Made by a program: the position numbers and the translations under genes. The notes beneath the pieces are model-generated. The model saw only the letters and a program-made list of their open reading frames with translations, made no database searches and was not told the DNA's origin. Source: Kosakonia arachidis (GTDB taxonomy: Bacteria; Pseudomonadota; Gammaproteobacteria; Enterobacterales; Enterobacteriaceae). From it: a stretch of DNA of 64,000 nt. The number at the start of each line of letters is the position of its first letter. Position 1 is the stretch's first letter. Shown piece by piece: positions 1 through 64,000 of this stretch. Location of the stretch: NCBI RefSeq assembly GCF_900116535.1, contig NZ_FPAU01000002.1:469301-533300 (forward strand), read 5' to 3'.

Positions 1-1548
1 ATTACTGGAAAGACGGAACTGCTGAACAGAGCGTTGCAGCTCTTCTGTCTGGCGCTCCAGCGCCTCCGCTGCCGCCGAGATCTGCTCTACCAGCGAGGCG
101 TTCTGCTGCGTGACGCTATCCATCTGGCTAATCGCGAGGCCTACCTGCGAGATACCTTTACTCTGCTCTGCAGAGGCCGAGGCAATTTCTTTCATAATGG
201 TGGTTACTTCGGTAACGGCGCGCAGGATACTTTCCATGGTGGTGCCGGTGTCATTAACCAGTCGCGCCCCTTTCTCAACGCGGCTGACTGAATCGGCGAT
301 CAGCGTTTCGATTTCTTTCGCAGCGCCGGCACTTCGGCTGGCAAGATTACGGACTTCCCCGGCGACGACGGCGAAGCCACGCCCTTGCTCGCCTGCGCGC
401 GCTGCTTCAACCGCAGCATTCAACGCCAGAATATTCGTCTGGAAAGCAATGCTGTTAATCACGGTGGTGATCTCAGCAATTTTCTTCGAGCTACCGGAAA
501 TACCATCCATCGTGCTGATGACATCTTTAACCAGCGCACCGCCTTTGCTGGCAGTGGCTGAAGCCACTTCCGCCAGTTGGCTGGCCTGGCTGGCGTTATC
601 AGCATTCAGTTTGACCGTGGATGTCAGTTCTTCCATGCTGGCTGCTGTCTGCTCCAGCGCGGAGGCCTGCTCTTCGGTACGGGAAGAGAGATCATTATTG
701 CCGGAAGATATCTCACTCGCTCCTCGCCAGATATTTTCACTGCCGTGACGGATACTGCTGACCGCTTCACGCAGGCTATCCTGCATTGCCAGCAGCAGCG
801 GCACAACTTTGCCGACGCAGTTACGACCAAAATCTTCCAGCGGCTGGCTGAGATCGCCCTGCGCCATCAGCATGAAATGTGCGCGGATACGATCGAGCGG
901 GCGCACCAACATGGCGACCAGATAGCGATCGGTAAAGAGCAGGATCAACAAGCCAATCACCATCGCTGCAATAATTGCCACGCGGGTGCTTTGCGTTCGG
1001 CTATCGACGACAACGCGCGTCTGATCGAGCATATCGCCCGCCGCTTTATTAAAGCTTTCGGCCGACGCACCAAAGTTGCGACTTAAACCCGGTGTGACAT
1101 TATTTGCTTGCTGGCGATAAGCCTCAAGCGTTCCCTGCTGAGCCAGTTGAAATTGCGGCGTGATCCCCTGCTCCAGCAGCGCCTGCCAGTTACTGATCAC
1201 TTGCTCAGAGATTTTCGCATCCATCGGCCCAGGCGAAATCGCTTTAAACGCCACCAGATAACGGGCCATATTGTCCAGCGACTGTTGCACTGGTGCCATA
1301 TCCGGCGAGCCACCCGCAGCTTTGGCTTCCATTACGCGACTGAGACGAGTCACAAACCGAAAGTATTGATCATTGCCCTGGCTAAGCAGGGTCATCTGTG
1401 ACACCAACTGGCGATCCACCTCATTGCCATCGGCCACTTTTGACAGAGAAAAAACACTATACAAACCAACGCCTGACCACAGCACGCCGAAAATCCCGAG
1501 GATCGCCAGCATAACGGCTCGTATAGTAAAGTTACGAAGCATACTCAT
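1..1548 (-). CDS. Methyl-accepting chemotaxis protein (3' end cut by window edge)
   Basis: Transmembrane chemoreceptor that signals to CheA/CheW. The frame opens at the ATG at 1548 (start MSMLRNF) and runs 516 codons to base 1 without a stop, so only the extreme C-terminus is missing. A hydrophobic segment at residues 8-30 (TM1) is followed by a periplasmic domain of about 150 residues, a second membrane segment near residues 185-205, and a HAMP region. The invariant signalling hairpin tip is visible around bases 360-450 ([20 protein letters not shown] followed by [14 protein letters not shown]). The visible C-terminus reads VQQFRLSSN, as in Tar/Tsr-like receptors just before their flexible tail. 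The periplasmic domain does not let me name a ligand, and I cannot tell whether the CheR/CheB docking pentapeptide is present. A possible sigma-28 promoter lies upstream (1604-1629), which would fit a motility-coupled gene. Confidence 0.93.
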
Positions 1549-1603
1549 AATATTATCCTTGCGGTGAAGGTACATTCTCGCCTGCGGGCAAGACTTATCT
1601 TCG

Positions 1604-1629
1604 TTATCGGCATGGGCAAGAAAATTCTG
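1604..1629 (-). promoter_or_regulatory. Candidate sigma-28 (FliA) promoter of the chemoreceptor gene
   Basis: On the minus strand an exact GCCGATAA -10 element lies at 1604-1611. A CAGAATTT -35-like element (5 of 8 with TAAAGTTT) lies at 1622-1629, with a 10-base spacer instead of the usual 11. It is about 56 bases upstream of the start codon. FliA control is normal for chemoreceptor genes; the -35 match is only moderate. Confidence 0.5.
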
Positions 1630-1916
1630 CATAGTAAATCTGAAAAAAATGATAAAAAAATTTCATCCTTATGTTTTTTTCATCAATCTGCGCCGTGGCC
1701 GTATAGAATGCTACCCTGACTCATCATTGAGTTAGTAATTATCATTACCATCATAGTTTTAACTTACAGCATAAAGAATAAGTTGTTGTTTTTTAACATA
1801 AAAATAATAAATATGGATCCACTAATTATTTCAAAAATTAATATTCTAAAAATTCATGGTAAATAATAATAAAAAAATATAACCAGCCTAATAATAAATA
1901 CAAAGGATAAAGTTAA

Positions 1917-2003
1917 ATGTTACAAAAACTTAAAAAAATAATTTTTAAAAAGTTAAAAAGGAATAAAAACACACAGAGAAAAAACACCTTTGTAAAAATT
2001 TAA
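1917..2003 (+). CDS. Possible 28-residue Lys-rich peptide (doubtful)
   Basis: ATG at 1917 is preceded by AAGGA with a 9-base spacing. The 28-codon product begins MLQKLKKIIFKKLKRNK and ends FVKI, with a strongly basic, partly amphipathic N-terminal half. The surrounding DNA is so A-rich that Lys codons are expected by chance, so this may be an accident of composition. It is listed because the ribosome binding site is good and basic amphipathic small proteins exist in bacteria. Confidence 0.13.
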   Translation: MLQKLKKIIFKKLKRNKNTQRKNTFVKI

Positions 2004-2785
2004 TGTTTTTTTATAAAAAATTATTTTTAAAATATATTAAAATTCATTTTAAGCATGGTTAACTGATTATTTATCACTCTGAACATTGTGATGTTTTTTC
2101 GCACTTACTGGCGCGGAAAGATCGCCGTAAGCTGCATAACCACTGACCTGCAGCGATACAGCAGCGAAGTTGCGAACTCTCCTGGACGCCGGTTACAAAC
2201 GCGGTAAGAAGGAAAACTTATATTCAGCGCGGCATCCGTTCTATTTCCTGTCTTTCACTGGCGTTTCGCTTGAAAGATTTTTCGCAGACAATTATCCAGC
2301 GTTTTCGCAGAAGAATGGGAACACCTAACGTAAATTAATAGTGCAGTTTTACTTGCGAACGGATAATAAAAATCTGTCATTATCTATACAGAATCTATTT
2401 TTCGCCGCCTGATAGCATAAAAATCTGCAATAATTAATTTTTCTGCGAATAAAAATGAACAATGTATTTTTAATAATACATTCCGCCACATGGCTATTTT
2501 TTGTTCTTTTCGTGAGCAATCGACTCAATGCAGATATTTTTCAAACTATCCAGGAGTTCGTTGCCAGGACAGCTTCGTCGCCGTAACAAACGCTAATGCT
2601 CCCTACTTTGCCAGTGGCATCCTGATGCTTTTGCAGATGCTCAATGGCGGCAAAGAAGTCATCTATCCGTTTTGTAGACGCGACTTTTTGTTGCCGCTCA
2701 TGCCCTTTTGATACGCAGCAAACGGACGTAAGATAAAAACGCTGTTTCGATTTTCATATAAAATCCAGATAAGAAAGGAGACATC

Positions 2786-3826
2786 ATGCCCGGTTTCGCC
2801 AATCCGAATCGCTACGAACAGATGCAGTATCGATACTGCGGTAAAAGCGGCCTGCAACTGCCCGCACTTTCTCTCGGTTTGTGGCACAGTTTTGGTCATG
2901 GGCAGGCGCGGGATTCGCAACGTGCTCTGCTGCGTAAAGCGTTTGACCTTGGCATTACCCACTTTGATTTAGCCAACAACTACGGGCCACCGGCGGGCAG
3001 TGCGGAAGAGAATTTTGGTCGCTTGTTGCGCAATGACTTCGCGGCTTATCGCGACGAAATCATTATCTCCACCAAGGCTGGTTACGATATGTGGCCAGGC
3101 CCGTATGGTTCAGGCGGATCGCGTAAGTATCTGCTGGCTAGCCTCGATCAGAGCCTGAAGCGCATGGGCGTTGAGTACGTGGATATCTTTTATTCACACC
3201 GTGTAGATGAAAAAACGCCGATGGAAGAGACCGCGGCAGCGCTCGCTCAGGCGGTGCAAAGCGGTAAAGCGCTGTATGTCGGCATCTCTTCTTACTCAAC
3301 TGAACGTACGCAACAGATGGCAGCGTTGCTGCGCGAGTGGAAGATCCCGCTGCTTATCCATCAGCCTTCGTACAACCTGCTGAACCGCTGGGTCGAAAAA
3401 ACTGGCCTGCTCAATACACTGGAAGTTAACGGCGTGGGATGTATCGCCTTTACTCCGCTGGCGCAGGGGCTGCTGACCGGCAAATACCTGAGCGGTATTC
3501 CGGAAGGTTCCCGTATGCAGCGTGAAGGCAAGAAAGTACGCGGTTTAACGGAGAAAATGCTGACGGACAGCAATCTCAAAAGCCTTCGGTTGCTCAATGA
3601 GATGGCGCAGCATCGCGGGCAGTCAATGGCGCAAATGGCGTTGAGCTGGCTATTGAAAGATCAGCGCGTCACCTCAGTGCTGATTGGCGCAAGTCGTCCA
3701 GAGCAGATCGAAGAGAACGTACTGGCGCTGAATAACCTAACGTTCAGTGAAAAAGAGCTGGCGCAAATTGATAAGCATGTTGCCGACGGTGAGTTGAACC
3801 TTTGGCAGGCATCGTCAGATAAGTAA
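2786..3826 (+). CDS. gpr: L-glyceraldehyde 3-phosphate reductase, aldo/keto reductase
   Basis: NADPH-dependent aldo/keto reductase (YghZ/Gpr, AKR14 type) that reduces L-glyceraldehyde 3-phosphate and also methylglyoxal. At 346 aa it has the E. coli length. The family signature is clear: FDLANNYGPPAGSAEENFG carries the catalytic Asp and Tyr, STKAGYDMWPGPYG the Lys, and YSHRVD the His region, with the NADPH-binding segment VLIGASRPEQIEEN near the C-terminus. The ATG at 2786 follows a strong AGAAAGGAG ribosome binding site. It is monocistronic, with a bidirectional terminator before the convergent yqhA gene. Confidence 0.96.
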   Translation: MPGFANPNRYEQMQYRYCGKSGLQLPALSLGLWHSFGHGQARDSQRALLRKAFDLGITHFDLANNYGPPAGSAEENFGRLLRNDFAAYRDEIIISTKAGYDMWPGPYGSGGSRKYLLASLDQSLKRMGVEYVDIFYSHRVDEKTPMEETAAALAQAVQSGKALYVGISSYSTERTQQMAALLREWKIPLLIHQPSYNLLNRWVEKTGLLNTLEVNGVGCIAFTPLAQGLLTGKYLSGIPEGSRMQREGKKVRGLTEKMLTDSNLKSLRLLNEMAQHRGQSMAQMALSWLLKDQRVTSVLIGASRPEQIEENVLALNNLTFSEKELAQIDKHVADGELNLWQASSDK

Positions 3827-3828
3827 CA

Positions 3829-3860
3829 AAAAAGCCGGGTAGTGCTGCTTGCCCGGCTTT
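3829..3860. terminator. Bidirectional terminator between gpr and yqhA
   Basis: Stem AAAGCCGGG (3831-3839) pairs with CCCGGCTTT (3852-3860). The stem is flanked by A residues on the left, so it can serve gpr and, read on the other strand, yqhA. Confidence 0.8.
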
Positions 3861-3889
3861 CAACCCTCTTGAGGCTTTCCCTCTATGAA

Positions 3890-4390
<501 letters not shown>

Positions 4391-4471
4391 TTAGTGTCCT
4401 GTCAAATAGCGAAACCGACGCCCAGTATATCTCAGGATGGCAAACAATTAGCAGCAGCCGAGCAGACGGAG

Positions 4472-4978
4472 TTACACATCCTCCGGGTTCACCCACGGGC
4501 GCTGATTCTCAGGCCAGACCAACACCACCAGCGCCGGATAGGCTTCCATACTGAACTCGCGAAAACACTGTCGCAGGTTGAGGACATCCAGATCGGACTG
4601 TGCAACTTTTTCACCGTTGACACAGCGTTTTTTTATGTTGTCGTAATACTTATATACCGCTGAGTTGAGATCGCTACAGCGACGTTGTGCTTCAAATAAC
4701 CCCGGCGTACTATTTAATTCCGCCATGTTCATACGTTTAATTGTCGCATGAAGAAAATCAATATATTCATGATTGACGCGCCAGTACCATACCGGAGTAA
4801 TCGCGTTCATTAATACCGAAAAATGATCTTCGCCTTCCTCTTTCGACAATGGTTGATACTGCGGAGGGCGATTGTCAATTTCACGAAGGGGAGTTTTTTT
4901 ATTGTGCTCACGCATCAATAAAAGTATGCCGCCCGTCAGCAGCAATATAGTAATAACAGAATAAAAAATACTGTTCAT
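4472..4978 (-). CDS. Hypothetical single-pass membrane protein (168 aa)
   Basis: I do not recognise this family. The N-terminus (about residues 4-22) is one hydrophobic helix followed by a positively charged REHNKK stretch, suggesting N-out/C-in anchoring or a short stalk. The soluble remainder is rich in Tyr and Trp (ITPVWYWRVNHEYIDFLHAT) with three Cys residues. Its start at 4978 follows AGGAGCC on the minus strand. It is divergent from the gene pair at 5081-5942, and all three lie where E. coli has yghA, so this is a genus- or strain-specific cassette. The upstream 700 bases are more A+T rich than the neighbourhood. Confidence 0.75.
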   Translation of the reverse strand: MNSIFYSVITILLLTGGILLLMREHNKKTPLREIDNRPPQYQPLSKEEGEDHFSVLMNAITPVWYWRVNHEYIDFLHATIKRMNMAELNSTPGLFEAQRRCSDLNSAVYKYYDNIKKRCVNGEKVAQSDLDVLNLRQCFREFSMEAYPALVVLVWPENQRPWVNPEDV

Positions 4979-5080
4979 GAGCAGGCTCCTTTTTTTTGAT
5001 TTTAAAAGTGCGCCGTGATATTGTCAACGAACCTCACGCCTGCGTTCCCTCTCCCTTGTTGATATTAAAGGACATTAGAA

Positions 5081-5485
5081 ATGCTTCCCGAGAATCTTGT
5101 CCCGGCACGATTTCATATTTCTACTGCTGAAACCAGCCCTGGAGAAGAAGGAACAGAAGCTAATTTAGCTCAGGGTAAAACAACCCTCGCCGATCATGCC
5201 AAAGATATATTGGCTAATGCCAGCCGTGGCGGTCAGTCAAGAAATATGTTACTTGAAGAGCACGATCGCCAAATAAGAGATCGTCTGTTCCGGGTGGTAA
5301 AAATCGAGACATTCGCTCGTCTGCTTAATGAGTTACAGGAAGAGGGCGAGATTGAACCTCAAACATTAAGTCAAATAATTACCGAAAAAACGCAGCAAAT
5401 TAATGAAAACGGAAATGTGATTTGGCTTAACCTGATTACTCGCGAAAAAGACGGGCCACTATTTTATAAGCTTGGGGATGAATAA
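5081..5485 (+). CDS. Hypothetical soluble protein (134 aa), first of an overlapping pair
   Basis: No family recognised. The ATG at 5081 follows an AAAGGA ribosome binding site with 8-base spacing. There is no signal peptide or membrane segment. The N-terminal 50 residues look disordered (ETSPGEEGTEANLAQG); the rest is charged and predicted helical (QIRDRLFRVVKIETFARLLN, LQEEGEIEPQTLSQIITEK). The stop overlaps the start of the next gene by 8 bases, a sign of translational coupling. Codon composition is more A+T rich than in the neighbouring core genes. Confidence 0.75.
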   Translation: MLPENLVPARFHISTAETSPGEEGTEANLAQGKTTLADHAKDILANASRGGQSRNMLLEEHDRQIRDRLFRVVKIETFARLLNELQEEGEIEPQTLSQIITEKTQQINENGNVIWLNLITREKDGPLFYKLGDE

Positions 5486-5942
5486 CGTGAGTGATGTCGA
5501 TAATAATGTTTATTTAACTTTAACCGACAAAAATAGCGATGAATTTATCTTAGAGCACAATAAAGAGGCTCTGATACTCAGTAAAAATGAAACCATAGCC
5601 CGTATTGCCCATGAGCTGGTTTCCATTCCTGCGGCGCTTGTGCGCCTGAAATGGCAGAACCGCCGTGAAATCTACCCGCTACAGGTGAAAGAGGAAATTT
5701 ACGGCGCGACGATCAATGCCATTATCGAGCTAAAGCCTGAACTGCGCGACAAAATCATGGGGCGGCTGGAGGCTAACTACCAGCATCTACTGGCACGGGA
5801 AACCGCAACGCTACGCCTGAGTCGCAAACTCAGCGACGGCGAATACCATACCACGACAGTCTCTACCGTCGCGCCAGAACCGGAAAACCAAAAAGCTGCG
5901 CCGGAGAAGCAAGAAAAAACCGCAGGCACAAAATTAAAGTAA
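5478..5942 (+). CDS. Hypothetical soluble protein (154 aa), second of an overlapping pair
   Basis: No family recognised. The ATG at 5478 lies inside the last codons of the upstream gene; a GTG at 5487 is an alternative start. The protein is soluble, with a central helical part (EEIYGATINAIIELKPELRD) and a Pro/Glu/Lys/Ala-rich tail from about residue 128 to the end that should be disordered. Together with the preceding gene and the divergent membrane protein it forms a compact three-gene unit next to exbDB, but nothing in the sequence ties it to iron uptake. A bidirectional terminator follows. Confidence 0.75.
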   Translation: MNNVSDVDNNVYLTLTDKNSDEFILEHNKEALILSKNETIARIAHELVSIPAALVRLKWQNRREIYPLQVKEEIYGATINAIIELKPELRDKIMGRLEANYQHLLARETATLRLSRKLSDGEYHTTTVSTVAPEPENQKAAPEKQEKTAGTKLK

Positions 5943-5980
5943 GCGCGCCGCTTTTTATACTGCTAATGGCGCAGACGTAA

Positions 5981-6004
5981 AAAAGCTGGCATTTGCCAGC
6001 TTTT
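5981..6004. terminator. Bidirectional terminator before exbD
   Basis: A perfect ten-base stem, AAAAGCTGGC (5981-5990) and GCCAGCTTTT (5995-6004), closes on a four-base loop. The A and T runs make it functional on both strands, for the hypothetical pair (+) and exbBD (-). Confidence 0.88.
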
Positions 6005-6024
6005 ATCACTTATCAGCACCGAAT

Positions 6025-6450
6025 TTAGTGTGCTTTAACCGTCTCTTCACCCACCAGACCGATTTTGAGATAGCCCGCCTGATGCAGGGTATCCATCACT
6101 TTCATCAGCGTCTCGTAATCCACAGTTTTATCCGCACGGAAAAAGATCGTGGTGTCCTTTTTACCTTCCGTCACGGCATTGAGCTGGTTAACCATCGTCT
6201 CGTCGGTTACCGGATCGTTACCGATGAACATGGTGTTATCAGCTTTTACCGACAGGTAGACCGGTTTTTCCGGGCGCGGCTGTGGCTGGCTGGTTGAGGC
6301 GGGAAGATTCACTTTTACATCAACGGTAGCAAGCGGCGCGGCCACCATAAAGATAATCAGCAGCACCAACATAACGTCGATAAACGGCGTCACGTTGATT
6401 TCATGCATTTCGCCGTTATCATCCAGGTTTTCATTAAGACGCATTGCCAT
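6025..6450 (-). CDS. exbD: TonB-system energy transducer ExbD
   Basis: Component of the TonB-ExbB-ExbD proton-motive-force complex that energises outer-membrane siderophore and cobalamin receptors. It is 141 aa, as in E. coli. A short cytoplasmic N-terminus precedes one membrane helix at about residues 22-43 (NVTPFIDVMLVLLIIFMV) that contains the essential Asp25, and a periplasmic domain follows. It lies 6 bases downstream of exbB in one operon, under the Fur site upstream of exbB. Confidence 0.97.
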   Translation of the reverse strand: MAMRLNENLDDNGEMHEINVTPFIDVMLVLLIIFMVAAPLATVDVKVNLPASTSQPQPRPEKPVYLSVKADNTMFIGNDPVTDETMVNQLNAVTEGKKDTTIFFRADKTVDYETLMKVMDTLHQAGYLKIGLVGEETVKAH

Positions 6451-6456
6451 GGAGCA

Positions 6457-7188
6457 TCAACCTAAACGTAATTTCGAAGCGGTGCGAACCGGCTGCGCAT
6501 TGCTGGCGGCCAGGTCAAGATCGCGGCTTTGCAGCAGCAGAACCTGCGCGGCAACGTCGCCAAGTGTGGCTTTGTAACTGCCAATCATGCGCGCAAAGAC
6601 GTTATAAATCACCACCGCAGGAATTGCCGCGACCAGGCCGATAGCCGTTGCCAGCAGTGCTTCTGCAATACCCGGTGCGACAACAGCAAGGTTAGTGGTC
6701 TGCGTCTGCGCAATACCAATAAAGCTGTTCATGATGCCCCAGACCGTACCAAACAGGCCGATAAACGGTGAAATCGCGCCAATCGTCGCAAGATAGCCGT
6801 TACCGCGCCCCATATGGCGACCTGTCGCCGCAACACTGCGTTCCAGACGGAAGCCGGTACGCTCTTTAATGCCTTCGTTGTCTTCACTGCCTGCGGATAG
6901 CTCCAGTTCATTCTGGGCTTCATTAATTAATGACAGACTCAGACTTCTGGCGTGGAAAGAAGAGGCAATTTCGCTGGCCTGATACAAAGAACGTGCTTCA
7001 GCCAGTTTTTGCTGCTCACGCTTAAGACGGCGCTTCTGCGAGATCATCTCCGCGCTTTTACTGAAGAACAACGCCCATGTAACGACTGACGCGAGAATCA
7101 GGCCGATCATCACAACCTTTACGACGATGTCAGCATGGTGATACATACCCAACACGGATAGATCCGTCTGCATCAAATTATTACCCAC
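6457..7188 (-). CDS. exbB: TonB-system energy transducer ExbB
   Basis: Proton-channel scaffold of the TonB complex, homologous to MotA and TolQ. The 243 aa product has three membrane helices: about residues 17-40, then 128-155 ([20 protein letters not shown]) and 163-193 ([20 protein letters not shown]). The large cytoplasmic loop between helices 1 and 2 is intact. The start [15 protein letters not shown] matches E. coli. It is the first gene of exbBD, and a Fur-box-like sequence lies 64-82 bases upstream of the start codon, fitting iron repression. Confidence 0.97.
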
Positions 7189-7251
7189 TGTATATCTCCG
7201 AGATGCAAATCACAAAATCTGCGCGTAATAATAGCAAAATGCCACCGAATT

Positions 7252-7270
7252 GATAGTGGTTCTCATTACT
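7252..7270 (-). promoter_or_regulatory. Fur box upstream of exbB
   Basis: Read on the minus strand, AGTAATGAGAACCACTATC matches 14 of 19 positions of the Fur consensus GATAATGATAATCATTATC. Its position upstream of exbB is as expected for the iron-repressed exbBD operon. Confidence 0.65.
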
Positions 7271-7397
7271 ATTTACATAGTGCCGTAAAGAAAGGCCTGT
7301 TTCTTTGCGCTAACACAGTAAACCTCCGCGCAAGATACGGAATGCGAAAAAAATAACGCTCTGCCGCCAACATGGCGATGCATCAACACGCAATCAT

Positions 7398-7421
7398 GGT
7401 AGTCTGGACATCCAGACGTAT
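7398..7421 (+). promoter_or_regulatory. MetJ operator (met boxes) of metC
   Basis: Three tandem eight-base boxes related to AGACGTCT: GGTAGTCT (5/8), GGACATCC (5/8) and AGACGTAT (7/8), ending 19 bases before the metC start. The layout resembles the E. coli metC operator bound by MetJ with S-adenosylmethionine. Confidence 0.75.
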
Positions 7422-7440
7422 AAAAACAGGTTGAGCAACA

Positions 7441-8628
7441 ATGACGGCGAAGCATATAGATACCGCTCTGGTAAATGCAGGGCGCAGCAAAAAATACACG
7501 CAGGGTTCAGTGAATAGCGTTATCCAGCGCGCGTCTTCACTGGTATTCGACACGGTTGAAGCCAAAAAACATGCTACGCGCAATCGCGCCAATGGCGAAT
7601 TGTTTTACGGCCGCCGCGGTACGCTGACGCACTTCTCTTTACAGGAAGCGATGTGCGAACTGGAAGGCGGTGCGGGCTGTGCACTCTTCCCCTGCGGAGC
7701 AGCGGCAGTGGCCAATACCATTCTGGCGTTTGTCGAGCAGGGCGATCATGTGTTGATGACCAACACGGCTTACGAGCCAAGCCAGGATTTCTGCACCAAA
7801 ATTCTTGCCAAACTGGGTGTTACCACCAGTTGGTTTGACCCGCTGATCGGTGCCAGTATCGTCAAGCTGATCCAGCCCAACACCAAAGTGGTGTTTCTCG
7901 AATCTCCCGGCTCCATCACCATGGAAGTCCATGACGTTCCGGCCATCGTTCAGGCGGTAAGAAGCGTCGCGCCAGAGGCAATTATCATGATTGATAACAC
8001 CTGGGCGGCGGGGATCCTGTTTAAGGCGCTGGAATTTGATATTGATATCTCCATTCAGGCCGCCACAAAATATCTTATTGGCCACTCCGACGGCATGATC
8101 GGTACGGCGGTTTCCAATGCACGTTGTTGGGAACAACTGCGTGAAAATGCTTACCTGATGGGACAAATGGTCGATGCCGACACCGCCTATATGACCAGTC
8201 GGGGTCTGCGCACGCTGGGCGTCCGTTTGCGTCAGCATCATGAAAGTAGTCTGAAGATTGCCGAATGGCTGGCAACGCATCCGCAAGTCGCGCGTGTTAA
8301 TCACCCCGCGCTGCCTGGCAGTAAAGGGCATGAATACTGGAAACGCGATTTTACGGGCAGCAGTGGTCTGTTCTCGTTTGTGCTGAATAAGCGATTGAGC
8401 AACGAAGAGCTATCGCAGTATCTCGACCACTTCAAACTGTTCAGCATGGCCTATTCATGGGGCGGTTATGAATCCCTGATTCTGGCGAACCAGCCAGAAC
8501 AACTCGCTGCGATTCGCCCGAATGGCGGCATCGATTTCAGCGGGACATTAATCCGTCTGCATATCGGTTTAGAGAATGTTGATGATCTGATTGAAGATTT
8601 AGTAGCAGGCTTCCAGCGCATCGTGTAA
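7441..8628 (+). CDS. metC: Cystathionine beta-lyase
   Basis: PLP enzyme that cleaves cystathionine to homocysteine, pyruvate and ammonia, the penultimate step of methionine synthesis. It is 395 aa, the E. coli length. The Cys/Met-metabolism PLP signature [19 protein letters not shown] carries the Schiff-base lysine at about residue 210. The [20 protein letters not shown] segment gives the cofactor-phosphate-contacting region, and the [12 protein letters not shown] loop is also conserved. It is transcribed divergently from exbBD and preceded by met boxes. Confidence 0.97.
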
Positions 8629-8636
8629 ACCAGGCC

Positions 8637-8681
8637 TCCGGGGCAGCAAGCCAGGAAATTTCTAATTTCTTGCGCCCCGGA
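8637..8681. repeat. Extended hairpin between metC and yghB
   Basis: TCCGGGGC (8637-8644) pairs with GCCCCGGA (8674-8681), and after a one-base bulge GCAAG (8646-8650) pairs with CTTGC (8669-8673). The inner GAAATT/AATTTC can pair as well. No T run follows, so it is either a Rho-assisted 3' end of metC mRNA or a structured leader element for yghB. Confidence 0.5.
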
Positions 8682-8744
8682 TCAAGGTGTTTCAGGCGAG
8701 TTGGAGTACAATAGCCTCCTCTACGCAGTACCACAGGAAAGTCC

Positions 8745-9404
8745 ATGGCTGTTATTCAAGATATTATTGCTGCGCTCTGGCATCACGACTTTGCTGCGCT
8801 GGCAAATCCACATGTTGTCGGTGTCGTTTATTTGGTGATGTTTGCCACGTTGTTTTTAGAAAACGGCTTGCTTCCTGCCTCATTTTTGCCGGGCGACAGC
8901 CTTTTACTGCTCGCTGGTGCTCTGGTTGCACGCGGCTGCATGGACTTCATCTCCACCCTCGCGATCCTCACCACTGCAGCCAGCTTCGGCTGCTGGCTGA
9001 GTTATTTGCAAGGAAAATGGCTCGGCAATACACGGGTAGTAAAGAGCTGGCTGTCACATCTGCCGGTGAAGTATCACGAACGGGCGACTTATATGTTTGA
9101 CCGTCATGGTCTGCTGGCGCTGCTGGCCGGTCGCTTTCTTGCGTTTGTGCGCACGCTGCTACCGACCATGGCGGGTATTTCCGGTCTGTCGAACCGCCGC
9201 TTCCAGTTGTTTAACTGGCTGAGCGCGATGCTATGGGTTGGCGTGGTGATGTCGCTGGGCTATGCCATCAGCATGATCCCTTTCGTCAAACGTCATGAAG
9301 ATCAGGTGATGACCTTCCTGATGGTGTTGCCGCTGTTCCTGCTGGTAATTGGCCTTGTCGGCGCAGTCACCGTGGTGCTGAAGAAAAAGTATTGTAGCGC
9401 CTGA
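8745..9404 (+). CDS. yghB: DedA family inner-membrane protein YghB
   Basis: 219 aa, as in E. coli. A polytopic DedA/VTT-domain protein with hydrophobic stretches at about residues 24-46, 55-75, 140-160, 170-190 and 195-213. The family motifs are visible: [20 protein letters not shown], and [18 protein letters not shown] with the essential arginines. With YqjA it supports cell division, envelope integrity and proton-dependent drug tolerance; members of the superfamily have been linked to recycling of undecaprenyl phosphate or other lipids. Start ATG at 8745 after CACAGGAAA. Confidence 0.95.
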
Positions 9405-9437
9405 TTTTCCCCCTCTCCATTCCAGGAGAGGGAAAAT
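9404..9437. terminator. Bidirectional terminator between yghB and yqhC
   Basis: ATTTTCCCCCTCTCC (9404-9418) pairs with GGAGAGGGAAAAT (9425-9437), with two unpaired C residues in the left arm. The A/T flanks allow termination of both convergent genes. Confidence 0.75.
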
Positions 9438-10336
9438 TACGCGCCCTGTATCAGGCGGATCCTTGCTACATCCTCACCTGGTGTCATGCCGAAATAACGC
9501 TTAAATTCGCGGCTGAATTGCGACGGGCTTTCATACCCTACGCGTATTGCCGCCGCGCTGGCTTTCATCCCGTCATGCACCATCAACATCCGAGCTTTGT
9601 GCAGGCGGAACGTTTTCAAATACTGCAACGGCGACGTGCTGGTCACTGACTTAAAGTTGTGGTGAAACGCAGAGACGCTCATGTTAGCTTCCGCCGCCAA
9701 CTGATCCACGCTGAGATTTTCCGTGTACTGACTTTCAATACGTTTCAGCACACGGCTGATCAGGCTGAAATGCGTCTGACGGCTGACCAACGCCAGCAGC
9801 GCTTCGCCGCGCGGCCCGGTCAGTACGTGGTACAGCATTTCACGGATAATCTGCTTACCGAGAATACGGGCATCCAGCGGATGTTCCATCACATCCAGCA
9901 AACGTTCTGCCGCGCAGAGGATCTCCTCCGACAGCACCGCCGAGTTGATACCGCTGGCCGCAGCGCCAGGATGGAAATATTCGTCTTCACCAATATCCAT
10001 CAGTAGCTCCTGCAATTGCAGGATATCGACATTTAAGCGCAACCCCGCCAACGGAACCTCTGGGGTAGCAAAAGTTTCGCACTCAAACGGCAGTGGAACC
10101 GTCAGCAGCAAATATTCATTGGTGTCATAACGGAACACCCTTTCATTGATATAACCAATTTTATGGCCGGAAAAGAGAAAAACGATCCCAGGCTGGTACA
10201 TCACCGGCGTGCGTGTTCCTGGCTGAGTACCGTACAACAGGCGAATATCCGGCAACAACTCAGTTAGATATTTTTCTTTAATTTTCAGCTTCTTAATTTT
10301 TTCTGTCAGTTGCAGGCAAATCTCTTCACGCTTCAT
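9437..10336 (-). CDS. yqhC: AraC-family regulator YqhC
   Basis: Activator of yqhD and dkgA in response to furfural and other aldehydes in E. coli. This 299 aa protein has an N-terminal AraC-N (cupin) domain (about residues 40-180) and a C-terminal pair of helix-turn-helices, with the AraC signature [20 protein letters not shown] at about residues 263-282. The start chosen, MKREEICLQ, follows on from an intergenic region shared with the divergent yqhD gene. Alternative starts upstream would give the slightly longer E. coli form. Confidence 0.93.
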
Positions 10337-10479
10337 TTTACGCTACTCCGCAAGACATTTTGACGAGCACAGTGTGCAGGGTTTTGTGCCTTTTCTCCAG
10401 TCGGATAGAGAAACAGGCAAGACATCGACAGGAATGTGCATTGAGAGAGTGGATGCACTCGCCCACAATAACCGTCATC

Positions 10480-10495
10480 AGGCAGTCCGCTGCCT
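10480..10495. promoter_or_regulatory. Inverted repeat in the yqhC-yqhD promoter region
   Basis: AGGCAG-TCCG-CTGCCT lies 38 bases before the yqhD start, in the divergent region where YqhC is expected to bind. Assigning it as the YqhC operator is inference from position only. Confidence 0.35.
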
Positions 10496-10532
10496 CCTTT
10501 TTCTTTCACCTCTAGTTAGAAGGGAACGAGCA

Positions 10533-11696
10533 ATGAACAATTTCAATCTGCATACCCCGACCCGCATTCTGTTTGGTAAAGGCGCGATTGCCGACCTGCG
10601 AGAGCAAATCCCGGCTGGCGCACGCGTGCTGATCACTTACGGTGGTGGCAGCGTGAAGAAAAACGGCGTACTGGATCAGGTTTACAGCGCGCTTGAAGGG
10701 CTGGACATTCTTGAATTCAGCGGTATTGAGCCAAACCCGACGTATGAAACCCTGATGAAAGCAGTAAAAATCGTCCGCGAAGAAAACGTCACCTTCCTGC
10801 TGGCCGTAGGTGGGGGTTCTGTGCTGGACGGCAGCAAATTTATCGCGGCTGCAGCAAACTATGCTGACGGCATCGATCCGTGGCACATCCTGCAAACCCG
10901 TGGTAGCGAAATCAAAAGCGCTATTCCGATGGGTTCCGTACTGACACTGCCCGCGACCGGCTCTGAATCCAATGCCGGTGCCGTGGTTTCACGTAAAGCC
11001 ACAGGCGACAAGCAGGCATTCCACTCGCCGTTCGTCCAGCCAGTATTTGCCGTGCTGGATCCGGTTTACACTTATACTCTGCCACCGCGTCAGGTTGCGA
11101 ATGGTGTGGTCGATGCGTTCGTGCACACTGTTGAGCAGTACGTCACTTATCCGGTGAATGGCAAAATTCAGGATCGTTTCGCCGAAGGCATTCTGCTGAC
11201 ACTTATCGAAGAAGGCCCGAAAGCATTGCAGGAACCTGAAAACTACGATGTTCGTGCCAATGTGATGTGGGCAGCAACACAGGCGCTGAACGGTCTGATT
11301 GGTGCGGGCGTACCACAGGACTGGGCAACCCATATGCTGGGCCATGAACTGACCGCAATGCACGGACTGGATCACGCGCAAACACTGGCGGTTGTACTGC
11401 CCGCGCTGTGGAATGAAAAACGTGAAACTAAACGCGAAAAACTGCTGCAATATGCAGAACGCGTATGGAATATCACTGAAGGTTCCGAGAATGAGCGCAT
11501 TGATGCCGCAATCGAAGCCACCCGCAACTTCTTCGAACGCATGGGCGTACCAACGCGTCTTTCTGGCTACGGCCTTGACGGTAGCTCCATCCCGGCGCTC
11601 CTGGCAAAACTGGAAGAACACGGCATGACACAGCTTGGCGAACATCACGATATTACGCTGGACGTCAGCCGTCGTATCTACGAAGCGGCGCGCTAA
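10533..11696 (+). CDS. yqhD: NADPH-dependent aldehyde reductase YqhD
   Basis: Iron-type (group III) alcohol dehydrogenase fold, zinc-dependent, reducing short-chain and lipid-peroxidation aldehydes such as acrolein, glyoxal and furfural with NADPH. 387 aa, exactly the E. coli length, starting at the ATG at 10533 (MNNFNLHTPTRILFG) after AGGGAACGAG; in-frame upstream codons are not protein-like. Visible motifs: the nucleotide-binding GGGSVLDGSKF, the metal-binding NGVVDAFVHTVEQY, and HMLGHELTAMHGLDHAQ with two His ligands. It forms the aldehyde-detoxifying pair with dkgA downstream. Confidence 0.97.
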   Translation: MNNFNLHTPTRILFGKGAIADLREQIPAGARVLITYGGGSVKKNGVLDQVYSALEGLDILEFSGIEPNPTYETLMKAVKIVREENVTFLLAVGGGSVLDGSKFIAAAANYADGIDPWHILQTRGSEIKSAIPMGSVLTLPATGSESNAGAVVSRKATGDKQAFHSPFVQPVFAVLDPVYTYTLPPRQVANGVVDAFVHTVEQYVTYPVNGKIQDRFAEGILLTLIEEGPKALQEPENYDVRANVMWAATQALNGLIGAGVPQDWATHMLGHELTAMHGLDHAQTLAVVLPALWNEKRETKREKLLQYAERVWNITEGSENERIDAAIEATRNFFERMGVPTRLSGYGLDGSSIPALLAKLEEHGMTQLGEHHDITLDVSRRIYEAAR

Positions 11697-11754
11697 GCGC
11701 TGAAAAGTCTGGCTTCCGTTTTTGTTTTTTTCGACCACACTTAATGCACACCAC

Positions 11755-11777
11755 CTTACCGGGCCTGTCCCGGTAAG
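11755..11777 (+). repeat. Hairpin in the yqhD-dkgA spacer
   Basis: Perfect nine-base stem CTTACCGGG (11755-11763) and CCCGGTAAG (11769-11777) with a five-base loop. No T run follows, so it is more likely an mRNA-processing or stabilising element in the yqhD-dkgA transcript than a terminator. A T-rich stretch at 11719-11731 precedes it. Confidence 0.4.
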
Positions 11778-11797
11778 CCTATTGAAAGGAGAAATGC

Positions 11798-12625
11798 ATG
11801 ACACATCCTACCGTGATTAAGCTTTCCGATGGCAACCTGATGCCGCAGCTCGGCCTTGGCGTGTGGAAAGCAAGCAACGAGGAAGTGGTAACTGCCATTC
11901 ATAAAGCGCTGGAAGTGGGCTATCGGTCTATCGATACCGCGACGGCCTACAAAAATGAAGACGGCGTTGGCAAAGCATTAGCCAGTGCAGGCGTGGCGCG
12001 CGATGAACTCTTTATCACCACCAAACTGTGGAACGACGATCAGAAACGGCCAGTTGAAGCCTTGCAGGAAAGCCTTAAAAAACTCCAGCTCGACTATATC
12101 GATCTCTGGCTGATGCACTGGCCAGTTCCGGCAATCGATCATTACGTGGACGCCTGGAAGGGTATGATCGAGCTGCAAAAACAGGGGCTGGTGAAGAGCA
12201 TCGGCGTGTGCAATTTCCAGGTTCATCATCTGCAAAAGATCATCGATGAAACCGGCGTGGCGCCGGTGATCAACCAGATCGAGCTGCATCCGCTGATGCA
12301 GCAGCGCCAGCTACATGCCTGGAATGCCACACATAGGATCCAGACTGAATCCTGGAGCCCGCTGGCACAGGGCGGCGAAGGTGTGTTTGATCAGAAAATT
12401 ATCCGCGATCTGGCGGATAAATACGGCAAAACACCAGCGCAGGTAGTGATCCGCTGGCATCTCGACAACGGGCTGATCGTGATCCCGAAATCGGTCACCC
12501 CGGCGCGTATTGCCGAGAACTTCAATGTCTGGGATTTCCGTCTGGACAAAGATGAGCTGACGGAAATCGCCAAACTGGAACAGGGTAAACGGCTGGGGCC
12601 GGATCCGGATCAGTTCGGCGGTTAA
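11798..12625 (+). CDS. dkgA: 2,5-diketo-D-gluconate reductase A (aldo/keto reductase)
   Basis: NADPH-dependent aldo/keto reductase (AKR5C) that reduces 2,5-diketo-D-gluconate, methylglyoxal and beta-keto esters. 275 aa, as in E. coli. The signature GYRSIDTATAYKNEDGVGKA holds the catalytic Asp and Tyr, FITTKLWND the Lys, and LWLMHWPVP the His. IPKSVTPARIAEN near the C-terminus binds the 2'-phosphate of NADPH. It starts at 11798 after AAAGGAGAAATGC and lies 101 bases after yqhD, presumably in the YqhC regulon. Confidence 0.96.
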   Translation: MTHPTVIKLSDGNLMPQLGLGVWKASNEEVVTAIHKALEVGYRSIDTATAYKNEDGVGKALASAGVARDELFITTKLWNDDQKRPVEALQESLKKLQLDYIDLWLMHWPVPAIDHYVDAWKGMIELQKQGLVKSIGVCNFQVHHLQKIIDETGVAPVINQIELHPLMQQRQLHAWNATHRIQTESWSPLAQGGEGVFDQKIIRDLADKYGKTPAQVVIRWHLDNGLIVIPKSVTPARIAENFNVWDFRLDKDELTEIAKLEQGKRLGPDPDQFGG

Positions 12626-12649
12626 CGTCTTTTTCGGTTACTGATAAAC

Positions 12650-12677
12650 AAAACCCGGCGTTTTTTTGCCGGGTTTT
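12650..12677. terminator. Bidirectional terminator between dkgA and ygiQ
   Basis: A perfect ten-base stem, AAAACCCGGC (12650-12659) and GCCGGGTTTT (12668-12677), with an eight-base T-rich loop. It lies between convergent genes and fits intrinsic termination on both strands. Confidence 0.88.
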
Positions 12678-12687
12678 GCTATTGCAG

Positions 12688-14871
12688 TTAACGAACGCGC
12701 GGCGCGCGCTTTTTCGCCGGCGCTGCAGCGGCGCTCTTGCCGTTGCTACGCTGGTGCACAATCGGTGTGTGCTTGGTCAGGGCCGGGCGCGACTGGCGAT
12801 TCTGGCGGCGCGCCTCCCGCATCTCGTCCATGGTCGGCGCAGGCACCAGGCAATCACGGCGTGAACCAATCAGATGCTTTTTGCCCATGGCTTCCAGTGC
12901 TTCGCGCAGCAGCGGCCAGTTCGCCGGATCATGGTAACGCAGCAGCGCTTTATGCAGACGACGCTGTTTATCTCCTCTCGGTACAACCACTTCCTCGCTC
13001 TTGTAGTCGATTTTCGACAGCGGGTTTTTGCCGGTGTAATACATAGTGGTTGAGTTAGCCAGCGGCGAAGGATAGAAGTTCTGTACCTGGTCGAGACGGA
13101 AACGGTGGCGTTTCAACCACAGCGCCAGATTCACCATATCCTCATCACGCGTACCTGGGTGCGCTGAAATAAAGTATGGGATCAGATACTGTTCTTTACC
13201 CGCCTCTTTCGAGTAGGTATCGAACAGCTGTTTAAAGCGATCATAGCTGCCCATGCCCGGCTTCATCATTTTCGACAGCGGCCCCTCTTCGGTATGCTCA
13301 GGAGCGATCTTCAGGTAACCACCAACGTGATGCGTCGCCAGTTCCTTCACATAGCGAGGATCCTCCACCGCCAGATCGTAACGCACACCAGAAGCAATCA
13401 GGATCTTCTTGATGCCTTTCAGGCTGCGCGCACGGCGATAGAGATCGATGGTCGGCTGATGATTGGTGTCCATGTGCGGGCAGATATCTGGATAGACACA
13501 GGAGAGACGACGGCAGGTTTGCTCCGCACGCGGCGATTTGCAGCGCAGCATATACATGTTGGCCGTTGGGCCACCCAGATCTGAAATCACGCCGGTAAAG
13601 CCCGGCACCGAATCACGGATCGCTTCGATTTCATTGATGATCGAATCTTCAGAGCGACTCTGAATAATGCGCCCTTCGTGTTCGGTAATGGAGCAGAAAG
13701 AGCATCCGCCAAAACAACCGCGCATGATGTTGATCGAGAAGCGGATCATCTCGTACGCCGGAATACGGCTTTTACCGTATGACGGATGCGGCACGCGCTG
13801 GTACGGCAGTGCAAAAACACTATCCATCTCTTCGGTGGAGAGCGGGATCGCAGGCGGGTTGATCCAGATATAACGATCGCCATGCTTTTGTAACAGCGCA
13901 CGGGCGCAACCGGGGTTAGTTTCATGGTGCAAAATACGCGACGCATGCGCGTAGAGCACCTTGTCGCTTTTTACCTTCTCATAGGAAGGCAACAGCACAT
14001 AGGTTTTCTCCCACGGTTTCGGACGCGGCGGTTGAACGGTGACGTGCTTCACTTCCTGCGCCTGCGGTGCGACCGGTTTATTATCCGCACACGGCAGATC
14101 TTCACCATAAGGATGCGGGATCGGATCGATTTTACCCGGCGTATCCAGACGGGTGGAATCTACTCCGCTCCAGCCTGGCAATGCTTCCTTAACAATGATC
14201 GCCGTGTTGCGAACATCACGGATCTCCGCGATCGGCTCACCGGCAGCAAGGCGGTGCGCCACTTCAACCAGCGGGCGTTCACCGTTGCCGAACATCAGCA
14301 TATCCGCTTTGGCATCAATCAATACCGAGCGGCGCACGGTATCAGACCAGTAATCGTAATGGGCGGTACGACGAAGGCTGGCTTCGATACCGCCGAGGAT
14401 CACCGGCACATCTTTCCATGCCTCTTTGCAGCGCTGGGTATAGACCAGCGTGGCGCGATCCGGACGTTTACCAGCAACGTTATCCGCCGTGTAGGCATCG
14501 TCGTGGCGTAGCTTACGATCGGCGGTATAGCGGTTGATCATCGAGTCCATGTTCCCGGCGGTTACGCCGAAGAACAGGTTCGGTTTACCCAGACGCATAA
14601 AATCGTCTTTGCTGTTCCAGTCCGGCTGGGAAATGATGCCGACACGGAACCCCTGCGCTTCCAGCATACGGCCGCAAATCGCCATGCCAAAGCTCGGGTG
14701 ATCGACATACGCATCGCCGGTAACCAGAATAATGTCGCAGCTATCCCAGCCAAGTTGATCCATCTCTTCGCGCGTCATCGGCAAAAAAGGCGCAGGGCCG
14801 AAGCAGGCCGCCCAGTACTGGGGCCAGGAGAAAAGGTCTCGATCCGGCTGGATCAGGGATATTGCGCTCAT
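12688..14871 (-). CDS. ygiQ: Radical SAM protein YgiQ
   Basis: 727 aa member of the UPF0313/YgiQ family. The N-terminal part (about residues 1-300) contains a B12-binding-like/UPF0313 region. The radical SAM core follows, with the cluster motif [11 protein letters not shown] in [15 protein letters not shown]; the C-terminal tail is Arg/Lys-rich (KKRAPRVR). It should bind a [4Fe-4S] cluster and S-adenosylmethionine. The reaction is not established. E. coli has the same convergent arrangement relative to dkgA, apart from the yqhG and yqhH genes, which are absent here. Confidence 0.94.
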
Positions 14872-15022
14872 TTTGCTTCCAAAATTGGTAAAAAAATAAT
14901 CAAAGGCCGGCGATTATACGCCGGATTGTAGCGTGAAATGAAGGAGTATTACGCGCTTGTTTCCCTTGCCCAAAAAGCCCAAGAAACATAAGCCTGGTAA
15001 ATACGTTATCAGACTGTGGAAG

Positions 15023-16435
15023 TTACGCCGATGGGTTGACCAGCAGTTGCCCTACCGAGCCGCGATCGGCCATTTCCAGCGTCTGGCTCTGGAACTGAAA
15101 AGGAAAGTGCGGCCATGAAGGCTGACCAAACCACACCAGCAGCTCAACCTGCCCGTCGATCCACACCGTGTCTTTCCAGCCACGATCTTCCGGGAACGGC
15201 AGCGCGCCGTTCACGTTGCGCACGAGGAACATTACGCCTTCAATGTGAAACGACTGTGGCATATCTGCGCGCACTGTCCAGCGTTCCCATGTTCCTTGCT
15301 GAGCAGTGATATCAATACGCTGCGCGTCCCATAATTGGCCGTTAATGCCCGGATCGCTACCCAACGTAATATCGCGGCTGCGCGTCGGCGTACCGGCCAT
15401 GACATCGGACGGCAGCAGGCGCATCGGCAGCGTATCAGTCACCAGTGGCAGCAGCCCGGTAGGGCGCAGCGTCAGCACCAGCGTGGAGATTAAAATGCTG
15501 GACGGCTCAAAAATGCCGCGCAGCCTCTCCATCAAACTCGCCGCCTCACCGCAGGTGATCGACACTTCATCTCCGTTTGTCATATCCACCAGCACTTCGC
15601 GACGCTCGCCAGGTGCCAGCGACAGTTGTTTCACGGTAACAGGCGCAGGTAAAAAACCCTGATCGCCCGCAATCACATGCAGCGCGCGACCATCGCTCAT
15701 TTGCAACAGATAGCGGCGGGAGTTGGAGGCATTCAGTAAACGCAGGCGCACCCACCCGCGCGAGACCTCAACATACGGGCTTTGCGCGCCGTTCACCATC
15801 AGGGTATCGCCGACAAATCCCCCGCTCCCCGGCTCGCTGTACTCCGGCGTACCGAAGTTATCCAGCCTTTTATCCTGAATAATGATCGGAAAATCATCCA
15901 CGCCGTAGTGGTTCGGCACTGGCAGCGATTTGCTGATTTCGTCTTCCACCAGCCACATACCGGCGAGGCCGCTGTAGACCTGTTGAGCGCTGCGGTTTGG
16001 CGTGTTGGCGTGATACCACAGCGTTGCCGCACTCTGGCGGATAGGCAGCACCGGTGCCCAGTCGTTGTTCGCCGTCATCATCCGCGCGGCACCACCCATC
16101 AGTGGGCCTGGCACCTGCAAACCGCTGACGGTCATGGCGACATTTTCCGCCAGTCGGTTACTGTAGATCAGCTTAACGTCGTCACCGTTCCAGACGCGAA
16201 TAGTCGGCCCCAGGTAACGCCCGTTAATGCCGGAGACCTGCGCGCGGGTACCGGTAGCAAATGACCAGTGCGCGTGTTGCAGCGTCATAAACAGCGGCTG
16301 GCCGCGTCGTGATTCCAGCAGAGGAGGAACCGGCAGTGGCGGTTGCTGCCCGGCAGCATTTGCTCTCAGCGGCACCGCGCCTGCACAAAGCGCAACTCCT
16401 GATGCCTGAAGAAACTGACGCCGACTGAGTGACAT
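15023..16435 (-). CDS. ftsP: Cell division protein FtsP (SufI), Tat-exported cupredoxin-fold protein
   Basis: 470 aa with a twin-arginine signal peptide, SRRQFLQASGVALCAGAVP, and a cleavage site near residue 27 (ANA). The mature part has three cupredoxin domains of the multicopper-oxidase fold, but the classical HXH copper ligands are not seen, as expected for SufI, which does not bind copper. It localises to the septum and protects the divisome under stress; it is also the standard Tat substrate. It lies in the E. coli order ygiQ-ftsP-plsC. Confidence 0.95.
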   Translation of the reverse strand: MSLSRRQFLQASGVALCAGAVPLRANAAGQQPPLPVPPLLESRRGQPLFMTLQHAHWSFATGTRAQVSGINGRYLGPTIRVWNGDDVKLIYSNRLAENVAMTVSGLQVPGPLMGGAARMMTANNDWAPVLPIRQSAATLWYHANTPNRSAQQVYSGLAGMWLVEDEISKSLPVPNHYGVDDFPIIIQDKRLDNFGTPEYSEPGSGGFVGDTLMVNGAQSPYVEVSRGWVRLRLLNASNSRRYLLQMSDGRALHVIAGDQGFLPAPVTVKQLSLAPGERREVLVDMTNGDEVSITCGEAASLMERLRGIFEPSSILISTLVLTLRPTGLLPLVTDTLPMRLLPSDVMAGTPTRSRDITLGSDPGINGQLWDAQRIDITAQQGTWERWTVRADMPQSFHIEGVMFLVRNVNGALPFPEDRGWKDTVWIDGQVELLVWFGQPSWPHFPFQFQSQTLEMADRGSVGQLLVNPSA

Positions 16436-16507
16436 ATTTGCTCCGTGTAAAACTAACTCAATTCGCCGAAAGCGATACCGCCGACGGACTTGCTTTGTGA
16501 CGAAAGA

Positions 16508-17245
16508 TTAAACCCGACCCGTTGCTTCGCGTTCGGCAACTTCTTTATCAAGCTCTTCAATCTTTTTTGCCATCAGATCATGGCAGTGCGTCGCCAGTTG
16601 GCGAACCTGATCTTTACCAAACTGCGCCACATCAATAGGCGGCAGCATCTCGACAATCGCCAGCCCATTACGCAGACGGTTAAGGTTGATTTTGTTAGAA
16701 GTAGTGGAAACACAAACCGGGATAATCGGCACGCCCGCCGCAATCGCCGCGTGAAATGCGCCAGTTTTAAACGGCAGCAGACCGCGGCCACGGCTGCGTG
16801 TGCCTTCCGGGAACATCCAGACGGAGATATTGCGTTTCTGGATCTGTTTCACCACCTGAGCAATGGTGCTGTGCGCTTTCGCGCGGTTATCACGGTCGAT
16901 CAGCAAGTTGCCTGTCAACCAGTAAAGCTGGCCGAAAAACGGGATCCACAGCAGGCTCTTTTTGCCCACTGTTACCGTTGGCGGCAACACAATACTGGAT
17001 GCCGTAACCATATCGTAGTTGTTCTGGTGGTTGGCGATGTAAATAGCGTTACCAAATTTCTCAGCGCCCGGCGGCAGACGAGTTTCCACTTTCAGCCCAA
17101 GCACCGGCGCAAGGCGACCAAACATATGGCCGAACGTGGCGACATGCTTAGGGTTACGTGGGCTGAACAGACAGTAGATTGACCCGAATACGGACACCAG
17201 AATGGAGTAAATAACAACGATGATTATACGAAAAATGAATAGCAT
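16508..17245 (-). CDS. plsC: 1-acyl-sn-glycerol-3-phosphate acyltransferase
   Basis: Makes phosphatidic acid from lysophosphatidic acid using acyl-ACP or acyl-CoA at the inner membrane. With the start at 17245 (MLFIFRIIIV) the product is 245 aa, as in E. coli; the open frame continues 24 codons upstream without family resemblance. An N-terminal membrane segment (residues 1-25) is followed by the NHX4D motif (His73, Asp78) and the FPEGTRSRG glycerol-3-phosphate-binding motif. It lies downstream of parC on the same strand with a 223-base gap. Confidence 0.97.
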   Translation of the reverse strand: MLFIFRIIIVVIYSILVSVFGSIYCLFSPRNPKHVATFGHMFGRLAPVLGLKVETRLPPGAEKFGNAIYIANHQNNYDMVTASSIVLPPTVTVGKKSLLWIPFFGQLYWLTGNLLIDRDNRAKAHSTIAQVVKQIQKRNISVWMFPEGTRSRGRGLLPFKTGAFHAAIAAGVPIIPVCVSTTSNKINLNRLRNGLAIVEMLPPIDVAQFGKDQVRQLATHCHDLMAKKIEELDKEVAEREATGRV

Positions 17246-17428
17246 AGCGACCTCTGAAGCCCATACCTTTGAGCATAATATCCATGCCTGCAATGACGCT
17301 AAAACAGGCTGTACCACCGATGACCATTACCTGGTCTGGGCTTTTGTGTTATGCGGCCTTTAAAACAACGTATTGTTAATCGCAATGCACGAATAAACAA
17401 CGCTTTTACGGGAAATTTTACGTGTACA

Positions 17429-17455
17429 TGCGCCCCTCAAGAAAGGAGAGGCGCA
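17429..17455 (-). terminator. Hairpin after parC
   Basis: TGCGCCCCTC (17429-17438) pairs with GAGAGGCGCA (17446-17455) with one mismatch, 14 bases beyond the parC stop. No U run follows, so it is a processing or weak termination element. Confidence 0.4.
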
Positions 17456-17468
17456 CACTTTAGGAAGA

Positions 17469-19727
17469 TTATTCTTCGCTATCGCCTGCCGTCGGACGGG
17501 AAGGTGCATCAATCTCCACGCGGTCGATTTTCTGCAGGCCGCGCATCAGCGTACCGCGGCGTCCACGCTCGCCCTGCACTTTCTGCAACTCTTCCGGACG
17601 CAGTTTGATTTTACGTTTGCCGACGTGAATGGTCAGCGTGCTGAGCGGCGGCAGCAAATAGAGATGCGCCAGGCCATCAACACCTTTCGCCGCATCCGCC
17701 GACGGAATACCGATGATCTTGTTGCCTTTGCCCTTCGACAACTGCGGCAGCTCACTCACCGGGAACATCAGCATGCGTCCTGCGGTGGTGATGGCCAGCA
17801 GCATATCGTCACCGTTGTCGATTGCAAGCGGAGGCATCACTTTCGCCCCGTCCGGCAGGCTGATCAGCGTTTTCCCGGCCCGGTTACGCGCCACTAAATC
17901 GTTGAAGGTACAGACAAAACCGTAACCGGCATCGGAAGCCATCAGCAGCTTCTGATCGTCATTACACATGAGCATATGCTCAACCGTCGCGCCCGGCGGT
18001 AGCGTCAGCTTGCCGGTTAACGGCTCACCCTGGCCGCGCGCAGATGGCAACGTAATCGGATCGATAGCGTAGCTGCGCCCGGTGGTATCAACAAACACCA
18101 CAGGCTGGTTGCTTTTACCTTTCACCGACGCTTTCCAGCTGTCTCCGGCTTTGTAGCTTAGACCCTGCGCATCAATGTCATGGCCTTTGGCGCTACGCAC
18201 CCAACCCATTTGCGACAGCACGATGGTGACCGGCTCAGACGGCTGCATGTCATGCTCGTTCATCGCTTTCGCTTCTTCACGCTCATGCAGCGGCGAACGG
18301 CGATCGTCGCCAAATGCCGCGGCATCAGCCTGCAACTCTTTCTTCAGCAGATTGTCCATCTTGCGCTCGGAAGCCAGGATCGCCTGCAACTGATCGCGCT
18401 CTTTTTCCAGATCGTTCTGTTCACCGCGAATTTTCATCTCTTCCAGTTTGGCGAGATGACGCAGTTTTAGCTCAAGGATCGCTTCCGCCTGCGTTTCACT
18501 GATACCAAAACGCGACATTAACGCCGGTTTCGGATCGTCTTCAGTACGGATAATTTCGATCACTTCGTCGATATTAAGAAACGCCACCAGCAAACCTTCA
18601 AGAATATGCAGGCGCTTAAGCACTTTCTCCAGACGATGGTTCAGACGGCGGCGTACCGTATCGCGACGGAACGCCAGCCATTCGGTAAGGATCTCCAGCA
18701 GGTTTTTCACCGCCGGGCGGCCATCCAGACCGATCATGTTCAGGTTAATGCGATAGCTCTTTTCCAGATCGGTGGTGGCGAACAAGTGATTCATCACCTG
18801 CTCCATATCCACGCGATTAGAGCGCGGCACAATCACCAGACGCGTCGGGTTTTCATGATCCGATTCATCACGCAGATCGTCGACCATTGGCAGCTTTTTA
18901 TTACGCATCTGGGCGGCAATCTGCTCCAGCACGCGTGCGCCGGAAACCTGATGCGGCAGCGCCGTGATCACCACTGCGCCATCCTCTTTTTTCCACACCG
19001 CGCGCATACGCACCGAGCCGCGACCGTTCTGGTAGATTTTGCGAATTTCAGCGCGGGAGGTGATGATCTCTGCTTCGGTCGGATAATCTGGCCCCTGCAC
19101 AATATCCAGCAGTTGATCGAGCGTGGTTTTCGGCTGTTCAATCAGAGCGATAGCCGCATTCGCCACCTCTCGCAGGTTGTGCGGCGGAATGTCCGTCGCC
19201 ATCCCGACGGCAATACCGGTGGTGCCGTTCAGCAGGATGTTTGGCAACCGCGCAGGCAGCATTTTCGGCTCCTGCAACGTACCGTCGAAGTTCGGCACCC
19301 AGTCAACGGTGCCCTGACCCAGCTCACTGAGCAGCAGTTCGGCGTATTTCGACAGGCGGGATTCGGTATAACGCATAGCGGCGAAGGACTTCGGATCGTC
19401 CGGCGCGCCCCAGTTGCCCTGGCCATCCACCAGCGGATAACGGTAGGAGAACGGCTGCGCCATCAGCACCATCGCTTCGTAACAGGCGCTGTCGCCGTGC
19501 GGGTGGTATTTACCCAATACATCGCCGACCGTACGGGCGGATTTTTTAAACTTCGCGCTGGCGTTTAAACCCAGCTCTGACATTGCGAAAACGATGCGGC
19601 GCTGAACCGGTTTCAGACCATCACCGATAAACGGCAACGCACGATCCATGATGACGTACATGGAGTAGTTCAGGTATGCGTTTTCCGTAAATTCATGCAG
19701 CGCAAGGCGCTCTGCCATATCGCTCAT
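17469..19727 (-). CDS. parC: DNA topoisomerase IV subunit A
   Basis: Cleavage-religation subunit of topoisomerase IV, which decatenates daughter chromosomes with ParE. 752 aa, as in E. coli. The active-site Tyr120 lies in [11 protein letters not shown]. The quinolone-resistance region reads [14 protein letters not shown], with Ser80 and Glu84 both in the susceptible form. The C-terminal beta-pinwheel domain begins near residue 495. In this genome parE lies 16.7 kb away on the same strand, separated by accessory genes. Confidence 0.98.
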
Positions 19728-20125
19728 TAATCGAGATTCCTTAACGTATGCGACCGCCTGTGCGACGGCAATATTGCCGCAGATACTACCTTATCTGCGG
19801 CGAAGAGTCATAACGGTGAGCAATTTTTCGCGCACATACCATAATGCCGCACATGAGCTATGTAGTCCGCTTGCGGCGCTGAAAGTACAAACCGGGGAGA
19901 CACAGCGTTCCGATGACAACTCCGAAGCGCTGCAATAAGCGCTCTCCCAGCCCCATCACATGTCGGTATCCTTCAGCAGTCATCCTGCGTGAGGCTTTGT
20001 CACACAGATGACCTGGTCACGCGATTATTGCCCCCACCGTAAAAGTCTTTGCACTTTTTACCAATTTTTCCGTCCCGATGTTCAGGGTAACATTGCCGCC
20101 ATTCGATTTTGATTAAGGACGTCCC
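19728..20125. other. parC-mdaB intergenic region
   Basis: 398 bases between divergent parC and mdaB, where E. coli carries ygiS through ygiZ including qseBC. No coding frame was recognised, so those genes are absent rather than decayed in place. A perfect ten-base inverted repeat, GCCGCAGATA (19776-19785) and TATCTGCGGC (19792-19801), lies upstream of parC. The mdaB promoter should lie near 20030-20100. Confidence 0.5.
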
Positions 20126-20707
20126 ATGAGCAATATTTTGATTATCAACGGTGCGAAAAAATTCGCGCACTCTAATGGTCAACTGAACGACACGCTGACC
20201 GAAGCGGCAGAAAGCTATCTACGCGACCTCGGACATGATGTTAAAACCGTGCGTACCGACGGCGATTACGACACCAAAGCGGAAGTGCAGAACTTCCTGT
20301 GGGCCGACACCGTTATCTGGCAGATGCCGGGCTGGTGGATGGGCGCGCCGTGGACCGTGAAAAAATATATGGACGACGTATTCACCGAAGGTCACGGCTC
20401 ACTGTACGCTAGCGATGGCCGTACCCGTTCCGATGCTTCCAAAAAATACGGTTCCGGCGGCCTGATTCAGGGCAAAACCTATATGCTGTCGCTGACCTGG
20501 AATGCACCACTGGAAGCGTTCACCGAGAAAGATCAGTTTTTCCACGGTGTCGGCGTTGATGGTGTTTACCTGCCGTTCCATAAAGCTAATCAGTTCCTTG
20601 GTATGGAAGCGCTGCCGACCTTTATCACCAATGACGTGATTAAAATGCCGGATGTACCGCGCTATATCGCAGAATATCGCAAGCATCTGGCGGAGATTTT
20701 TGCTTAA
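20126..20707 (+). CDS. mdaB: NAD(P)H:quinone oxidoreductase MdaB
   Basis: FAD-containing flavodoxin-fold quinone reductase (modulator of drug activity B) giving two-electron reduction of quinones with NADPH and so avoiding semiquinone radicals. 193 aa, as in E. coli. The N-terminal NILIINGAKKFAHSNGQLN binds the FAD phosphates, and MPGWWMGAPWTVKKYMDDVF is the conserved family segment. Start at 20126 after TTAAGGACG. It is followed at 34 bases by ygiN, its usual partner. Confidence 0.97.
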   Translation: MSNILIINGAKKFAHSNGQLNDTLTEAAESYLRDLGHDVKTVRTDGDYDTKAEVQNFLWADTVIWQMPGWWMGAPWTVKKYMDDVFTEGHGSLYASDGRTRSDASKKYGSGGLIQGKTYMLSLTWNAPLEAFTEKDQFFHGVGVDGVYLPFHKANQFLGMEALPTFITNDVIKMPDVPRYIAEYRKHLAEIFA

Positions 20708-20741
20708 CTGTGTAGCTGGACTTAGAAGGAGTTAGCCAATT

Positions 20742-21056
20742 ATGTTGACAGTTATTGCCGAAATCCGTACCCGTCCCGGGCAGCATCATCGTCAGGCGGT
20801 ACTCGATCAGTTCGCGAAAATCGTGCCTGTTGTATTGCAGGAAGAGGGTTGTCACGGCTATGAGCCACTGGTCGATCACGCTGCGGGCGTTAGCTACCAG
20901 GCTACTGCACCGGATTCCATTACGATGGTGGAGCGGTGGGAAAGCGTGGCGCATCTTGAAGCACATCTGCAAACGGCGCATATGAAAGCATGGAGTGAAG
21001 CGGTCAAAGGCGACGTGCTGGAAACACATATCCGCATTCTGCAAGCGAGTCTTTGA
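20742..21056 (+). CDS. ygiN: Quinol monooxygenase YgiN
   Basis: Small dimeric ABM-fold monooxygenase (104 aa) able to re-oxidise quinols such as menadiol; with MdaB it can form a quinone redox cycle. The fold signature is visible: an N-terminal strand MLTVIAEIRTRPGQ, the central EEGCHGYEPLVDHAAG, the ERWESVAHLEAHLQTAHMKA helix with the conserved Trp-Glu, and a C-terminal strand. It starts after GAAGGAG and lies in an operon with mdaB. It is the last gene of the E. coli-like order before the inserted block. Confidence 0.95.
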   Translation: MLTVIAEIRTRPGQHHRQAVLDQFAKIVPVVLQEEGCHGYEPLVDHAAGVSYQATAPDSITMVERWESVAHLEAHLQTAHMKAWSEAVKGDVLETHIRILQASL

Positions 21057-21382
21057 GCCCCCCTCACCGCGCGGCGAGGGACGTGACGAAAGCCGGATAA
21101 GCGCAGCCGCTATCCGGCGTTTTTATTTCTACCAGCACGGTTTCCAGCTCCGCGAAAAACGTGCCAGCGCTTCCACAGAGAAGTAATCCCCAGCTACAGC
21201 ACTCATCCCCTTTTTATTGCCCGACAGAGGGTAGATAGCCGCGCGGGTAACCTGTTTATTGGAAATGTATCGGTGAACGCCGCAGCAATAGCGTAAAAAT
21301 CATGCGTCGCAACGGCGCTGACTGTTGCCCATGACGCACTTTTGTTATGGTGAGACACTGATAATTATGCGGAAAAAGACGT
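21057..21382. other. ygiN-lysR intergenic region with REP-like terminator
   Basis: No gene seen. GCCGGATA (21092-21099) pairs with TATCCGGC (21111-21118), followed by GTTTTTATTT. The sequence resembles enterobacterial REP palindromes and can terminate ygiN mRNA. The remainder holds the presumed promoter of the LysR gene. Confidence 0.6.
21092..21127 (+). terminator. REP-like intrinsic terminator after ygiN
   Basis: Eight-base GC-rich stem at 21092-21099 and 21111-21118 with a T-rich tail. The GCCGGATAAGCGCAGCCGC core resembles a REP unit. Confidence 0.7.
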
Positions 21383-22294
21383 ATGGAACGGCTGGATTGC
21401 GATCGCATGTTTGTGGCGGTGATGGAAACGGGCAGCTTTACCGGCGCGGCGCTACGCTGCGGAACCAGCCACGGCCAGGCGTCAAAACTCATCTCCCGCC
21501 TGGAACAAGAATTGGGCGTTAATCTGCTGCGGCGCAGCACCCGCTCGCTGACGCCAACCGAAGTGGGTCTGGCCTATTATGATCGTATCCGCCAGTTGCT
21601 GATTGATTATGATGCGCTTAATGATGCGGTGCGTAATATCGCCAATGCACCCTCTGGCTTGCTGCGCATCTCTGCGCCCGTCACGTTTGGTACGTCCCAG
21701 CTCACGCCCCATCTGGTGGCGTTTGCCCGCCGCTATCCGGAAATCGAACTGGATGTGAACTTTGCCGACCGCCTGGTCAATGTGGTGGATGAAGGGTTTG
21801 ATATTGCCCTACGCATCGGCGCACTTTCCGACAGCAGCCTGGTGGCTCGCCGCCTGTGCGCGATCCGCAATGTGGTCGTCGCCTCGCCGGATTACCTTGC
21901 CCGACAAGGCGAACCCACGCACTGGCAGCATCTTGAGCAGCACAGCCTGATTGTTGATACCAACTTCCGCGATCCCTGGCACTGGCCTTTCCTTGATGAG
22001 CACAAACAACTGCATCTTCAGCCAGTGCGTGGACATATTAAATTTTCCAACGCTGAAGTGTGCCTTGAAGCCGCCTGCGCCGGATTGGGCGTAGCGCGCA
22101 TCCCGGTGTTTGTCGCCGGTAAGGCATTGAAAGAGAAGCGCATAAAACCCGTGCTTACGACCTATGAAGCCCCACCGGTGGCACTGTTCGCCGTTTATCC
22201 CCCCGCCCGCTACCTGGCGCAGAAATCTCGCGTGCTGATCGATTTTCTGGTGGACGCTTTCTCAGCGCAGCCGGAATGGGAACAGGGGTGGTGA
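21383..22294 (+). CDS. LysR-family regulator of the quinone-defence operon
   Basis: 303 aa with an N-terminal winged helix-turn-helix (residues 1-60; FVAVMETGSFTGAALRCGTS and KLISRLEQELGVNLLRRSTR) and a substrate-binding domain from about residue 90 (SGLLRISAPVTFGTSQLTPH). It belongs to the AaeR/CrgA-like branch. It precedes, on the same strand, three genes for a DoxX protein, a glutathionyl-hydroquinone reductase and an esterase, with two TTTCCA/TGGAAA palindromes in the 102-base gap. The effector is probably a quinone or other electrophile (inference). Confidence 0.88.
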   Translation: MERLDCDRMFVAVMETGSFTGAALRCGTSHGQASKLISRLEQELGVNLLRRSTRSLTPTEVGLAYYDRIRQLLIDYDALNDAVRNIANAPSGLLRISAPVTFGTSQLTPHLVAFARRYPEIELDVNFADRLVNVVDEGFDIALRIGALSDSSLVARRLCAIRNVVVASPDYLARQGEPTHWQHLEQHSLIVDTNFRDPWHWPFLDEHKQLHLQPVRGHIKFSNAEVCLEAACAGLGVARIPVFVAGKALKEKRIKPVLTTYEAPPVALFAVYPPARYLAQKSRVLIDFLVDAFSAQPEWEQGW

Positions 22295-22296
22295 TT

Positions 22297-22313
22297 ATTT
22301 CCAAAATGGAAAT
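22297..22313. promoter_or_regulatory. LysR-type operator 1 (palindrome)
   Basis: ATTTCCA-AAA-TGGAAAT is a perfect seven-base inverted repeat just after the LysR gene. Its centre is 41-42 bases, about four helical turns, from the second palindrome. Tandem sites on one face of the helix are typical of LysR regulators. Confidence 0.6.
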
Positions 22314-22339
22314 AAACATCCCTGTTTTACACGGATAAT

Positions 22340-22353
22340 TTTCCAGCTGGAAA
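22340..22353. promoter_or_regulatory. LysR-type operator 2 (palindrome)
   Basis: TTTCCAGCTGGAAA is a perfect 14-base palindrome with the same TTTCCA arms as the upstream site. It lies 44 bases before the doxX start and probably borders or overlaps the -35 region. Confidence 0.6.
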
Positions 22354-22396
22354 GACTATACACTCCTCTCATCAATATACTGAGAGGAACACCACC

Positions 22397-22804
22397 ATGT
22401 TTGACCAACGCACTACCCCGTATGCCGCACTGCTTATGCGACTGGCGCTCGGTATTCTGTTTCTGGCGCACTTTAGTCTGAAATTTTTCGCCTTCACTCC
22501 AGCTGGCACCGCGAAATTCTTCGCCTCGCTTGGTCTGCCTGGCTGGCTGGCGTATATCACCATGACGGTTGAACTGGTAGGGGCGATTGCCCTGATCCTG
22601 GGTGTTTACGCACGTATTGCGGCGATTGTGCTGATCCCGATTCTGCTCGGCGCTATCTTCACCGTTCATGGCCCGGCAGGTTTCTTCTTTACTAACCCGA
22701 ATGGCGGTTGGGAGTTCCCGGCCTTCTGGATTGTTGGTCTGTTAACACTGGCGCTGACGGGCGACGGCAAATTTGCGCTGAAACCCACCCCGGTAAAAGT
22801 CTAA
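22397..22804 (+). CDS. DoxX family inner-membrane protein
   Basis: 135 aa with four hydrophobic helices (about residues 11-31, 46-67, 72-92 and 106-122) typical of DoxX/YqjF/MhqP proteins. The RLALGILFLAHFSLKFFAF start and GWEFPAFWIVGLLTLALTG C-terminal segment match that family. Homologues accompany quinone and thiol-stress enzymes; the molecular function is unsettled. It opens a three-gene operon downstream of the two LysR-type palindromes, with a good GAGAGGAACACC ribosome binding site. Confidence 0.85.
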   Translation: MFDQRTTPYAALLMRLALGILFLAHFSLKFFAFTPAGTAKFFASLGLPGWLAYITMTVELVGAIALILGVYARIAAIVLIPILLGAIFTVHGPAGFFFTNPNGGWEFPAFWIVGLLTLALTGDGKFALKPTPVKV

Positions 22805-22814
22805 CGGAGGCGAC

Positions 22815-23771
22815 ATGCTGATTGAGGGTAAATGGACGGCCGACTGGCACCCGGTTCAGGCCACCGACGAGAAAGGCGGCTTTGTTCGCCAGACCTCCAG
22901 CTTTCGCCACTGGGTGACCCCGGACGGCCAGCCCGGTATCACCGGCGAAGGCGGATTCATCGCCGAACCTGACCGTTACCATCTGTATGTTGCGCTCATT
23001 TGCCCATGGGCCTCGCGCACGCTGATTGCCCGCAAACTGAAAGGGCTGGAATCAGTGATTAGCGTGTCAGTGGTTGAACCGTGGCTGCTGGATGAGGGCT
23101 GGCACTTTGGTGACTATCCAGGTACCGACCGTGACACCCTGAATCAGGCCGAATGGCTGCACCAGCTCTATACCCGTGCCGACCCTAACTTTACCGGGCG
23201 TGCAACGGTACCGGTACTGTGGGATAAGAAAACCCACACTATCGTTAATAACGAGTCGGCAGATATTGTCCGCATGCTGAACAGCGGTTTTGGTTCTCTG
23301 GCAAACAACGCTCTCGATCTCTATCCGGCGCACCTGCGTGATGAGATCGACCAGTTGAATGCGGAGATCTACCCAAATCTCAATAACGGGGTCTATCGCG
23401 CCGGTTTTGCCACCACCCAGTTGAGTTACGCAGAAGCGGTGAACGATGTGTTCAGCCAACTTGATAAGCTGGAAAACCACCTCTCCCAGCGCACGTTCCT
23501 GTGCGGCGAGCAGCTTACGGAGGCAGATATTCGCCTGTTCGTCACGCTGATTCGCTTCGATGTGGCTTACCACGGCGTGTTTAAGTGCAATATCCGTAAG
23601 CTGGCGGAGTACCCGCATCTGGATCGCTATCTGCGCGAGATGCTGGCGGTTCCCGGTATTCGCGAGACGGTGAATATTGACCATATCAAGCAGGGTTATT
23701 ACTCGATTAAAGTCCTCAACCCCAATGGTATTGTTCCGCAAGGGCCGGATTTACGCGCTTACGGGCTGTAA
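22815..23771 (+). CDS. Glutathionyl-hydroquinone reductase (Xi-class GST, YqjG-like)
   Basis: 318 aa. Uses glutathione to remove a glutathionyl group from hydroquinone conjugates. The thioredoxin-fold N-terminal half has the catalytic motif CPWASRT with Cys63; the C-terminal half is the helical GST domain (FLCGEQLTEADIRLFVTLIR). The tail YYSIKVLNPNGIVPQGP is typical of Xi-class enzymes. It lies 10 bases after doxX and 12 bases before the esterase. E. coli has a similar pair, yqjF-yqjG, elsewhere, so a second copy may exist in this genome. Confidence 0.93.
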   Translation: MLIEGKWTADWHPVQATDEKGGFVRQTSSFRHWVTPDGQPGITGEGGFIAEPDRYHLYVALICPWASRTLIARKLKGLESVISVSVVEPWLLDEGWHFGDYPGTDRDTLNQAEWLHQLYTRADPNFTGRATVPVLWDKKTHTIVNNESADIVRMLNSGFGSLANNALDLYPAHLRDEIDQLNAEIYPNLNNGVYRAGFATTQLSYAEAVNDVFSQLDKLENHLSQRTFLCGEQLTEADIRLFVTLIRFDVAYHGVFKCNIRKLAEYPHLDRYLREMLAVPGIRETVNIDHIKQGYYSIKVLNPNGIVPQGPDLRAYGL

Positions 23772-23783
23772 CAGGAGGCGCTA

Positions 23784-24392
23784 ATGAAAAAATTGATTGT
23801 ACTGTTGCACGGCGTTGGTAGCAGTGGCGCGGACTTGCAAGGGCTGGGGAGATACTGGTCGCAAACGCTCGACGATGTGATTATCGCCACGCCCGACGGG
23901 CCGTCGCCTTTTGATATGGGGGCGGGCTTCCAGTGGTTCAGCGTTAATGGCATCACCGATGAAACGCGCGCTGCGCGGATTGCCGAAGCCCGCATCGCCT
24001 TTAACGCCACTATCAATGGCCTGCTGGAGAAATACAATGTGCAGCCTGGACGAGACAAGCTGGTGCTGAGCGGTTTTTCACAAGGGGCGATCATGTCGCT
24101 GGATGCGCTGGTCAATGCTCAGTGGCCGCTGGCAGCAGTGGTGGCGTTTTCTGGTCGTCTGGCCTCGGCACAGCCGTGGTATCCTGCGCCGCACACGCCA
24201 GTGCTGTTGGTGCACGGTGCAAGCGATCCGGTGATTCACTATCAGCAGAGCCAGCTCGCTGCCGAACAACTTAGCGCAGCGGGTATTGATGTTGATACCT
24301 ATTTTGAGCCCGGCGTGCCGCACACTATTACAGCGAACGGTGCAATGAAAGCGGCCAACTTCCTTCTGCCGCTGCTTAACCGCGTAGACTAA
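23784..24392 (+). CDS. Alpha/beta-hydrolase, carboxylesterase/phospholipase family
   Basis: 202 aa, compact serine hydrolase of the YpfH/MhqD/EstB type. The nucleophile elbow is GFSQG (Ser at about residue 96), with the acid in HGASDPVIHY and the base in PGVPHTITANG. The N-terminal LLHGVGSSGADLQ gives the oxyanion region. Together with DoxX and the hydroquinone reductase it resembles the MhqD/MhqP sets induced by quinones in Bacillus subtilis. Substrate unknown. Confidence 0.88.
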   Translation: MKKLIVLLHGVGSSGADLQGLGRYWSQTLDDVIIATPDGPSPFDMGAGFQWFSVNGITDETRAARIAEARIAFNATINGLLEKYNVQPGRDKLVLSGFSQGAIMSLDALVNAQWPLAAVVAFSGRLASAQPWYPAPHTPVLLVHGASDPVIHYQQSQLAAEQLSAAGIDVDTYFEPGVPHTITANGAMKAANFLLPLLNRVD

Positions 24393-24400
24393 TGGACCAA

Positions 24401-24427
24401 AAGGGATGCCGCCTGGCATCCCTTGTT
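24401..24427. terminator. Bidirectional terminator between esterase and hutF
   Basis: Perfect ten-base stem AAGGGATGCC (24401-24410) and GGCATCCCTT (24415-24424), four-base loop, with T-rich and A-rich flanks. It separates the quinone operon from the convergent hutF. Confidence 0.88.
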
Positions 24428-25795
24428 TTACGCCACCAGTTGCTGCATGACCTTGATAAACGCAGATGTCACCTGCTCTTCCTGCGCGTGACGCCCCTCT
24501 TCAATCACCCAGCGTCCTCCGGTCATTACCCTTTTTATTGGGTTCGTCGCACAGGCGAAAATCCAGCGATTCAGACGTTCACGATCGCCTGAGGCGGCAA
24601 GAAAGGGATCACGGCTGTCAAGCAATAGCATATCCGCACGCTCGCCTGGTGCCAGTTGACCGACCGCTTGCCCCAGCGCGCGGCGCCCTCCCTGCAATGC
24701 ACCCTGATATAGCACATTGCCAATATAAGGTTCATCCGGCAGATGTAGCACGTTGCGCCGTCTTTTGTTTAGCCGTTGCCCATACTCAAACCAGCGCAAA
24801 TCCTCGCTGACGCTGACACTGATATGGCTGTCGGAGCCAATCCCCCAGCGTCCCTGCTGCGCAAGATAGTCCGGTCCCGGGAAAATACCATCACCAAGAT
24901 TGGCTTCGGTGGTCAGGCACAAGCCCGCCACTGCGCCGGAGGCAGCAATCTGTTGGGTTTCCTGCGGCGTAAGGTGCGTGGCGTGAATAAGACACCACTG
25001 CTCATCCACTGGCATATGCTGGTAAAGCCACTCCACCGGACGCAGACCGGACCAGGCTACGCAGTCATCGACCTCTTTTTGCTGCTCGGCAACATGAATA
25101 TGTACCGGCTGCGGTTGCGAACAGGCTTTGAGTACGATCTGCATCTGCTCCGGCGTAACGGCCCGTAGCGAATGGAAGCACAGCCCGGTACGCTGCATCG
25201 ACTCAGCGGCAAGCTGCGCAGTCAGCGTGTCATGCAGCGCCAGATAACCTTCCGTATCGTGAATAAAGCGGCTCTGCCCATTGGTCGCTGGCTGCCCGCC
25301 AAAACCAGAGAAGCTGTAAAGCACCGGCAACAATGTCAGGCCAATGCCCGCTGTTTTCGCCGCTTGCGAAATACGCAACGCCAGCTCGGCTGGCTGAGCA
25401 TAAGGTTTTCCGCCGCGATCGTGGTGCAAATAGTGAAACTCGGCCACAGAGGTATAACCGGCCTTCAGCATTTCGATGTACAGATAGCTGGCGATTATTT
25501 CCAACTGTTCGGGGGTAATTTTATCCACCAACCGGTACATTAAATCGCGCCATGTCCAGAAGCTGTCTGCCGGATCGGCAACCACTTCGGTCAGCCCGGC
25601 CATTGCGCGCTGAAATGCATGTGAATGCAAGTTTGGCATACCCGGCACCAGGAAACCCTCCAGGCGAATCGTGTTGTCGTCTGGCTGACTGCCGCTTTCC
25701 AGCGCGGTGATGATGCCCTGTGCAGAAACCGTAATACGGACATTCTCCGCCCAGCCCTGCGGCAACAATGCTTTTGCCGCGAAATATACCGTCAT
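24428..25795 (-). CDS. hutF: Formimidoylglutamate deiminase
   Basis: Amidohydrolase converting N-formimino-L-glutamate to N-formyl-L-glutamate and ammonia, the fourth step of the five-step histidine route. 455 aa from the ATG at 25795 (MTVYFAAKALLP), which has a GAGGGGC ribosome binding site; a slightly longer frame exists. Metal-site motifs of the family are present: NLHSHAFQRAM (His57, His59), HIHVAEQ, LIHATHL and GSDSHISV. It is transcribed divergently from hutCD across a 110-base region with HutC-type palindromes. This step is absent from the usual enterobacterial hut pathway, which uses formimidoylglutamase. Confidence 0.95.
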   Translation of the reverse strand: MTVYFAAKALLPQGWAENVRITVSAQGIITALESGSQPDDNTIRLEGFLVPGMPNLHSHAFQRAMAGLTEVVADPADSFWTWRDLMYRLVDKITPEQLEIIASYLYIEMLKAGYTSVAEFHYLHHDRGGKPYAQPAELALRISQAAKTAGIGLTLLPVLYSFSGFGGQPATNGQSRFIHDTEGYLALHDTLTAQLAAESMQRTGLCFHSLRAVTPEQMQIVLKACSQPQPVHIHVAEQQKEVDDCVAWSGLRPVEWLYQHMPVDEQWCLIHATHLTPQETQQIAASGAVAGLCLTTEANLGDGIFPGPDYLAQQGRWGIGSDSHISVSVSEDLRWFEYGQRLNKRRRNVLHLPDEPYIGNVLYQGALQGGRRALGQAVGQLAPGERADMLLLDSRDPFLAASGDRERLNRWIFACATNPIKRVMTGGRWVIEEGRHAQEEQVTSAFIKVMQQLVA

Positions 25796-25825
25796 ATCGC
25801 CCCTCACCATCTGCCGTCATTTAAG

Positions 25826-25837
25826 ATGTATATACAT
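25826..25837. promoter_or_regulatory. HutC-type operator at hutF/hutC
   Basis: ATGTATATACAT is a perfect palindrome 30 bases from the hutF start. It contains the same TGTATATACA core found upstream of hutU. Confidence 0.7.
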
Positions 25838-25842
25838 GATTA

Positions 25843-25852
25843 TATATATACA
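25843..25852. promoter_or_regulatory. Second, imperfect HutC-type site at hutF/hutC
   Basis: TATATATACA matches the TGTATATACA core at 9 of 10 positions, centred 16 bases from the perfect site. It may be cooperative or simply AT-rich promoter DNA. Confidence 0.4.
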
Positions 25853-25905
25853 TCCAATTGTACGTAGAGTAAACTTCAACGGTCATCCGGCCGAGGAAAG
25901 GGTTA

Positions 25906-26667
25906 ATGGATCAAAGCGAAATTTTTAATGCAGCCGCAGGCGAGACGCATCTCGATCAGCCAGCCCCTTTCTATGAAAGGGTGAAGAGCATGATCAAAAC
26001 CAATATCCACAGCGGTGCCTGGCCCGTGAATTACCGCGTGCCGTCCGAAAGTGAACTGGTCAGTCAGTTTGGCTACAGCCGGATGACCATTAACCGTGCG
26101 CTGCGTGAACTGACCGCCGAAGGGCTGCTGGTGCGCATGCAGGGCGTTGGCACCTTTGTCGCCGAAGTGCGCGGGCAGTCGGCGCTGCTGGAAATCAATA
26201 ACATTGCCGATGAGATTGCTAGCCGCGGTCATCGTCATCACGCCAGAGTGCTGGAGCTGACTCAACTGCATGCGGATGCTCAGCAATCACTGGCCTTTAA
26301 TCTTCCGAAAGGCAGCCGCCTGTTCCATTCGCTAATTTGTCATTATGAAAACGGCGTTCCGGTGATGCTGGAAGACAGGCTGGTAAATGCACTGATTGTG
26401 CCAGACTACCTGCAACAGGATTTCACCCGCATCACCCCGAATGCTTATCTCTCTTCCATCGCGCCGATTGTCGAAGGCGAGCATATTATCGAAGCTGTGA
26501 ACGTGCCCCGCAGCGAGTGCGTTTATCTGGAAATAGATGAGCACACCCCGTGCCTGCAAGTGAACCGCCGCACCTGGACCGGTCGTCAGGACAAGAAAAT
26601 CGTCACCAGTGTGCGTCTGGTCTATCCGGGTTCGCGCTACCGCCTGGAAGGAAGCATGCGCAAATGA
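25906..26667 (+). CDS. hutC: GntR-family histidine-utilization repressor
   Basis: 253 aa HutC/FarR-type GntR repressor. The N-terminal winged helix (residues 20-90) reads PFYERVKSMIKTNIHSG and then YRVPSESELVSQFGYSRMTI; the C-terminal UTRA effector domain spans about residues 110-245. In characterised systems urocanate releases HutC from its operators. It starts at 25906 after GAGGAAAGGG, and its stop overlaps the hutD start (ATGA at 26664-26667). Candidate operators lie in its own promoter region and at both hutU and the divergent ABC/lyase operon, so it should control the whole cluster. Confidence 0.95.
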   Translation: MDQSEIFNAAAGETHLDQPAPFYERVKSMIKTNIHSGAWPVNYRVPSESELVSQFGYSRMTINRALRELTAEGLLVRMQGVGTFVAEVRGQSALLEINNIADEIASRGHRHHARVLELTQLHADAQQSLAFNLPKGSRLFHSLICHYENGVPVMLEDRLVNALIVPDYLQQDFTRITPNAYLSSIAPIVEGEHIIEAVNVPRSECVYLEIDEHTPCLQVNRRTWTGRQDKKIVTSVRLVYPGSRYRLEGSMRK

Positions 26668-27218
26668 GGCGGCTGCCTTATAGCGGCTACGCTGAGATGC
26701 GCTGGAAAAATGGCCAGGGCGTCACCCGCGAAGTGTGCCGTTTTCCCACCGATGAACAGTATGACTGGCGCATATCCATTGCAACGATCCGCGAAGACGG
26801 CGCGTTTTCACGTTTCGCCGGTTACCTGCGAAATATCAGTGTGCTGGAAGGCGAAGGCATGTTTCTGACGGTTGATGACCAGCGCAGCGCGTTAATTCCA
26901 CAGTTTCAGACGATGGATTTTAACGGCGACAGCGCGGTGTTTTGCGAGGTTGTTGGCGGGCCGTTACTCGATTTCAACGTGATTTATCGCCGTGAAACCA
27001 CCCAGGCAACAGTATGCTGGCTGCACGAGGGCGCATGGCAACATCAACAGGGAACGATGCTGCTGTTCAACGCCGGAGATTTGCTTGATGTTACCGTCGA
27101 CGATGAACGCCATACCCTGCAACATTACGACAGCTTGCTAATCGATAATCCGGCAACGGTTACCGTTCACGCAGGCAGCGACACGCTTTTCGCCTGCGTA
27201 ACACTGACATCCCGTTAA
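26664..27218 (+). CDS. hutD: HutD family protein
   Basis: 184 aa cupin-fold protein. The start used is the ATG at 26664, which overlaps the hutC stop by four bases and gives MRRLPYSGYAEMRWKNGQGV, the conserved HutD opening (WKNG-G-T-E). Work in Pseudomonas describes HutD as limiting hut expression under high urocanate, and crystal structures show a bicupin; its molecular role is still unclear. Translationally coupled to hutC, as in pseudomonads. Confidence 0.92.
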   Translation: MRRLPYSGYAEMRWKNGQGVTREVCRFPTDEQYDWRISIATIREDGAFSRFAGYLRNISVLEGEGMFLTVDDQRSALIPQFQTMDFNGDSAVFCEVVGGPLLDFNVIYRRETTQATVCWLHEGAWQHQQGTMLLFNAGDLLDVTVDDERHTLQHYDSLLIDNPATVTVHAGSDTLFACVTLTSR

Positions 27219-27227
27219 CGCCCGGTA

Positions 27228-27268
27228 AACTGCGGCGTTTGCCTGTTCTGAAACGCCGCCAGTTGTTT
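27228..27268. terminator. Hairpin between convergent hutD and the lyase gene
   Basis: GCGGCGTTT (27232-27240) pairs with AAACGCCGC (27251-27259), followed by CAGTTGTTT. It is a plausible terminator for both convergent operons, though the U run is weak. Confidence 0.5.
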
Positions 27269-27289
27269 GAATAAAAGCCTTCCCGCGTT

Positions 27290-28840
27290 TCACTCCGCCT
27301 TAATCAATAACGCGAGCTGGCGGTTTAATTCGCCACCAGCAATCAGATCCCGAACGGCGTGCATATCCGTGTACAGCGGCGTGTCGGTTTCACGAAACGC
27401 CACTTGCTGGCGCACCTGCGACAGCGTTAGTTCCGCCCCCACCGAAGCGCGTAGCGGGCGATGAAATTCAATCGCCTGACAAGCACACAGCAGCTCAATA
27501 GCCACAATATCCACGGCGTTTGCCACTGCCTGCATCGCTTTTCGCGCCGAGGAGACGCCCATGCTGATATGGTCTTCCTGCCCGGCACAGGTGGAAACCG
27601 TATGTATGCTGGCGGGCACCGCCAGACTGCGGTTATCCCCGGCAAGCGCGGCAGCGACATACGGCGGGATCATCATCCCGGAATTGGCGCCACTTTTACT
27701 GACCAGAAACGCCGGTAAACCACTGAGATGCACGTTAGTGATACGATCAGAACGTGCCTGCGATGCCGTGCTCAGTTGCGCGATAGCCACCGCCAGCGCA
27801 TCGAGCGCCAGCGCCAGCGGCGCACCGTGACCGTTGCCACCAGGCAAAATCACCAGCGCATTGTCTTCTATTAGAAATACCGGGTTGTCGGTCACCGAAT
27901 TGAGTTCGGTGGTGACGATATGGCGGCAATGCGCCAGTTGATCGCGCACTGCGCCATGGATTTGCGGGATGCAGCGCAAACTGAGCGCATCCTGCACGCG
28001 GTGGTCGCGGTAATGCTGAAGGATCTCGCTGCCGTGCAGTAAGCGGCGCAAAATCTGCGCCGTTTCTTGTTGCCCGTCATGGGGGCGCAAGGCATGAAGA
28101 CGCGCGTCATAGCCGCGGGTGTTGCCTTTCAGCGCTTCGAGACACATGCCGCCTGCCATATCCGCAACCAGCAGTAACTGCTCGAAATCCCGCACCGCCA
28201 GACAGGCCAGTGCAGTAATTTCGTAGGTGCCGCTGATCAGCGCGTGTCCTTCGCGCGGGCCGGGAATGCGCGGCGCAATGCCCGCTTTCGCCAGCGCTTC
28301 GGCGGAGGGCAACAACTCGCCCTGATACCAGCACTGCCCTTCGCCAAACAACGATAAGCCGATATGTGCGGTAGCAATCAGATACCCCACTGAACCGCTG
28401 GCAGGCGACCACGGCGTCACCTGCCGGTTCAGCATCAGGCACATCCGCTGCGCCAGTTCAGCGCTGACGCCGCTGTAGCCCTGCAGAAGCGATTTCAACA
28501 TCACCGCCATCATCGCCCGCACTTCCCGCACCGACAGATCCGGTCCCATCCCGCAGGCGTGACTACGCAGCATATTGAGCTGTACGCTGGCAATTTGATC
28601 CGCAGAAAGACGCTCAGTCACCAGGTCTCCCACGCCGGTTGTCAGGCCATAAATCACCTTTCCGTCAGCAATGGCGTTATGAATGTAACTACTGACCTTA
28701 TCCATTTGTGCCAGCGCATCATCAGCCAGAACAACCAGCGCGCCATCGGCAATGCGCACCAGTTCATCAATGGTGGTAGCGGCAGTGCCTAAGGTGACCG
28801 CATCCGAGTGCGGTGTGGAAGAACAGGTTGTATTCGTCAT
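27290..28840 (-). CDS. MIO-less histidine ammonia-lyase homologue (possible hercynine/ergothioneine lyase)
   Basis: 516 aa aromatic-amino-acid lyase fold. Against the histidine ammonia-lyase motif GSVGASGDLAPLAHM this protein reads GSVGYLIATAHI (residues 149-160): the Ala-Ser-Gly that cyclises to the MIO cofactor is deleted exactly. Conserved: Tyr64 in YGLTTGVG, His94, Gln283, Arg289 and Glu422 in QEDHISM. Changed, using Pseudomonas putida numbering from memory: Asn195 to Ser203, Tyr280 to Leu286, Phe329 to Gly337. Ergothionase, a known relative, eliminates trimethylamine without MIO. Because the four genes upstream in this operon encode a quaternary-ammonium importer, I infer a betaine of histidine as substrate, giving urocanate or thiourocanate. 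Plain histidine is unlikely. It might also be called HutH in automatic annotation. The start lies 14 bases after the binding-protein gene. Confidence 0.8.
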   Translation of the reverse strand: MTNTTCSSTPHSDAVTLGTAATTIDELVRIADGALVVLADDALAQMDKVSSYIHNAIADGKVIYGLTTGVGDLVTERLSADQIASVQLNMLRSHACGMGPDLSVREVRAMMAVMLKSLLQGYSGVSAELAQRMCLMLNRQVTPWSPASGSVGYLIATAHIGLSLFGEGQCWYQGELLPSAEALAKAGIAPRIPGPREGHALISGTYEITALACLAVRDFEQLLLVADMAGGMCLEALKGNTRGYDARLHALRPHDGQQETAQILRRLLHGSEILQHYRDHRVQDALSLRCIPQIHGAVRDQLAHCRHIVTTELNSVTDNPVFLIEDNALVILPGGNGHGAPLALALDALAVAIAQLSTASQARSDRITNVHLSGLPAFLVSKSGANSGMMIPPYVAAALAGDNRSLAVPASIHTVSTCAGQEDHISMGVSSARKAMQAVANAVDIVAIELLCACQAIEFHRPLRASVGAELTLSQVRQQVAFRETDTPLYTDMHAVRDLIAGGELNRQLALLIKAE

Positions 28841-28854
28841 CTCGCGGCCATTCC

Positions 28855-29736
28855 TTACTTACTCAGTTGGTGTTTAACCAGCCACTGGTGCGCCACATCA
28901 TCAATGCTGGCGAACTCAGCAAGCTGTTCGTTCATGGAAATCAGATCTTCGGTGGTGAGCTGTGCGGAGATTTTGTTCAGCGTGCTTTCAATGGTCGGGT
29001 TCAGCGTGCTGCTGGCGACAATCGGCACGATGTTCTGCGCGGCAAACAGGTGTTTTGGATCTCCCAGCGCAACCAGGTGATCTTTTTTGATCTCCGGCGT
29101 CGTCGAGGTCAGGTCAGCCACCTGAATCTGGTTGTTTTTCAGCGCCGTCAGCGTCAGCGGGCCAGCGACATCCAGCACTTTGAAGGTTTTGAAATTCAGA
29201 CCATAAACCTCACGCAGACCGGGAACGCCTTCATGACGGGTTTTCCACTCCGCCGGGCCACCAAGCACTAACTGCCCGGCAACAGGCTTCAGGTCGTCGA
29301 TGGTTTTCAGTTTGTATTTGTCGGCCGTTTTCTTCGTTACCGCCAGCACATCACTGTTCTGCGCCGTAGAAGTGTTCAGCATTTTCAGTTTTTCCGGCAG
29401 CTTAGCGGCCAGCGCCTTCGCCACGTCTTCCGAGCTGTGCGCTTCATTTTTCGCATCCAGGTAGCTCAGCAGCGCGCCGCTGTACTCCGGGATCACGGTG
29501 ATGGAACCATCCAGCAGCGCCGGGATATAGACTTCGCGGCTACCAATATTGAGTTTTTTCTCAACTGGAATGTTTTGCGCTTCCAGCGCTCCGGCGTAGA
29601 TGGTCGCCAGTAACTGGTTTTCCGGAAAATCCGCTGAACCAATAATCACTTTCTGACCGGCATCAGCAGCCCAGACAGAAGAAGCGACAGACAGCAGCGC
29701 GGCACTGAACAATGTTAAATAGCGTTTCTTAATCAT
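28855..29736 (-). CDS. ABC transporter substrate-binding protein, OpuAC/OsmX type
   Basis: 293 aa with a Sec signal peptide (LTLFSAALLSVASSVWA, cleavage near residue 24) and no lipobox Cys, hence a free periplasmic protein. The body shows the quaternary-amine-binding family pattern: KVIIGSADFPENQLLATIYA, then NIGSREVYIPALLDGSITVI with PEYSGALLSYLD. Such proteins hold trimethylammonium groups in an aromatic cage; I cannot identify the cage residues with certainty from sequence. It is the fourth gene of the operon, between the permeases and the MIO-less lyase. Confidence 0.9.
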   Translation of the reverse strand: MIKKRYLTLFSAALLSVASSVWAADAGQKVIIGSADFPENQLLATIYAGALEAQNIPVEKKLNIGSREVYIPALLDGSITVIPEYSGALLSYLDAKNEAHSSEDVAKALAAKLPEKLKMLNTSTAQNSDVLAVTKKTADKYKLKTIDDLKPVAGQLVLGGPAEWKTRHEGVPGLREVYGLNFKTFKVLDVAGPLTLTALKNNQIQVADLTSTTPEIKKDHLVALGDPKHLFAAQNIVPIVASSTLNPTIESTLNKISAQLTTEDLISMNEQLAEFASIDDVAHQWLVKHQLSK

Positions 29737-29769
29737 CTTATTAACCTTCTGTAATTAAAGGACTCAACA

Positions 29770-30450
29770 TCACTGGTTTTTGGTTTTCCGGGTGATCCCC
29801 GGTGAAACCACGACTTTCCCTGAAAGCGAAAAAAAGAGATCAATGATCAATGCCAGCAGCGCGACGAGGATGGCCCCGGCGGTCATCTGCGCAAAGTCGT
29901 TGGCGGCGCGCCCGTCGATAATCAATCGTCCCAGACCGCCGAGTGAAACGTATGCCGCGATAGTTGCGGTGGAGACAATTTGCAGTGCAGCGCTGCGGAT
30001 CCCAGAAAGGATCAGCGGCATTGCGCAGGGCAGCTCGACCTGCAACAGCACCTGAAGCGGCGTCAGGCCAATCCCTTTTGCCGCGTCATGCACGCTGGGA
30101 TCGACAGAACGGATACCCGCGTGTACGCCCAGCGCCACTGGCGGTAGCGCCAGCACAACCAGCACGATGATGCAGGGCAAAACAAAGGCCATATCCGATT
30201 CGAAATAGCCCGCCAGCAGGATCACCAGCAAAATAATCAGACCAAAAGAGGGCAACGAACGCAGGGCGTTGGTGGTGCCAATCAGCAGTGCCTCCCCTTT
30301 CCCGGTATGGCCGGTGTAGCAGCCGACCGGAAAAGCAATGGCAACGGCAATCGCCAGCGCCGCCGCGCTGTAACCGATATGCTGCAACAGCAGCGGCACA
30401 ATGCCGTCATCGCCGTACCAGTGGCTGAGATCGAAAAACCATTCACTCAT
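29770..30450 (-). CDS. ABC transporter permease, OpuC/OsmU type (second)
   Basis: 226 aa, five to six hydrophobic helices. The ATPase-contacting EAA-like loop reads DAAKGIGLTPLQVLLQVELP. Residues RSLPSFGLIILLVILLAGYF match the second conserved block of glycine-betaine-type permeases. It begins three bases after the preceding permease gene, so the two are coupled. The paired permeases indicate a heterodimeric membrane core, as in OpuC and OsmU. Confidence 0.9.
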   Translation of the reverse strand: MSEWFFDLSHWYGDDGIVPLLLQHIGYSAAALAIAVAIAFPVGCYTGHTGKGEALLIGTTNALRSLPSFGLIILLVILLAGYFESDMAFVLPCIIVLVVLALPPVALGVHAGIRSVDPSVHDAAKGIGLTPLQVLLQVELPCAMPLILSGIRSAALQIVSTATIAAYVSLGGLGRLIIDGRAANDFAQMTAGAILVALLALIIDLFFSLSGKVVVSPGITRKTKNQ

Positions 30451-30453
30451 CAG

Positions 30454-31098
30454 TTATCCCCTTTGCGGTTGCCAGCGGCTTAAAGAGCGAGTTATCGCGA
30501 CCACCAGGCAATCCAGAATGAAGGCCAGCGCAATACACAGCACAATCCCGGCGATAATCGGGGTGAGGAACTGAAGTTGAAAGCCCTGGGTAAACAGCGA
30601 ACCTAACTGCGGTGCGCCAATCAGCGCGGCAACCGACACAATGCTGACGTTAGAAACCACCGCCACGCGCAGCCCGGAACCGATCACCGGCACGGCAAGC
30701 GGCAGGTCGATCTGCAGAAATTGCTGTAGCGGTTTGTACCCCAGCGCGAAAGCAGACTGGCGGGTGTCTTCAGCAACGGAATCCAGCCCGTCGCACACGG
30801 TTCTTACCAGCAGCGCGAAGCTGTAAATGGTCAGCGCCACGACCACGTTGATCGGGTCGAGAATTTGCGTATTCAACAGCGGCGGCAGCAGCACGAACAG
30901 CGCCAGCGAAGGAATGGTATACAGCAGGCCGAACAGGTTGAGGATGATACCTTTCACTTTCGGCAGGTTGTTCACCGCCCAGCCCACCGGGATCGCCAGC
31001 AACAGACCAATCAGAATCGGCGTAATCGACAAATAGCAGTGCCAGAGCAGCAGGTTGAGGATCCTGTCGCCTTGCCCCCACAGCCAGTCAAATCTCAT
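30454..31098 (-). CDS. ABC transporter permease, OpuC/OsmU type (first)
   Basis: 214 aa, with hydrophobic helices at about residues 17-40, 50-75, 82-100, 135-160 and 180-205. The EAA-like loop is TRQSAFALGYKPLQQFLQID, and LLYTIPSLALFVLLPPLL is the signature shared with YehW/OpuCB-type permeases. The start overlaps the ATPase stop (ATGA at 31095-31098), showing translational coupling. Confidence 0.9.
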   Translation of the reverse strand: MRFDWLWGQGDRILNLLLWHCYLSITPILIGLLLAIPVGWAVNNLPKVKGIILNLFGLLYTIPSLALFVLLPPLLNTQILDPINVVVALTIYSFALLVRTVCDGLDSVAEDTRQSAFALGYKPLQQFLQIDLPLAVPVIGSGLRVAVVSNVSIVSVAALIGAPQLGSLFTQGFQLQFLTPIIAGIVLCIALAFILDCLVVAITRSLSRWQPQRG

Positions 31099-32192
31099 AG
31101 CGCCTCCTGGGTCAGCGACTTGCAGGCATCCAGCACATTTTCCAGCGCCAGTGATCCCAGCGGGGCATGCTGTTCATCAACCACCACGGCACGATGGCAG
31201 GGGGAGCTGAGCGCCGAATCCAGCAACTGGCGCAGTGTGCCGCCCTGCGGAGAAAACGTCGCGCCGAGATTCACGTTTTCCGGCGTAATCACCGTGACCT
31301 GCTGATGCGTGTCAAACCAGCCGCAGGCTTTGCCCTGCTGCGTCACCAGCAGCCAGCGTTGCGCGCTGATACCACGCGCCTGAGCAAGGGTTGCGCCCAT
31401 TTCGATGGCCGGTTCCGCCTGCAACGCCGTCAGCGGTGCAGAGGTGTGGAAACTGAGTTTGCGATAACCGCGGTCGCGGCCAATGAAATCGGCAACAAAT
31501 TCGCTCTGCGGCGCATTCAGTAATTCGCCCGGTGTTGCCAGTTGCGCCAGCTTGCCGCCAGGTTTCAGCACCGCAACGCAATCACCCAGTTTCATCGCTT
31601 CATCAATATCGTGGGTGACCATAATGATGGTCTTGCTGACCTCTTTCTGAATGCGCAGAAACTCTTCCTGCAACTGTTCACGCACGACGGGATCGACGGC
31701 GCTGAAGGGTTCGTCCATCAGCATAAATTCCGGGTCGGCGGCCAGCGCTCGCGCCACGCCGACGCGCTGCTGTTGCCCGCCGGAGAGCTGCCACGGGTAG
31801 CGTTTCGCCAGTTGCGGTGCCAGACCGACCACTTCCAGTAATTCCGCCGCTCTGGTTCTGGCTTTGCTTTTCGCCGCACCATTAAGGATGGCGGTAGTGG
31901 CGATGTTGTCGATGATGGTTTTATGCGGGAATAACCCGGCATTCTGGATCACGTAACCAATGCGCCGACGCAACTGCACCACATCCATCTGCGCGGTGGA
32001 TTCGCCATTGAGCAAAACCGTGCCGGAAGAGGGTTCGACCAGCCGGTTGATCATGCGTAATGAGGTGGTTTTGCCGCAGCCCGACGGCCCTACCAGCACA
32101 GTAATTTTGCCTCCTGGCGCGACAAGGTTCAGGCCATCGACCACGACGGTGCCGTCATCGTAATGCTTGGTCACATTGTTGAAAGTAATCAT
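31095..32192 (-). CDS. ABC transporter ATPase, quaternary-amine (OpuCA/OsmV) type
   Basis: 365 aa. Walker A GPSGCGKTT (about residues 36-44), signature LSGGQQQR, Walker B FMLMDEP, and the H-loop VTHDIDEAM are intact. The N-terminal 240 residues are the nucleotide-binding domain. The C-terminal 120 residues resemble the CBS pair that senses ionic strength in OpuA/OpuC, but the second half is divergent, so osmotic gating is uncertain. It is the first gene of the five-gene operon ending in the MIO-less lyase, read divergently from hutU under a sigma-54 promoter. Confidence 0.92.
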   Translation of the reverse strand: MITFNNVTKHYDDGTVVVDGLNLVAPGGKITVLVGPSGCGKTTSLRMINRLVEPSSGTVLLNGESTAQMDVVQLRRRIGYVIQNAGLFPHKTIIDNIATTAILNGAAKSKARTRAAELLEVVGLAPQLAKRYPWQLSGGQQQRVGVARALAADPEFMLMDEPFSAVDPVVREQLQEEFLRIQKEVSKTIIMVTHDIDEAMKLGDCVAVLKPGGKLAQLATPGELLNAPQSEFVADFIGRDRGYRKLSFHTSAPLTALQAEPAIEMGATLAQARGISAQRWLLVTQQGKACGWFDTHQQVTVITPENVNLGATFSPQGGTLRQLLDSALSSPCHRAVVVDEQHAPLGSLALENVLDACKSLTQEAL

Positions 32193-32260
32193 CGTTACGC
32201 CTTATGGTCATCATTTGCCGTCCCATTGTGACGGCGATGCAAAAATGCTTTATGTATATC

Positions 32261-32274
32261 CTTGTATGTACAAC
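32261..32274. promoter_or_regulatory. HutC-type operator of the transporter/lyase operon
   Basis: CTTGTATGTACAAC matches the palindrome CTTGTATGTACAAG at 13 of 14 positions, a form I recall from the Pseudomonas hut operators. It covers the transcription start expected from the sigma-54 promoter at 32276-32291. Confidence 0.75.
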
Positions 32275-32275
32275 T

Positions 32276-32291
32276 TGCAAGCCATGTGCCA
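32276..32291 (-). promoter_or_regulatory. Sigma-54 promoter of the transporter/lyase operon
   Basis: On the minus strand TGGCACATGGCTTGCA is a full match to TGGCAC-N5-TTGCA, with GG and GC ten bases apart. The start site is expected near 32265, 73 bases before the ATPase start codon. Confidence 0.8.
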
Positions 32292-32432
32292 TAACGTAAT
32301 TGCAACATATATTCATGAAATTAAATCATTTAAAAACAATAATATAATAAAATAAAGTTAATAAAATCGCATAACCATGCGGATTAACCCTGCTGAATAT
32401 CCCTGCCCACTCGCCATAAAACGGCGCATAAA

Positions 32433-32449
32433 TGCACTTAAAATGATCA
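32433..32449. promoter_or_regulatory. Weak second NtrC half-site
   Basis: TGCACTTAAAATGATCA has one good NtrC half (TGCAC) and a poor second half. Its centre is 31 bases, about three turns, from the strong site, the spacing typical of paired NtrC sites. Confidence 0.35.
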
Positions 32450-32463
32450 TATTTCTGCTGCAA

Positions 32464-32480
32464 TGCACAACAATAGTGCA
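32464..32480. promoter_or_regulatory. NtrC enhancer site between the divergent sigma-54 promoters
   Basis: TGCACAACAATAGTGCA keeps both TGCAC/GTGCA half-sites with the seven-base spacing of the 17-base NtrC consensus. It lies about 130 bases upstream of the predicted hutU start and about 207 from the divergent start. Confidence 0.65.
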
Positions 32481-32575
32481 GTATAGCGCGCTACAATTCC
32501 TTCACTCAGCGCTATGCAAAAAACAATAAATTACAACCAACTGTTTTATATAGATAATAAATAAATTGATCAAAG

Positions 32576-32590
32576 TGGCACCATATGTGC
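32576..32590 (+). promoter_or_regulatory. Sigma-54 promoter of hutUIG
   Basis: TGGCAC (32576-32581), five bases, then GTGC (32587-32590): GG and GC are ten bases apart and nine of ten consensus bases match. The start is expected near 32602, inside the HutC-type operator. Confidence 0.7.
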
Positions 32591-32596
32591 TTATCA

Positions 32597-32606
32597 TGTA
32601 TATACA
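32597..32606. promoter_or_regulatory. HutC-type operator of hutU
   Basis: TGTATATACA is a perfect palindrome identical to the core upstream of hutF/hutC. It lies over the start site predicted for the sigma-54 promoter. Confidence 0.75.
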
Positions 32607-32658
32607 AGACAATATCAGTAAGCATTTATTCTGCTATCAAACAAAGAAGGTAAACCGC

Positions 32659-34335
32659 ATGAGTAGTGAATTTTCCCGTTATCGTGATGTTGAGATCAGG
32701 GCGCCGCGCGGCACGACATTGACTGCGAAAAGCTGGCTGACCGAAGCGCCGCTGCGCATGCTGATGAATAATCTTGATCCCGAAGTCGCGGAAAACCCGA
32801 AAGAGCTGGTGGTTTACGGCGGGATTGGTCGGGCAGCACGTAACTGGGAGTGCTTTGACAAAATGGTGGAAGCGCTGAAGCAGCTTAACGATGACGAAAC
32901 GCTGCTGGTGCAATCCGGTAAACCGGTCGGCGTGTTTAAAACCCACAGCAATGCGCCGCGCGTACTGATCGCCAACTCCAACCTGGTTCCCCATTGGGCA
33001 AACTGGGAGCACTTTAACGAACTGGACGCCAAAGGGCTGGCGATGTACGGCCAGATGACCGCAGGCTCCTGGATCTATATTGGCAGCCAGGGGATCGTTC
33101 AGGGCACGTATGAAACTTTCGTCGAAGCAGGTCGCCAGCACTATGACGGTTCGCTGGTCGGCCGCTGGGTGCTGACCGCTGGTCTGGGTGGTATGGGCGG
33201 TGCACAACCACTGGCTGCAACGCTGGCAGGTGCCTGCTCGCTGAACATTGAATGTCAGCAATCCCGCATCGACTTCCGCCTGCGTACCGGTTATGTGGAT
33301 GAGCAGGCAACGGATCTGGACGATGCCCTGGCGCGTATTGAACGCTATACCCGCGAAGGTAAAGCTATCTCTGTTGCGCTGCACGGTAATGCGGCGGAAG
33401 TCTTACCGGAAATGGTTAAACGCGGTGTCCATCCGGATATTGTGACCGATCAAACCAGCGCACACGATCCGCTGAACGGCTATCTGCCGATGGGCTGGCA
33501 GTGGGAAGACTATCGCGAACGCGCAAAAACGGAGCCAGCGGTGGTGATTCAGGCGGCAAAAGCCTCAATGGCTGAGCACGTTAAAGCGATGCTCGCCTTC
33601 CAGCAGCAAGGCATTCCAACCTTCGATTACGGCAACAATATTCGCCAGATGGCGAAAGAGATGGGCGTCAGCAACGCCTTCGATTTCCCAGGTTTTGTGC
33701 CCGCCTATATTCGCCCTCTGTTCTGCCGCGGTATTGGGCCGTTCCGTTGGGCCGCGCTCTCCGGCGATCCGGAGGATATCTATCGCACCGATGAAAAGGT
33801 GAAAGAGTTGATCGCGGATGATGCACATCTGCACCGCTGGCTGGATATGGCGAAAGAGCGCATCAGTTTCCAGGGCCTGCCAGCACGTATTTGCTGGGTT
33901 GGTCTGGGGCAGCGCGCGCGTCTGGGGCTGGCGTTTAACGAAATGGTGCGTAGCGGCGAAGTCTCGGCGCCGATTGTCATTGGCCGCGATCACCTGGACT
34001 CCGGCTCTGTTGCCAGCCCGAACCGCGAAACCGAAGCGATGAAAGATGGCTCCGATGCGGTTTCCGACTGGCCACTGCTGAACGCCTTACTTAATACCGC
34101 CAGCGGCGCAACCTGGGTTTCCCTGCACCACGGCGGCGGCGTCGGCATGGGATTCTCACAGCATTCGGGGATGGTTATCGTCTGCGATGGCACGGATGAA
34201 GCGGCAGAACGTATCGCCCGCGTACTGCATAACGATCCGGCAACGGGCGTGATGCGCCATGCCGATGCAGGTTATGATTCCGCCGTCGCCTGTGCCAAAG
34301 AGCACGACCTTAACCTGCCGATGATTGCAAAGTAA
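32659..34335 (+). CDS. hutU: Urocanate hydratase
   Basis: NAD+-dependent hydration of urocanate to 4-imidazolone-5-propionate. 558 aa from the ATG at 32659 ([20 protein letters not shown]), preceded by AAAGAAGG; the frame extends 31 codons further upstream but these are not urocanase-like and overlap the operator. The family core is canonical: [28 protein letters not shown], the active-site Cys region [12 protein letters not shown], and [18 protein letters not shown]. Nothing suggests a shift in substrate to thiourocanate. It is first of the hutU-hutI-hutG operon. Confidence 0.97.
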
Positions 34336-34384
34336 AACCGGCGGCGCGGTCATTGCCGCGCCGAACCATGACGGGAGAACGCGG

Positions 34385-35593
34385 ATGCGCATTTTATGGC
34401 GTCACTGCCAAATTGCCACCATGGAAGCGGGCAAATACAACCTGATCCCACACGCGGCGATGATCACCGATGGCCCGCGCATTGTATGGCTGGGCGAAGC
34501 GGGAACGCAATCGGACGACGCGATTGATCGCGAAGTGGATTTGCACGGACGGCTGGTTACGCCTGGGCTGATTGATTGCCATACCCATAGCGTATTTGGC
34601 GGCGATCGCAGCCAGGAGTTTGAAATGCGGCTCAGCGGCGAGAGTTACGCGGAGATCGCAGCAGCAGGCGGAGGCATTATCAGTACCGTGAATGCTACCC
34701 GTAACGCCAGCCAGCAACAATTGCTGGAAAGCGCCCGCAAGCGCATTCACGCGCTGCGCAAAGACGGCGTAACCACACTTGAGATCAAATCCGGCTACGG
34801 CCTCAGCTTTGCCGATGAAGGCAAAATGTTGCAGGTGATCCGTGCGCTTGGCGCAGAAATGCCGCTCACTATCTTCAGCACTTGCCTTGCGGCGCACGCG
34901 TTGCCGGGCGAGTATCAGGGGCGTGCCGACGAGTACATTGACGAAATTTGCCAACGCTGGCTGCCTGCCTGGCACGCACAAGGGCTGGTCGATGCGGTCG
35001 ATGCCTTTTGTGAACATCTGGCCTTTTCACCGCAACAAGTGGAGCGGGTTTTCCACAAAGCGCAGCAGCTTGGCTTACCGGTAAAACTGCATGCCGAACA
35101 GCTTTCACTGCTGCACGGAGCAGGTCTGGCCGCCCGCTACAATGCGCTTTCCGCCGATCACCTGGAGTATTTGTGTGAAGAGGATATCGCGCTGATGGCA
35201 CAGCACAGCACCACTGCTGTTCTGCTGCCGGGTGCCTTTTACTTTTTACGCGAGAGCCAGCAGCCCCCCGTAGCGCTGCTACGTCAGCACCAGGTGCCGA
35301 TGGCCATTTCCAGCGATCTGAACCCGGGTACATCACCGGTATTGTCTCTGCGCCTGATGATGAATATGGCCTGCACGTTGTTCCGCCTGACGCCTGAAGA
35401 AGCGCTGGCGGGAGTAACCTGTCATGCCGCCCGGGCGTTAGGTATCAGCGATCGCTGCGGGACGCTACAGGCGGGTAAAGAGGCCAGTTTTGTCGCGTGG
35501 GATATTACTCATCCGGCGGAACTCAGCTACTGGCTGGGTGGAACGCTGTCAAAACAGGTTATTTATCAGGGGGAGGAAGTGTGGCATGACTAA
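34385..35593 (+). CDS. hutI: Imidazolonepropionase
   Basis: Metal-dependent amidohydrolase converting 4-imidazolone-5-propionate to N-formimino-L-glutamate. 402 aa from the ATG at 34385 ([18 protein letters not shown]), with GGGAG upstream. Motifs: [13 protein letters not shown] (His66 and His68 as metal ligands), [15 protein letters not shown], and [10 protein letters not shown] with the catalytic Asp. Its last eight bases overlap the start of hutG. Confidence 0.97.
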
Positions 35594-36386
35594 CGGATTT
35601 GAATTACATCAGGGGCGGCTGCCGCTGCTGGTCAGCATGCCCCATCCCGGCACGCAACTGACGCCGGAGATCGCCCGCGCCCTCACTGCTCGGGCGCAGC
35701 GCCTGGAGGATACGGACTGGCATATTCCGCTACTGTATCAGCCGATCCGCGAGCTTGGCGCCAGCGTGCTGAGCGCCAGATATTCTCGCTATGTCGTGGA
35801 TTTAAACCGCCCGGCGGATGACAAACCGCTATACAGCACGGCGACTACCGGCCTGTTCCCGGGGACTTTTTTTGACGGCGAGCCACTGTTCGAAGCGGGC
35901 AAAGCGCCGGATGACACCACGAAAGCCACCATTTTGCACAACATATGGCAGCCTTATCACCAGGCGCTGGCGCAGGAGCTGGCGCGTTTGCGCGACACTT
36001 TCGGCTACGTGTTGCTGTGGGATGCGCACTCCATCAAATCGGTGGTTCCGCGTTTGTTTGAAGGCAAACTGCCGGACCTGAATTTCGGCACTGCCGATGG
36101 GGCAAGCTGCGCGCCGGAGCTGAGCCGCGCATTGCTGGACTGCTGCGACGCGTTTTCGCACTACAGCAAAGTGCTCAACGGCCGCTTTAAAGGCGGGTAT
36201 ATCACCCGCCATTACGGCGCACCGCAACAGAATATCCATGCGGTACAACTGGAAGTGGCGCAGTGCTGCTACATGGATGAGATGAGCTTTGCGTTCAGCG
36301 AAGAGAAGAGTGAACACTTTCGCGCACTGCTGAGCGCCCTGATAAACACGGCGCTTGCGTGGTGTGACCAAAACCTGAGCCGCTAA
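35586..36386 (+). CDS. hutG: N-formylglutamate deformylase
   Basis: Zinc-dependent hydrolysis of N-formyl-L-glutamate to glutamate and formate, the final step of the five-step pathway. 266 aa from the ATG at 35586, overlapping hutI. It belongs to the N-formylglutamate amidohydrolase family ([64 protein letters not shown]), not to the arginase-like formimidoylglutamase also called HutG in Klebsiella and Salmonella. Together with hutF this fixes the pathway type. Confidence 0.95.
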
Positions 36387-36390
36387 ATAA

Positions 36391-36417
36391 AAAGGGATGC
36401 GCTAAGCATCCCTGTTT
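36391..36417. terminator. Bidirectional terminator between hutG and parE
   Basis: AGGGATGC (36393-36400) and GCATCCCT (36406-36413) with A-rich left and T-rich right flanks. It closes the hutUIG operon and the convergent parE gene. Confidence 0.75.
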
Positions 36418-36431
36418 CGTGATGGGGTTTA

Positions 36432-38324
36432 TCAGGCTTCGATATCGGCCATATCGCCTTTTTCTTGCAGCCAGTTGCGACGATCTTCCGAACGCTTTTT
36501 GGCAAGCAGCATATCCATCATGGCGGTGGTTTGCTGTTCATCTTCATCGCTGATGATCAGTTGCACCAGACGGCGGGTGTTCGGATCGAGTGTGGTTTCA
36601 CGGAGCTGCATCGGGTTCATTTCACCCAGCCCTTTAAAGCGCTGCACGTTCGGTTTGCCTTTCTTGCGCTTCAACTGCTCCAGCACGCCGGTTTTCTCTT
36701 CTTCCGTCAGTGCGTAATACACCTCTTTGCCGAGGTCAATACGGTACAGCGGCGGCAGTGCCACGTAAACATGACCATGCTTCACCAGCGCGCGGAAGTG
36801 ACGCACGAACAGCGCACACAGCAGTGTGGCAATGTGCAGACCATCGGAATCTGCATCGGCGAGGATACAGATCTTGCCATAGCGCAGTTGGCTGAGATCG
36901 TCGCTGTCCGGATCGATGCCGATCGCCACGGAAATATCGTGCACTTCCTGCGAGGCCAGCACTTCGTCCGAAGAGACTTCCCAGGTGTTCAGGATCTTGC
37001 CTTTCAGCGGCATGATCGCCTGATATTCGCGATCGCGCGCCTGCTTGGCGGAGCCGCCCGCCGAGTCCCCTTCCACGAGGAACAGCTCGGTACGATTCAG
37101 ATCCTGCGCGGTGCAGTCCGCCAGTTTCCCCGGCAGCGCAGGACCGCTGGTCAGCTTTTTACGCACCACTTTTTTGGCGGCGCGCATGCGACGCTGGGCG
37201 CTGGAAATCGCCATTTCGGCCAGCAGTTCAGCAGTCTGAATATTTTGATTAAGCCACAGGCTGAAGGCATCTTTCACCACGCCGGAGACAAACGCGGCGC
37301 ACTGGCGGGAGGAAAGACGCTCTTTAGTCTGCCCGGCAAACTGCGGATCCTGCATTTTTACCGATAGCACATACGCGCAGCGTTCCCAAATATCTTCCGC
37401 CGAAAGCTTCACACCGCGCGGCAGAATATTGCGGTATTCGCAAAACTCACGCATGGCATCCAGCAGCCCCTGACGCAGGCCGTTGACGTGCGTTCCGCCC
37501 TGCGGGGTCGGGATCAGGTTAACGTAACTTTCCGTCAGCAGCTCGCCGCCTTCTGGCAGCCACAGCAGCGCCCAGTCCGCCGCTTCGGTTTCGGCAGAGA
37601 AATTGCCAATAAACGGTTTTTCCGGCAGTGTCGGCAGGCCGTTGACCGCTTCGCACAGATAGTCGTTCAGGCCATCCTGATAACACCATCGCTGCTCGGC
37701 GTTGTTCACTTCATCTTTGAAGATAATTTCCACGCCGGGGCAGAGTACGGCTTTTGCTTTCAGCAGATGCGTCAAACGGGAAACCGAGAAGCGCGGACTA
37801 TCAAAGAAGGACTCATCCGGCCAGAAATGGACGCTGGTTCCGGTATTGCGTTTGCCGCAGGTACCGATAACGTGCAGATCCTCGACCTTTTCACCATTTT
37901 CAAATGCAATGCTGTAAATTTGTCCGTCACGTTTTACCTGCACTTCCACGCGACGCGACAGGGCGTTCACCACGGAAATGCCCACGCCGTGCAAGCCACC
38001 GGAGAACTGATAGTTCTTATTTGAGAATTTACCGCCCGCATGCAGACGGCAGAGGATCAGCTCAACGGCCGGAACACCCTCTTCCGGGTGAATATCCACC
38101 GGCATACCACGCCCGTCGTCGATAACTTCCAGCGATTGGTCGGGGCGCAGAATCACCTCCACGCGTTTGGCGTGCCCGGCCAGCGCCTCATCGACGCTGT
38201 TATCAATAACTTCCTGCCCAAGGTGGTTTGGGCGAGTGGTATCGGTGTACATCCCCGGACGGCGGCGAACCGGCTCAAGCCCGGTGAGTACCTCTATGGC
38301 ATCAGCGTTATAGGATTGCGTCAT
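36432..38324 (-). CDS. parE: DNA topoisomerase IV subunit B
   Basis: ATPase subunit of topoisomerase IV. With the start at 38324 (MTQSYNADAIEVLTG) it is 630 aa, equal to E. coli; the open frame runs 15 codons further upstream. GHKL ATPase motifs are intact (EVIDNSVDEALAGHA; DDGRGMPVDIH; GGLHGVGISVVNALS) and the TOPRIM part has VEGDSAGGSAKQARDREYQA and ILADADSDGLHI. It is immediately downstream of yqiA on the same strand. Confidence 0.98.
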   Translation of the reverse strand: MTQSYNADAIEVLTGLEPVRRRPGMYTDTTRPNHLGQEVIDNSVDEALAGHAKRVEVILRPDQSLEVIDDGRGMPVDIHPEEGVPAVELILCRLHAGGKFSNKNYQFSGGLHGVGISVVNALSRRVEVQVKRDGQIYSIAFENGEKVEDLHVIGTCGKRNTGTSVHFWPDESFFDSPRFSVSRLTHLLKAKAVLCPGVEIIFKDEVNNAEQRWCYQDGLNDYLCEAVNGLPTLPEKPFIGNFSAETEAADWALLWLPEGGELLTESYVNLIPTPQGGTHVNGLRQGLLDAMREFCEYRNILPRGVKLSAEDIWERCAYVLSVKMQDPQFAGQTKERLSSRQCAAFVSGVVKDAFSLWLNQNIQTAELLAEMAISSAQRRMRAAKKVVRKKLTSGPALPGKLADCTAQDLNRTELFLVEGDSAGGSAKQARDREYQAIMPLKGKILNTWEVSSDEVLASQEVHDISVAIGIDPDSDDLSQLRYGKICILADADSDGLHIATLLCALFVRHFRALVKHGHVYVALPPLYRIDLGKEVYYALTEEEKTGVLEQLKRKKGKPNVQRFKGLGEMNPMQLRETTLDPNTRRLVQLIISDEDEQQTTAMMDMLLAKKRSEDRRNWLQEKGDMADIEA

Positions 38325-38365
38325 GGTTTGTTCGTAGATAGTGACCGCATCGTTTCCTTGCCGGC

Positions 38366-38941
38366 TCAATGCAGCCCAAGGAAATCGATAATCTGTGTGA
38401 AATGATTCTCAAAGCCAACAAAGGCATGATTCCCGCCCTCTTCTACAGTCTGGCGACAGGCATCGTAATAGGCCACCGCCTGGCGGTAATCAAGCACTTC
38501 GTCCCCGGTTTGTTGCAGCAACCAGATAAGGTCTGGCGCTTCAAGCGGGTCAACTTGCATCACTTTGAGCTCGTAAATATGGCGAGACTCTAGCACATAT
38601 TGCTCCCCAGTGTAGGGATTCTCGTTATTGCCGAGGTAATCGGCCAGTAACTCAAACGGGCGCACAGCCGGGTTGATCACCACCGCTGGCAACATAAAAC
38701 ATTGCGAGAGCCAGGTTGCATAGTAACCGCCCAGCGACGATCCGACGACACCAAGCTGACGCCCGCCCTGTTCAAGCACCAGCGACTCCAGCAATTCGGC
38801 AGCAGCAGCGGGATAAGGCGGCAACTGCGGCACCAGCACTTCGATGTCGGGATAATACTGCGACAGCCATTGCGACAACTGTGTGGCCTTCGCCGAACGC
38901 GGTGAACTGTTAAAACCATGCAGATAAAGAAGAGTGGACAT
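38366..38941 (-). CDS. yqiA: Esterase YqiA
   Basis: 191 aa alpha/beta-hydrolase active on short-chain acyl-CoA and p-nitrophenyl esters in E. coli. Nucleophile motif [14 protein letters not shown]; the acid and base lie in [10 protein letters not shown] and [11 protein letters not shown]. The start at 38941 ([16 protein letters not shown]) overlaps the cpdA stop codon (TAATG), so translation is coupled. In operon nudF-yqiB-cpdA-yqiA-parE. Confidence 0.95.
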
Positions 38942-39768
38942 TAGTAGCCTTCTGAAGCCGTATCGGGGCGGAACAGCGTGCTCTCCAGCCGGCAAACTTC
39001 AGTATATAGCGTTCCGTCATCGTAGAGATCCAGCCAGCGCCAGCCCGGTGCAATGGTATCGAGCGTAAAGTTGGCGCAGTGCGGTTTGAACTGCACGCAG
39101 GTTGACGGCGTTGCCAGCAGGCGGCGACCATTCCAGTCGAGATCCAGCTCCTGGTGAATATGCCCGCACAGAAGGTGGCGCACTTTCGGGAAGCGCTGGA
39201 GCACATTATTCAGTTCACCCGCGTTACGCAAGCTGTGCTGATCGAGCCAGCTACAACCGGATGGCAGCGGATGGTGGTGAAGCAACAACAAGGTGTGACG
39301 CTCCGGGCTGTCGGAAAGTTTATTCTCCAGCCACTCGAGCTGAAATTCGCTCAATTCGCCGTGCGGAACGCCAAACACCTGACTGTCCAGCAGCAGAATT
39401 TGCCAATGTTCACCGATAAACACGCGTTTTGCCGGTGAAATCCCCGCATCCTGCAACGCGCTGTACATGGCGGGCTGGAAATCGTGATTACCCGGTAACC
39501 AGACGCAAGGCGCAACAAATCTTGCGATGCCTTCAGCAAAATGCTGATAAGCCGCAGCGGAGTGATCCTGTGCCAGGTCGCCGGTGGCGACAATCAGATC
39601 GCAAGGGCGTTGCTGGGCCTGGATAGCCTCCAGTACCGCCTGATAACTTTCCCAGGTATTGACCCCTAACAGCGTCTCGTGCTTTTCGGCAAACAGGTGA
39701 GAATCAGTAATTTGTAAGACCCTGACTCTGGACTCACCGGCCAGAGAGAGGTTTAACAGGCTTTCCAA
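38941..39768 (-). CDS. cpdA: 3',5'-cyclic-AMP phosphodiesterase
   Basis: Calcineurin-like dinuclear metallophosphoesterase lowering cAMP. 275 aa, the E. coli length. Metal motifs in order: [44 protein letters not shown] and [10 protein letters not shown]. Located between yqiB (24-base gap) and yqiA (overlap) in the nudF operon. Confidence 0.97.
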
Positions 39769-39792
39769 ATGGTGTCCTTAGGTTTCATGACG

Positions 39793-40215
39793 CTAACAAA
39801 CCGGAATCGCCATTGCTCCATGTGCTAAACAGTAACGTAGCCAATCGGCCAGAAACTGGTTAATTTGATGCTTTTCGTCGCGTTGATGCAACTTTTTATT
39901 AGGATAATCATAACGCGCTTTGAAACGGAAGATCTGCTGACTTGAACACACTTCAGCGACCATCGCATCGTGGTACAAGCGTACCGTCATGGACGGCAGG
40001 CTCCAGTAACTCACGGCAGGCGCCGTCTGTTCAATTTCCACCAGCGTCGTATAACGCGTAGCTTCTACTATCGTTAACCGGTATTGCGCGTTAGTCACCT
40101 GATAGCTCACCATTTGGCCCGCTTCATCATTACGCGGCAACAGACGACGCAACTTAGCGAAATTGGTTTCGCACAGGCGCATCATTTCAGGGAAGTCAGG
40201 TGTATAGCGCTTCAT
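39793..40215 (-). CDS. yqiB: DUF1249 family protein YqiB
   Basis: 140 aa from the ATG at 40215 ([20 protein letters not shown]), whose first bases overlap the nudF stop (ATGA). The conserved block [20 protein letters not shown] and the C-terminal [20 protein letters not shown] define the family. Soluble, function unknown; the conserved coupling to nudF and cpdA suggests a role in nucleotide metabolism (inference). Confidence 0.93.
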
Positions 40216-40844
40216 TTTTTCCACTCGTTTCGTAAGTTCTCATGATGCAGTTGCAGCCATTGCAGGGCGATGACAGATGCTGCGTTATCGATTTTCCCCT
40301 CTTCTACCCACTGGTAAGCCTGTTCCCGACTCACCACATGAACCCGAATATCTTCGTTTTCATCCACCAGACCATGAACACCTTCGGCCTGAGTGGCATC
40401 CACTTCACCGACAAAGACGGCAGAACGCTCGCTGGTGCCGCCAGGGCTTGCCAGATAGCTCAATACTTTTTTTGCGCGTCCAACAGTTAACCCCGCCTCT
40501 TCGACCGCTTCACGGCGCACAACGTCTTCTTCGCTTTCGCCCTCTTCAATCATACCGGCGACCATCTCCAGCAGCCACGGGCTTTCACTGGTATCGAATG
40601 CCGCAATACGGATCTGTTCGATCAGCACAACTTCGTCGCGCACTGGGTCAAAGGGTAGCAAGACTGCAGCGTGGCCGCGTTCAAAAATTTCACGGCGTAC
40701 TTCACCGCTCATTTCACCATTAAATAAACGGTGGCGGAAACGGTAAAGATCGAGCGAAAAAAAACCGCTGTACAGCGTTTCTCGTGCAATAATTTCTACA
40801 TCGTTTTTTGTGAAAGTCACTGGGGATATTACTGGCTTATTCAT
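40212..40844 (-). CDS. nudF: ADP-ribose pyrophosphatase (Nudix)
   Basis: Hydrolyses ADP-ribose to AMP and ribose 5-phosphate. The Nudix box [20 protein letters not shown] with the following AG is complete. The ATG at 40844 ([18 protein letters not shown]) gives 210 aa and aligns with the E. coli start; an ATG three codons upstream is possible. First gene of the operon running through parE, divergent from tolC. Confidence 0.96.
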
Positions 40845-40944
40845 TGGCGGCATCTCATTCGAAATAATGACAAAACTGTAGATTTCAAGCCTGTTTAATT
40901 ATCGTTTCAAGCGCTATGTGATAGATTGGTGCAAATTTATGCCG

Positions 40945-40963
40945 ATGGCACGTAACGCCAAGC
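40945..40963. promoter_or_regulatory. Marbox upstream of tolC
   Basis: ATGGCACGTAACGCCAAGC fits the MarA/SoxS/Rob recognition pattern AYNGCACNNWNNRYYAAAY nearly throughout and corresponds to the known tolC marbox of E. coli. Confidence 0.75.
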
Positions 40964-41051
40964 TTAAGCGGTGTCCGTTTCTGCTAGAATCGGCGATTAT
41001 TTTTTCCCAATTTAGACCAGCGCTAATACTGCTTCACAACAAGGAATGCAA

Positions 41052-42488
41052 ATGAAGAAATTGCTCCCCCTCCTTATCGGTCTGAGCCTGACAGGTTTCA
41101 GCACCATGAGCCAGGCAGAAAACCTGCTGCAGGTTTATCAGCAGGCACGCTTAAGTAACCCGGACCTGCGTAAATCCGCAGCGGACCGCGACGCCGCTTT
41201 CGAGAAAATTAACGAAGCGCGCAGCCCGTTACTGCCTCAGCTCGGTTTGGGTGCAGATTACGATTATGCCAATGGCTACCGTGACAGCAAAGGCGTGAAT
41301 TCCAACGCTACGAGTGCTTCTCTGCAATTGACGCAGACTATTTTTGATATGTCAAAATGGCGTGCGCTGACATTACAAGAAAAAACCGCAGGTATTCAGG
41401 ATGTGAGCTGGCAGACCGCGCAGCAAACATTGATTCTTAACACCGCGACGGCCTACTTCAACGTACTGAGTGCGATCGACGCCCTTTCCTACACTGAAGC
41501 GAATAAACAGGCGATCTATCGCCAGTTGGATCAAACCACTCAGCGTTTCAATGTTGGCCTGGTCGCCATTACCGACGTACAGAACGCTCGGTCACAGTAT
41601 GATACCGTACTGGCGAATGAAGTTACCGCGCGTAATAACCTCGACAACGCGGTGGAATCACTGCGTCAGGTTACCGGCAACTACTACCCGGAACTGGCAT
41701 CGCTGAATGTCGACAGTTTCAAAACAGACAAACCGCAGACAGTTAATGCGCTGCTGAAGGAAGCGGAAAACCGTAACCTGACGCTGCTGCAGGCGCGTCT
41801 GAGCCAGGATCTGGCCCGCGAGCAAATCCGTCAGGCGCAGGATGGACATCTCCCGACGCTGAACCTGACTGCCTCTACAGGCGTATCTAACACGTCCTAC
41901 AGTGGTTCAAAAACCAATACGTCGCAATATGATGATGTGAATGCGGGTCAGAACAAAGTCGGCCTGAGCTTCTCACTCCCCTTGTATCAGGGTGGTCAGG
42001 TGAATTCACAGGTGAAACAGGCGCAGTACAACTTTGTTGGCGCAAGTGAACAACTTGAAAGCGCGCATCGTAGCGTCGTACAGAACGTGCGCTCCTCTTT
42101 CAACAACGTGAACGCGTCTATCAGCAGCATCAACGCCTACAAACAAGCGGTTGTTTCTGCCCAAAGCTCTCTGGATGCGATGGAAGCAGGCTACTCCGTG
42201 GGTACGCGTACCATTGTTGATGTGCTGGATGCGACCACTACGTTGTATAACGCCAAGCAACAACTCTCAAGCGCACGTTACAACTACCTGATTAACGAGC
42301 TGAATATCAAATCAGCATTGGGTACGCTGAACGAGCAGGATCTACTGGCGCTCAACAATGCGCTGGGTAAAAACGTCTCTACCACGCCGGAAAGTGTGGC
42401 ACCGGATAACCCGCAGCAGGATGCCAGTGTTGATAACTTCAATGGCAACGTACAGCCTGCCGCGGCACGCACCAAAGTTAAACGCTAA
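41052..42488 (+). CDS. tolC: Outer-membrane efflux channel TolC
   Basis: Trimeric outer-membrane channel for AcrAB, MacAB, haemolysin-type secretion and siderophore export. The ATG at 41052 is chosen because the one six bases upstream is too close to the AAGGA site; 478 aa. A signal peptide ([20 protein letters not shown], cleavage after SQA) is followed by two repeats of the outer-membrane factor domain ([40 protein letters not shown]). The variable C-terminal tail is shorter than in E. coli. Confidence 0.98.
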
Positions 42489-42503
42489 TCAGCACCGATC
42501 CGC

Positions 42504-42530
42504 AACGGGGGCAATCCTGCCCCCGTTTCT
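42504..42530 (+). terminator. tolC terminator
   Basis: Ten-base stem AACGGGGGCA (42504-42513) and TGCCCCCGTT (42518-42527), followed by TCT. Strong GC stem, short U run. Confidence 0.8.
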
Positions 42531-42631
42531 ACGTAAGGCAACGTAAAGGCCTCCCCCCTCGCTTTAATTTCAACCACTCATCCTCTATCCTGAACGTTTT
42601 ATATGTGCCTTTGGGATGCAGGAAGATAATA

Positions 42632-43300
42632 ATGAAACGGACAAAAAACATTCAACACGCGACGTTCCGCAAAAGCTGGGGCGCACGTCATTTAACGCCT
42701 GTTGCACTGGCGGTGACAGCGGTTTTCATGCTAGCGGGCTGTGAAAAAAGCGACGAAACGGTTTCCCTGTACCAGAATGCGGACGATTGTTCGTCGGCAA
42801 ATCCGGGGAAAAGCGCTGAGTGTAAAACCGCTTACAACAACGCCCTGAAAGAAGCTGAGCGCACGGCGCCGAAGTACGCAACGCGCGAAGACTGTGTTGC
42901 TGAATTTGGCGAAGGCCAGTGTCAGCAGACGCCTGTTCAGGCAGGCATGGCACCGGAAAATCAGGCACAAGCACAGTCCGGCGGCAGCTTTTGGATGCCG
43001 CTGATGGCGGGCTATATGATGGGTCGCCTGATGGGCGGTAGCGCAGGTTTTGCCCAGCAACCGCTGTTCAGCTCGCGTAATCCGGCAAGCCCGGCTTATG
43101 GTCAGTACACCGATGCATCCGGTAAAGGCTATGGCGCAGCACAGCCAGGCCGCACCATGACCGTACCGAAAACGGCCATGGCGCCCAAACCGGCGACCAC
43201 AACGACGGTGACCCGTGGCGGCTTCGGTGAGTCTGTCGCGAAGCAGAACACGATGCAGCGTCGCGTCAGTGGTACACCCACCCGCTCAATGGGCGGTTGA
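42632..43300 (+). CDS. ygiB: DUF1190 lipoprotein YgiB
   Basis: 222 aa from the ATG at 42632 ([20 protein letters not shown]). An N-terminal helix ends in the lipobox MLAGC (Cys at about residue 37), preceded by an unusually long basic region, as in E. coli YgiB. The middle has paired Cys residues ([14 protein letters not shown]); the C-terminal half is Gly/Ala/Thr-rich. Usually grouped with ygiC downstream of tolC; function unknown. Confidence 0.94.
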
Positions 43301-43305
43301 TGGTT

Positions 43306-44466
43306 ATGGAAAGAATCGCAATTACCGAGCGCCCGGACTGGCGCGAAAAAGCCACCGAATATGGTTTTAATTTTCACACCATGTACGGAGAGCCATACTG
43401 GTGTGAAGAGGCGTACTACAAGCTGACGCTTGCTCAGGTCGAGAAGTTGGAAGAGGTTACCGCCGAACTGCATCAGATGTGCCTGAAAGTTGTGGAAAAA
43501 GTGGTTGCCAGCGACGAGCTGATGGCCAAATTCCGCATTCCAAAACACACCAGGGGCTTTGTACGCCAGTCCTGGGCAACGCAGCAACCCTCGCTCTATT
43601 CACGTCTCGATCTCGCCTGGGATGGTGTGGGCGAACCCAAATTGCTGGAGAACAATGCAGACACACCAACGTCTCTGTATGAAGCCGCTTTTTTCCAGTG
43701 GATCTGGTTAGAAGACCAGCTAAACGCCGGCAACCTGCCAGCGGGCAGCGATCAATTCAACAGCCTGCAAGAGCAGCTCATCGCGCGTTTCGCCGAGCTT
43801 CGCGAGCGGCACGGTTTCCAGTTGCTGCACTTCAGCTGCTGCCGGGATACCGTTGAAGATCGCGGTACCGTGCAGTATCTGCAAGATTGCGCAGCAGAAG
43901 CGGAGCTGGCCTCGGAGTTCCTCTATATCGAGGATATCGGCCTGGGCGAGAAAGGCCAGTTTACCGACCTTCAGGATCAGGTGATTGGCAACCTGTTCAA
44001 GCTTTATCCGTGGGAATACATGCTGCGCGAAATGTTCTCTACCAAGCTGGAAGATGCCGGTGTTCGCTGGCTCGAACCCGCATGGAAGAGCATTATTTCC
44101 AATAAAGCGCTGTTGCCGCTGCTGTGGGAGATGTTCCCTAATCACCCCAATCTGCTGCCTGCGTACTTTGCCGAAGACGATTATCCGCAAATGGAAAAAT
44201 ACGTCGTGAAACCGATTTTCTCCCGTGAAGGCGCAAATATATCCATCGTTGAGAACGGAAAAACAGTCGAGGCCGTTGAAGGGCCATACGGCGAAGAGGG
44301 CATGATTGTGCAGCAGTACCACCCGTTGCCAAAATTCGGCGACAGTTATACGCTGATCGGCAGTTGGCTGATCAACGATCAGCCTGCAGGAATCGGCATT
44401 CGTGAAGATCGCGCGCTGATCACCCAGGATCTGTCACGTTTTTATCCGCATATTTTTACCGAATAA
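43306..44466 (+). CDS. ygiC: YgiC, glutathionylspermidine synthase-like ATP-grasp protein
   Basis: 386 aa, as in E. coli, from the ATG at 43306 ([20 protein letters not shown]), five bases after the ygiB stop. It is related to the ATP-grasp C-terminal domain of glutathionylspermidine synthase: [20 protein letters not shown], then [18 protein letters not shown] and [13 protein letters not shown]. coli YgiC is reported not to make glutathionylspermidine, so the amide bond it forms is unknown. Confidence 0.95.
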
Positions 44467-44496
44467 GGTAAAAGACCATCGCCTGCTGACAATAAA

Positions 44497-44557
44497 GCCC
44501 ATGCCGGTTTGTCTCCTTTTACTTGTGCTGAGTTAGCAGAGATATTCCGGCATGGGC
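44497..44557. repeat. 61-base perfect-arm stem-loop after ygiC
   Basis: GCCCATGCCGG (44497-44507) and CCGGCATGGGC (44547-44557) are exact complements with a 39-base loop that contains a smaller stem, TGCT/AGCA (44526-44538). No T run follows. It lies between the convergent ygiC and ygiD genes and could be an mRNA 3' structure or part of a small RNA. Confidence 0.45.
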
Positions 44558-44639
44558 ATTCCTCAGGCTATAGCCTTACAGGAGTAATGACCACCTCACC
44601 AGCGGGGGGTTTAGGGGTGACCAGGGATGACAAAATGGA

Positions 44640-44666
44640 AGGGTGGCTGCCAGAGCCACCCTTTGT
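44640..44666. terminator. Terminator between ygiC and ygiD
   Basis: AGGGTGGCT (44640-44648) and AGCCACCCT (44654-44662) with a five-base loop, followed by TTGTCTT. Suitable for the + strand and, more weakly, for ygiD. Confidence 0.75.
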
Positions 44667-44667
44667 C

Positions 44668-45456
44668 TTAACCAACCTGAACTGAGAGCATACTCAGCGA
44701 ACCCATCTCAATACCGTCCACCGGGATAGTAATGTCCTCGGAACCGTTCCATGCACCCAGCACATACAGCAGCGGCAGGTAGTGATCCGGCGTTGGGCAA
44801 GACAACGATCCGCCTTCATGATCGAGGTAATTTACCAGCGGATGCTGCTCAACCGGCCCCTGCCAGGTAAGGTTCGCTTTCACATAATCGTTGAACGATG
44901 TGGCCCACGGATACGGCGCATTTTCACCATGCCAGCGCACGGTACGCAGGTTATGCACCACGTTTCCGCTGGCAACCAGCATAATACCCTCATCACGCAG
45001 CGCAGCCAACTTGCGTCCCATCTCAAAATGCCATGCCGCTGGCTTCGTGCTGTCGACACTGAGCTGTACCATCGGTATGTCGGCATTCGGGTACATTTTA
45101 ATCAGCACGCCCCAGGAACCGTGGTCAAAACCCCAGGCTTCTTTATCAAGCACAACCGGCACAGGTGCCAGTAAATCAACCAGGTGCTGGGCCAGTTCCG
45201 GCGATCCCGGTGCCGGATAATGAGTATCGTACAACGCTTGTGGAAAACCGCCGAAATCATGGATAGTTTTCGGCGCTTCCATCGCGGTAACGCCAGTGCC
45301 ACGGGTAAACCAGTGAGCGGACACCACCACAATCGCTTTCGGGCGTGGCAGCGTCTCGCCTAACCTTCCCCAGGCGCGGGTATAAACGTTATCTTCCAGA
45401 ACATTCATTGGGCTACCGTGGCCCAGAAACAGCGCTGGCATACGAGGTGCAGACAT
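44668..45456 (-). CDS. ygiD: 4,5-DOPA dioxygenase-like extradiol dioxygenase YgiD
   Basis: 262 aa LigB-type class III extradiol dioxygenase. Start at 45456 (MSAPRMPALFLGHGSPMNVL), since this ATG follows AAGGATATCACC and gives the E. coli length. Metal and catalytic His residues are in FLGHGSPM, VSAHWFTRGT, GFDHGSWGVL and ASGNVVHNLR. E. coli YgiD acts on L-DOPA to give betalamic or muscaflavin precursors in vitro; its physiological substrate is uncertain. Confidence 0.94.
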   Translation of the reverse strand: MSAPRMPALFLGHGSPMNVLEDNVYTRAWGRLGETLPRPKAIVVVSAHWFTRGTGVTAMEAPKTIHDFGGFPQALYDTHYPAPGSPELAQHLVDLLAPVPVVLDKEAWGFDHGSWGVLIKMYPNADIPMVQLSVDSTKPAAWHFEMGRKLAALRDEGIMLVASGNVVHNLRTVRWHGENAPYPWATSFNDYVKANLTWQGPVEQHPLVNYLDHEGGSLSCPTPDHYLPLLYVLGAWNGSEDITIPVDGIEMGSLSMLSVQVG

Positions 45457-45618
45457 GGTGATATCCTTACAGAGTGTGTCAATTTGATAATGCCACATTA
45501 CGCCTTTTCATGGTGTGAAGAACTCAGATAACCATGATGAAGATCATCAGTAATTTTGAATGTAGGCATCAAGTAAAGATAAGACTCCTGCCTCGCTTTT
45601 CAGTTAATAAACGCTTAC

Positions 45619-45637
45619 ATTAATGAGAATCATTATC
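45619..45637. promoter_or_regulatory. Fur-box-like site directly upstream of zupT
   Basis: ATTAATGAGAATCATTATC matches the Fur consensus GATAATGATAATCATTATC at 16 of 19 positions and ends 15 bases before the zupT start, so bound Fur would block transcription or the ribosome-binding region. Confidence 0.6.
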
Positions 45638-45652
45638 ATAAAGGAGCAATCC

Positions 45653-46429
45653 ATGTCAGTACCGTTGATTCTGACCATCCTGGCAGGCGCTGCAACCTTT
45701 ATCGGTGCGATTCTTGGCGTATTAGGCCAGAAACCATCAAACCGCGTACTGGCGTTCTCACTCGGCTTTGCTGCCGGAATCATGTTATTGATCTCGTTAA
45801 TGGAGATGTTGCCCGCTGCGCTGGCGACAGAAAATATGTCACCGATGCTTGGTTATGGCATGTTTGTCGTGGGCCTGCTGGGGTATTTCGCACTGGATCA
45901 CATGTTACCCCATGCGCATCCACGGGATTTAATGCAGGGTACGCAGCAAACATTTCCGCGCGGTCTGCGCCGTACCGCTATTTTGCTGACACTGGGTATC
46001 AGCCTCCACAACTTCCCGGAAGGAATCGCTACCTATATTACCGCCAGTAACGACCTGGAATTAGGCCTCGGTATCGCCCTTGCGGTCGCGTTGCACAATA
46101 TTCCTGAAGGACTTGCGGTTGCCGGGCCGGTTTACGCAGCAACAGGTTCAAAACGCAGCGCGGTATTCTGGGCGGGGATTTCAGGGCTTGCGGAGATCCT
46201 CGGCGGCGTCCTGGCGTGGTTGATCCTCGGCAGTCTGATCTCTCCAGTGGTGATGGCCGCCGTTATGGCAACCGTCGCAGGAATTATGGTGGCATTGTCG
46301 GTGGATGAACTCATGCCGCTGGCGAGAGAGATCGATCCCAACAACAACCCCAGCTACGGCGTACTGTGCGGTATGTCGGTGATGGGCTTAAGCCTGGTGG
46401 CACTGCAGGCGATGGGATTTAGCGGCTGA
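45653..46429 (+). CDS. zupT: ZIP-family divalent metal importer ZupT
   Basis: 258 aa inner-membrane ZIP transporter for Zn2+, Fe2+, Mn2+ and Co2+. ATG at 45653 ([20 protein letters not shown]) after AAAGGAGC; eight hydrophobic helices. The metal-site helices IV and V read [13 protein letters not shown] and [15 protein letters not shown], with the paired His/Glu residues. Preceded by a strong Fur-like box, which would couple it to iron limitation. Confidence 0.96.
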
Positions 46430-46455
46430 GGATCAGGACGCTCTTGCTGAGGACT

Positions 46456-46494
46456 GCCGCGTCTTATTCGCCCTGCCCGACGCGGCGAATTTTC
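46456..46494 (+). terminator. Possible zupT terminator
   Basis: GCCGCGTC (46456-46463) and GACGCGGC (46479-46486), then GAATTTTC. The 15-base loop and the short U run make it weak; it overlaps the 3' end of the convergent small gene. Confidence 0.4.
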
Positions 46495-46637
46495 TTCAGC
46501 TCTTCGAGCACTCGTTGATAAGCTTTATAGATCGCTTCGCGATCGTGGCGGCAGGCTTTGCAATTACGTTTAAGTACGTGGACATAGCCGAAAACGACGA
46601 TGACGATCGCCAGAAGCCAGTACCATGAGATAAACAT
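46464..46637 (-). CDS. Small single-helix membrane protein (57 aa)
   Basis: Starts at the ATG at 46637 with a very good GGGAGG ribosome binding site six bases upstream. The sequence MFISWYWLLAIVIVVFGYVH forms one membrane helix, followed by VLKRNCKACRHDREAIYKAY and a basic cytoplasmic tail ending VGQGE. The CKAC pair just after the helix could bind metal, form a disulfide or be acylated. I do not know a name for it. It lies convergent to zupT and upstream of ribB on the same strand, separated by 233 bases. Confidence 0.7.
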   Translation of the reverse strand: MFISWYWLLAIVIVVFGYVHVLKRNCKACRHDREAIYKAYQRVLEELKKIRRVGQGE

Positions 46638-46825
46638 ATTGCCTCCCTTATTTCCCGCAAACGTTGGTTAACAAACCAATGACAAAATAGCATTATCTTA
46701 ATGAATTATAAGGTTTTAAAACCGTTCTTCATGTCCTGGAACAGGTACCACTTTATAAGTAGCAACGTGAAATTTCAATGCGTGAATATTATAAATGCGA
46801 CAAACATTGACGCAGGACAGGCAAA

Positions 46826-46856
46826 AAAAATCCGCAGCTTTCGGCCGCGGATTTTT
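46826..46856 (-). terminator. ribB terminator
   Basis: Ten-base stem AAAAATCCGC (46826-46835) and GCGGATTTTT (46847-46856) 14 bases after the ribB stop on the minus strand, with more T residues after it on that strand. Confidence 0.88.
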
Positions 46857-46870
46857 ATCACTAACGCAAG

Positions 46871-47524
46871 TTAGCTGGCTTTGCGCTCATGCTCCAGGCG
46901 GTAGAGCACCAGATCTTCAATGGTCACAACCGCCATATTGTGTTGCTTAGCAAATTTGATGCACTCCGGCGCGCGCGCCATTGAACCATCATCATTGGTT
47001 AATTCACACAGTACGCCCGCCGGTTTAAAACCAGCCAGCGTCACTAAATCGATCGTTGCTTCAGTATGGCCGCCGCGGGTCAATACGCCGCCTGACTGTG
47101 CACGCAGCGGGAAAACGTGGCCTGGACGGTTCAGATCGGAAGGTTTCGCGCCATCGGCAATCGCCGCGCGAACGGTGGTAAGACGGTCAGCCGCCGAAAC
47201 ACCGGTTGTTACGCCATGCGCTGCTTCGATAGTAACGGTAAAACCGGTGCCGTAGGCACTGGTGTTGTTCTCGACCATCATAGGCAGATCAAGCTGTTTA
47301 CGGCGTTCGTCGGTCAGGCACAGGCAAACAATGCCGCTGCCGTGACGAATAGTCAGCGCCATCTGCTCAACGGTCATGGTTTCTGCGGCGAAAATCATAT
47401 CGCCTTCATTTTCACGATCCTCGTCGTCGAGCACCATCACACCACGGCCTTCGCGTAGCGCGGCGAGAGCATGTTCAATACGTTCGAAAGGCGTGCCAAA
47501 AGAAGAAAGCAGCGTCTGATTCAT
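46871..47524 (-). CDS. ribB: 3,4-dihydroxy-2-butanone 4-phosphate synthase
   Basis: Converts ribulose 5-phosphate to the four-carbon precursor of riboflavin. With the start at 47524 ([20 protein letters not shown]) it is 217 aa, as in E. coli. The acidic metal and substrate loop [16 protein letters not shown] and the [15 protein letters not shown] and [10 protein letters not shown] segments are intact. Preceded by a 250-base leader holding an FMN riboswitch. Confidence 0.98.
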
Positions 47525-47635
47525 GGTAAAAGACCTCAATAAAGTTATGGTTACCAGAATCAGGGCAGTCTTAGGAGTGTCGCAATGCGGCAAAAAAATA
47601 ACGCGAGCGGGCAGCATCGCCCGGCAGATTCGTTA

Positions 47636-47775
47636 CTCTCTCCCATCCGGACTTTAACCGTCGGCCCCGGAATTACACCGGATCTGCTGACCTTCAAACG
47701 TTAGCCTGAAGCGCTCGCGGGCTTTCAGCATCAGCTGATTTACCGCCGGTGGGGAATTTCGCCCCGCCCTGAGAA
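47636..47775 (-). ncRNA. FMN riboswitch (RFN element) in the ribB leader
   Basis: Read on the minus strand the conserved RFN pieces appear in order: CAGGGCGGGGCGAAATTCCC, then CACCGGCGGTAAATCAGC, AAGCCCGCGAGCGC, GGTCAGCAGATCCGGTG, AATTCCGGGGCCGACGGT and AAAGTCCGGATGGGAGAGAG. The aptamer ends about 112 bases before the ribB start, leaving room for an expression platform. FMN binding should switch off ribB. Confidence 0.96.
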
Positions 47776-47902
47776 TAAGCGAGATAACTATAACGCTATT
47801 GATAATCTTCGGCAATGCATGACCTTCAAACAATTCTGGTTTATCACCCGGAGTTATCACACTACAATGAATTATTGAGCCTATCCGAGCAGGGAACATA
47901 AA

Positions 47903-48199
47903 ATGATTGACCCAAAGAAAATTGAACAAATTGCGCGTCAGGTTCACGAATCCATGCCCAAGGGGATCCGTGAGTTCGGGGAAGATGTGGAAAAAAAAAT
48001 TCGTCAGACGTTACAGGCACAATTAACCCGCCTGGATCTGGTAAGCCGCGAAGAGTTTGACGTGCAAACGCAGGTATTGCTGCGCACCCGCGAGAAACTG
48101 GCGCTGCTGGAGCAACGCCTGAGTGAACTCGAAAACCAGGGTAAAAGTGCAGAAGTAAAACCCGCTCCGGCCATTCCACCGGTAGACGATCAAGTATAA
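47903..48199 (+). CDS. ubiK: Ubiquinone biosynthesis accessory factor UbiK
   Basis: 98 aa (formerly YqiC). It forms a trimeric coiled coil that binds UbiJ and lipids and supports the aerobic ubiquinone-synthesis complex. [20 protein letters not shown] and the following [20 protein letters not shown] are typical; heptads [14 protein letters not shown] form the C-terminal coiled coil. It is divergent from ribB, with its promoter near the riboswitch 5' end. Confidence 0.96.
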
Positions 48200-48231
48200 T
48201 TGCTTTTACGCTGGCTAGCGCGAGCGCTTTG

Positions 48232-48256
48232 CGGGCCTGCTCATTACGCAGGCCCG
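48232..48256. terminator. Hairpin between ubiK and hldE
   Basis: CGGGCCTGC (48232-48240) and GCAGGCCCG (48248-48256), seven-base loop. GC-rich but without a U run on either side; probably a weak or Rho-assisted terminator for the convergent genes. Confidence 0.45.
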
Positions 48257-48265
48257 ATAACAGAT

Positions 48266-49696
48266 TTAATCGCCCTGCTTCTGGATCTTTTTGATGATAT
48301 TGGTGGTTGAACAACCATCTTCAAAGTTGAGCACCAGCACTTCTCCGCCGTTAGCCCAGACTTCTTTGCTACCCGCAATATCTTCCGCTTTGTAGTCACC
48401 GCCTTTTACCAGCAGATCCGGCAGGATCCCGGCAATCAAACGCTGCGGCGTATCTTCTTCAAACGACACGACCCAATCTACCGCTTCCAACGCGCTCAGC
48501 ACGATCATGCGCTGCTCCAGCGGGTTGACCGGACGGGTTTCGCCTTTCAATCGTTTGGTGGAAGCGTCACTATTAACCGCAACAATCAGGCGATCGCCGA
48601 GCTTGCGCGCATTCGCCAGATAAGAGACATGCCCGGCGTGGAGAATGTCGAAGACACCGTTAGTCATCACCACCTTTTCACCGCGCTTACGCGCCGCAGC
48701 GACTGCCACTTTCAGATCGTCTTCACTCATCACGCCGAAGCCGGTTTCTGCCCGGCCGCGTACGGCATTTTCCAGCTCGATAGGTGATACCGTTGAGGTA
48801 CCGAGTTTACCAACCACTACGCCTGCGGCTGCGTTCGCAAAATAGCAGGCTTCTTCCAGCGAATTACCCGCCGCCAGTGTTGCCGCCAGCACACCAATCA
48901 CCGTATCGCCGGCACCAGTCACGTCATACACTTCCTGCGCCTGGGTCGGCATGTGCAACGGCGCTTTGCCCGGTTGCAGCAGCGTCATACCTTGCTCGGA
49001 GCGGGTCACCAGCAACGCAGAAAGGTCGTAATCGGCAATCACTTTCATGCCACGTTCAACGATCTCGTCTTCGTTTTTGCATTTTCCGGCCACCGCTTCA
49101 AATTCCGACAAATTTGGGGTCAGCAGCGTAGCGCCGCGATAGCGCTCAAAATCAGTGCCTTTCGGATCGATCAGCACCGGTATGCCCGCTTTACGCGCCA
49201 GCGCAATCATCTGCTGAACGCTGGCCAGTGCGCCTTTGGCGTAATCAGAGAGCACAAGCGCGCCAATGCTACTGAGCGCCTGGCTGATACGCTCATGCAT
49301 CGGCAGTGGATCGATGCCTTCAAACCCTTCCTCAAAGTCCAGGCGGATCAATTGCTGATTGCGCGACAAGACGCGCAGTTTGGTAATGGTAGGATGTGTG
49401 GGGACAGAAACGAAGTCGCATTTTACATTGACATCCGCCAGCGCCTTGCTCAGTGCGCGCGCCGCGTCATCAATACCTGTCAGGCCCACCAGACGCGCGG
49501 TTGCGCCCAGCGAAGCAATGTTCATCGCCACGTTCGCCGCGCCGCCCGGGCGCTCTTCAATCGTATCGACTTTCACCACCGGTACCGGGGCTTCCGGAGA
49601 GATGCGGCTGGTTGGCCCGTACCAGTAACGGTCCAGCATCACATCGCCAACCACCATTACACCCGCCTGGTTAAACTCTGGTAGCGTCACTTTCAT
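48266..49696 (-). CDS. hldE: Bifunctional heptose kinase/adenylyltransferase HldE
   Basis: 476 aa. The N-terminal PfkB-type kinase (residues 1-318) phosphorylates D-glycero-D-manno-heptose 7-phosphate; signatures [18 protein letters not shown] and [20 protein letters not shown]. The C-terminal nucleotidyltransferase (from about 343; [20 protein letters not shown]) makes ADP-heptose for the LPS inner core. The start at 49696 ([18 protein letters not shown]) has CAGGAGACAGGA upstream. Operon ygiF-glnE-hldE. Confidence 0.97.
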
Positions 49697-49742
49697 TCCT
49701 GTCTCCTGAGAGATACAAAATTTGCGCGCGATAATATCACAC

Positions 49743-52592
49743 TTACGCCGGGGCGCACGGTTCCACCAGCCACTTGTCCCAACTGGTTTTGATAAGCTGC
49801 CGTTCGGCGACAAAACACGACGACGCCACATGCCCCGGCAACTCCTGTAATGCCAGGTGGTGCAACTCATCGCGCAGCGTGGTGTAAGCCTGCGCCAACG
49901 CCAGCGCTTCCTGTTCATTCATGATATTGTTCTGTGCCAGTCCTTCCAGAATGCGCACGTTATCAGACCAGCGCGTCAGCTTCGGTTTGTCATGCGCATA
50001 GCGCAGCACCAGATACTGAGCGATAAATTCAATGTCGGTGATGCCGCCTTCATCGGCTTTCAGATCGAAGCGATCTTTATGCTTGTTACCAAGATGGGCG
50101 CGCATCTTCTCGCGCATCTCGCGTACCTCGGTTTGCAATGTTGCGCCATCACGCCGGCTCATCAGAATATCGCGACGAATAGCATCAAACTCCACGGCCA
50201 GTTGCGGATCGCCATACACCACGCGCGCACGCGCCAGCGCCTGGTGTTCCCACGTCCAGGCTTCATTTTTCTGGTAATCCGCGAAGGATTCAGTGGTGGT
50301 CACTAACATTCCTGCTGCGCCGGACGGGCGCAGGCGCGCATCCACTTCATAGAGAATGCCGGACGAAGTACGCGTGCTGAACAGGTGCATAATGCGCTGG
50401 GCCAGGCGCAGATAAAACTGACGGCCATCGATCTCCCGCTCGCCGTCGGTCATCACATCCATCGGGCAATCATGTAAAAAGACCAGGTCGAGATCGGAGC
50501 TGTACCCCAGTTCCCAGCCGCCCAACTTACCGTAACCGACCACGGCAAACCCGCGCCCTTCGCGATCGCGCAGATGCATTGGCTGGCCATAACGCGCCAC
50601 CATTTGGCCCCATGCCTGCTGCACTACCGCATCGATAATCGCCTCCGCAAGCCACGTCAGGTGATCGCTTACTTTCATTACCGGTAGCGTACCGGCGATA
50701 TCCGCCGCAGCGACGCGCAGCAATTGCGCCTGTTTAAACTGCCGCAGCGCTTCCAGTTGTTGCTCTTCATCATCCTCCGGCACGCGGAGCAGATATTGCC
50801 GCAGTTCATCGCGGTAGGCATTCATTGCCGTCGGCTGGTAAAGCGTAGTGGGATCGAGCAACTCATCGAGCAGGATGGGGTAACGCGCCAGCTGGCTGGC
50901 CACCATCGGCGATGCCGCACAAAGGGAAATAAGATGCTTCAGCGCACCAGGGAATTCGCTCAGCAGCTCAAGATAAGTGGTACGCGTAATAATGCCTGTC
51001 AGCAGCGGCGTCAAGCGCGACAACGGCACGGGCGCGTCGTCGCGCGAGCAGACATCGCTCAGCAAATGCGGCATCAGATGATCCAGCACCTGGCGCCCGC
51101 GCGGGCCGATGGTGCGCTTATCCATCTCTTTACGGAAATCAGCAATCAGCGCCACTACGCGACGGCGATCGTCATCGGAAAGATGAGCCAGCACTGGCGT
51201 GGTGTCATCTTCCTGTAGCGCATCCTGCCACAGTTCGCGCCAGTTTTCGGAAAGCACATCTTCCGGCGAGTCGCTCTCGTCGTCGCCAATCAACTCATTG
51301 AAGACGCGGCGTACAGCGGCCATATGTATTTCCAGCGTGCAGCTAAGATCATCCCAGCTTGCCACGGCCATTCCCCAGGCCAGACGGGCGCGGTTAAGAT
51401 CGTCGCCCGGCAAGGTCTGCGTCTGTTCGTCATTAATGCTTTGCAGCAGGTTTTCCAGACGCCGCAACCAAAGGTAAGCCGCCCGCAACCTGTCAGCTTC
51501 GCCTTCAGGTAACAGATGTAACTGATCAATGGCTTCCAGCGTGGGTAACAGCGAACGTGATTGCAGCATCGGTTCACGGCCGCCGCGAATCAACTGAAAA
51601 ACCTGCACGATAAATTCGATTTCACGAATGCCGCCCGCGCCCAGCTTAATGTTGTCTTTCAGGCCACGGCGGCGTACTTCGCGGGCAATCATGCCTTTCA
51701 TATTACGCAGTGACTGGATCACGCTGAAATCGATATAGCGGCGGAAAACAAAGGGACGCAGCATGGCACGCAGCTCACGCGCGTGTTCACCGTCGTTATC
51801 GCCCATAATGCGCGCTTTCACCATCGCATAGCGCTCCCAGTCGCGCCCTTGCTCCTGGTAATAATCCTCCAGCGCGGCAAAGCTGAGCACCAGCGGACCG
51901 CTATCGCCGAAGGGCCGTAAACGCATATCGACGCGGTAGACAAAACCATCCTGCGTTGGCTGGTCAAGCACCTTGATCAGCCGTTGCCCCAGACGGGTGA
52001 AGAACTGCGCATTATCCAGCTCGCGTCGGCCACCACGGGTTGCACCGTTTTCCGGCCAGGCAAAGATCAGATCGATATCGGAAGAGAAATTGAGTTCGCC
52101 GCCACCCAGTTTGCCCATGCCTAAAATCAGCATCGGCTGCGCCACGCCCTGCGGGTTACAGGGCGTTCCCCATTCTCGGCAACAGGCGTCGTACAGCCAA
52201 TCCCGCGCGGCGACGATCAGCGTTTCCGCCAGCACGCTTAGTTGCTGCAGGACATCTTCTTCTGCCACCAGCCGCAATGCCTGCACCCAGGCAATACGCA
52301 CCATCACCCGACGGCGGAACTGACGCAGAACGCGCATCAGCGCCGCTTCATCCGTGACATCCCGCAGCGCCGCATTGAGCCAATGCGCGTAATGCTGCCA
52401 CTCCGTTGCCTGCGGCGGCGCGCTTTCCAGCTCGGCCAGCCATTCAGGATATATGATGATACTGTCCTGAACAAAATCACTAAAAGTGAGTACTGACTGC
52501 GCCTGTTCACTGAGTGGCTGCGCGGTTAGCGCCTCCGGCAGACGGGAAAGCACAGTGTGCCAGTGCTGCGATAACGGCGAGGCATGCGGCAT
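49743..52592 (-). CDS. glnE: Glutamine synthetase adenylyltransferase/adenylyl-removing enzyme
   Basis: 949 aa bifunctional enzyme that adenylylates and deadenylylates glutamine synthetase under PII control. Two nucleotidyltransferase domains are visible: the removing domain ([20 protein letters not shown] near residue 160) and the adenylylating domain ([20 protein letters not shown] near residue 690), with a linking regulatory helical domain. Slightly longer than E. coli GlnE (946 aa). It follows ygiF by 17 bases and precedes hldE by 46. Confidence 0.98.
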
Positions 52593-52609
52593 CCGAAGTG
52601 TCCTTTAAG

Positions 52610-53911
52610 TTAGCGTTTTCCGCTGTGCAGCCAGAACGGCTCCTGCATAATTGCGGTATTACGAAAGTGCTCAATCTCGATTCTCTGACGCGTTTCAATC
52701 GCGTGGTACAGCCCCTGCCAGTTCTCAAGCCATTCGTTTGCCAGAGCGGGATCGTAATGGCCCGCCAGCAACAATGCACTGTCGATGTCACGCGCCAGGC
52801 GCGGCAACTGATCGCGATAACTGTCACCCAGCGGTTGCGCGAAAGCTTTTTTCAGCTCTGCCGCGATGCGCGAAAGATGTCCGTCGGCGAAGCGTTTAAA
52901 TGAATCGGCAAATTTTGCCTGCGCTTTTTCATCAAGGAAAGCGCGCCAGCCCTGCGTCACCAGCCACTCGGTCAACAGCAGTTTTGCCATTGCCGAAGAC
53001 GCATTCCACACCGCAGTGGCGGCAGAAACCGCCGAAGTCAGCGTGGCTTCCACCTGTGTCAGTAAATCACGTAAGTGAGCGCTCGCTTTACGCGGCACGA
53101 TACCGCCAAAAAGCGTCAGCGTATGGCGGATTAAGGCAATCGCACGCAGTACATCCTGCTTCGCCGCGTTATTGCCGCGCACCCACAGTTCTTCATGGTA
53201 TTGCCACTGGGAAAGCGCCTGTTCCAGCGCAGCAGCAAAAGCTTGCTCAACGCTGGCCTTCGGGGCAGTTTGCAGAATGGCCATTGGACGGCGCTCGCGT
53301 AGGGTATTGCCCTGTGCCAGGTGATAACCGCGAGCAGCTTTGCTCAGGCTTCCCTGACGCAAAACGGAGAGCGTGACTAATTGGCGTGCCAGTTTAAGAA
53401 TATCTGCAGGATCACCACTCAGCAGCTCCAGCTCCAGTTCGCAAATCGGCTCGGCGTAATCGCCGGCTTTCACTTCGCCGAGATCAAGGCCAATCTCAAT
53501 TCGGCTCTCACCGACATTGACCAGCCATTTTTCACGGTAAAAATCGGTACTGAATAGCGGACGCGTACGTGCCTGTAAATCAGCAGGCAGCTCGCCATCC
53601 GGCCACACTTCGGCAGGAAAGTGCGACAGATCCAGTTCCGGGCTGGCAAGCGGTATATTGTATTCAGGACGCTGATGTAAACCGCCAATCACCCGTCCGG
53701 CAATTTTCATCGTCATCTCATACTGGCCATCAAAACCCCGGATGCGCAGCCCCATATCATGTCTACGCAGCCAATTGTCCGGCGTCTCATAGTAAATATT
53801 CAGTAACTGGCTGGCGGCGATATGTTCTTCGGTCAGCGTATGCAGATGGTGACGAAGCGTTTCCACGCTGTCGGCATTAACGATAAACTTTAATTCGATT
53901 TCCTGAGCCAT
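52610..53911 (-). CDS. ygiF: Inorganic triphosphatase YgiF (CYTH-CHAD)
   Basis: 433 aa, as in E. coli. The N-terminal CYTH tunnel domain (residues 1-200) begins MAQEIELKFIVN with the ExExK signature and includes QRPEYNIPLASP and EPICELELELLSGD; it hydrolyses tripolyphosphate. The C-terminal CHAD helical domain (about 220-430), with repeated His residues, is thought to bind polyphosphate. First gene of the ygiF-glnE-hldE operon, divergent from ygiM. Confidence 0.96.
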   Translation of the reverse strand: MAQEIELKFIVNADSVETLRHHLHTLTEEHIAASQLLNIYYETPDNWLRRHDMGLRIRGFDGQYEMTMKIAGRVIGGLHQRPEYNIPLASPELDLSHFPAEVWPDGELPADLQARTRPLFSTDFYREKWLVNVGESRIEIGLDLGEVKAGDYAEPICELELELLSGDPADILKLARQLVTLSVLRQGSLSKAARGYHLAQGNTLRERRPMAILQTAPKASVEQAFAAALEQALSQWQYHEELWVRGNNAAKQDVLRAIALIRHTLTLFGGIVPRKASAHLRDLLTQVEATLTSAVSAATAVWNASSAMAKLLLTEWLVTQGWRAFLDEKAQAKFADSFKRFADGHLSRIAAELKKAFAQPLGDSYRDQLPRLARDIDSALLLAGHYDPALANEWLENWQGLYHAIETRQRIEIEHFRNTAIMQEPFWLHSGKR

Positions 53912-54150
53912 GGCCTTGCACTTATGGTTATGTCACATCAGTGAAAATTTCGGCGAACTAACGCCCCTGATGTTTGTCAGTAGATAGTATTGTGTGCCAA
54001 ATTGCCATGCAATGCGCAATTTGCTGGGTGCAAAAGTTCGTATAAGCGCGCAGTTTGACCTGGAAGATTCCGATTGATGCCACCTGCCGGGTGTCGTCAG
54101 ACTGATGTCACTGTTTCCCATTCACATTTAACGAAAATAATGACTGCCTG

Positions 54151-54765
54151 ATGCCAAAATTACGCCTGATTGGATTGACCCTGATTGCACTGAGTGCGTC
54201 CGTTGGGATCCACGCTGAAGAAAAACGGTATGTGTCCGACGAACTGAATACTTGGGTACGTAGTGGCCCTGGCGATAATTATCGCCTTGTCGGTACGGTA
54301 AATGCTGGCGAGGAAGTGGCTCTGCTGCAACAAAACAACGATTACGGCCAGGTTCGCGACAGCACCGGACGGACTGTCTGGATCCCACTGAAAGAGTTGA
54401 GCGCAGAGCCGAGCCTACGAACTCGCGTGCCGGAGCTGGAGAACCAGGTTAAAACGTTGACCGATAAACTGAACAATATCGATAACACCTGGAACCAGCG
54501 CACGGCTGAAATGCAGCAAAAAGTGGCACAGAGCGACGGGGTGATAACCGGCCTGAAGGACGAAAACCAGAAGCTGAAAAACGAGTTAATTGTCGCGCAG
54601 AAGAAAGTGAGCGCGGCGAATCTGCAGCTGGACGATAAGCAGCGCACCATCATTATGCAATGGTTTATGTATGGCGGCGGTGTGCTGGGCGCGGGTCTGC
54701 TCCTCGGCCTGCTGTTGCCGCATATGATCCCAAGCCGCAAGCGCAAAGATCGCTGGATGAGTTAA
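54151..54765 (+). CDS. ygiM: SH3-domain membrane protein YgiM (TIGR04211)
   Basis: 204 aa. A signal peptide ([19 protein letters not shown]) is followed by a bacterial SH3 domain (about residues 25-90; [20 protein letters not shown]), a coiled coil (about 95-165; [31 protein letters not shown]) and one C-terminal membrane helix ([18 protein letters not shown]) with a basic end. The periplasmic SH3b domain suggests binding to peptidoglycan or a protein partner; function is unknown. In operon with cca. Confidence 0.94.
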
Positions 54766-54781
54766 GCACATTCGCCATCTT

Positions 54782-54820
54782 CTCTACACTTACGTATTAT
54801 CTGTCGACTTATGTGTAGAG
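54782..54820 (+). repeat. Inverted repeat overlapping the cca ribosome-binding region
   Basis: CTCTACAC (54782-54789) and GTGTAGAG (54813-54820) with a 23-base loop, ending just before the GAGAG of the cca ribosome binding site. Could modulate cca translation; this is inference. Confidence 0.3.
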
Positions 54821-54829
54821 GAGAGTGGT

Positions 54830-56071
54830 GTGAAGAGTTATCTGGTCGGTGGTGCTGTACGTGATTCGTTGTTAGGCCTGCCAGTCAAAGACAGAGACTG
54901 GGTTGTGGTCGGCGCCACGCCGGAAGAGATGCTCAACGCGGGCTACCAGCAGGTAGGTCGCGATTTTCCTGTGTTTCTCCATCCGCAAAGCCGCGAAGAA
55001 TATGCGTTGGCCCGCACTGAGCGTAAATCCGGCTCGGGTTATACCGGTTTTATCGTTCATGCCGCTCCCGATGTCTCCCTTGAACAAGATTTACTGCGCC
55101 GCGACTTAACGGTCAATGCACTGGCACAGGACGAAAAGGGGCACATCATCGATCCGTTCAATGGTCAGCAAGATCTGTGTAACCGCATTTTACGTCACGT
55201 CTCCCCGGCATTTAGCGAAGATCCGCTGCGCGTGCTGCGTGTTGCCCGCTTCGCAGCACGCTATGCTCACCTCAGTTTTCGTATTGCCGACGAAACGATG
55301 TCACTGATGCGCGCTATGACCGATGCTGGGGAACTGGCTTATCTGACCCCGGAACGCGTCTGGAAAGAGACCGAGAATGCGCTGCATACCCGTAATCCTC
55401 AGGTCTATTTCCAGGTGCTGCGCGACTGCGGCGCACTGAAGGTGCTATTCCCGGAGGTCGACGCGCTGTTTGGCGTGCCTGCTCCGGCGAAATGGCATCC
55501 GGAAATCGACACTGGCGTTCACACACTGATGACGCTGACAATGGCCGCGATGCTCAGCCCGGAATTGGACGTGCGTTTCGCCACGTTATGTCACGATCTG
55601 GGAAAAGCGTTGACGCCAAAAGAACTCTGGCCACGCCATCACGGACACGGCCCGGCGGGCGTCAAACTGATCGCAGGGCTGTGCCAGCGTCTGCGCGTAC
55701 CGAACGAGATCCGCGATCTGGCAAAACTGGTGGCGGAGTTTCACGATCTGATCCACACCTTCCCCATTTTGCAGCCCAAAACCATTGTGAAGTTGTTCGA
55801 CTCAATTGATGCATGGCGTAAACCACAGCGCGTAGAACAAATTGCCCTGACCAGCGAAGCCGATGTGCGCGGACGTACCGGTTTTGAAGCTTGCGACTAT
55901 CCGCAAGGACGTTTACTGCGCGAAGCGTGGGAAGTGGCTCGTGCGGTTCCAACCAAAGCGGTGATTGAAGCCGGTTTTAAGGGGGCGGAAGTCCGCGAAG
56001 AGTTGACGCGCCGCCGGATAGCCGCGTTGGCAAAGTGGAAAGCGCATCGTTGCCCCCAGCCCGCAGACTGA
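54830..56071 (+). CDS. cca: Multifunctional CCA tRNA nucleotidyltransferase
   Basis: Adds or repairs the 3' CCA of tRNAs, with an additional HD phosphohydrolase domain. 413 aa; the start is GTG at 54830, giving [20 protein letters not shown] after GGAGAGTG. Class II nucleotidyltransferase motifs GGAVRD and KDRDWVVVG (catalytic Asp pair), RRDLTVNAL, and [16 protein letters not shown] are present. The HD domain has [14 protein letters not shown] and [10 protein letters not shown]. Confidence 0.97.
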
Positions 56072-56082
56072 GGGCGCGAGCC

Positions 56083-56901
56083 TTAGAAGAAGACCAGGTA
56101 CACTACCGCTGCAACAACAAAACGATAAATCGCGAACGGGATAAACGAGATGCGTTTAATCAGTTCCAGGAAGGTTTTGATGGCGATCAGCGCGACAATA
56201 AAAGCGGTGATGAAACCCACGGAAAACATCGGAATATCGCCCGTAGTGAGAAACCCCATGCTCTTGTAGAGATCCAGCGCGGTTGCGCCCAGCATCATGG
56301 GTACAGCCAGCAGGAAAGAGAACTCTGATGCGGCATAACGGCTAACGCCCATCAGCATACCGCCGGAAATAGTCGCACCGGAACGGGAAAAACCCGGCCA
56401 CAACGCCAGACACTGGAAACAACCAATAATGAATGCCTGGCGATAAGTCATATCATCTACGCCCTGCGCCCGCGGCACTTTCGGCTTCAGCACTTCTGCG
56501 GCAATCAGCAGGAAACCGCCGACCACCAGAGCATAAGTCACATTGAGCGTGTTAAACAGCGACTTAATGGTGTCATGAAATACCAGCCCAATCACCACCG
56601 CCGGAATCATACCTAAAATGATATGAATCAGAGAAAGGCGTCCCGTACCGGTGCCTTCATGCGGTTGTACGCCGAAGTGAATACCAATTAAACCAAACAG
56701 GCGTCGCCAGAACATCACGACAACCGCCAGAATCGAGCCCAGTTGAATCACAACCTCGAACGTTTTTGCTGTATCACCTTCAAATCCCAGCAAATGGCCG
56801 ACGATAATCATATGGCCAGTACTGGAAACTGGCAGAAACTCCGTCAATCCTTCAACGACACCCAAAATGGCTGCCACTAGCAGCGAATGTACATCGCTCA
56901 T
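56083..56901 (-). CDS. uppP: Undecaprenyl-diphosphate phosphatase UppP
   Basis: Integral membrane enzyme (BacA) recycling the undecaprenyl carrier of cell-wall synthesis and conferring bacitracin resistance. 272 aa with the start at 56901 ([20 protein letters not shown]), leaving out a 21-codon upstream extension. Catalytic motifs [19 protein letters not shown] and [15 protein letters not shown] are intact. Convergent with cca, 11 bases apart. Confidence 0.97.
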
Positions 56902-57005
56902 CAATAAACCCCTAAAAAAGAAATTGAAAAAGGCCCCTGAGGAGTAGCCGTGAATGGCCATCATCTATGACCTGAATACTAGCGCTTGGTTTAACTATTA
57001 TGAAT

Positions 57006-57374
57006 TTAAATACTTTCTTTCAGATTTAACCCACGCTCAATGATTACACCGACACTCTGCGCCCGCGCCACGGCGCCTGGTTTGCTCAGTTTGATGCGTA
57101 TCCATGGTGAATGAAAACGCGCCTGCAGCAGTTCTGCCACCTCTTCTGCAACACGCTCGACCAGCGCAAAACGCCCGCCTTCCACATGGCTGACAACCAC
57201 ATCGGCAATATCGGCATAGCTGAGGCAATCATTCACATCATCACTTTTCGCCGCCTGACGGTTATCCCAGGCCATTTCGATATCGAACACCAGTTTCTGC
57301 TCAATGGTTTGTTCCCAGTCGTAAACACCAATGGTGGTGATTACCGAAAGCTGCTCAATAAATACAATATCCAT
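57006..57374 (-). CDS. folB: Dihydroneopterin aldolase/epimerase
   Basis: Folate pathway enzyme cleaving 7,8-dihydroneopterin. 122 aa from the ATG at 57374 ([20 protein letters not shown]), the E. coli length; the frame continues upstream but lacks similarity. Family blocks: [42 protein letters not shown] and the Lys100 region [17 protein letters not shown]. Divergent from plsY. Confidence 0.96.
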
Positions 57375-57535
57375 CACATTCCACCTACAGTTTGTTTCAA
57401 CACTGTGCCGCCAGGCCTGATCTTTCCTGCGCTCTGGCAGATTTTGCGCATTCACTGGATACCACTTTCCAGAATTTATGCGTATTATCCATCGATGCAG
57501 AGAATAAAACGACTTTTTCACAACGGAACAGCGTC

Positions 57536-58144
57536 ATGAGTGCAATCGCGCCTGGAATGATCCTCCTTGCGTACCTTTGTGGCTCAATCTCCAGCGCCAT
57601 CCTGGTCTGCCGCCTCGCCGGTCTTCCCGATCCGCGAGCAAGTGGTTCTGGTAATCCCGGAGCGACCAACGTCTTACGCATTGGCGGCAAGGGAGCAGCC
57701 GTAACGGTACTGATTTTCGATATTCTGAAAGGAATGCTGCCCGTCTGGGGGGCTTACGCGCTTGGCGTAACACCGTTCTGGCTGGGGCTTATTGCTATCG
57801 CTGCCTGTCTTGGTCATATCTGGCCGGTATTTTTTAAATTCCAGGGTGGTAAAGGCGTAGCGACAGCATTTGGCGCGATTGCGCCGATTGGCTGGGATTT
57901 AACGGGCGTCATGGCGGGAACCTGGCTTTTAACCGTGCTGTTGAGCGGTTACTCATCGCTGGGCGCGATTGTCAGCGCGCTGATCGCACCTTTCTATGTC
58001 TGGTGGTTCAAACCGCAGTTCACCTTCCCGGTGGCGATGCTTTCCTGTCTGATTCTGTTACGTCACCATGACAATATTCAGCGCCTGTGGCGCCGCCAGG
58101 AAACCAAAATCTGGTCGAAGCTGAAGAAGAAAAAACAAGAGTAA
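57536..58144 (+). CDS. plsY: Acyl-phosphate:glycerol-3-phosphate acyltransferase
   Basis: Transfers acyl groups from acyl phosphate to glycerol 3-phosphate. 202 aa from the ATG at 57536 ([20 protein letters not shown]). Five membrane helices and the three PlsY motifs are present: [25 protein letters not shown] and [10 protein letters not shown]. The Lys-rich C-terminus is cytoplasmic. Convergent with tsaD. Confidence 0.96.
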
Positions 58145-58179
58145 GCCCGGCGTTATCTCAGCAACCGGGCTGTCACAGT

Positions 58180-59644
<1,465 letters not shown>

Positions 59645-59649
59645 TCTTT

Positions 59650-59668
59650 TGAGAGCGGCACGCTCTCA
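59650..59668 (+). terminator. Internal partial terminator T1 between rpsU and dnaG
   Basis: TGAGAGCG (59650-59657) and CGCTCTCA (59661-59668) with a three-base loop and no strong U run. The corresponding E. coli structure attenuates read-through from rpsU into dnaG. Confidence 0.7.
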
Positions 59669-59815
59669 GATTTAGACCGAGTTGTAGTTGTAAGGCCGTG
59701 CTTCCGAAAGGAATGCGCGGCTTATTTTCGTTTATAACCTGATATAACCAGCGTGATTTTCGCCACATTCAGCGGCCTGAAGAACGGGGGGTTATAAAAG
59801 ATCAAAACGGGGCCT

Positions 59816-61561
59816 ATGGCTGGACGAATCCCACGTGTTTTTATCAATGACCTGCTGGCACGCACCGACATCGTCGATCTGATCGACGCGCGTGTAAAGC
59901 TGAAAAAGCAGGGCAAGAACTACCACGCGTGCTGTCCATTCCATAATGAAAAAACCCCTTCTTTCACCGTAAACGGTGAAAAACAGTTTTATCACTGCTT
60001 TGGTTGCGGCGCGCACGGTAACGCCCTCGACTTTTTAATGAACTACGACAAGCTCGAGTTCGTGGAAAGCGTCGAAGAACTTGCCGCCATGCACAACCTT
60101 GAAGTGCCTTTTGAAGCAGGCAGCGGGCCCAGCCTGATAGAGCGCCATCAACGACAAACGCTCTACCAACTGATGGACGGGCTTAATGCATTTTATCAGC
60201 AATCTCTGACGCAACCTGCCGCTGAACCGGCGCGCCAGTATCTGGCAAGGCGCGGTTTGAGTAGCGAAATTATTGCGCGTTTCGCCATTGGTTACGCCCC
60301 TCCCGGTTGGGACAACGTGTTAAAGCGTTTTGGCGGCAATAGCGAAAACCGCAAATCTCTGATCGATGCCGGCATGCTGGTAACAAACGATCAGGGACGC
60401 AGTTACGATCGCTTCCGTGAACGGGTGATGTTCCCCATACGCGACAAGCGTGGTCGGGTGATTGGTTTTGGCGGGCGTGTGTTGGGTAACGAGACGCCCA
60501 AATACCTCAACTCCCCGGAGACCGATATTTTCCATAAAGGCCGCCAGCTGTATGGCCTTTATGAAGCGCAACTGGATAACGATGAACCGCAGCGCCTGTT
60601 GGTCGTCGAAGGGTATATGGACGTGGTGGCGCTGGCGCAGTACGGCATCAATTATGCGGTTGCTTCGCTGGGCACTTCTACCACGGCGGATCATATCCAG
60701 TTGCTGTTCAGAGTGACGAAAAACGTCATCTGCTGTTATGACGGTGACCGGGCAGGTCGTGATGCCGCCTGGCGTGCGCTGGAAACCGCGCTACCTTATA
60801 TGAACGATGGCCGTCAGTTGCGTTTTATGTTCCTACCGGATGGTGAAGATCCGGATACGCTGGTGCGTAAAGAGGGTAAAGCGGCATTTGAAGCGCGGAT
60901 GGAGCAGGCTCAGCCGCTCTCCACGTTTTTGTTTAACAGCCTGTTGCCGCAGGCAGATTTGACGACGCCGGATGGTACCACGCAACTTGCAGCGCTGGCC
61001 TTGCCGTTAATCAATCAGGTGCCAGGCGAGACGTTGCGCATTCAGCTTAGGCAGTTGCTGGGGAACAAAATTGGTATCTTCGACGATACGCAACTTGATC
61101 GTTTAATGCCAAAACAAGTGGAAAACAGCGCTCAGCGCCCCGCTCCGCAGCTAAAACGCACAACCATGCGTATACTTATAGGGTTATTGATCCAGAACCC
61201 AGAGTTAGCATCGGCGGTTCCGCCGTTAGAAGGCCTGGATCAATCCAGGTTGCCCGGGCTTGGCTTATTTGCAGAACTGGTCAACACTTGTTTGTCACAG
61301 CCAGGCCTGACTACCGGACAGTTGCTGGAGCACTATCGCGGCACTAAAGAAGCTGCAACCCTTGAAAAGCTGTCGATGTGGGACGATATAGCAGATAAGG
61401 AAATCGCAGAGAAAGCGTTTACCGACTCGCTCAATCATATGTTTGATTCGATGCTTGAACGGCGACAGGAAGAGCTGATAGCTCGCGATCGTACGCACGG
61501 TTTAAGCAGCGAAGAGCGCCGGGAACTCTGGCAGTTAAACCAGGAACTGGCGAAAAAATGA
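59816..61561 (+). CDS. dnaG: DNA primase
   Basis: 581 aa, as in E. coli. The N-terminal zinc-binding domain (CCPFHNEKTPSFTV and HCFGCGAHGNALDF) is followed by the RNA polymerase core, with its TOPRIM domain (LLVVEGYMDVVALAQYG, CYDGDRAGRDAAWRA), and the C-terminal DnaB-interacting helicase-binding domain. Weak initiation context (no clear purine-rich site next to the ATG at 59816), as known for dnaG, keeps its level low relative to its neighbours. Confidence 0.98.
   Translation: MAGRIPRVFINDLLARTDIVDLIDARVKLKKQGKNYHACCPFHNEKTPSFTVNGEKQFYHCFGCGAHGNALDFLMNYDKLEFVESVEELAAMHNLEVPFEAGSGPSLIERHQRQTLYQLMDGLNAFYQQSLTQPAAEPARQYLARRGLSSEIIARFAIGYAPPGWDNVLKRFGGNSENRKSLIDAGMLVTNDQGRSYDRFRERVMFPIRDKRGRVIGFGGRVLGNETPKYLNSPETDIFHKGRQLYGLYEAQLDNDEPQRLLVVEGYMDVVALAQYGINYAVASLGTSTTADHIQLLFRVTKNVICCYDGDRAGRDAAWRALETALPYMNDGRQLRFMFLPDGEDPDTLVRKEGKAAFEARMEQAQPLSTFLFNSLLPQADLTTPDGTTQLAALALPLINQVPGETLRIQLRQLLGNKIGIFDDTQLDRLMPKQVENSAQRPAPQLKRTTMRILIGLLIQNPELASAVPPLEGLDQSRLPGLGLFAELVNTCLSQPGLTTGQLLEHYRGTKEAATLEKLSMWDDIADKEIAEKAFTDSLNHMFDSMLERRQEELIARDRTHGLSSEERRELWQLNQELAKK
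61361..61390 (+). promoter_or_regulatory. Heat-shock (sigma-32) promoter of rpoD inside dnaG
   Basis: CTTGAAA (61361-61367), 13 bases, GGACGATATA (61381-61390), at the position and with nearly the sequence of the E. coli Phs promoter that drives rpoD during heat shock. Confidence 0.65.
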
Positions 61562-61718
61562 ATTCAACGGCTTAAGTGCCGATAACCGATCGGGTTGATC
61601 CCGACAGCCGCGATGAGGGCCAGCGGCAAAAATATAAATACACCCTCGCGTTAAATGTTGGCTGCTTATTTCGCCGACCGACACCAACCCTCATGAATTT
61701 AAGTGTGGATACCGTCTT

Positions 61719-63563
61719 ATGGAGCAAAACCCGCAGTCACAGCTGAAGCTTCTTGTCACCCGTGGTAAGGAGCAAGGCTATCTGACCTATGCCGAGGTCA
61801 ATGACCATCTGCCGGAAGATATCGTCGACTCCGATCAGATCGAAGACATCATCCAAATGATCAACGACATGGGCATTCAGGTGATGGAAGAAGCACCGGA
61901 TGCTGATGATTTGCTGCTGGCTGAAACCACTGCCGACACGGACGATGACGCTGCCGAAGCGGCTGCGCAAGTGCTTTCCAGCGTGGAATCTGAAATCGGG
62001 CGCACGACCGACCCGGTTCGCATGTATATGCGTGAAATGGGGACCGTTGAACTGCTGACCCGTGAAGGCGAAATTGACATCGCCAAACGTATCGAAGACG
62101 GGATTAACCAGGTTCAGTGCTCCGTTGCCGAGTACCCGGAAGCCATTACCTATCTGTTAGAACAATACGACCGCGTCGAAGCAGAACAGGCGCGTCTGTC
62201 CGATTTGATCACCGGCTTTGTCGATCCGAACGCGGAAGAAGATCTTGCGCCAACGGCAACCCATGTCGGCTCTGAGCTCTCCAGCGAAGAGATGGATGAC
62301 GACGATGATGAAGAAGATGAAGAAGACGATGACAACAGCGATGATGACAACAGCATCGATCCTGAGCTGGCACGTGAAAAATTCGGCGAACTGCGTACAC
62401 AGTACGAACTAACTCGTGACACGATCAAAGCCAAAGGTCGCAGCCACGCTGCGGCACAGGAAGAGATCCTCAAGCTGTCTGAAGTCTTCAAGCAGTTCCG
62501 TCTGGTGCCGAAACAGTTCGACTACCTGGTAAACAGTATGCGTATCATGATGGATCGCGTGCGTACCCAGGAACGCATCATCATGAAGTTGTGCGTTGAA
62601 CAGTGCAAAATGCCGAAGAAAAACTTCATTACGCTGTTCACCGGCAATGAAACCAGTGAAACCTGGTTCAATGCCGCGCTGGCGATGAACAAGCCGTGGT
62701 CCGAAAAGCTGCATGAAGTGACGGAAGACGTTCAGCGCAGCCTGCAAAAACTGCAACAGATTGAAGAAGAAACAGGCCTGACCATTGAGCAGGTAAAAGA
62801 TATTAACCGTCGTATGTCCATCGGCGAAGCGAAAGCACGCCGTGCGAAGAAAGAGATGGTGGAAGCGAACCTACGTCTGGTTATTTCTATCGCCAAGAAA
62901 TACACCAACCGTGGTCTGCAATTCCTCGATCTGATTCAGGAAGGCAACATCGGTCTGATGAAAGCGGTTGATAAGTTCGAATACCGCCGTGGTTACAAGT
63001 TCTCCACCTACGCAACCTGGTGGATCCGTCAGGCGATTACCCGCTCCATCGCGGATCAGGCGCGCACTATCCGTATTCCGGTACATATGATTGAGACCAT
63101 TAACAAACTCAACCGTATTTCACGCCAGATGCTGCAGGAAATGGGTCGCGAACCGACGCCGGAAGAACTGGCCGAACGCATGTTGATGCCGGAAGATAAA
63201 ATCCGCAAGGTGCTGAAAATCGCCAAAGAGCCAATCTCCATGGAAACACCGATTGGTGATGATGAAGATTCGCACCTGGGTGATTTTATCGAGGATACCA
63301 CCCTCGAGCTGCCGCTGGACTCAGCCACCACCGAGAGCCTGCGCGCGGCGACGCACGACGTTCTGGCGGGTCTGACCGCCCGTGAAGCGAAAGTACTGCG
63401 TATGCGTTTCGGTATCGATATGAACACCGACCACACGCTGGAAGAAGTGGGTAAACAGTTTGACGTTACCCGCGAACGTATCCGCCAGATCGAAGCGAAA
63501 GCACTGCGTAAACTGCGCCATCCGAGCCGTTCTGAAGTGCTGCGTAGCTTCCTCGACGATTAA
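61719..63563 (+). CDS. rpoD: RNA polymerase primary sigma factor, sigma-70
   Basis: 614 aa, one residue longer than E. coli. Region 1.1 at the N-terminus ([20 protein letters not shown]); an acidic stretch at about residues 190-212 ([20 protein letters not shown]) in the non-conserved region; region 2 ([40 protein letters not shown]); region 3; and region 4 with the -35-binding helix-turn-helix ([20 protein letters not shown]). Transcribed from the rpsU operon promoters and from the internal heat-shock promoter. Confidence 0.99.
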
Positions 63564-63585
63564 TTTTCTCATATCGTTGTAGTGA

Positions 63586-63612
63586 AAGGCTCCCAGCGGG
63601 AGCCTTTTTTAT
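63586..63612 (+). terminator. rpoD operon terminator
   Basis: AAGGCTCCC (63586-63594) and GGGAGCCTT (63598-63606) with a three-base loop, followed by TTTTA. A strong intrinsic terminator 22 bases after the rpoD stop. Confidence 0.92.
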
Positions 63613-63754
63613 TGCCAACGGAAAACCACGTCATGTAGGCGTGGTCATCAACAAGTTTTGTCTCTGCCTTATTGCCTTTAGATTTAAATCTTACAGGAGT
63701 GGTAGAAACTTCTTTTTAAGGGTTTTGGTACGCCCTTTTAGGCTGCAATCAATG

Positions 63755-63779
63755 CCGCCTTTTATGAAGGCGGATTTTT
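63755..63779. terminator. Terminator before mug
   Basis: CCGCCTT (63755-63761) and AAGGCGG (63767-63773), then ATTTTTA. On the + strand it could end a short transcript from the rpoD-mug gap; on the minus strand it lies just after the mug stop. Confidence 0.65.
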
Positions 63780-63791
63780 ACTTCCGCCGCG

Positions 63792-64000
63792 CTACAGGCC
63801 TCTTGTCACCAGCGCATCGTCCAGTTCGCGGTAAGCGGCTACCAGCTTATCCAGTGTCGCGCGATTTAGCCCGCTGGGGTTCGGCAGCACCCAAACTTGC
63901 GTTACGCCAATACTCATTGTCTGCTTGCCCCAGTTAGCACCTCTGATACTGAAGGCCTGCTCAAAGGCTTGTTTGCCGAGGATCGCCAGCGCAGCAGGTT
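63792..64000 (-). CDS. mug: G/U mismatch-specific DNA glycosylase Mug (5' end cut by window edge)
   Basis: Only the C-terminal 69 residues are in the window, ending at the stop at 63792-63794. The sequence [16 protein letters not shown] and then [20 protein letters not shown] matches E. coli Mug, which excises uracil, thymine and ethenocytosine opposite guanine. NPSGLNR is the conserved minor-groove intercalation motif of the family. Confidence 0.95.

Follow-up and report, generated by a model that had tools for sequence, protein, structure and literature searches.

A hut locus of Kosakonia arachidis contains an ABC importer and a histidine ammonia-lyase (HAL) homologue, here termed HALx, that together would provide an alternative entry to the hut pathway. 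The periplasmic receptor of this importer, P0001 (positions 28855-29736, minus strand, of the window, i.e. the whole 64 kb stretch of DNA analyzed; 293 residues), probably binds a modified histidine whose ring is unsubstituted, and not histidine, ergothioneine or an osmolyte. As a first and tentative candidate we propose hercynine (histidine betaine), for which the leaving group would be trimethylamine. In the proposed route, P0001 would capture a derivative of histidine in which the alpha-nitrogen can already depart as a leaving group, HALx would strip that nitrogen without MIO to give urocanate, urocanate would lift HutC off its operators at the two divergent operons, and HutU, HutI, HutF and HutG would degrade it to glutamate and formate. 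The proposal builds on gene order, a deletion of the MIO-forming tripeptide, retained active-site residues, operator sequences and co-occurrence with urocanase; from these we infer that HALx is active, that its product is urocanate and what its substrate would be.

Organization and predicted control of the locus

The gene for P0001 is the last of a four-gene ABC set on the minus strand, behind a ProV/OpuC-type ATPase (31095-32192) and two permeases of the BPD_transp_1 type (30454-31098 and 29770-30450), and the gene for HALx (P0002; 27290-28840, minus strand) follows 14 bases downstream. On the far side of the gap at 32.2-32.6 kb, opposite the transporter, lie hutU (32659-34335), hutI (imidazolonepropionase; 34385-35593) and hutG (N-formylglutamate deformylase; 35580-36386), all on the plus strand and the latter two with provisional starts. 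Past HALx are hutD (26664-27218) and the repressor gene hutC (25906-26667), both on the plus strand, and hutF (formimidoylglutamate deiminase; 24428-25810) on the minus strand. One relative, G009, carries a locus 96% identical to that of the window (L011). A search for a second hutU in the window's genome returned a single urocanase match, the gene within the window. Canonical hutH, with its MIO motif, is found on another contig (G000:C11:227016-228398; L046) adjoining an aminotransferase-like gene; at the equivalent position of sister genome G001 (L048) are hutI, hutC, hutU and hutH, and the lone canonical hutH of the window's genome is likely a relic. Sister genome G007 has only a 26-residue HALx-like piece near hutU (G007:C38:14907-14984; E = 8e-4), which looks as if the HALx module had been lost there.

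Three copies of TGTA-N2-TACA, the HutC target given in excerpts of PMC12977541, occur in the 64 kb, distributed as one per hut gap; shuffled sequences averaged 0.36, and none of 100 shuffles reached three. The predicted operators lie at 32263-32272 (minus strand), at 32597-32606 before hutU and at 25827-25836 in the hutF/hutC gap (both plus strand). The first of them is downstream of a predicted sigma-54-type -24/-12 site, TGGCACN5TTGC (32277-32291, minus strand), directed toward the transporter-HALx operon, a single such site being within chance expectation (at least one in 32 of 100 shuffles). A sigma-54-like site, TGGCACN5GTGC, also stands before hutU (32576-32590, plus strand), and the same excerpts describe a HutC-protected region overlapping the sigma-54 site at Pseudomonas aeruginosa hutU. 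We extended this comparison to the 37 loci of the window's type (clade A, below) with the ATPase on the plus strand, drawn from the best 80 of at least 583 matches. In the roughly 300 bases that precede the ATPase, the palindrome was present in 23 of these loci and a loosely matched sigma-54 site in 19, and 17 had both, 19-21 bases apart, in taxa including Kosakonia, Enterobacter, Cedecea, Klebsiella indica, Pectobacterium, Tatumella, Rahnella, Rouxiella and Serratia. Some palindrome-bearing loci have no hutU or hutI within the fetched stretch; the palindromes of L056 and L065 lie a long way upstream and could be those of hutU. The initial annotation had placed P0001 inside a sigma-54/HutC-controlled operon, tied to catabolism and with its ligand deciding the pathway substrate; the palindrome count and the recurring pair of sites support the former at the level of sequence, and we agree with the latter.

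The same annotation described the C-terminus of the ATPase as degenerate and CBS-like; in sequence searches it showed no recognizable CBS domain. No CBS match was obtained for residues 238-365 even at an E-value of 10, the sole row being DUF4947 (E = 0.076); the ProV-family model aligns through residue 356, and the C-terminal CBS pair of OpuC-type ATPases is not recognizable.

HAL homologues lacking the MIO tripeptide

The Ala-Ser-Gly triplet that forms MIO is removed from HALx by an exact three-residue deletion. Of 31 HAL-family loci read (the 30 matches with fetched loci plus L001, a part of that search), 20 possess the triplet and 11 are missing it, namely HALx and ten relatives, and these 11 are the loci closest to P0002, the window's own included. 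HALx also carries the changes N195S, Y280L and F329G (P. putida numbering) and keeps Y53, S82, H83, Q277, R283 and E414, of which Y53, S82, H83, R283 and E414 are retained throughout the MIO-less rows; Y53, H83, R283 and E414 are among the residues with assigned roles in HALs. A shifted MIO was considered and rejected, because the upstream "ASG" of HALx is not conserved, reading PAGG or PAKG in relatives. Gene decay was likewise rejected for the window, where the gene is intact, with close conservation extending across phyla. One relative, at locus L056 of G233, is broken into many pieces. The AlphaFold2 model of HALx (mean pLDDT 90.2) matches HALs, mutants included, with Z scores of 43.9-46.8, and ergothionase 6s7j with a Z score of 43.1 (rmsd 2.4; 493 aligned residues). 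By sequence, HALx scored under the NCBIfam hutH cut-off (503.3 versus 539.15) and that of PRK09367 (514.8 versus 524).

Phylogenetic reconstruction placed the MIO-less HALs in one group (SH-aLRT 96), with support of 100 for clade A, 100 for clade B, and 96 for B plus C. This was a quick tree with SH-aLRT support only, a weak root (57), long branches for L121_X, L029 and L178, and the MIO columns left in; its 53 rows comprise 35 from a table of 79 (in which one row, L083_1, is a different lyase) and 18 others. Clade B includes the HutXWV-linked Pseudomonas proteins, which as judged from gene order correspond to HutH1, and clade C is that of Firmicutes. Among Pseudomonas hut clusters (L101-L132) the gene in the HutH1 position is MIO-less and stands behind HutXWV; in Pantoea counterparts of the same set, the MIO-less gene is behind a polar amino acid ABC set. 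A MIO-less HAL relative of another type, which keeps Y280 and F329 and forms a long branch, was seen at L121:7633-9225.

To describe gene neighborhoods we used 80 loci, the best of at least 583 confirmed matches, retrieved through a pair of peptide patterns, of which one was GSVGYL-based; MIO loss among them is thus largely a product of selection, and the independent part of this evidence lies in the neighbors and linked residues. Among the 42 clade-A loci of this best 80, the binding protein and ATPase accompany the lyase in 38, and within the fetched stretch hutU was found in 23 and a HutC-like gene in 28. At least one of the CaiB-, HAD- and ECH-like genes occurs in 28 of the 42 (26, 25 and 22 for each), in that order behind HALx in L039 and L042. 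Such genes, for CoA-transferase-, HAD- and enoyl-CoA hydratase-like proteins, lie behind HALx in sister genomes (L039:9652-12532) and are absent from the window; L054 retains an ECH-like piece. Among the 38 clade-B and -C loci of the best 80 (one of which, L118, is not a close member), the binding protein is of the HutX type in 18, the polar-amino-acid type in 10 and the OpuC type in three, and hutU is present in 23.

Urocanase was found in all 36 clade-A genomes checked, comprising 9 of 9 relatives (G000, G003, G004, G005, G006, G008, G009, G012 and G018), 24 of 24 and 3 of 3 others, against a background of 23 of 49 other relatives and 23 of 120 Burkholderiales. Within the relatives this co-occurrence is weak, since eight of the nine carriers belong to one genus, Kosakonia, in which all 15 genomes have hutU. 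In five of 36 genomes searched for PF00221 (G064, the MAG G078, G238, G241 and G242), HALx was the only match.

The binding pocket of P0001

P0001 starts with a signal-peptide-like sequence and matches OpuAC/PF04069 with 164.2 bits against a gathering cut-off of 21.2 (E = 5.8e-48), in keeping with the periplasmic OpuAC-type protein first annotated here. On the OsmF equivalog model NF049931 it scored 83.9 bits against a cut-off of 400 and by that rule is not an OsmF. The nearest solved sequences are the solute-binding domains of the ergothioneine-binding EgtU (7txk, 7txl and 9egh; E = 8.9e-28 to 2.4e-27). The predicted fold of P0001 (pLDDT 95.3) is equally close to EgtU (Z = 31.9-32.3), to OpuCC (3ppn; Z = 32.2) and to others.

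Excerpts of PMC9732360 assign the trimethylammonium group bound by EgtU to F293, Y341, Y419, Y443 and N339, its carboxylate to K242, T296 and R379, and its imidazole to E375 and T275, and state that G244 and F293 are kept in all EgtU. Our cage table rests on sequence alignment. In this alignment, F293/Y341/Y419/Y443 become Y85/D129/T210/Q234 in P0001 and N339 is kept as N127, K242/T296/R379 become A35, an alanine and R167, and E375/T275 become E163/R67. Equivalents of E375 and R379 are therefore retained, G244 and F293 are replaced by F and Y, and with Y, D, T and Q at its positions the aromatic quaternary-amine cage appears to be dismantled. The initial annotation had proposed a cage comparison, and had held that a cage identical to that of glycine-betaine binders, together with micromolar affinity for glycine betaine only, would overturn its reading; by alignment, P0001 has neither the EgtU nor the OsmF/ProX type of cage, and differs from the glycine-betaine binders.

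These replacements characterize the clade. Among 38 clade-A binding proteins from the best 80 of at least 583 matches, Y341 is replaced by D in 36, Y443 by Q in 37 and K242 by A in all 38; the position of D129 is V in the remaining two, and E163, W164, R167, R67, Y85 and F37 are invariant. Conversely, Firmicutes binding proteins encoded beside MIO-less HALs and hutU (L095, L097 and L098) keep K, T, Y, N, Y, E, R, F and Y, i.e. the betaine cage plus E375/T275, and the OsmF-like paralogue of the window's genome (L003) keeps K, T, Y, N, W, E, R, Y and Y. The 18 HutX-type proteins beside clade-B HALs in the same best 80 have conserved Trp and Tyr, their cage positions being presumably those of ChoX. 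Judging from these alignments, the betaine cage is lost only in the window's clade among the proteins compared. An osmoprotectant importer that adjoins hut genes by chance would agree with the PF04069 domain, the ProV-type ATPase and the fold tie with OpuCC, and relatives in Pectobacterium betavasculorum are filed as osmolyte transporters in excerpts of PMC10991766; we nevertheless regard it as extremely improbable, given the importer's own predicted HutC operator and sigma-54-type site, the spacing of 14 bases between P0001 and HALx, and the absence from P0001 of a cage kept by the OsmF-like paralogue.

Two related Pantoea clade-A loci (L086:8-11164 and L089:98-11167) contain a distant HutU and, by labels assigned by eye, molybdopterin oxidoreductase-like, hydantoinase-like and N-carbamoylase-like genes. 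Their binding proteins have V129 and C208, which vary together with HALx changes at 380-386 (among 12 and 8 such columns), and these loci are possibly an ergothioneine-type variant with matching changes in both proteins. They also raise the idea that D129 and D208 face the imidazole ring, a weak one since the two loci are related and so represent one event.

Candidate ligands and related systems

The loss of MIO from HALx constrains the substrate more than the pocket of P0001 does. In the absence of MIO, a lyase would be expected to require a leaving group better than ammonia; ergothionase, said to be without MIO in excerpts of PMC13405746, provides the known case of a trimethylamine leaving group. 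In P. betavasculorum NCPPB 2795 (L063 in G238), no family member other than HALx was found, and the hut set next to it is complete. Excerpts of PMC10991766 report hut genes with "osmolyte" ABC transporters in this and three other strains and list L-histidine among the carbon sources that the strains of this species studied there failed to use, with stated exceptions for other compounds (e.g. propionic acid in the type strain). This phenotype fits a substrate other than histidine, short of proof, although a missing histidine carrier could produce it instead. Together with the loss of MIO, it points to a histidine derivative as the probable substrate.

Import of L-histidine, with HALx acting as a cofactor-independent histidine ammonia-lyase, would agree with the full hut set in the cluster, the retained imidazole residues, acidic residues in the former cage that could hold free ammonium, and the five genomes with HALx as their only family match. 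It would have to be reconciled with the loss of MIO and the changes at the surrounding N195, Y280 and F329, with the canonical hutH elsewhere in the window's genome, and with P. betavasculorum as a listed non-user (excerpts of PMC10991766). Further, Pseudomonas HutH1, MIO-less as inferred from gene order, is reported in the excerpts available to be dispensable for growth on histidine. We therefore consider histidine itself an improbable ligand.

The imidazole residues of HALx, the HutC operators, HutI and HutF suggest a C2-unsubstituted histidine skeleton and urocanate as the product. HutI and HutF, which act on an unsubstituted C2, accordingly speak against ergothioneine or its sulfonate as ligand and HALx as an ergothionase, as do the closer match of HALx to wild-type HALs by sequence (and slightly by fold), the F and Y of P0001 at EgtU G244 and F293, and the window's hut cluster, in which no hydantoin-type genes were found. 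EgtU as nearest solved sequence, the MIO-less state of ergothionase (excerpts of PMC13405746), the Z score of 43.1 for HALx against 6s7j, and the hydantoinase-like and N-carbamoylase-like genes (labels by eye) of the two Pantoea loci favor ergothioneine, to which we give only a slim chance. An ergothionase proxy was sought in 12 fetched Burkholderiales stretches and none was recognized, the lyases being nine with the triplet and three of clade B; a search for thiourocanate hydratases that started from a HutU-like sequence yielded only 44-51% matches.

Hercynine occurs in fungi and some bacteria, and is the simplest candidate for a modified histidine whose ring is unsubstituted. Streptococcus pneumoniae EgtU binds it weakly, at about 600 per molar, so that likeness to EgtU alone would not predict it. 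Hercynine leaves the lost cage and the CaiB/HAD/ECH-like genes unexplained: the former argues against a trimethylammonium group held in the usual place, and the latter would have nothing to do in converting hercynine to urocanate. Neither a lyase acting on hercynine nor a hut cluster that degrades it was found in the literature searched, which mostly excluded subscription papers; this is no proof of absence. Lost cage and accessory genes together leave room for another N-alpha conjugate of histidine, a sub-case of the modified-histidine reading without hercynine, in which CaiB/HAD/ECH-like enzymes would degrade the carboxylate of the released part and strains that lost these genes would waste it. 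This is suggested by the conserved charged residues D129, R67 and D208 in the dismantled cage, by the accessory genes in 28 of 42 clade-A loci (of the best 80 of at least 583; in order in L039 and L042), and by residues 195 (S or G) and 329 (G) of HALx, which suggest a roomier site than that of clades B and C. However, a secondary amine leaves poorly when there is no MIO, and the sequence of the HAD comes closest to that of a pyridine-carboxylate dehydrogenase, which makes its role in CoA chemistry unsure; to our knowledge, no natural histidine N-alpha conjugate with a carboxylate-bearing released part can be named. We consider such a conjugate unlikely, if less so than histidine.

More broadly, MIO-less HALs might be widespread lyases of histidine betaine or other N-alpha-substituted histidines with importers of their own, the window's clade having re-cut an OpuC pocket for a new ligand, a generalization to which we give somewhat less than even weight. 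Histidine uptake by the clade-B-associated HutXWV, in which a review takes it to have a part in the excerpt available, and the polar-amino-acid-type binding proteins at 10 of 38 clade-B and -C loci argue against the modified-histidine reading. If true, the generalization would explain Pseudomonas HutH1, for which it offers a testable role, the hut set of histidine-negative P. betavasculorum, and the additional "hut" cluster carried by Klebsiella plasmids, all three currently filed as histidine utilization.

The plasmid clusters were surveyed with tblastn (E <= 1e-60) across 72,556 plasmid records, of which 191 had P0001-like and 717 P0002-like matches, the latter including distant HALs. When the query was the lyase gene from Klebsiella, 203 of the 72,556 records matched at 90% identity or more (191 from Klebsiella; 163 covering at least 80% of the query), while megablast against E. 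coli genomes gave no match. Plasmid pINF019_1 has a complete cluster, with hut names and an "ABC transporter" annotation, that combines the MIO deletion, three HutC palindromes and a sigma-54-type site. The second hut-like cluster on a clinical Klebsiella plasmid (L187; NZ_CP083797.1 138517-162043) is complete and includes MIO-less HALx and this importer; its lyase gene is the one that matches the 203 records. Annotations in the 40 plasmid matches listed call the enzyme an (ammonia-)lyase of histidine or of aromatic amino acids, and hut names are attached to the clusters inspected; if our reading is true, these clusters would degrade a different compound, releasing an amine instead of ammonia.

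Compared with known systems, HALx has in common with HutH the fold and Y53, H83, R283 and E414, and differs in the missing triplet, the three substitutions and a score below the curated hutH cut-off. A HAL fold without MIO, as described for Treponema denticola ergothionase (6s7j; excerpts of PMC13405746), is found in HALx, although in the comparison made, of bit score and fold, ergothionase is the more distant by sequence (193.5 bits versus 293.7-345.1 for wild-type HALs). Pseudomonas HutH1 with HutXWV (L101 and others) resembles the window in placing a MIO-less HAL beside an ABC importer inside hut, but belongs to clade B, is linked to a different transporter family, and keeps N195 with F329P. 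Finally, P0001 shares its Pfam family and fold with OsmF/YehZ (L003; 4wep) without the Y, N, W, Y and Y of the L003 cage, and would, if our reading holds, be an example of a betaine pocket rebuilt.
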